NCBI GenBank assembly: GCA_005879205.1
Contig: VBLD01000086.1
Span: 1-33,020 of the forward strand
Reading direction: 5' to 3'
Length of the DNA stretch: 33,020 bases
Source of the DNA: Deltaproteobacteria bacterium
Lineage (GTDB): Bacteria > Desulfobacterota > Binatia > DP-6
The notes beneath the pieces were generated by a model that saw nothing but the letters and a program-made list of their open reading frames with translations, was not told the DNA's origin and made no database searches. A program made the translations under genes and the position numbers. Positions 1 to 33,020 of this stretch are shown here, in pieces; position 1 is the stretch's first letter; each line of letters starts with the position of its first letter.

Positions 1-2
1 AG

Positions 3-434
3 TTCTGGCAGGTCCCCCGCTTCCGCGGCGACCCGCCCGCCGACTACCCGACGGACCCGGTCGCCGAGCGCGACGGGATGCGTTTGCGGGCGAGCCACCT
101 GGCCCTCACCGTGCGGTCGATCGACGACACGCTCGCCTGGTTCCGGCGAACGTTCCCCATCGAGGTGTCCGAGGCGAAGCGACGGAGCGCGGACGGCGCG
201 GGGGAAACCCTTGCGCTGCGGCTGGCGGGCTACCCGCTCGAGCTCGTCGAGGCCTCCGGCGGAGGCCAGGGCTTCCGTCACCTGGCCATCGACGTCGAAC
301 CGCTCGCTCCCTTCCTGGCGCAGCTCGAAGCCGAAGGCCTGCGGGTCGAGCGGAGCGCGGGGCCTGCGCTGGTCGAGCTCGATGGCGCCACCCTGCTGCT
401 TCGCGAGTGCACGGGCCTCGGACGTCGGGCCTGA
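3..434 (+). CDS. VOC (glyoxalase/bleomycin resistance-like) protein, 5' truncated by window edge
   Basis: Frame is open upstream of ATG 78 (FWQVPRFRGDPPADYPTDPVAERDGM...), followed by RASHLALTVRSIDDTLAWFRRTF...GFRHLAIDVEPL, a VOC-like pattern. Confidence 0.6.
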   Translation, partial: FWQVPRFRGDPPADYPTDPVAERDGMRLRASHLALTVRSIDDTLAWFRRTFPIEVSEAKRRSADGAGETLALRLAGYPLELVEASGGGQGFRHLAIDVEPLAPFLAQLEAEGLRVERSAGPALVELDGATLLLRECTGLGRRA

Positions 435-437
435 TCG

Positions 438-1145
438 ATGCCCCTCGGCGCCGTCACTCTCGACGCCGCCGGCACGCTCTTCGAGGTGGCCGAGCCGGTC
501 GGAGCGACCTATGCCCGCATCGCCGCACGGCACGGCATCGGTCTCGCACCCGCGGAGGTGATGCGGCGCTTCCGGGCCGCGCTGGCCGCCGCCCCGCCCC
601 TCGCCTTTCCCGGCGCCAGCCCGGTTCGTCTCGGCGATCACGAGCGCGCGTGGTGGTACGCGGTCGTCCGCCGCGCCTTCGGAGCCGGGGCCACGTCGCC
701 GCAGTTCGACGCGTGCTTCACCGAGCTGTTCGACGTCTTTGCGCAGGCGGCTGCGTGGCGGGTTTTCCCCGACGCCCCCGGGGCGCTGCGCGCGCTTCGC
801 GCCCGCGGCCTGCGCGTCGGGGTCGTCTCGAATTTCGACGGCCGCCTGCTCGGGTTGCTCGAGCACCTCGGCCTCGCCCCGCTCGTCGACCGGACCGTCC
901 ATTCGACGCGGGTCGGGGTCGCGAAGCCCGACCCGGCGATCTTCCACGTCGCGCTCGAGGCGCTCGGCGTTCCGCCTTCCGAAGCGCTGCATGCGGGCGA
1001 CGACGTCATGGCCGACGTCGAGGGCGCGTTGGCCGCCGGCCTGCGCGCCGTGCTGATCGACCGCGAGGAACGGCGAGCCGCGCTACCGCCAGGCGTGCAG
1101 CGCGTCCGGAGCGTCGCGGAGCTCGTGGCCGGGCTCGACTCGTGA
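438..1145 (+). CDS. HAD-superfamily hydrolase
   Basis: LDAAGTLFE motif I, VVSNFDGR motif II, KPDPAIFHVALEALGV...HAGDDVMADVEGALAAG motifs III/IV. Confidence 0.9.
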   Translation: MPLGAVTLDAAGTLFEVAEPVGATYARIAARHGIGLAPAEVMRRFRAALAAAPPLAFPGASPVRLGDHERAWWYAVVRRAFGAGATSPQFDACFTELFDVFAQAAAWRVFPDAPGALRALRARGLRVGVVSNFDGRLLGLLEHLGLAPLVDRTVHSTRVGVAKPDPAIFHVALEALGVPPSEALHAGDDVMADVEGALAAGLRAVLIDREERRAALPPGVQRVRSVAELVAGLDS

Positions 1146-1146
1146 G

Positions 1147-1305
1147 CTATCCATACACGTCCACCAGAAGGCCGACCGCCTGCGGCGGCTGTCGGTAGTC
1201 GCCCGACGGCGACGGGTCGTCGTCGACCTCCGGCTCGACCGCCGGCGGCAGGACCTCGGGAACGAGAACCAGCCTCGGCGTGCACGGTGCGGGCAACGAC
1301 TCCAT
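1147..1305 (-). CDS. candidate 52-aa small protein
   Basis: ATG-to-TAG frame absent from the ORF track: MESLPAPCTPRLVLVPEVLPPAVEPEVDDDPSPSGDYRQPPQAVGLLVDVYG; mostly G/C at third codon positions; no homology checked. Confidence 0.35.
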   Translation of the reverse strand: MESLPAPCTPRLVLVPEVLPPAVEPEVDDDPSPSGDYRQPPQAVGLLVDVYG

Positions 1306-1493
1306 GCCGGGTAGTGCAACGCATCACGCGTGCCATTCACCGGCAGGACGATTCCGGTCTCCGGTGCGCAACGTCCTGCACGCCCGCGCGTACGGGATTT
1401 CCCGCCGGCGCGCGTCAGCGCTGGACCGAGAGGGTGCGCATCCGAGTGCGCAGCGCCGGCCTCGCGGGTGCAGCCGGCTGCGCACTCCTCCCG

Positions 1494-3022
<1,529 letters not shown>

Positions 3023-3023
<1 letters not shown>

Positions 3024-3838
3024 CAGGCTCCGGCGACTGCCTCGCACGCGCGCCAGAGCGCGGTCTCGAACGCGGTGACGAGGTGATCGAGGTCGCGGGC
3101 GCCGAGGCGCAGGCGGTCCCAGGCGGACGGCTCGATCGCCGGGATGCGTCGATCGCCGCCGAAGCCATAGCCATACGCCCGCACCAGCGTGTTGGCGACG
3201 TGCACGACGGCGGTTTCGACCGGCGCCGTCGGCGCGCGCTCGGGCGTGTGATGGAAGACGACGGGCTCCAGGAGTCGGGACGGAACGCGCCAGCGTCCGA
3301 GCAGCCAGCCGGCGATCTCGGCATGGTCGACACCGAAGAGCGCCCGCTCGGCCTCGCCGAACCGAACGCCCTCTGACGCCGCGTGTTCCAGGACCGTCGC
3401 GAACGCTGCAGGCGCCTGGCGGTAGAGGACCACCTTCCCGAGGTCGTGCAGGAGGCCCGCGCCCGCGACCTCCTCGGGATGCGGCAGCCCGAGACGGCGA
3501 GCCAGCGTCCCTGCCGCCACCGCCGTGCCGACGGAGTGCTCCCAGAAGCCGCGCAGCTCGATGCGGAGATCGAGGACCGAGGTGCTGTAGACGAGGCTCC
3601 GGGCCACGGTCGTGCCGAGGACGGTGAGTGCCTGCCCCACCGAGGCGATCTTCCCCGAGAGACCGTAGAAGGCGGAGTTGGCGACCCGCAGCAGCTGAGC
3701 GGTGAGCACCTGGTCGGTCTCGATCAGCGCCGCCGCCTCGGCGTGTCCGCCGTCGGGACGGTCGAGCGCGTCGACCACCCGCTGGACGATGGCGGGCAGC
3801 GTCGGCAGCTCGCGCAGCCGCTCGACGCGCCGGCGCAT
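3023..3838 (-). CDS. HDOD domain protein
   Basis: LRELPTLPAIVQRVVDALD...LIETDQVLTAQLLRVANSAFYGLSGKIASVGQALTVLG...GLLHDLGKVVLY; start placed at internal ATG just after the upstream gene stop. Confidence 0.9.
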
Positions 3839-3852
3839 CTCCTCGCCCTCGG

Positions 3853-4173
3853 TCAGGACGGGTCCCCGGTACGGGCGCTCAGGTGGCGGACGAGGGCGGC
3901 CTTGAGCGCCTCGAGGATCGGATCCGCCGGCTCGCCGGCAAAACGTGCCTCGAGGTCGGCGAGCGCACGAGCCAGATCCTTGTCTTCCTCCCACTCCGCG
4001 ACGTCGTCGCTCTCCACCACCTCGACGCTGCGCACACCGAGCCGGACGAGCGCGCGCACCACGCCGGGACCGAGTGTCGTACCCGCGCCCGCCGCGACGC
4101 GCCCGTCCGCCCCGAGCACGGCACGCGCGAGGTGCATGTTCGGCCTGGCGTGGCCAAGCCGGATGCGAACCAT
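3853..4173 (-). CDS. small protein resembling the N-terminal domain of HD-GYP proteins
   Basis: MVRIRLGHARPNMHLARAVLGADGRVAAGAGTTLGPGVVRALVRLGVRSVEVV; 14-nt gap to HDOD gene. Confidence 0.7.
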   Translation of the reverse strand: MVRIRLGHARPNMHLARAVLGADGRVAAGAGTTLGPGVVRALVRLGVRSVEVVESDDVAEWEEDKDLARALADLEARFAGEPADPILEALKAALVRHLSARTGDPS

Positions 4174-4180
4174 GCTGAAA

Positions 4181-4200
4181 CGGTAGCGGGCACCCTACCG
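4181..4200. promoter_or_regulatory. short inverted repeat CGGTAG-N8-CTACCG upstream of the HDOD operon
   Basis: cggtagcgggcaccctaccg directly upstream of the start at 4173. Confidence 0.3.
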
Positions 4201-4326
4201 ACTCTCAAACCGAAAACGGGCATCCGTGACCGCTTCTCCGGCGACGTGGCGGAATTGCCGACCCGGAACTACCGCAAAAGCGAGCACGTCGTTGACTTTC
4301 GAGGATGGTACGCGCGTTGCTACGCA

Positions 4327-4551
4327 ATGCACGTGATGGACCGAACGCTCTGCGGAAAGCGATGTCACACGGTTCGCACCGTCGCCCACCATCGTGGACG
4401 CCTGCCACGTGAGACTGCCGGCACGATTCGCTACGCGCTCGAGAACATCGGCCGCACCCTGGTCTTCGTCGACTTCGACTCCGGCCCGTCGCTGATGGTT
4501 CTTCCCGACGACATCAGTCTCGAGGGTCCGGAGAAGACGGTCGAGGGCTGA
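4327..4551 (+). CDS. conserved small hypothetical protein
   Basis: CGKRCHTVRTVAHHRGRLPRETAGTIRYALENIGRTLVFVDFDSGPSLMVLPDDISLEG; start could be ATG 4327 or ATG 4336. Confidence 0.6.
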   Translation: MHVMDRTLCGKRCHTVRTVAHHRGRLPRETAGTIRYALENIGRTLVFVDFDSGPSLMVLPDDISLEGPEKTVEG

Positions 4552-4582
4552 GTCCGAAGCGACGGGTTGCGGCCGAGCGTTG

Positions 4583-5768
4583 TCAGGGCGTGGCGCCGTG
4601 CGTCGTGCGCCCGGACAGCGCCCGGTTCCAGAGCCACGCGAGCCAGCCCGTCGCCTCGACGTCGCGGTCGGCGACGACGGTCACCTTGCCGAGCTCTTCG
4701 TCGCCGCGGCGGATGACGACGTCGCCGAGCGGTTGGCTGCGACGAACCGGCGCTTGCAGCAGCCGAGGGACGCGTGCCTCGACCACGATGCCTCGGTCCT
4801 CGGCGCGCTTGACGAGAACGAGCAGGTCGCCCGTCGCGAGAGCCTTGACGCGATCCTCGGTGCCGCCCGCCACCGGCACCTCGCTCACCACCGCCGCACG
4901 ATGCGCCGCGGCAACCATGCGATAGCTGGCGAACGCCTCGTTCATCAGCCGGGCCGTCTCGGTGAAGCAGCCCTCCTTGGTGAGCACCCCGAGCACGACC
5001 GCGAGCAGCCGGAGGTCGTTGCGCGTCGCGGTGGCGGTGACCGAGAAGCCCGCCTCGTGATAGTAACCGGTCTTCAGGCCGGTCGCCCAGGCCGGTCGCC
5101 CCCGCATACGTGCGCACCAGGTGGTTCGTGTTCGACATCTGCAGGGTGTCGTTGCGGAAGCCGGCGCTCGGCGTACCCGCCCAGCGCATCACCTCCGGGA
5201 ATTTCATGAGCTCGCGACCCAGCACCGCGAGATCGTGTGCGCTCGTGATGTCGGCCGTCTGCCCCTTGCCCGGCGGGAGACCGTGCGGGCTCTGGTAGGT
5301 CGTCTCGGCCAGGCCGAGGGCCTTGGCGCGGGCGTTCATGAGCTCCACGAACGCCGCCGACGTCCCGGCGATGTGCTCCGCCACGGCCACGGCCGCGTCG
5401 TTCGCCGACGCGATCATGATCGCCTTCAGCAGCTCGCCGAGCGGAAACGTCTCCCCCGCCGCCAGGTAGACCTGCGAGCCACCGATACGACTCGCCCAGG
5501 CCGACGTCCGCACCGGCTCGTCGAGCGAGAGCGACCCGTCCTGCACCCGCTCCATGGCAAGCAGCACGGTCATCATCTTCGTCATCGACGCGGGCGGCCA
5601 GCGCCGGTGCGCGTCGCGCTCGGCCAGCACGGTGCCGCTGTCCGCGTCGACGACGAGATACGCCGCCGGCGCGGTTCCCGATTCCGCCTGGTGTGTCCTC
5701 GCCGGGGCCGCGGACGCGACGAGGACGCCCCACGCCACCACGGCTGCGGCTCTTCCTGTTCCCCTCAT
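4583..5768 (-). pseudogene. D-alanyl-D-alanine carboxypeptidase (peptidase S11), frameshifted
   Basis: N-terminal part in ORF 4431..5768 (SMTKMMT SxxK, SAN motif, NTNHLVRTYAGATGL); C-terminal part in a different frame (ATGLKTGYYHEAGFSVTATATRNDLRLLAVVLG). Frame switch at the 13-bp duplication 5075..5100. Confidence 0.88.
5075..5100. repeat. exact 13-bp tandem duplication (caggccggtcgcc x2)
   Basis: caggccggtcgcc at 5075-5087 and again at 5088-5100; 13 nt is not a multiple of 3. Confidence 0.97.
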
Positions 5769-5805
5769 CCCACTACCTCAGCGCCGCCTCGCGGCGGCAC
5801 GCTCC

Positions 5806-6252
5806 TCAGCGTCCGAGGGCGACGAGCGCTTCGTCGCGCCGGATGAGCTGCTCCGTATCGGCGCGAATCACGTGCCCGCCCCCGTCCAGCTCGCCGTCCA
5901 TCAGGAGTCCGCCGACGTCGCTGGCGCGCCGCAGGAACGCGAAGAAACCCGTGCGCGTCATGCGCTGCGGGACGTAGCCGCGCGCGTTCACCAGGTCGCC
6001 CCACACCGGACCGACGGCGGCGTCGCTCGTCCAGACGAAGAGCGTCCAGCCCCAGTCCCACCGGCCGCCGAGGTACTCGCCGGCATGGCGGCGCACCGGC
6101 GGTCGCCAGAAAACGAGGAAGTCACCCGAACGTCTGAGCGCGGGCAACGCTCCGAGCTGATGGGGCCGAAGGGCCTGCGGGCGGCGCACCGGCCGCACTC
6201 GGCGGCGGGCGGCGAAGTCGACCTCGATGACCTTTGCGCGCGGCTCCGGCAA
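5806..6252 (-). CDS. hypothetical protein
   Basis: ORF of 148 aa (MPEPRAKVIEVDFAARRRVRPV...WDWGWTLFVWTSDAAVGPVWGDLVNARGYVPQ) colinear with neighbouring minus-strand genes. Confidence 0.65.
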   Translation of the reverse strand: MPEPRAKVIEVDFAARRRVRPVRRPQALRPHQLGALPALRRSGDFLVFWRPPVRRHAGEYLGGRWDWGWTLFVWTSDAAVGPVWGDLVNARGYVPQRMTRTGFFAFLRRASDVGGLLMDGELDGGGHVIRADTEQLIRRDEALVALGR

Positions 6253-6320
6253 GGCGCGCGCAAGCTACCAGCGGCCTCAGCGAAGGTCAACGCGCAGAAT
6301 GAAAAGAAGAGCCCCCAGGG

Positions 6321-6686
6321 TCAGTTGCCGCCGTAGCGCGTGTCGACCTGACCGGCAAGGTGCTCGAGGAGCCGCTGCTCGGCCTGACGGAACGCGAGCG
6401 CACGCAGCATCTCCTGGGTCTGCTGCGCGAGGGGGATCGAGGCGATGACCCCGGCGAGCTCGGCCGGGGACAGCTGGTTGATCGCCGCCTCCATCTCGGC
6501 CAGGGCCTCCTCCGGGAGGGCCCCGACATCCGCCCGCTTCGCGACCTCGAGCGCCGCGTCGAAGCGGTTGGCGAACTGCTCTTTCGCCTCGGCTCGCTCC
6601 TCCGGAGTGCACACGACGTTCAGCTTGCGCGCCGCGGCGTCGAAGAGCCGGTCGAACGCGCCGAGCAACGCCTCGCGACCTGTCAT
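6321..6686 (-). CDS. hypothetical protein
   Basis: 121-aa helical-looking ORF MTGREALLGAFDRLFDAAARKLNVVCTPEERAEAKEQFANRFDAALEVA... Confidence 0.7.
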   Translation of the reverse strand: MTGREALLGAFDRLFDAAARKLNVVCTPEERAEAKEQFANRFDAALEVAKRADVGALPEEALAEMEAAINQLSPAELAGVIASIPLAQQTQEMLRALAFRQAEQRLLEHLAGQVDTRYGGN

Positions 6687-6787
6687 TTGGCCACGATAGT
6701 CACGGCCGGGCGTCTTGTCACGCCCCGGCCCACCCGACCCCGGCGCTCGCTTGCCTCGCGCGCCCGGGGCTTGCTACAGCCCGACCG

Positions 6788-8527
6788 ATGGACGGAACGC
6801 GCGGCATGGGCGAGTCCCTCGGCCGCGCCGCCACCGGTCCGGGGGCGGCGCGTGCGGACGGTGGCGCCATCGTCGCCCGCGTGCTCGCTGGCGCCGGCGT
6901 CCGCCACGTGTTCACGGTGAACGGAGGCCACATCTGGCCAATCCTCGCCCACCTGCGCGAGCACGACCTGCAGAAGGTCCACAAGCGTCACAAGCAGTCA
7001 TGCGCGTACGCCGCCGACGGCTATGCCCGCACGAGCGGTCGCCCCGGCGTGCTCTCGGTGACGGCGGGCTGCGGGCTCACGAACGCCGTGACCGGTCTCT
7101 GCGTGGCCGGGCTCGCCGGCAGCGCCGTCGTCTGCATCGCCGGCCAGCACCCCACGACCGAGGATCAGCTCGGCTCCTTCCAGGAGGCCTACGGCGTCGA
7201 GATCTGCCGGACGTTCTCGAAGTTCACGAAACGGGTGCTCGACTGGTCCACCATCGAGGCCGACGTCCGCCTCGCCCTTCGCGCCGCCACGAGTCCGCCG
7301 CCCGGACCCGCGCTCGTCGAGATCCCGACCAACGTCCTCTACCAGGAGGACGACGTGTCGCGGCAGAAGGCCGGCGCGCGCCTGTATCCCATCTCGGAGC
7401 TGCGGAGCGCCGGCGACCCCGCGGCCATCGAACGCGCGCTCGACGCGATCGCGCGAGCCGAGCGGCCGCTGCTGGTCGCGGGCGACGGGATCTTCTGGTC
7501 CGACGCGGCGGCCGAGCTCCTCGCCTTTGCCACCAGGCTCGAGATCCCGGTCTACACGCGGCGCGCGGGCCAGGGCGCCGTTCCCGAGGATCACCCGCTG
7601 GCGGTACGCGGCGCGTGGAAGAAGCCCTTCACCGGCCGCGCGGACGTCGTGCTCGCGATCGGTTTCAAGTTCTGGAGCGGCGAGCACTTCGGATCTCCGC
7701 CGACGTGGAACGCGGCGGCGACGTACGTGCAGATCGATGCGGCACCCGAGCGTATCGGCTGGCACGTGCCCGCCGAGATCCCCGTCGTCGGCGACCCGAA
7801 GCTCGTGCTGCGCCAGCTCCTCGAGGGCGCCGTGGCCCGCGGTCTGGACGGCCGGCGCTACGCCGCGTGGCGCGGCGAGGTGGCCGAGGTTCGTAACGCA
7901 TTCGGCCGGACGCTCGCCGACCAGGCCCGGGCGGTCCGCGACGCCGTGCCCATCCATCCCGCCCGCGTCGTCGAGGAGCTCATCGCCGCGATGGCCCCCG
8001 ACGCCACGCTCGTGGTGGACAGCTTCACGCTCTCCGGCTGGCTCTCGCAGTGGTTCGGGGCTCGCTTCGCCGGGCAGATCGTCGACGCCGGACCCCTGGC
8101 GCCGGTGGGGCACGGCATCGGCATGGGGATCGGCGCCCAGCTCGCACGCCCCGGAAAGCAGGTCGTCGTGGTGATCGGCGACGGCGGGTTCGGCATCGGC
8201 GGCATGGAGCTCGAGACGGCGCTCAAGCACCGCCTGCCGCTGGTGACGCTCCTCTGGAACAACAGCTCGTGGGGCCCGAGCTTCGATCAGATGCCGATGC
8301 TCAAGGGGCGCGTCGACCCCTTCGACATGCTGCCCGAGCTCCGCTACGACCGCATGTTCGAGGCGATCGGCTGCCACGGCGAGCACGTGACCCGCCCCGA
8401 CGAGATCCGTCCGGCGCTCGAGCGCGCCATGGCCGCGGGGAAACCCTCGGTCATCAACGTCATCGGGGATCCGCGCGTCGGTCACGCGCGACTCGGCGGC
8501 AACCTGCTCGGCTCGACGCAGATCTAG
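6788..8527 (+). CDS. thiamine pyrophosphate-binding protein (acetolactate synthase/oxalyl-CoA decarboxylase-like)
   Basis: AYAADGYARTSGRPGVLSVTAGCGLTNAVTGL and TPP motif GDGGFGIGGMELETALKHRLPLVTLLWNNSSWG; start 6788 or 6812. Confidence 0.9.
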   Translation: MDGTRGMGESLGRAATGPGAARADGGAIVARVLAGAGVRHVFTVNGGHIWPILAHLREHDLQKVHKRHKQSCAYAADGYARTSGRPGVLSVTAGCGLTNAVTGLCVAGLAGSAVVCIAGQHPTTEDQLGSFQEAYGVEICRTFSKFTKRVLDWSTIEADVRLALRAATSPPPGPALVEIPTNVLYQEDDVSRQKAGARLYPISELRSAGDPAAIERALDAIARAERPLLVAGDGIFWSDAAAELLAFATRLEIPVYTRRAGQGAVPEDHPLAVRGAWKKPFTGRADVVLAIGFKFWSGEHFGSPPTWNAAATYVQIDAAPERIGWHVPAEIPVVGDPKLVLRQLLEGAVARGLDGRRYAAWRGEVAEVRNAFGRTLADQARAVRDAVPIHPARVVEELIAAMAPDATLVVDSFTLSGWLSQWFGARFAGQIVDAGPLAPVGHGIGMGIGAQLARPGKQVVVVIGDGGFGIGGMELETALKHRLPLVTLLWNNSSWGPSFDQMPMLKGRVDPFDMLPELRYDRMFEAIGCHGEHVTRPDEIRPALERAMAAGKPSVINVIGDPRVGHARLGGNLLGSTQI

Positions 8528-8530
8528 GGT

Positions 8531-8558
8531 GCGGAGAGGGCGCCGCCGCGGCCTCCGC
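8531..8558. terminator. GC-rich hairpin between convergent TPP and THUMP genes
   Basis: gcggag...ctccgc stem (8531-8536/8553-8558) followed by tatcttacttt. Confidence 0.45.
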
Positions 8559-8559
8559 G

Positions 8560-9096
8560 CTATCTTACTTTGACGAACGGGTAGTCGTGGCGGAGCGCGC
8601 GGCCGAGCACGGTGAGGCCGGCTTCGCCGCCCACGGTCTCGATGACCAGGATGTTGTCGGCGTCCTCGAAGTCGACGCGAGGCTTCACGCCGCGCGACTC
8701 GAGGGCTCGCCAGATCGGGTCGGCGACCTCGCGCTCGAGGGTCGGCGAGTGGAGCTGCCCCTTCAGCCCGCGCCGCTCGAGCCGGACGAAGAACGAGCCG
8801 CCGGCCAGGCGGTCGAGAAACGGCTCGGCGGCCTCGGCGAGCGTCGCGGCGGCGTTGCGGGGATCGATCCGCACCGTCTTCTCGATCGGCACGAGCTTGG
8901 CCAGCGAGCTCGGCAGGAAGGGGTCGGTGGCCAGCGCGTCGCGCACCCCGTCCAAGAGCGCGCGCGCGTCATCGACCCGTCCGACGACGACGTTGCGGTA
9001 GCCGGCGCCGCGGAAGCGGCCGAAGCGGCGGAGGAGCCCGAGGAGCGTGTCCCGCTGCCCCTCGAGCGAGGTCGCGAGCACGTTCCAGTCGGCCAT
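8560..9096 (-). CDS. THUMP-domain protein (stand-alone)
   Basis: GGSFFVRLERRGLKGQLHSPTLEREVADPIWRALESRGVKPRVDFEDADNILVIETVGGEAGL pattern of THUMP domains. Confidence 0.75.
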   Translation of the reverse strand: MADWNVLATSLEGQRDTLLGLLRRFGRFRGAGYRNVVVGRVDDARALLDGVRDALATDPFLPSSLAKLVPIEKTVRIDPRNAAATLAEAAEPFLDRLAGGSFFVRLERRGLKGQLHSPTLEREVADPIWRALESRGVKPRVDFEDADNILVIETVGGEAGLTVLGRALRHDYPFVKVR

Positions 9097-9103
9097 CGAG
9101 ACC

Positions 9104-9895
9104 TCAGCGGCCGGTGAAGCGGGGCGGCCGGCGCTCCATGGCGGCGCGCGCGCCTTCCCGCACGTCGTCGGTGCGAACGAGGATGCTCTGGGCGAGCAGC
9201 TCCATCTGCAGGAAGGTCTGTTTGTCGACGCCGTGGCCGAGGTCGATGAGCCGCTTGGCGAGGCCGACGGCGAGCGGCGCGTTGGCGGCGATCTCGTTCG
9301 CGAGACGTGCCGCCGCGGCCAGGTGGTCGCCGGGAGGCACCACCTGGTTCACGAGCCCGATGGCGCCGGCCTCGGACGCCGGGATCATGCGGCCCGTCAT
9401 GATGAGCTCCTTCGCCTTCGCGTAGCCGACGGTGCGGACGAGCCGCGTCGTCCCTCCCACGTCGGGCACGAGGCCGAGCCGCACCTCGGGCAGCCCGAGC
9501 TCGCAGTCGCTGGTCGCGACGCGCAGGTCGAAGGCGAGCGCCAGCTCGAGCCCTAGCCCCGGCACGTAGCGATGGAGCGCCCCGATGACCGGCTTCTCGA
9601 TCGCCTCGAGCCGCGAGAGCGCCGCCTGCATCTCGCCGACGTGCGTGCGGAACGGCGCACGCGACTCGCCCTCGACGTCGCCGGCCAGCATGCCGAAGTC
9701 GACGCCGGCCGAGAAGACGGGCCCTTCGCCGTACACGATCACGGCGCGGACCTCGCGATCGCGCTCCGCCGCGGCCACCGCGTCGACCAAGGCGAGGAGC
9801 AGCTCCCGATGGATGGCGTTTCGTTTCTCGGGCCGGTTGAGCCCGACGTAGAACAGCGCGTCCTCGCGGCGGGTGACGACGAGGGGGGTGGTCAT
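9104..9895 (-). CDS. enoyl-CoA hydratase/isomerase family protein
   Basis: RPEKRNAIHRELLLAL...GEGPVFSAGVDFGML...ALAFDLRVATSDCELGLPEVRLGLVPDVGGTTRLVRTVG. Confidence 0.93.
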   Translation of the reverse strand: MTTPLVVTRREDALFYVGLNRPEKRNAIHRELLLALVDAVAAAERDREVRAVIVYGEGPVFSAGVDFGMLAGDVEGESRAPFRTHVGEMQAALSRLEAIEKPVIGALHRYVPGLGLELALAFDLRVATSDCELGLPEVRLGLVPDVGGTTRLVRTVGYAKAKELIMTGRMIPASEAGAIGLVNQVVPPGDHLAAAARLANEIAANAPLAVGLAKRLIDLGHGVDKQTFLQMELLAQSILVRTDDVREGARAAMERRPPRFTGR

Positions 9896-9934
9896 GACGG
9901 GTGATTATCCCGCGCGGGGGGCTGCCCGCAATCC

Positions 9935-9963
9935 TTCACGCGCGCGGATACGATTGCTATAAG
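9935..9963 (+). promoter_or_regulatory. candidate sigma-70-type promoter TTCACG-N17-TATAAG (extended -10 TGcTATAAG)
   Basis: -35-like 9935-9940, -10-like 9958-9963, ATG at 9975. Confidence 0.35.
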
Positions 9964-9974
9964 CAGCGCCCCAT

Positions 9975-11243
9975 ATGCATCGTCTCGCGCTCGTCACCTC
10001 CTTGGGCATCATTTTGCTCGCCGCCCGGCCGGCGGCGGGCGACACGATGCTCTACGCCACCGCCGCAACTGTCGGCCGGGTGGACGGCTTCTGCGTGAAC
10101 CGGGGCGGGGCCCTCACGCCTGGAGCGAGCGTCCACGCCGACACGGGGGTCGACCCCTCATCGCCCGGGGTGCACGATTCGAGCAGCAACCCGCGGCGTC
10201 TCCTGGTCGGCAACGGCGTCCTCTACGTGGGCGAGCACGACCGGGTCGAAGCCTTCAGTATCGGTCCGCACGGCGGGCTCAAGTTCTTGAACCGCACCGC
10301 TCTGATCAGCAGTCCCGCCATGGACGTCATGGACATGGCGCTCAGCCCCGACGGCAAGACGCTCTATGTGGCGCAGAACGGCCCGGACCGGATCGCCGGC
10401 TATTCACTCGACGCCACGGGAGTACCTGCCAGAGACTTCTCGAGCTGCATCCAGGGCCGGGTGAACGTCTCCTACCGCGCGCTCCGCGTCAGCAACTCGT
10501 TGCTCTACGTGAGCGAGCAGCTCACGCCCGGCCGGATCGCCGTCTTCCCGATCGACGCCGGCGGCGGTCTCGGCCCGTGCAGTGCGCAGCGGTCCACGGT
10601 CTGTCAGGGAGGCTCGCGCGCCGGCCAAATGTGCTCCACGGAGGACGCGAACGCCACGACGGGCTGCCCAGGGGCGACCTGCCCCGGCTGCTGCGTGGCA
10701 GCCACGAGACCGATTTCCGAGCGCAGGCGGATCCAGCGACCGCGGCCGTTCGTCATCATGGGAGACCGTCTCTACGTCGACGAGGTCGGCACGGCGCGGA
10801 TCAAGGGCTTCGGCCTGCAGGCCGACGGTCTCTTCTCCCCGCCCACCATGGTGGGAAAGCGGCTGCGCTGGGAGAAGCCGTTCAGCCGCACCGATCCGGT
10901 CCTGGCCTACGTCGACGTCGTCCTCTTCCGTTCTACGCTGCTCGCATCGCAGTTCGAGAAGGGCCGCATCGACGCGTACCGCTTGAAGCCCGACGGCCGG
11001 CTCCCGCACCAGCCGACCAGACGCAGCAACCAGGACGTGCGCACGAGCCCGGTCCGCATGACGGTCAGCGAGGACGGCGTCCTCTACGTCGCGGCCGGGG
11101 AGCTCGACCGGGTAGAGGCGTTCCGGCTGCGGCAGTCGGACGGCCTTCTCGCCTCCGCCACGCCGTTCAGCCAGACGGACGAGCAGACCGGCTCGTTTCC
11201 GAACGATGTCGCACTCGCCATGCTGTCCGGGGACTGCAGGTAG
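9975..11243 (+). CDS. secreted beta-propeller (lactonase/YVTN-like) protein with Cys-rich insert
   Basis: Signal peptide MHRLALVTSLGIILLAARPAAG; repeated blades YVGEHDRVEAFSI, YVAQNGPDRIAGYSL, YVSEQLTPGRIAVFPI, YVAAGELDRVEAFRL; insert CQGGSRAGQMCSTEDANATTGCPGATCPGCC. Confidence 0.8.
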   Translation: MHRLALVTSLGIILLAARPAAGDTMLYATAATVGRVDGFCVNRGGALTPGASVHADTGVDPSSPGVHDSSSNPRRLLVGNGVLYVGEHDRVEAFSIGPHGGLKFLNRTALISSPAMDVMDMALSPDGKTLYVAQNGPDRIAGYSLDATGVPARDFSSCIQGRVNVSYRALRVSNSLLYVSEQLTPGRIAVFPIDAGGGLGPCSAQRSTVCQGGSRAGQMCSTEDANATTGCPGATCPGCCVAATRPISERRRIQRPRPFVIMGDRLYVDEVGTARIKGFGLQADGLFSPPTMVGKRLRWEKPFSRTDPVLAYVDVVLFRSTLLASQFEKGRIDAYRLKPDGRLPHQPTRRSNQDVRTSPVRMTVSEDGVLYVAAGELDRVEAFRLRQSDGLLASATPFSQTDEQTGSFPNDVALAMLSGDCR

Positions 11244-11302
11244 CGGCAATTCGCGCGAATGCAGTTGCCGGCGCGTACCCGATCCCGTACCCTCCGGGGC
11301 CC

Positions 11303-13589
11303 ATGTCACGGCTCGCGGCGCTCGTTTTCGTCCTCTCGGCAGCCTTGCTGGCGCCCCCGGCCGATGCCCGACGCAACCACCGCAACGACCTGATCCGGGT
11401 CACGTCACCGCCGCTGCGCGGCAGCGCGCCTGCGCACCCCTTCGTCAACGTCATCGTCTTCTTCGACGCCCGGGCCGACCCGCTGACCTTCCGCGCGCGG
11501 ATCGGCCGGAACGACGTCACGAGCCGCTTCGTGGCGATCGCGGGCGCGGACGGCACCCCCGGCAAACAGGGGACGATCGAGGCGTCCCTCCTCCGTCCGG
11601 GACACGCCGTGAACCACCTGCGGCTCGAGGTGCGCTCCGTTCCGATCCCGACCAAAGGACGTCGCACGAAACGGCTGCGAGACGTCGATCGCGTGCGCTT
11701 CCGCGCGGTACAGACGATCGATCAACCACCGGTCGCACAGTTCACCGGACCGGACATCGTCTTCCCGGGAATACCCGTCCAGTTCAGCGCGCGCCCGAGT
11801 TCGGATCCGGATCTCGATCAGATGACCTTCCACTGGGACTTCGGCGACACCACGACGTCCGACGAGCGCGACCCGACGCACGTCTTTCCCGATACCTCCA
11901 CCGACCTGACCGTCCAGCTCACGGTGAGCGACGGGCAGCGGACGGCGAGCAACGCGAAGACGCTCTTCTCGTGTCCGGATCTCGACCCGGGCCGCGCGCC
12001 GGGCACGCTCAAGATCGAGGCCGACGCCCAACTCGAGTTCGGCTCGGTCGCGCCCGGCACGAGCGCCACGCGCACGCTCACCGTCCGCAACCTCTCCACC
12101 GATCCCGCGAGCCAGCTGAAGGGCCGGCTCGAGGTGGGTCCGGTCCTGCCTCCGCCCGCGGCGGATGCGACAATCGCTCACCGTGACCTTCGCCCCCACC
12201 GCCGCCGGTCACCAGGGCGCCCATCTCGTCCTCGTGGCCTGCGCGATCAACCGCCCGGCCGCGCATCTCTGGGCGCACGGCTTCGGCGGCAGCGGGTCCG
12301 GGCCCATCTTCGCCGCCGAGCCATTCTTCTTCGCCGACCTCAGCGGGTCGACCTTCGTCATCCTTCCCGACGGGACGCGCCTCGCGGCCGACAACACGCT
12401 GCAGAGCTGCCAGAACACGACCCGCACGGGGACGTCGGACCTGTGTGCGGCGAACGCCGATTGCGTGACGCCGGGCGAGACCTGCGTGACGACGTCGGCC
12501 TGCGTCGGGGGGGATCGCGGCGGCCAGGTGTGCAACGGCTCGGCCGATTGCCCGAACGGCTTCTGCCGGTCCTCCTCGCTCGGCTCGGACCCCGTCGACA
12601 TCTGCGGTGACGAGAGCGGCGGCCTCTATCTCATGACCGACATCGGCACCTTCACCGACCCGAACGTGAACGCGAGCACGGATCTCAGCACGTCGGTCGT
12701 TCACCTGCAGTTCGATCCGCAGACCGGCGCGCGCACCGGGGCCGACGTCGTCGCCCGCACCACCGACGAGACGACGCAGATCGCCTGCGACGACGTGCCC
12801 GCCCGGCAAGGCGGGCTGGTCTACGTCCCCGAGTCCTTCAACGTGGACTTCCCTGCCACGCCGTGCTCGCGCGACCAGCGCGAGGCGCTCACCGCCTTCT
12901 CGAAGGCGACGGGACAGGCGACCGTCGTCGTCCCCGACATCGCTGCCGCGGCGGGGTACGCGGAGTGCGACGACTTCGACCCGACCTCGGATCTCGAGGT
13001 GGCCCGCGACGGGTCGGCCATCTTCGCGAGCCTGCCGCTCACGATTCGACTGGATTTTTCCTGGTTCGGCGGGCTCTGGCGCATCCGGCCGACGCCGCTG
13101 CCCATCTCGCCCGACATCATCGACTTCTTCCAGCTCCATCCCGACGGCGGCATCGTCTACGTGACCACGAGCGATTCGGTGAGCACGGGATCGCTGAACA
13201 TCTACAAGATCTCTCCGGACCAGGCGGTGGCCGGCGCGCAACGGCTGGCGGAGCTGACGCCGTGCGTGATCCAGATCCCGAACAACTGTGCCCGGATCTC
13301 TCCCGACGGTTCCCGGGCCACCCCGTGCCCCGCCGACCCGAACGACGCCCTGAACCGCGCCGGCACGCAGACGGGGGTCAGCTCGTTCACCGTAGGCCGT
13401 CCGGCGCCCGGCTCCTCCGACGGGGTGCTGCTGGTAAGCTTCGGGACGCGAAACGGCTTCACCGATCTCGGAGCGAATCTCACCATCCGTGGGACGGTGG
13501 CGGTCGCGTTGCCCGCGCAGGGCAACAGCAACTCGTGCACCGTCCTCGGGCTCGTCAACCTCGAATTCCTCGACCCGGTCACGTTCTGA
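11303..13589 (+). pseudogene. secreted PKD / choice-of-anchor-D protein with Cys-rich module, frameshifted near 12150-12175
   Basis: Frame 2: signal peptide MSRLAALVFVLSAALLAPPADA, PKD FHWDFGDTTTSDERDPTHVFPDTSTDLTVQLTVSDG, QLEFGSVAPGTSATRTLTVRNLS; continues in frame 3 as QSLTVTFAPTAAGHQGAHLVL... Confidence 0.8.
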
Positions 13590-13680
13590 TCCGAAGTTCC
13601 GGTCCTATGTAGGCGCGCGCCTTGTCGCGACGCGTACCGGCTGCCATCGTCCGGACGTGCCGCGCCATCCCCCGAGAGCG

Positions 13681-13905
13681 GTGGTGAACCGCCTTCCGGT
13701 GCTGCTCCGAGAACGGGACATCTCCTGGGGCGAGCTCGCGCGGCGTACGCTGCTGCCCCCGCGGCTGCTCGCCCGCCTCCAGGCCTCGGCCGCCAATCCG
13801 CAGCTCGGTGTCGCGTACCGCGTCGCGGCGGCGCTCGGCGTGCCGGTCGAGCAGATCTGGACGCTGTGCCGCCACCCGCCCCGGAGGAGCAAAGCGCGTC
13901 CGTGA
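13681..13905 (+). CDS. small XRE/Cro-CI-type HTH protein
   Basis: GTG start; NRLPVLLRERDISWGELARRTLLPPRLLARLQASAANPQLGVAYRVAAALGVPVEQIWTL. Confidence 0.7.
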   Translation: MVNRLPVLLRERDISWGELARRTLLPPRLLARLQASAANPQLGVAYRVAAALGVPVEQIWTLCRHPPRRSKARP

Positions 13906-14120
13906 GGCGCAACAGCCTCTCCGGCGTTCTCGCCGCCCGCGGCTGGACGGATGGCGAGCTGGCATCGCGCGCCGCGCTCGATCGCGCGCACGTGAACCAG
14001 CTGAAGAACGGCCGCGCGCTGCCGACGGTCGCGACGGCTCTCGCCATCGCGGGCGCCCTGGGCATCGCGGTCGAAGCCGTCTTTCCCCCCGCATCGGTGC
14101 GGCGCCGGCGACGGCGCTAG
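13902..14120 (+). CDS. small XRE/Cro-CI-type HTH protein, overlapping the preceding one
   Basis: GTGA overlap with upstream stop; NSLSGVLAARGWTDGELASRAALDRAHVNQLKNGRALPTVATALAIAGALGIAVEAVFPP. Confidence 0.75.
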   Translation: MRRNSLSGVLAARGWTDGELASRAALDRAHVNQLKNGRALPTVATALAIAGALGIAVEAVFPPASVRRRRRR

Positions 14121-14126
14121 CGGCCA

Positions 14127-15035
14127 TCACATCATGTCGCCGTTCATCAGCACGTAGTTCGGCGGCGGGGCGGTGCCGCCGCCGCGTACCATGTACTGGC
14201 AGGCGCGGAAGACGCGGAAACCCGCTCCGGTGAGCCCTTCGACCAGCCGGCGATCGGCTGCGGGGACCAGCGTCCGAACGGTCACGCCCTTGGCGGAGAG
14301 CTCGGCGGCCAGCGCCACGACGAGCGCCAGCACAAGCGCGGGGTCGTCGGCAGACGCCGACCCGAGATAACCGGTGCCCCGGAAGCCGATGCCGAGGGCG
14401 TAGCCGGCGAGTGTCGCGGACGACTCGGCCACGAGCGCGCGGCCGCGCGTCAGATAGAGGTCGATGCTCTGGGGTCGAGGCGCGCCGAAGGCGCGGGCGT
14501 CGCGGGCCACCAGGCGGACCCGGTCGTCGGCCGTCGCCGGACGAACCACGACGGTGCGCGGCGCGCTCGCCGGCGGCAGCGTCGCCCCGGCCGGCAGCTC
14601 GAGGTCGAGAAGCGGCACGACCACCCGGAACCCCGCCCGCAGGTAGAGGCCGAGGGCCTCGGTGTTGAAGCTCTCGTGCACCAGCCGCACCTGGGGAACA
14701 CCGCGTCCGCCGAGCTCGATGGCCCGCTCGAGGAGCCGCCGCCCGATGCCGCGACCCTGGACACGGGGATCGACGGCAATCGGGCCGATGGTGGCGACCG
14801 GGCCGCGGGGGTGGACCCAGGAGAGGCCGACGACTTCACCATCCTCCTCGGCGACGGTTCCGCCGAGCGGGTCGATCGCCAAGAGGTGGCGAATGTAGCC
14901 GCGGCTCTCGGCCGGCGTGCCGATGCCGGGCGACAGGCCGTGCGCGACCGCCACGCGGTAGAAGGCGACGAAGTTGACGTCACCCACGCGCTCGACGTCG
15001 CGCTGCTCGGCGGCCCGCAGCGTGAGGTCGCTCAC
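14127..15035 (-). CDS. GNAT N-acetyltransferase, two GNAT-like halves
   Basis: First half VATIGPIAVDPRVQGRGIGRRLLERAIELG; second half TVVVRPATADDRVRLVARDARAFGA...GYLGSASADDPALVLALVVALAAEL. Confidence 0.88.
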   Translation of the reverse strand: MSDLTLRAAEQRDVERVGDVNFVAFYRVAVAHGLSPGIGTPAESRGYIRHLLAIDPLGGTVAEEDGEVVGLSWVHPRGPVATIGPIAVDPRVQGRGIGRRLLERAIELGGRGVPQVRLVHESFNTEALGLYLRAGFRVVVPLLDLELPAGATLPPASAPRTVVVRPATADDRVRLVARDARAFGAPRPQSIDLYLTRGRALVAESSATLAGYALGIGFRGTGYLGSASADDPALVLALVVALAAELSAKGVTVRTLVPAADRRLVEGLTGAGFRVFRACQYMVRGGGTAPPPNYVLMNGDMM

Positions 15036-16519
15036 GGGTGCGCGGCGTGCCGCCCTTCCTCGGGAGGCGGCGGCTCGGGCGTGACGAAGGCGAGCCCGTG
15101 CGGCCGCGCGGGTCCCGTGTCACCGTGCGGCCAGCGGGTGCGGTTGAAGTCGACACCGACCTCGCCGGTCAGCTCGTCGCGGAAGCCCTCGTCGAACCAG
15201 AGGTGCCCGGTCCCCGGATCGAGCCGCACGATGTACACGCGCCGATCGCCGTCGCGCTGGTAGCCCGGCACGTCCATCGTGTAGTCGGCGACAGCCACGC
15301 GGGTCCCGTCGGCCGTCATCGCGAGCCCGCTCGGGCCGCCGGCGCGCGCGCGGTTCGGGTCGTCGGGATCGCGGTCGAAGCGCAGCGCCGCTGCGAGCTT
15401 GGGGTGCCACCGGTCGGCCAGGTCGAGCGCCGCGAGCCGGTTCCGCCCGGTGAGCGCCTCGACGTACCAGCGATCGTCGGGAGTGACCGCGGCGTCGGCA
15501 CCGAGCGCGTCGGCGCCGAAGTCGTAGACCAGCCGGAAAGAAGGCACCGACGTCTGCACCGAATCCGAGGCGTAGAGCGCACCGCCCTGCGCCGTGTTCA
15601 CGTAGACGAGCGGCTCGCGGCGCAGGAAGCGCGCCGTCGCGGGCGCGAGGTTCTCCTCGCCGCGAGCACCGGCCTCGAGGAGAACGGTCTTCAGCAGCTG
15701 GAGGTCCTCGAGTCGCCAGATCTGCACGCTGATGCCCGGCATGGCCTCGCCCCGGGCGAGCGCGGTGTACCCGTGGCCCCGGTTGGTCGTGACCAGGCGG
15801 CCGAGGGGCGGCGCCGCCGCCGCTCCGGCCGGCGCGATGATCAGCCCGCGCGCAGCGGGATCCGCGGCCGGGATCTCGCGCACCGGCCGTCCCTCGGCGC
15901 TGAGCTCGAGGAGACCACCTGCCGCGGTCACCAGCTCGACCGGCTCGCCCCGGTAGCGCGCAGGGTCCACGCAGGTCACGGCGACGCGGCCGTTCGGCAA
16001 CGAGACGAAGTCGTGCGGACCCCAGAGCCGCCGCTGGGGCCCGGCATCGTCGACGGTCACGAGCTTCCCGGCGAGCGGCTGCCGGAGGTCGAACACGAAC
16101 GTGCGGTTGGTGAGCAGCCCCCCGGCAAACAGCCGTCGGTCACCCCGCGGCTCGACGTTCACGTTGTGCGGCTCGTTGCCGCGCGAGCGGACGGGATACG
16201 TGCGCAACACCTTGCCGTAGGTGGCCGACGTCGGATCGGCGTCGAGAATGGCGAGAAAATCGCTGTTGTTCCGATCCGCGTCCCCCGCCCACACCGCGAG
16301 GTAAGGCTCGCCCGTGAACAGCGGCGCCTCACGCCCGCGGCAGCCGAAGACCAGCATGAAGACCGCGACCGCGCCGAGCGCCCGCGCGCCAAGACCACGC
16401 AGCGAAGCCGCGGCCCCAGAAGCCGGGCGAGGCTCCGCCGAGCCCGGCGCGGGGTCCGGGGGCATCGGAAGCGCGCAGCGCGGCGCAGCCGCGCGAGCAC
16501 TGGACGGGCCCCCGGACAC
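15032..16519 (-). CDS. SBP56-like (selenium-binding protein/methanethiol oxidase-related) propeller lipoprotein
   Basis: Lipobox-like MLVFGC; LAVWAGDADRNNSDFLAILDADPTSATYGKVL, GNEPHNVN, SVQIWRLEDLQLLKTVLLEA, RRVYIVRLDPGTGHLWFDEGFRDE; overlaps GNAT start by 4 nt; start may be internal (about 16468). Confidence 0.65.
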   Translation of the reverse strand: MSGGPSSARAAAPRCALPMPPDPAPGSAEPRPASGAAASLRGLGARALGAVAVFMLVFGCRGREAPLFTGEPYLAVWAGDADRNNSDFLAILDADPTSATYGKVLRTYPVRSRGNEPHNVNVEPRGDRRLFAGGLLTNRTFVFDLRQPLAGKLVTVDDAGPQRRLWGPHDFVSLPNGRVAVTCVDPARYRGEPVELVTAAGGLLELSAEGRPVREIPAADPAARGLIIAPAGAAAAPPLGRLVTTNRGHGYTALARGEAMPGISVQIWRLEDLQLLKTVLLEAGARGEENLAPATARFLRREPLVYVNTAQGGALYASDSVQTSVPSFRLVYDFGADALGADAAVTPDDRWYVEALTGRNRLAALDLADRWHPKLAAALRFDRDPDDPNRARAGGPSGLAMTADGTRVAVADYTMDVPGYQRDGDRRVYIVRLDPGTGHLWFDEGFRDELTGEVGVDFNRTRWPHGDTGPARPHGLAFVTPEPPPPEEGRHAAHP

Positions 16520-16520
16520 G

Positions 16521-17333
16521 TTAGGTATGGAGCCCGCCGTTCGGACTCACGACCTGCCCGGTGACGAAGCTCGCCTCGTCAGAAGCGAGGAAGACCGCCA
16601 CCGCCGCGATCTCATCGGCCGTCCCGACGCGGCCGAGCGGCGTGCGGAGCGTCGTCATCTGGCGCAGGAAAGGCGGGATGTCGGCCGTCATCGGCGTGTC
16701 GATGAAGCCGGGAGCGATCGCGTTCACCCGGATGTTGCCCGAACCCGCCTCCATCGCCACCGACTTCGTGAAGCCGATGATGCCCGCCTTCGCGGCTCCG
16801 TAGTGAGCGAGGCCCGGGATGCCGGCGAGCCCCGCGACCGACGCCATGTTGACGATCACGCCCGAGTTCTTCTGTTCCATGATGCGCAGGGCGGCTCGCG
16901 TGCAGTAGAAGGTGCCGAACAGATGTATCTCGACCATCCGCCGCCACTCCGCATCGTCCATGCGACTGGTCACGCCGAGCGAGCGGCGCGCGCCGGCGAT
17001 CACCTCGCCCGCGACGCTCAGGAGGTGGCTCTGGAGCGCCGGGGAGAGCTGGCCGATGCCGGCGTTGTTGGAGAGGACGTCGACCGTCCCCCAGTCGGCG
17101 GTGACGCGCGTGAACAGCGCCTCGACCTCCGCGCTGTCCGCGACGTCGGTTCGGTGCGCGCGGGCGGTACCGCCGCCCGCCGCGATCGTCCGCGCCACCT
17201 GCTCGGCACCCTCCCCGTTCAGGTCGACCACCGCGACGCGAGCGCCCTCGCCGGCGAACCGCTCGGCGATCGCGCGCCCGATGCCGGAGGCACCGCCCGT
17301 GACCACCGCCACCCGTCCCCTGAGCCTGTCCAT
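16521..17333 (-). CDS. SDR family oxidoreductase
   Basis: VAVVTGGASGIGRAIAERFAGEGARVAVVDL, NNAG, YGAAKAGIIGFTKSVAMEAGSGNIRVNAIAPGFIDTPM. Confidence 0.94.
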   Translation of the reverse strand: MDRLRGRVAVVTGGASGIGRAIAERFAGEGARVAVVDLNGEGAEQVARTIAAGGGTARAHRTDVADSAEVEALFTRVTADWGTVDVLSNNAGIGQLSPALQSHLLSVAGEVIAGARRSLGVTSRMDDAEWRRMVEIHLFGTFYCTRAALRIMEQKNSGVIVNMASVAGLAGIPGLAHYGAAKAGIIGFTKSVAMEAGSGNIRVNAIAPGFIDTPMTADIPPFLRQMTTLRTPLGRVGTADEIAAVAVFLASDEASFVTGQVVSPNGGLHT

Positions 17334-17455
17334 GGCAGGCTCCTCTACAAGGGACGGCTCGCCATGTCCACGCCCGGCGGGGCGACTCGCTCCGCTCGGG
17401 CGACCCTGGCGCTCCACTCACTCGCCGGCCACCGCACTGCTTTAGTTAGCTAGAG

Positions 17456-18661
17456 ATGCGCCCCGAGACGGAGCTCGACGCCGGACACCGCCGCCTGCTC
17501 GGCCTCCTCGGCCTCGCCATCTTCTTCGAGGGCTACGGGCGCTCGATCGTGAGCGTCACGCTGCGGCCGATCGGGCAGGACCTCGGCGTGCCGGCACCCG
17601 AGCTCTCCTATGCGCTCGCGATCATCAGCGCAGGCGCGCTCGGCGTGCTCGTCCTCGGTCACCTGACCGACCGCTTCGGGCGCCGTCGGCTCCTGCTCGG
17701 CTGCGTCCTCCTCTACTCGCTGCTCGGCGCCGCGACGGCCACGGCCCGCACGCTGCCCGCGCTGGTGGTGTGGCAGGCAGCGGCGCGCATGTTCCAGGAG
17801 GGCGCCCTCTCCGCGGCCGTGGTCATCGCGGTCGAGGAGACGCCGGCGCTCCGGCGGGGCCTCGCGCAGGGCGTCCTCGGCGTCGCCAACTCGATCGGCT
17901 CGGGACTCGGGGCCTTCCTGCTCGGGTTCATCGGGCTCTTTCCCGGCGGCTGGCGCGGCCTCTGTCTGGTGAGCCTGTTGCCGGTCGGGCTCATTCCCTT
18001 TCTCCGGGGCGCGATCCCCGAGAGCCGCCGCTGGACCCTGCGCGCACCCCGCAGCCGGCAACTCCTGCCCCGCGCCTACCGGGGCCGCATGCTCGCCGGC
18101 CTGGCCGTCTTCTTTCTCGGCATGAGCTACGACGTCGCCGGCTTCGCCTTCACCGCGTTCTGGCCGATGAGCCGGCACGGGTGGTCCGCGGCCCGGACCA
18201 GCGCGCTGATCGTCGTCGCCGGCGGTGCGGGACTCCCCGGCTTCTGGTTCGGCGGCCGCCTCACCGACCGGGTGGGCCGTCGGCGCTCGGCCGCCCTCTT
18301 TCTCGTGGGGCTGGCGGCGGCCGAGGCCGTCTTCTTCCTCGGCGGGCCTGGCGCGCTCTGGCCGAGCTTCACCGCCATGGTGTTCTGCCAGGCCGGCAAG
18401 ACGACCGTCCTCCGCTCGTGGGCCCCGGAGCTCTTTCCGACGAGCCTGCGCGGGACGGCGTCGTCGCAGCTCGCCGCCGGAGGAGTGCTCGGTTCGATGG
18501 CGGGGCTCGCGGCGGCCGGAGCCCTCGGAGCAGCCCTCGCCGACATCGGCCTCGGGATCACGCTGGTCGCGAGCGCGGGCCTCGTCGCCGCCGTCCTGGC
18601 CTACTGCCTGCCGGAGACCGGCGGGCTCGAGCTCGAGACCGCCTCTCCCGAGGTACCGTGA
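17456..18661 (+). CDS. MFS transporter
   Basis: GYGRSIVSVTLRPIGQDLGV...LTDRFGRRRLLLGCVLLYSLLGAATATA; repeated hydrophobic helices; LTDRVGRRRSAALFLVG in second half. Confidence 0.92.
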   Translation: MRPETELDAGHRRLLGLLGLAIFFEGYGRSIVSVTLRPIGQDLGVPAPELSYALAIISAGALGVLVLGHLTDRFGRRRLLLGCVLLYSLLGAATATARTLPALVVWQAAARMFQEGALSAAVVIAVEETPALRRGLAQGVLGVANSIGSGLGAFLLGFIGLFPGGWRGLCLVSLLPVGLIPFLRGAIPESRRWTLRAPRSRQLLPRAYRGRMLAGLAVFFLGMSYDVAGFAFTAFWPMSRHGWSAARTSALIVVAGGAGLPGFWFGGRLTDRVGRRRSAALFLVGLAAAEAVFFLGGPGALWPSFTAMVFCQAGKTTVLRSWAPELFPTSLRGTASSQLAAGGVLGSMAGLAAAGALGAALADIGLGITLVASAGLVAAVLAYCLPETGGLELETASPEVP

Positions 18662-18664
18662 GCG

Positions 18665-20179
18665 CTACCCGCCGAGCGCGGCGAGAAGCCCGGGCACGTC
18701 GGGAGATCCCCAGCCCGTGGTGAGGTCGTAGCCGCGATGCGCCCTGAAGCCGGGCCGTACCGCCGCGCCCCGGCGCACCGCGGTCGTGCCGTCCACCACG
18801 TCGTGAAAGACCCGCGGGCCGCCGTACCCCTGCTGCCGCCCGAGGCGATAGAGGGTGGGGTTCAGGAGCCCGAGCGGCCGACCTCGCGCCTCGCCGAGGA
18901 GCGCCACCACGCCGGCCCAGGCGGGCGCCGCGGCGCTCGTCCCACCGATGCAGCACACGACGCGCGAGCCCACGCCGATCGGGTAGTCGTCCGCCGGGGC
19001 CGCCACGTCGGGCACGGCGCGACCGACTCCTCTCCGCTGGTAGAAGGGCCGCGGGAAGAAGTTCGCGCGGCCGCCGCCGCTGGCCGTCGAGCCGGTGTTC
19101 CAGGCGCGCTCGCTCCCGTAGCCGACGGCATCGCCGGCGTCGTCGCGCAACGGCTGGACCTCCGTGCCGCCGACGGCCGTCACGTGCGGTGAGGCGGCCA
19201 GCACGTCGACCTCGCGCCGTCCGCAGCTGAAGGCTCCGGTATCGCCGGACGCCACCAGCACCGTCTGACCCTGGGCGGCGGCCTGCCGGAAGATGACGTC
19301 CGCGGCGCGGGCGAGCCGCTGCAGCACGGCGTGCGAGCTGCACACCGCCAGCGAGATGCTGACGACCGGCGCGGGGTTGACGTTGACCTGCCGGGCGAGA
19401 ATGAGGAAGAGGTCCGTCCCGCGTACCACCTCGATCTCCGCCGCCGGCGCCACCGCACCTGCCCAGGTGGCGTCGAGTGTCGCCTCGGTCCGGAACGGCC
19501 CCTGCCCGAGGCCGGGATCCTGGCCCGCCACGACGTCGCGCAGCGTCGTGGGCGGCAGGCCGAAAAAGGCGCGAAAGTTCGCCACCGCGTCCCCGTCTGC
19601 CTCACCGATGGCCGGAATGCTGATCCGCTGGCCGGCACCGGTGAGCGGGGCGACGGAAGGCGCATCGAGGCCGTAGATGCGCCGGAAGTCCGCGGGCGAG
19701 ATGTAGAACCGATTTCCCGGGGTGCGTGCTGCAGGGCGCACCGTGATCCGCGGAGCCGTACGGGCACCCTCGAGGCCGAGCACGTCGAGCGCACCGAGCT
19801 CCGCGGGCGGTCGCGGCGGACGCGAGCTCCGGAACCGGCCGTGCGCCCAGCCGAGGCGCACGCCGAAGGCCGCCTCCACCGCCGCGGGCGGCCCGTCGAA
19901 CTGGATCAGCGTGCGGTCTGCGAAGCGATGGCGCACCCGCAGGCCCTGCGCGCGGAGCCAGGCCGACGTGCGTCGGACCGACCGCGGGGATGCCCCGAAA
20001 CGCCGTCCGAATTCGTGCGGATCGACCCAGCGACGGTGGGGCCGGGTGATGAAGTGCTCGAGCCCGAGCGGGTTTCGGCCGTGAAGAACGAGCATCAGCG
20101 GCTGGGTGCGCTCCTGCGCACCGGCGACGCCGACGAGCAGGGACACGAATACCAGGGCAAGCAGTCCCACGCGGCGCAT
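18665..20179 (-). CDS. S53 family peptidase (sedolisin/kumamolisin-like)
   Basis: Signal peptide MRRVGLLALVFVSLLVGVAGA; prodomain; EATLDATW (Glu/Asp), VASGDTGAF, GGTSAAAPAWAG (Ser). Confidence 0.92.
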   Translation of the reverse strand: MRRVGLLALVFVSLLVGVAGAQERTQPLMLVLHGRNPLGLEHFITRPHRRWVDPHEFGRRFGASPRSVRRTSAWLRAQGLRVRHRFADRTLIQFDGPPAAVEAAFGVRLGWAHGRFRSSRPPRPPAELGALDVLGLEGARTAPRITVRPAARTPGNRFYISPADFRRIYGLDAPSVAPLTGAGQRISIPAIGEADGDAVANFRAFFGLPPTTLRDVVAGQDPGLGQGPFRTEATLDATWAGAVAPAAEIEVVRGTDLFLILARQVNVNPAPVVSISLAVCSSHAVLQRLARAADVIFRQAAAQGQTVLVASGDTGAFSCGRREVDVLAASPHVTAVGGTEVQPLRDDAGDAVGYGSERAWNTGSTASGGGRANFFPRPFYQRRGVGRAVPDVAAPADDYPIGVGSRVVCCIGGTSAAAPAWAGVVALLGEARGRPLGLLNPTLYRLGRQQGYGGPRVFHDVVDGTTAVRRGAAVRPGFRAHRGYDLTTGWGSPDVPGLLAALGG

Positions 20180-20282
20180 CCGGCGGATAGTACGCGCGGT
20201 CGCCGGTCGCGCCAAGACAAAAGTGGCCCCTTCCGCCCGGGAAAACCCCGAGCGCTCGGTGCGGAAAACCCGCTGTCCCGCC

Positions 20283-22133
20283 TCAGGCGCCCGCGGGCAT
20301 CCCCAGCCGCACACCCTCGGCGCTCACGATCCCGCCGCCCAGGTAGTGGCCGCGAGCCTCCTCGTCGGTGAGGACTTCGCGACGCGCTCCCGGCAACCGC
20401 CGCTGCCAGATGCCACCCAGCATCGGGTGACGGCCCGCGCGATAGCTGTAGTAGTAGTAGGCCCGCTGTCGCCACATCGCCGAGCGGGCCTCTCGGCCGA
20501 GGCCCGGCACCCGGTGCAGCGTGAGGAGCGAGCGCAGCGTGTTCCGGCCCGAATAGAAGGTGAGATACGCGTCCCGGTATGCCTGCACGACCTCGGCCGT
20601 CGTCATGCGCGGGTGGTGCGAGACCATGTGCTGCGAGTCGTAGTTGTTGAAGTCCCAGTCGAGGATCGTGCCGTCGCGCACCGCACGGTCGTGGTCCTCG
20701 GTGCCCGGCAGCGGCGTGACGACGAAGAACGAAGCCAGGTCGACGCCCACCTCGAGCAGCCACTCGGCGGACTGCCGCCCGCACTCGGGCCCGTCGAAGG
20801 GAAACCCGATCATGTAGCCGCAGTGGACCGCCACGCCGTGACGGTGCCAGTTGTGGACGACCCGCCGGTACTTCTCCTTGACGGCGGCGAGCGCCCCGTC
20901 CGCCGCCTCGTCCTTACGGCGCCGGTGCTCCTTCTCGAGGTTCTGGACCTTCGTCGTGGCCAGCAGGTTCTGCGGGTTGAAGGTCTCGAAGCCGACGAAC
21001 GCCGAGTAGCAGCCCGCCGCGGCGGAGAGCTCGAGGAACCGCTCGCACTTCCGGCGCTGTGACGACGGCGATTCGCCGGGCCCGAGCGCGCCGAAGGCAG
21101 CCGCCTCGGCGTCCACCTGCATCATGAAGGTGAGCTCGTGCCCGTCGCGGCGGTACGCGGCCATGCCTTCGAGGATGGGCTCCCAGGTGGGGCTCCGGAA
21201 GAAGTCGTCGTCGACGATGAAGAGCGAGCGGATGCCGTGGTGATCGCCGGCGTCGCGAATCCAGCGTACCACCGCCTCGGGATCGCGGGCCCGCATCGTT
21301 CGCCCCATGACGTTCTTCACGCTGCAGTAGGAGCAGGTGAAGGGACAGCCGCGCGACGTGTCGAGCGTCGTCATGTTGGACGACGCGAAGCGGTGGAGGT
21401 AAGGGTCGCTGATCGCCGGGAGCTGCGCGCCGGTGATCACCGGCACGGTGATCTCTCCGGAGCCGGTCTTGGCACGGATGCCGTCGGTGACGCTGTAGCT
21501 CGGCCGCAGCTCGCCCCGGAGATAGTCGTCGAGCAGCTCGCACCAGATCGTCTCGGCCTCGCCGACGACCGTCGTGATGCCGCAGTCCTCGAGGAACACA
21601 CGGGTCTCGGGATGGCCGCTCACGTGGAAGCCGCCGAACAGCACCGGGAACCCGGCGCGGCGGAACTGAAACGCGAGGTCCCGCCCGCGCGGGTACTGGT
21701 TGGTCTGCACGCCGGCGAGACCGACGACGACTTCGACCCCGTCCTCGAGCGCCTTCTCCTGGATGGCGCGGATGGTGGCGGGAAGAATCGGGCCATCCAC
21801 CTGCTCGTCCCAGATGACCGTTTCGAGGTAGACGCCCTGATCGCGGCGCAGCTGGTTGTAGGTGTCGTTGAGAGCCGCCAGGACCGTGAGCGTGTTGTTC
21901 GGCAGCACGCCCTTCCAGAACCACTGCACCCACCCCGCGTCGTCGTACTTCGACGGCTTGATGAAATACACGCGGAGCGTTCGGCAGACGATCGCATCGG
22001 GGCGGAGCGGCACCGCAGTCGGAAGGGCATCGGCCACGGCCCCGAGCTCGCCTGCGGCGCTCGCGGCACGGCGAAAGACGACCCAGACAAAGACGGCGAC
22101 GGCGCCGCCAAAGGCGGCCACGAGCACGGACAT
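20283..22133 (-). CDS. radical SAM protein with N-terminal hydrophobic segment and B12-binding-like fold
   Basis: CPFTCSYCSVKNVMG (CxxxCxxC), GFPVLFGGFHVSGHPETRVFLEDCGITTVVGEAE, N-terminus MSVLVAAFGGAVAVFVWVVF. Confidence 0.88.
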   Translation of the reverse strand: MSVLVAAFGGAVAVFVWVVFRRAASAAGELGAVADALPTAVPLRPDAIVCRTLRVYFIKPSKYDDAGWVQWFWKGVLPNNTLTVLAALNDTYNQLRRDQGVYLETVIWDEQVDGPILPATIRAIQEKALEDGVEVVVGLAGVQTNQYPRGRDLAFQFRRAGFPVLFGGFHVSGHPETRVFLEDCGITTVVGEAETIWCELLDDYLRGELRPSYSVTDGIRAKTGSGEITVPVITGAQLPAISDPYLHRFASSNMTTLDTSRGCPFTCSYCSVKNVMGRTMRARDPEAVVRWIRDAGDHHGIRSLFIVDDDFFRSPTWEPILEGMAAYRRDGHELTFMMQVDAEAAAFGALGPGESPSSQRRKCERFLELSAAAGCYSAFVGFETFNPQNLLATTKVQNLEKEHRRRKDEAADGALAAVKEKYRRVVHNWHRHGVAVHCGYMIGFPFDGPECGRQSAEWLLEVGVDLASFFVVTPLPGTEDHDRAVRDGTILDWDFNNYDSQHMVSHHPRMTTAEVVQAYRDAYLTFYSGRNTLRSLLTLHRVPGLGREARSAMWRQRAYYYYSYRAGRHPMLGGIWQRRLPGARREVLTDEEARGHYLGGGIVSAEGVRLGMPAGA

Positions 22134-22385
22134 GGGAGGCCTCCTTGCGTTGCGAGACGCAATGACGCGACGCGGGTCTTGTAGCGAGGCTTTGCGCACG
22201 GTGTCAATGCCTCGCTCGACCTCTACCGCGCTGCAGCACGAGACGTCAGCAGATAGAAAATCAAACTAGCGGCTTTGCGCCCCGGGCGCTTTGCCCCTGC
22301 ACAGATCTGCACGCGACCGAAACATTCTCGGCGCGTCGCCCTCCGGTATCGTCGCCGGCCCAACGGCGTGATCAGCACCCCGCGC

Positions 22386-22401
22386 TGGCACGCTTTAAGC
22401 A
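22386..22401 (+). promoter_or_regulatory. candidate sigma-54 (-24/-12)-like element TGGCACGCTTTAAGCA
   Basis: Perfect TGGCACG -24 half and GC at correct spacing (GG-N10-GC); -12 half lacks TT; 37 nt upstream of ATG 22439. Confidence 0.35.
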
Positions 22402-22438
22402 CCCTTACCCCGGCGACCTTCGCATCGTTCGAGGCGCC

Positions 22439-23263
22439 ATGCCCGCGCTGTCACCGCCGTTTCGTGCGCATCTGACGAGACCTCGAGTCCACGCGATCCT
22501 CGTCCTGGATCAGATCCGGCAGGGCCACCGGCTCGTCGGGCAGCTCACGCGCCAGGACGAGCTGCACGGCGCGGAGGACGAGTACTACGCCTGGCACGAC
22601 TACAACCAGCATCTGCTGGGGCTCCTGCTCTCCCGGCGCGACGTCCTCCAGACCTATCTTCGCGCGGCCGTCCGGCCGACGCCGCCGCGAGGTCCGACGG
22701 GCGGAGGCGGACTCCTCGACGGTCTGAGGACGGAGATCCGGGCGCTCGAGTCGGTCGCCGAGCGTCTGGGCGTTGCTCCGCTCCTGCTCGGCTCGGAGCC
22801 CGCCGGGGCACCAGCACCGCGCACGACGGTGTTGCTCGTCCACGGGCGGAACGTGGCGGTCAAGGAGACGGTGGCGCGCTTCCTCATGCGGCTCGGCCTC
22901 GAGCCGATCCTGCTCGACGAGGAGGCGGCTCACGGCCGGACGCTCATGGAGAAGCTCGAAGCGTATTCCCGCGTGTCCTTTGCCGTCGTCCTGCTCACCG
23001 CCGACGACCTCGGCGCGCTCGTCTCGGAACGTCGAAGCCTCCGACCGCGCGCTCGTCAGAACGTGATCTTCGAGCTCGGCTTCTCGTTCGCCAACCTCAC
23101 GCGGCGTCGGGTGTGCGCGCTCTACGAAGAGGGAGTCGAGCTGCCCTCCGACGTGCACGGCGTCGAGTACCAGCTCTTGGACGCCGCCGGCGTCTGGAAG
23201 TCGCGCCTCGCCCGCGAGCTGCACGCCGCCGGCTTGGAGTTCGACCCGATGAAGGTGCTCTGA
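22439..23263 (+). CDS. TIR-like nucleotide-binding protein (PF10137/Cap12-PycTIR-like) with distinct N-terminal domain
   Basis: TTVLLVHGRNVAVKETVARFLMRLGLEPILLDEEAAHGRTLMEKLE...VSFAVVLLTADDLG...LRPRARQNVIFELGFSFANLTRRRVCALYEEGVELPSDVHGVEYQLLD. Confidence 0.88.
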   Translation: MPALSPPFRAHLTRPRVHAILVLDQIRQGHRLVGQLTRQDELHGAEDEYYAWHDYNQHLLGLLLSRRDVLQTYLRAAVRPTPPRGPTGGGGLLDGLRTEIRALESVAERLGVAPLLLGSEPAGAPAPRTTVLLVHGRNVAVKETVARFLMRLGLEPILLDEEAAHGRTLMEKLEAYSRVSFAVVLLTADDLGALVSERRSLRPRARQNVIFELGFSFANLTRRRVCALYEEGVELPSDVHGVEYQLLDAAGVWKSRLARELHAAGLEFDPMKVL

Positions 23264-23273
23264 CGGGCGGGCC

Positions 23274-23310
23274 GGCGGGAAGGGGCGCCCCCGCGGCGCC
23301 CCTTCCCGCC
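23274..23310. terminator. perfect 16-bp stem, 5-nt loop hairpin
   Basis: ggcgggaaggggcgcc (23274-23289) cccgc ggcgccccttcccgcc (23295-23310); no downstream T-tract. Confidence 0.6.
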
Positions 23311-23373
23311 CCGCACGCCGGTGGCGCATCGAGCGCCGAGACGGCCGGCGGCGTGTACCGCGGCGCCCTCGCG

Positions 23374-23497
23374 GGAGCGGGGACGCCGGATCGGCGACCT
23401 CCGCAGCCTCCGCGCGCGCCTGCAGATTCGGGGGGACGCCTCAAGTCCGAGGCGCGCGTGAGGCGAGGACCGGGAGCCGAGCCGGCGTCCCCGCTCC
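23374..23497. repeat. 16-bp perfect inverted repeat with nested inner stem
   Basis: ggagcggggacgccgg (23374-23389) and ccggcgtccccgctcc (23482-23497); inner cgcgcgcct (23413-23421)/aggcgcgcg (23450-23458). Confidence 0.85.
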
Positions 23498-23523
23498 TGC
23501 GCACCGACGCCGCGATAACACGC

Positions 23524-25944
23524 TCAGTGATACATCTCGAGCAGCTCGATGAGCCCGAGGCTCTTCATGCTGTCGAAGAGGTAGCCCTTCACCTCCTTGA
23601 CGGTCCCCATCGACGTCACGTCGCGCGCGATGGCGCGCGCGGCGGAGTAGGAGACGGAGCGGACGATCCGCTTGATCACGGGGATGAAGAACGGCCCCAT
23701 GGAGAGGTCGTCGAGGCCGAGTCCGAGGAGCACGATCGTGCAGAGGGGGTCGGCGGCCATCTCGCCGCACATGCCGGCCCACTTGCCGGCTCCCTTGGCC
23801 GCCTGCACCGTCTCGTGGATCGCCGACAGCACCGCGGGGTGCAGGGGCTCGTAGAGCTGCGCGACCTTCCGGTTGTTCCGATCCACCGCGAGCAGGTACT
23901 GGATCAGGTCGTTCGTACCGATCGAGAAGAAGTCCACCTCACGGATGAGCCGCGTGGCGAGCCAGACCGCCGAGGGGGTCTCGACCATCATGCCGATCGG
24001 CATGTTCGCGTCGAAGTCGCGACCCTCGCGGCGGAGCTCCTCCTTGGCCTCCTCGAGCAACTCCTTCGCGCGCCGGATCTCCTCGAGGCTCGAGATCATC
24101 GGGAACAGGAGCCGCAGGCGTCCGAGCGTTCCCGCACGCAGGATGGCACGGAGCTGGACCTTGAACAGATCCGGCATCTCGAGCGAGATGCGGATCGACC
24201 GCCAGCCGAGAAACGGGTTCTCCTCGCGCGGCAGCCGCATGTAGCCCGGGTACTTGTCCGCACCGACGTCGAGCGTGCGAATGGTGACCGGGCGGCCTTC
24301 CATGCCGCGCACCAGGCGCGCGTAGAGGAGGTACTGCTCCTCCTCGTCGGGAAACTCGCGGTAGGTGATGAACGGGAACTCGGTGCGGTAGAGCCCGATG
24401 CCCTCGGCCCCGTGCCGGTGGGCGAACATGAGATCGGCGAGCAGGCCGATGTTGGCGTACATCGAGACCCGCCGGCCGTCGGGCGACTCCGCGGGAAGGT
24501 TCCGGAGGCTCTCGAGCTCGCGGTTGAACGCGCGGTACTCGCGGTCGATCCGCTCGTACTCGCGGGTCACGTCGGCGGCGGGATTGACGTACACCACGCC
24601 CGAGTTGCCGTCGACGATCAGCTCGTCGCCCTCGTGCACCGTCTCGGTGAGATGCTCGACGCCGACCACGGTGGGGATCTCGAACGACTTGGCGAGAATC
24701 GTGGCGTGCGACGTGACGCCGCCGGTGGCGAGCACGATCGCGCAGAGGTGCTGGTGCTCGATCATCGACAGGTCGGAGAGCGTCAGCTCCTGGGCCACCA
24801 GCACGCTGTCCTTCGCGAGCGGGTGCTCCGGCTCCTCGATGCCGAGGAGGTTGCGCAAGATGCGCAGTCCCACGTCCTTCATATCCACGACGCGGTCGCG
24901 AAGGTAGCCGGCCGACATGCGCTCGAAGGCGTCCAGGTACTCGTCGACGACGCGCTTGAGGGCCGCCTCCGCGACCAGCCCGTCGGCGATCATCTCCTCG
25001 ACCTTCTTCGTGAAGCTCCGGTCCTCGAGCATCATGCGGTGCGCGTCGATGATGCTCCAGTCGAACTCCGGGAGGCGGGTGGCGAGCCGCCCGCGCAGGC
25101 TCTCGAGCTCCACCGCCGACTCGGCGATCGCCCGCCAGAAGCGCTCGCGCTCGGCCTCGGGGGCGTCGGAGCGGCGCTCCTCGACCAGCGCGAAGCTGAC
25201 CGGAGGCTGGAGGAGGTGCACCCGGCCGTGGCCGAACCCGGGCACGGCCGGCAGCCCGGCCAGCCGCGCCTGACCGCGACCACGCGCGGCGGCATCGGTC
25301 CGCTCGGCCGTCTTCTCGTAGGCCTGCAGCCGCTTGATCGCCGCGACCATCCGCCGGCGGTACTCACGGCGCTCCTTCTCCTTGGACTTCAGATCCTCGA
25401 GCAGGCGCGCCTGGACGATGATGCCGCCCACCTGGACGGCGATCGCGCGCAGCACGCGCATCTCGTGGCCGGAGAACCGCCGACGGCGGAGCGTCTGCAC
25501 GACGAGCACGCCCATCGGCGTGGCGCGCTCGGCGATCGGCACGCCGACGAAGGAGTGGTATTTCTCCTCGCCGGTCTCGGGAAAGTACTTGTAGCGGGGG
25601 TGAGCGATGGCGTCGACGACCATCACCGGATCGCCCTTCTCGATGACCATGCCGGTGAGACCTTCCTCGACTCTCATGGTGACCTTGCCGATCGCGCTCT
25701 TCTCGAGGCCGGTCGTGGCCCACAGGGTCAGGCGCTGGGCGCGCGGGTCGAGGATGTAGAGCGAGCACACCTCCGTCCCCATGCGCTCGGCGACGACCTC
25801 GACGATGCGCTGGAGGGTCTCCTTCAGGTCCTCGGAGCGCGCGGTGATCGCGCTCACGTCCTCGAGGACGGTGAAGGCGTGGGTGCGCCCGGGCTTCGCC
25901 CGGCTCGGGCGGGAACGGCGGCCCTTGCGCGTCTCGGCCTCCAT
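23524..25944 (-). CDS. ptsP: phosphoenolpyruvate-protein phosphotransferase PtsP (GAF + EI)
   Basis: N-terminal GAF (ERMGTEVCSLYILDPRAQRLTLWATTGL), EI active site GGVTSHATILAKSFEIPTVVG, PEP-binding TIRTLDVGADKYPGYM, GTNDLIQYLLAVDRNN, GMCGEMAADP. Confidence 0.95.
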   Translation of the reverse strand: MEAETRKGRRSRPSRAKPGRTHAFTVLEDVSAITARSEDLKETLQRIVEVVAERMGTEVCSLYILDPRAQRLTLWATTGLEKSAIGKVTMRVEEGLTGMVIEKGDPVMVVDAIAHPRYKYFPETGEEKYHSFVGVPIAERATPMGVLVVQTLRRRRFSGHEMRVLRAIAVQVGGIIVQARLLEDLKSKEKERREYRRRMVAAIKRLQAYEKTAERTDAAARGRGQARLAGLPAVPGFGHGRVHLLQPPVSFALVEERRSDAPEAERERFWRAIAESAVELESLRGRLATRLPEFDWSIIDAHRMMLEDRSFTKKVEEMIADGLVAEAALKRVVDEYLDAFERMSAGYLRDRVVDMKDVGLRILRNLLGIEEPEHPLAKDSVLVAQELTLSDLSMIEHQHLCAIVLATGGVTSHATILAKSFEIPTVVGVEHLTETVHEGDELIVDGNSGVVYVNPAADVTREYERIDREYRAFNRELESLRNLPAESPDGRRVSMYANIGLLADLMFAHRHGAEGIGLYRTEFPFITYREFPDEEEQYLLYARLVRGMEGRPVTIRTLDVGADKYPGYMRLPREENPFLGWRSIRISLEMPDLFKVQLRAILRAGTLGRLRLLFPMISSLEEIRRAKELLEEAKEELRREGRDFDANMPIGMMVETPSAVWLATRLIREVDFFSIGTNDLIQYLLAVDRNNRKVAQLYEPLHPAVLSAIHETVQAAKGAGKWAGMCGEMAADPLCTIVLLGLGLDDLSMGPFFIPVIKRIVRSVSYSAARAIARDVTSMGTVKEVKGYLFDSMKSLGLIELLEMYH

Positions 25945-26009
25945 GGGCCGGCTGATCTTAGCGGGAGCCCCTCCGGGGGACAACGGAGGTCGCGCGTCGG
26001 CCGGTCAGG

Positions 26010-27038
26010 TCACCTGCAGGCGACGATGTTCGCCCGCGAGCTGAAGCGGCAGCGCGGCGCACGGAACGCCGCCTCGCCGCACTGTCCGGCCGTGGGGTTG
26101 AGGACGACCTCGGCGTCGAGCAACGGGTCGGTGCTGCCGACGGCGTACGCGCCCCGCCTCCCCCTGAGAACGATGCCGACGAGCCCCCGCGCCCGCGAGG
26201 AGCGGTCCCGGATCTGCACCCTGACGATGCCGGCGGGCGGCGCCGCGCTGTGGTCGACGTGCGTCCAGCGGGTCGGCCGCGCTGGACGATCGACCTTCCA
26301 TCCCGCCTGCGTGCGCGGATCGAACCGACCGGGAGCGACGTCGGCCTCCACGACCGTCTCACCCGTACGCGTCCGCACGACGAAGCGCAGGCCGTTGGCG
26401 ACCGGGTCGAGCGGCGGGGTGATCGGCGCCGGCAGCGCGAACGCACCCCGGAAGGCGAGGCGATCGTCGCCCGGGGGGCTGCCGAGGCCGGCGATGCGCA
26501 GCACCGCGTCCGACATGGCGGTGACGATCCTCGGATGCGAGCAGAGGTGCGTCGCCCGATCACAGGTGTCGGCCGTGCAGGCATCGCCGTCCGCACACGC
26601 CGCGTCGCTCGTGCAGTCGTCGACCTCGGTCTCGAAGGACGCGGTGCACGGCTGCTCGCCGTCTTCCCCCTCCCCGCCGCAGCCGCCGTCGCTGCTCACG
26701 GTGGCCGTGTTGGTGATCTTGCCGGTGGCCCTCGCCACGACCACGACGGTGACCGTCGCACGGCTGCTCGTGCCGAGCGCCCCGAGGCTACAGATGACCG
26801 GGGCCGCGCCGCTGCACGTCCCCTGGCTCGCGCTCGCGGACACGAACGTCGTCCCGGCCGGCGGCATGTCGGTGAGGACGACCCCGGTATCCGCGCTGAC
26901 GGCCTGCACGGTGATCGTGTAGGTCACCGGCTGCCCGACCCGCACCGGATCGGGATGACCGCCGCTCTCGGAGTTGTTGATCACGACGCAGCCCGGGAGG
27001 GCCAGAGCGAGCGCGCAGACCAGCGGTCGACCGTACAT
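26010..27038 (-). CDS. secreted lipoprotein with DUF11-like repeat and Cys-rich segment
   Basis: Lipobox LALPGC; VGQPVTYTITVQAVSADTGVVLTDMPPAGTTFVSASASQGTCSG; CTSDAACADGDACTADTCDRATHLC. Confidence 0.8.
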   Translation of the reverse strand: MYGRPLVCALALALPGCVVINNSESGGHPDPVRVGQPVTYTITVQAVSADTGVVLTDMPPAGTTFVSASASQGTCSGAAPVICSLGALGTSSRATVTVVVVARATGKITNTATVSSDGGCGGEGEDGEQPCTASFETEVDDCTSDAACADGDACTADTCDRATHLCSHPRIVTAMSDAVLRIAGLGSPPGDDRLAFRGAFALPAPITPPLDPVANGLRFVVRTRTGETVVEADVAPGRFDPRTQAGWKVDRPARPTRWTHVDHSAAPPAGIVRVQIRDRSSRARGLVGIVLRGRRGAYAVGSTDPLLDAEVVLNPTAGQCGEAAFRAPRCRFSSRANIVACR

Positions 27039-27059
27039 GTCCCGTCCCTCGGCTCGCCC

Positions 27060-28193
27060 TCAGCGGTAGAACGCGGCCACCGCCTCCACTACCGCCTCGA
27101 CGGCGCGGCCGTCGAGCTGCGGATAGATGGGCAACGCCAGCACCTCGGCGGCGGCTCGCTCGGCCTCGGGGAAGTCCCCGCGCCGGAAGCCGAGCGTGGC
27201 GAGCGGCGGCTGGAGGTGGAGCGGCATCCGGTAGTAGACCTGCGCGCCGATCCCGCCCGCCGCCAGGTGCGCCTGGAGGGCGTCGCGATCGCGCGCCCGG
27301 ACGACGTACTGGTGGAAGACGTGCGCTTCCCCCGCCGGCTCGGGGAGGACGAGCGGCGCGTCGGCGCGGCCGGCGAGCCCGGTCTCCGCGAAGAGCCTCG
27401 CGTAGCGTTCGGCGACCGCGCGCCGGCGACCGTTCCACGCGTCGAGGTGCGGGAGCTTGGCGCCGAGCGCGGCCGCCTGCACCGCGTCCAGCCGGGAACA
27501 GAGGCCGAGCGACGCATGGACGTACGGCGTCGCCGAATGTCCCTGGTGCCGCTCCTGGCGCACGCGGGCGGCCAGCGCCGCGTCGCCGGTCAGCACCATG
27601 CCCCCGTCGCCGAGCGCTCCCAGGTTCTTGGTCGGGTAGAAGGAGAGGCAGGCGGCGCGGCCGAACGCCCCCGCCTTGACGCCGTCGGCCCGCGCCCCGA
27701 TCGCCTGCGCGGCGTCCTCGACCAACCAGAGCGCGCGCCGCTCGGCGAGCGCCCCGAGCGGGCGCATCGGCGCGAGTCGCCCGAAGAGATGGACGGGCAG
27801 GAGCCCGACGACGCGCTCCCGCGTCGTCGCGAGCACCGCCTCGGCCGCGGCCGGATCGAGGTTGAACGTCACCGGATCGACGTCGGCGAAGAGCGGCGTG
27901 GCGCCGAGCCGGACGATCGTGCTCGCGGTGGCCCAGAAGCTGAACGGCGTGGTGAGCACCGCGACGCCCGGCCCGACCCCGAGGGCGCCGAGCACGAGGA
28001 GAAGGGCGTCGGTGCCGGAGCCGACGCCGATCGCGTGCGGCACGCCGCAGTACGCCGCCATCGCGGCCTCGAAGCGCTCCACGTGCGGTCCGAGCACGAA
28101 GGCCTGGGTCGCGAGCACCTCCGCGATCGCGGCGCGGACCTCCTCGCCGACGTCACGATCCTGTGCCGCGAGATCGAGAAAGGGGATGGTCAT
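27060..28193 (-). CDS. DegT/DnrJ/EryC1/StrS family aminotransferase
   Basis: MTIPFLDLAAQ...GVGSGTDALLLVLGALGVGPG...VEDAAQAIGARADGVKAGAFGRAACLSFYPTKNLGALGDGGMV; ATGA overlap with upstream gene. Confidence 0.95.
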   Translation of the reverse strand: MTIPFLDLAAQDRDVGEEVRAAIAEVLATQAFVLGPHVERFEAAMAAYCGVPHAIGVGSGTDALLLVLGALGVGPGVAVLTTPFSFWATASTIVRLGATPLFADVDPVTFNLDPAAAEAVLATTRERVVGLLPVHLFGRLAPMRPLGALAERRALWLVEDAAQAIGARADGVKAGAFGRAACLSFYPTKNLGALGDGGMVLTGDAALAARVRQERHQGHSATPYVHASLGLCSRLDAVQAAALGAKLPHLDAWNGRRRAVAERYARLFAETGLAGRADAPLVLPEPAGEAHVFHQYVVRARDRDALQAHLAAGGIGAQVYYRMPLHLQPPLATLGFRRGDFPEAERAAAEVLALPIYPQLDGRAVEAVVEAVAAFYR

Positions 28194-29059
28194 GGCCCCG
28201 CCGTGAACGCCGCCGCGGCGTAGCCGATCACGTGCTCGTGCTCGTCGGTCACGTCGAGCGACGTGGTGTGCGCCAGCACCTCGCCGCGGCTGCCGCGAGG
28301 CAGCGCCCGGAGCAGCACCTCGATCGGATGCCGCCCGCAGATGGTCGCACCCGTCGACTCGACGTAGCGCGCGAACCCGTCGGCGTCGCCCGCGACGATG
28401 CGTTCGAGCGCGCCCGCGTCGAGCTCGGTGACGGCGGCGGCGACCGCGGCGCGGTCCGTGGGCGGCACGGGAAGGTAGTCGAAGCGCCGGCCGTAGTGCA
28501 CCAGGTCCGAGCTCACGACGACGAGCGTGTCGGGCGCGAGCCACGACCGCAGCGCGGCGGCGAGCGTCTCGCCGTCGCCGGCTTCGAGCCGCCCGACGAG
28601 CACCGGGACGAGCGCCGCTTCCGGCGCCAGCGCCTGGAGCCACGGAAGCTGGATCTCGAGGGCGTGCTCGCGGAGGAAGACGGCGGGGTTGGCCCGGATG
28701 AGCGGGCAGCGCGTGAGCGCGGCGAGCCCCTCCTGATCGATCCGGACGAGTCCGAGCGGCGTCCGGTAGGCCGTCATCGGCAGGACGGCAGCGCCGCGGA
28801 GCGCGGCGAAGTGACTCGGGCCGAGGACGAGCGCCCGCCGCCAGCCCGTGCCGGCGGCGGCGAACCCGCGCGCCGCCGTCGCGCCCGAGTACTCGTAGGT
28901 GGCGTGCGGGACGAGGATCGCGACGGTGCCGGGACGCGGCGCGCCCGCGGCGAGCATGTCGCGCAGCGCCGCCGCCAGTGCGTCCGGCGCGGCGGGGTAC
29001 CAGCGGCCCGCGAGATGCGGCTCCTTGATGCGCGGCACGGGTCCGGCGGGCTCGCTCAC
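28190..29059 (-). CDS. amrB: MEMO1-like protein (AmmeMemoRadiSam system protein B family)
   Basis: HLAGRWYPAAPDALAAALRDML...ILVPHATYEYSGATAARGFAA...RALVLGPSHFAAL...VVVSSDLVHYGRRF. Confidence 0.9.
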   Translation of the reverse strand: MSEPAGPVPRIKEPHLAGRWYPAAPDALAAALRDMLAAGAPRPGTVAILVPHATYEYSGATAARGFAAAGTGWRRALVLGPSHFAALRGAAVLPMTAYRTPLGLVRIDQEGLAALTRCPLIRANPAVFLREHALEIQLPWLQALAPEAALVPVLVGRLEAGDGETLAAALRSWLAPDTLVVVSSDLVHYGRRFDYLPVPPTDRAAVAAAVTELDAGALERIVAGDADGFARYVESTGATICGRHPIEVLLRALPRGSRGEVLAHTTSLDVTDEHEHVIGYAAAAFTAGP

Positions 29060-29322
29060 GGCTGGTCGCCGAACCCGAGCCAGAGGCGGTGCACGTCCGG
29101 CTCACGGAAGCAGCGCAGGCAGCTCACCACGTCGAAGGGCTCCACCACGCGCCGGTAGGTGATGGGCGCCTCGTCGTCCCGGCGTCGCACGGCCGCTTCT
29201 TCCGTGCGGCCCGTGCGCAGGAGGTAGTAGCCGACGACATAGCCGCTTCGCGTGTGTTGCGTGCCGTCGACCGCTGCTCCGCAGCGCGCGCAGCGGAGGG
29301 CCGGCGGGACGCTCGCTTCCAT
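29056..29322 (-). CDS. small zinc-ribbon-like protein
   Basis: CARCGAAV...CLRCFREPDVHRLWLGF (paired CxxC); stop overlaps MEMO GTG start (GTGA). Confidence 0.7.
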   Translation of the reverse strand: MEASVPPALRCARCGAAVDGTQHTRSGYVVGYYLLRTGRTEEAAVRRRDDEAPITYRRVVEPFDVVSCLRCFREPDVHRLWLGFGDQP

Positions 29323-29421
29323 CCGACGCGAACGTGTACGGACAAAGACGCGTCCCCGTCAACCGTGACGCCTCCGGCTTTGATTCCGAGGGGCGCGGCG
29401 GGTAACGTGCGATCGAGCACG

Positions 29422-31743
29422 ATGGCAAGACCCCAGCGGGCAGGCATGCTCCGGCGCATCCTCGCCTGGAGCATGGTGGCGATGCTCCTGGCCGCGGGCG
29501 TGGCGGGCTTCGTCGTCTACCGGGAGGTCACGACCGACCTGCCGCCCGTCGACCAGCTTCTCCGCTACCAGCCGCCGGTCGCGACGCGCATCTTCGCCGA
29601 CGACGGCACGCTCGTGGGCGAGTTCTACGTCGAGCGTCGCTACCTCGTGCCGCTGGCGAGCATCCCGCCGCACGTGCGTATGGCGTTCCTGGCGGCGGAA
29701 GACGCCGACTTCTACCGGCATCACGGCGTGAATCCGCTCAGCATCCTGCGCGCGCTCATGGCGAACGTGCTCCACCACCAGGTGGTGCAGGGCGGCAGCA
29801 CGATCACCCAGCAGGTGGTGAAGGCGCTCCTCCTCTCGCCCGAGCGAAGCTACGAGCGCAAGGTGAAGGAGCTGGTCCTGGCGTTCCGGCTCGAGGCGAA
29901 GCTCTCCAAGGACGACATCCTCTACCTGTACCTGAACCAGATATACTTCGGCGCCGGGGCCTACGGCGTCGCGGCGGCCGCGCGCGCGTTCTTCGACGTC
30001 GACGTCGGCGACCTGACGATCGCGCAGGCGGCGCTCCTGGCCGGGCTCCCGCAGGCTCCGAGCCGCTACGACCCGCAGCGCCACCCCCAGCAGGCGATCG
30101 CCCGCCAGCACTACGTCCTCGAACGCATGCGCACCGAGAGCTTCATCGACGCCGACCAGTACGCAGCGGCACGTACGGAGCGGCTCGTCTTCACGCCGCG
30201 CCGGCCCGGCACCTACCTCGCGGCGTCCTGGTACGTCGAGCACGTTCGCCGGCTTCTCGAGGAACGCTACGGGGGCACCGCGCCTTACCAGCTCGGGCTG
30301 CGGGTCTACACCGCCGTCGATCTCGGCATGCAGCGCGCGGCCGAAGAGGCCCTGCGCGCGGGCCTCACCGAGCTCGACCGGCGGCAGGGCTTCCGCGGAC
30401 CGATCCGCCATCTCGACCCGCGCAAGGCCGACGCGTTCATCGCGCGCCTCGCCGGCGGCGTCGCGCCGGAGGCCGGGCGCCCGGTGCGCGCGGTCGTCAC
30501 CGAGGTTCGCCCGAGCGGGCTCGGCGTGCACACGCCGTGGGACCGGGGCACGCTCTCCGCCGACGCGCTCGTGTGGGGGAAGACGCGCGTCGCCCCGGGG
30601 AGCTTGCGCGCCGGCGACGTCATCTCGGTGCGGCAGGCCGGGCGCGGCGGCGACAGCACGATGCGCTTCGCGCTCGACCAGGAGCCGCAGGTCGAAGGGG
30701 CGCTCGTCGCCTTCGACCCCTACACCGGCGAGGTGAAGGCGATGGTGGGCGGCTACGACTTCAACCGGAGCCAGTTCAACCGCGCGGTCCAGGCCCGCCG
30801 CCAGCCGGGCTCGGGCTTCAAGCCGCTCGTCTACGCCGCCGCGATCGAGCACGGCTACACCCCGGCCTCGATCGTCCTCGACGCCCCGATCGAGCTGCCG
30901 AACGGGAACCAGCCGCCGTGGATGCCGCGCAACTACGAGGGCAAGTACTTCGGTCCGACGCCGCTCCGCATGGCGCTCGCCCGCTCGCTGAACAGCGTGA
31001 CCGTGCGGCTCGTCGACGCCATGGGCATCGACTACGTGCGCAAGTCGCTCGCCCGCTTCGGGCTCGAGGGCCCCCTGCCCCGCAACCTCTCGCTGGCGCT
31101 CGGCAGCGCGGAGGTGACCCCGCTCGAGCTGGTGCGCGCCTACGGCATCTTCGCCACGCTCGGCAAGCGCTTCGACCCGATCTTCATCACGCGCGTCACC
31201 GACAGCGACGGCAACCCGCTCGAGTTCGGGCACACGCGCCCGCGCTTCGAGCCGGTGATGAGCCCGGCCACCGCCTACATCGTCACCAACATGATGGAAT
31301 CGGTCGTGAAGCACGGGACGGGCCGCAAGGCCGCGGAGCTCGGGCGACCGGTCGCCGGCAAGACCGGGACCACCAACGACACGCACGACGCCTGGTTCAT
31401 CGGCTTCACGCCCGATCTTCTGGCGGGCGTCTGGGTCGGCTTCGACTCCGAGCGCTCGCTCGGCGCCCACGAGACCGGCGGTCACGCGGCGGCGCCGATC
31501 TGGACGGAGTTCATGAAGCAGGCCCTCGGCGACCGCCCGGTCGTCGACTTCCCGGTGCCGGACGGCGTGACGTTCGCCCAGATCGACCCCGCGTCGGGCC
31601 TGCGCGCCGTGCCGGGCGGCGAGTCCGAGCTGGAGGTGTTCGTCAGCGGCAGCGAGCCGACGCGCTACGCGAGCGCGCCCGAACCGACGGCCCTGGAACC
31701 CGCGGCGGCACCCGCCGATGTTCCGGTCCCCGACACGGACTAG
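29422..31743 (+). CDS. mrcA: penicillin-binding protein 1A family (transglycosylase/transpeptidase)
   Basis: AAEDADFYRHHGVN, GGSTITQQVVK, SGFKPLVYAAAIEHGYTPAS, SLNSV, KTGTTNDTHDAWFIGFTPDL. Confidence 0.95.
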   Translation: MARPQRAGMLRRILAWSMVAMLLAAGVAGFVVYREVTTDLPPVDQLLRYQPPVATRIFADDGTLVGEFYVERRYLVPLASIPPHVRMAFLAAEDADFYRHHGVNPLSILRALMANVLHHQVVQGGSTITQQVVKALLLSPERSYERKVKELVLAFRLEAKLSKDDILYLYLNQIYFGAGAYGVAAAARAFFDVDVGDLTIAQAALLAGLPQAPSRYDPQRHPQQAIARQHYVLERMRTESFIDADQYAAARTERLVFTPRRPGTYLAASWYVEHVRRLLEERYGGTAPYQLGLRVYTAVDLGMQRAAEEALRAGLTELDRRQGFRGPIRHLDPRKADAFIARLAGGVAPEAGRPVRAVVTEVRPSGLGVHTPWDRGTLSADALVWGKTRVAPGSLRAGDVISVRQAGRGGDSTMRFALDQEPQVEGALVAFDPYTGEVKAMVGGYDFNRSQFNRAVQARRQPGSGFKPLVYAAAIEHGYTPASIVLDAPIELPNGNQPPWMPRNYEGKYFGPTPLRMALARSLNSVTVRLVDAMGIDYVRKSLARFGLEGPLPRNLSLALGSAEVTPLELVRAYGIFATLGKRFDPIFITRVTDSDGNPLEFGHTRPRFEPVMSPATAYIVTNMMESVVKHGTGRKAAELGRPVAGKTGTTNDTHDAWFIGFTPDLLAGVWVGFDSERSLGAHETGGHAAAPIWTEFMKQALGDRPVVDFPVPDGVTFAQIDPASGLRAVPGGESELEVFVSGSEPTRYASAPEPTALEPAAAPADVPVPDTD

Positions 31744-31845
31744 GGCGCGACCCGAGATGTGCGGGGCGGCGGGAAGGGGCACCGCCGCGGCTCCCGGTCC
31801 TCGCTCCACGCGATCTCGGACCGCACCCCAAGCCGCGAGGTGCGC

Positions 31846-32871
31846 CTAGAGGCGCCAGTAGGCCCCTTGCGCGGCCCGCACCCGGGCGAGCACGGGCTCG
31901 ACGCGGCGTACCTCACCCGTGGCCGACGGCGGCGACTTGGTTGCCCCGCGCATCGCCGCGACGACGGCATCGACGCCCTCGGTGAGCGCGCCGAGGTCGT
32001 ACCCGCCCTCGAGCACCGCCGCGATCCGCCCGCCCGCCGTCTCGGCGGCGAGCTCGGTGCAGGCGAGCGCCATGGCGCCGAAGCCCGCGGGCGTCACCTC
32101 CATGCCGCCGAGCGGATCGCGATGATCGCAGTCGAAACCCGCCGACACCAGGACGAACTCGGGCGCGAACTGCCGGCAGACCGGCAGGACCACCTCGCGA
32201 AAAGCCTGCACGTACTCGGCGTCACCGAATCCGGCGGGGAACGGCAGGTTCAGCGTCCGCCCGGCGCCGCGGCCGCGCCCAACCTCGTCGACGGCGCCCG
32301 TGCCCGGATAGTACGGAAACTGATGCGTGGACACGTAGAGCACGTCGGGATCCGCCTCGAAGAGGTGCTGGGTGCCGTTGCCGTGATGCAGGTCCCAGTC
32401 GATGATCGCGATCCGTCCGATGCCCCTCGTGCGGAGGAACGCGGCGGCCACGGCGACGTTGTTGAAGAAGCAGAAGCCCATCGCGCGCTCCCGCTCGGCA
32501 TGATGGCCCGGCGGCCGCACGAGCGCGACCGCGTTCGTCACCTCGCCCGCGAGAATCGCCTCGCAGCAGACGAGAAGGCTTCCCGCCGCGAGCCGGGCAG
32601 CCTCGTAGGAGCCGGCGGACGCGACGGTGTCCGCGTCGAACACGGCGCGTGGCCGTCCGGCGGTGCTGGCGACGCGCTCGACGTGCGCCCCCGTGTGGAC
32701 CAGCGCCAGCTCGTCGGGCGTCGCCGGACGCGCGGGAAGCCGGACGAGCCCTCGCGTGTCGTCGACGTGATCGAGCAGGATCCGCAGACGGTCGGCGCGT
32801 TCGGGATGGCCGCGACCCGGATCGTGCGCCAGCATGCGGGGCTCGGACGCGACCGCCGTACCGCCTGCCAT
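31846..32871 (-). CDS. histone deacetylase/acetoin utilization (class II HDAC-like) family protein
   Basis: RPPGHHAERERAMGFCFFNNVAVAA, IIDWDLHHGNGTQHLFEADPDVLYVSTHQFPYYPGTG, LVSAGFDCDHRDPLGGM, LEGGYD. Confidence 0.95.
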   Translation of the reverse strand: MAGGTAVASEPRMLAHDPGRGHPERADRLRILLDHVDDTRGLVRLPARPATPDELALVHTGAHVERVASTAGRPRAVFDADTVASAGSYEAARLAAGSLLVCCEAILAGEVTNAVALVRPPGHHAERERAMGFCFFNNVAVAAAFLRTRGIGRIAIIDWDLHHGNGTQHLFEADPDVLYVSTHQFPYYPGTGAVDEVGRGRGAGRTLNLPFPAGFGDAEYVQAFREVVLPVCRQFAPEFVLVSAGFDCDHRDPLGGMEVTPAGFGAMALACTELAAETAGGRIAAVLEGGYDLGALTEGVDAVVAAMRGATKSPPSATGEVRRVEPVLARVRAAQGAYWRL

Positions 32872-32917
32872 CGGCGCGGACGATAGCAGAGCACTGCGCG
32901 AGCCGCGACGTGCTCAA

Positions 32918-32946
32918 TTGACACTCCGTACCCTTTTACCTACGCT
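32918..32946 (+). promoter_or_regulatory. candidate promoter TTGACA-N17-TACGCT upstream of tat gene
   Basis: Exact TTGACA at 32918-32923, weak -10 at 32941-32946. Confidence 0.4.
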
Positions 32947-32954
32947 CGCCTCGC

Positions 32955-33020
32955 ATGTTCGGCATCGGAATGCCCGAGCTCCTCGTGATTCTCGTGGTCG
33001 CGCTCGTGGTTCTCGGCCCC
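32955..33020 (+). CDS. Sec-independent translocase TatA/TatB, truncated by window edge
   Basis: MFGIGMPELLVILVVALVVLGP, the conserved TatA/B N-terminus. Confidence 0.85.
   Translation, partial: MFGIGMPELLVILVVALVVLGP

Follow-up and report, generated by a model that had tools for sequence, protein, structure and literature searches.

The window analysed here, a stretch of 33,020 nucleotides that constitutes the entire contig C336 of the draft genome G000, carries on its minus strand a gene for a PBP5-type D-Ala-D-Ala carboxypeptidase. An earlier note on this DNA had named the gene as a D-Ala-D-Ala carboxypeptidase, and the identity was confirmed by matches to the Peptidase_S11 (PF00768) and PBP5_C (PF07943) profiles. 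As assembled, the gene is read in two frames. Its 5′ part (5088..5768) lies in ORF 4431..5768, which encodes 445 aa, matches PF00768 at profile positions 10-200 (E = 8.1e-50), and contains both the SxxK motif (SMTK, 5588-5577) and the SxN motif (SAN, 5408-5400). The 3′ part (4583..5087) is in the other frame, within ORF 4583..5107 (174 aa), and contains the end of Peptidase_S11 (profile positions 205-237), including KTG at 5074-5066, and PBP5_C. This mapping of the motifs bears out the earlier statement that SxxK and SxN are kept while KTG is out of frame.

The two ORFs had also been regarded as one gene, and comparison with G001, a same-genus genome used as the reference for frames, agrees with this: the orthologue there is a single 392-aa frame that spans both, and the window matches it in frame -1 before the repeat (91.5%) and in frame -2 after it (90.9%), that is, with identities of approximately 92% for the 5′ part and 91% for the 3′ part. 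The window gene is thus about 91-92% identical to an intact same-genus orthologue, and its DNA resembles PBP5/DacA-type carboxypeptidases in having SxxK, SxN and KTG, the same domain order and a PBP5_C tail. It differs from them, as assembled, in that KTG and PBP5_C are out of frame with SxxK and SxN.

The frame shift is located at the junction of two copies of a 13-bp unit. On the minus strand, 5100-5075 reads GGCGACCGGCCTG GGCGACCGGCCTG, and is followed by AAGACCGGT, encoding K-T-G, at 5074-5066. In gene order, copy 1 occupies 5088..5100 and copy 2, which adjoins it and is exact, occupies 5075..5087. TRF reported period 13 with 100% matches at 5075-5101, so that the exact tandem duplication described earlier was confirmed both by the sequence and by this program. 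No other exact tandem duplication in the 33-kb window has a period of 13 or more, the next longest being 9 bp, and of 300 Markov-shuffled versions of the window just one contained an exact tandem duplication with a period of 13-59.

The site in related genomes

Protein matches were found in 54 of the 58 genomes searched, the window's own genome counted, and the best of them came from the same genus (91% and 90%) and then from the same family. We read the KTG site in the loci of 10 relatives, same-genus and same-family genomes included. Among the loci read were the soil MAG contigs VBKG01000312.1 and VBLA01000335.1, the site sequence of which is the same as that of G002 and G006. All 10 relatives have one copy of the stretch, an unbroken frame and KTG in frame with SxxK, and no repeat tract was present at the site in any of them. 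Comparison with other strains and MAGs, a check suggested in the earlier note, therefore gave only the one-copy form, and, judged from these sequences, the duplication is private to G000 among the genomes read at the site. No second allele of the locus was found within the G000 assembly.

Constraint on the two halves was compared by polarising the changes on the window lineage with G001 and G002, each half being counted in its own frame. The window lineage has 9 nonsynonymous and 27 synonymous changes before the repeat and 7 and 19 after it, and the corresponding numbers of the G001 lineage are 8 and 22 before the repeat site and 8 and 16 after it. The ratio is similar in both halves and in the G001 lineage, with no sign of the relaxed constraint or decay after inactivation that would characterize a pseudogene. 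This similarity indicates that the part 3′ of the break is under protein constraint and, as far as codon positions can tell, has been translated up to the present or at least up to the very recent past. Old pseudogenisation is ruled out by this test, because both halves are constrained; the lack of decay is also compatible with a very young pseudogene.

The window is collinear with the G001 contig C137 along almost all of its own length, and two other kinds of repeat were seen. Near a gene boundary of C137 (L102:4735) a 23-bp unit, CCATGAGCGTGAGCGAAGGATAT, stands about three times in tandem, and the array is absent from the opposite position of the window (approximately 29053-29058). A dispersed repeat, rich in GC, about 65-80 bp long and in part palindromic, which resembles a REP- or MITE-like element, occurs in the window (16421-16515) and at L136:8591-8656, L117:26-104 and 156-235, and L118:2973-3071; it is present in the window's genome and in about 30-40 places in G001.

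Other frame breaks in the same assembly

The scaffolded draft G000 has 510 contigs that total 4.2 Mb and is 82.6% complete, and 47 runs of N, from 6 to 170 bp, were counted inside its contigs in the stretches sampled. Six of its contigs, with approximately 189 kb aligned, were compared with G001 for frame breaks. This gave 10 candidates, and protein-level checking upheld 9 of them; the candidate at C5:26662 (+1) was dropped as lying in an apparent intergenic stretch.

Two of the breaks are in the window itself. Besides the 13 extra bases of the carboxypeptidase (5075-5100, minus strand), gene 11141..13586 on the plus strand, an 820-aa ORF in G001, is split by the loss of 50 bases at about 12167-12170 that are present in both G001 and G002. 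Its product looks by eye like a secreted PKD-like protein. Elsewhere in G000, 11 bases are missing from lolA, 10 from bioB, 23 from a 709-aa ORF and 35 from an aldehyde dehydrogenase gene. Another aldehyde dehydrogenase gene, named by the look of the sequence only, has two breaks (-1 and -25). The last break, again by comparison with G001, is a gain of 7 bases in leuS on contig C328 (L149:1731-1738), where the gene is read in two frames, C328:553-1731 and 1724-2281. This is the sole copy of leuS in the assembly. Since leuS is indispensable, and the life of a bacterium lacking it is implausible, the leuS break at least must be an assembly error.

Most of these breaks are the size of gaps: either 10-50 bp are missing or there are 7-13 bp too many. 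In the contigs compared with G001, 15 of the 16 N gaps are 5-44 bp shorter than the matching distance in G001, and this shortfall covers the size range of most of the missing stretches. With gaps underestimated in this way, some joins are expected to have been estimated at zero or below, and at these tens of bases would be missing or short overlaps doubled.

Origin of the duplication

These results suggest, at a probability of roughly 85%, that the duplication is a local assembly error made at a scaffold join and that the organism itself carries an ordinary, intact carboxypeptidase gene. The 13-bp duplication is thus real in the sequence file but most likely not in the organism. This reading is favoured because G000 contains many such breaks (nine in approximately 189 kb, this one counted), some of them in core genes such as the sole and indispensable leuS, because its gaps are mis-sized, and because both halves of the gene are constrained.

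The error may have arisen as follows. Two contigs would have ended within the carboxypeptidase gene with about 13-14 bases in common, fewer than a k-mer assembler needs to merge them. On the evidence of read pairs the contigs would then have been set side by side, and the ends would have been concatenated with no Ns between them and the overlap left uncollapsed. The shared 13 bp would thereby have been written twice, causing the frame shift with no need of a prior repeat. More generally, where the gap at a join is estimated at zero or below, the join may be written without Ns, so that either the true intervening bases are lost or a short overlap is doubled.

Comparable errors are described in a curation review of metagenome assemblies, in which duplicate sequence is left at scaffold joins despite the overlap of the contigs, repeats are given in the wrong number and further local errors occur, so that incorrect protein-coding sequences propagate (PMC7111523). 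The present case shares with these errors the duplicate sequence at what would be overlapping contig ends, the wrong local repeat number and the incorrect protein-coding sequence. It differs in that Ns lie between the copies in the published duplicate-overlap case whereas the present site has none; G000 moreover has gap-sized losses at several genes.

Several observations weigh against an assembly error. The site at 5075-5100 is free of Ns, no doubled overlap longer than 5 bp abuts the N gaps visible in G000, and no other frame-breaking exact tandem duplication of at least 10 bp occurs in the 517 kb of G000 sampled, so that this assembly has fewer doubled overlaps than lost stretches. The reference genome G001 was scaffolded as well and is also a draft, in which as many as four candidate breaks were seen. 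These points leave some room for a real and very recent 13-bp duplication, produced by replication slippage or repair, that would have put the carboxypeptidase of this strain out of action. Enzymes of the PBP5 type can usually be dispensed with, and the paralogous S11 gene of G000 at C190:6342-6875 would make the loss tolerable. The duplication is exact and found in G000 alone among the genomes read, and a mutation of very recent date would likewise have left no decay. We nevertheless consider it unlikely, because similar gap-sized changes break the sole leuS, lolA, bioB and other genes of G000, and one technical cause explains both this break and the second broken gene of the same contig better. 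Given the rarity of doubled overlaps in G000 and the draft state of G001, we assign about one-tenth of the probability to a young real mutation.

Pseudogenisation, reversible slippage and assembly error had all been named in the earlier note, and this set of causes was correct; its title, which presented the gene as broken, fares less well, as the tests favour assembly error over the other two. Slippage obtained no support. Two exact, frame-changing copies of 13 bp could in principle recombine or slip, and if the two-copy form were real and returned to one copy at a measurable rate, trimming of the cell wall would be switched ON and OFF by phase variation. However, a pair of 13-bp copies is a poor substrate, and a contingency locus would be recognized by a repeat tract or variable copy number in relatives, whereas in each of the 10 relatives read here the stretch is present once and unrepeated; nor does the G000 assembly contain a second allele. 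We therefore regard phase variation as very improbable. Even less credible is a gene that functions by way of two separate polypeptides or of a programmed frameshift over the repeat: an ATG at 5107 is in frame with ORF 4583..5107 and might start a second polypeptide, but SxxK and KTG are required in one active site, the relatives have a single continuous protein, and the duplicated unit is not conserved.

The split leuS on C328 is a useful marker of assembly error. Given the comparable split of this sole leuS, frame breaks in well-conserved genes of G000 should not be taken as pseudogenes or switches unless reads support them. Should the duplication prove real, this would be a young and unremarkable case of a dispensable enzyme being lost.
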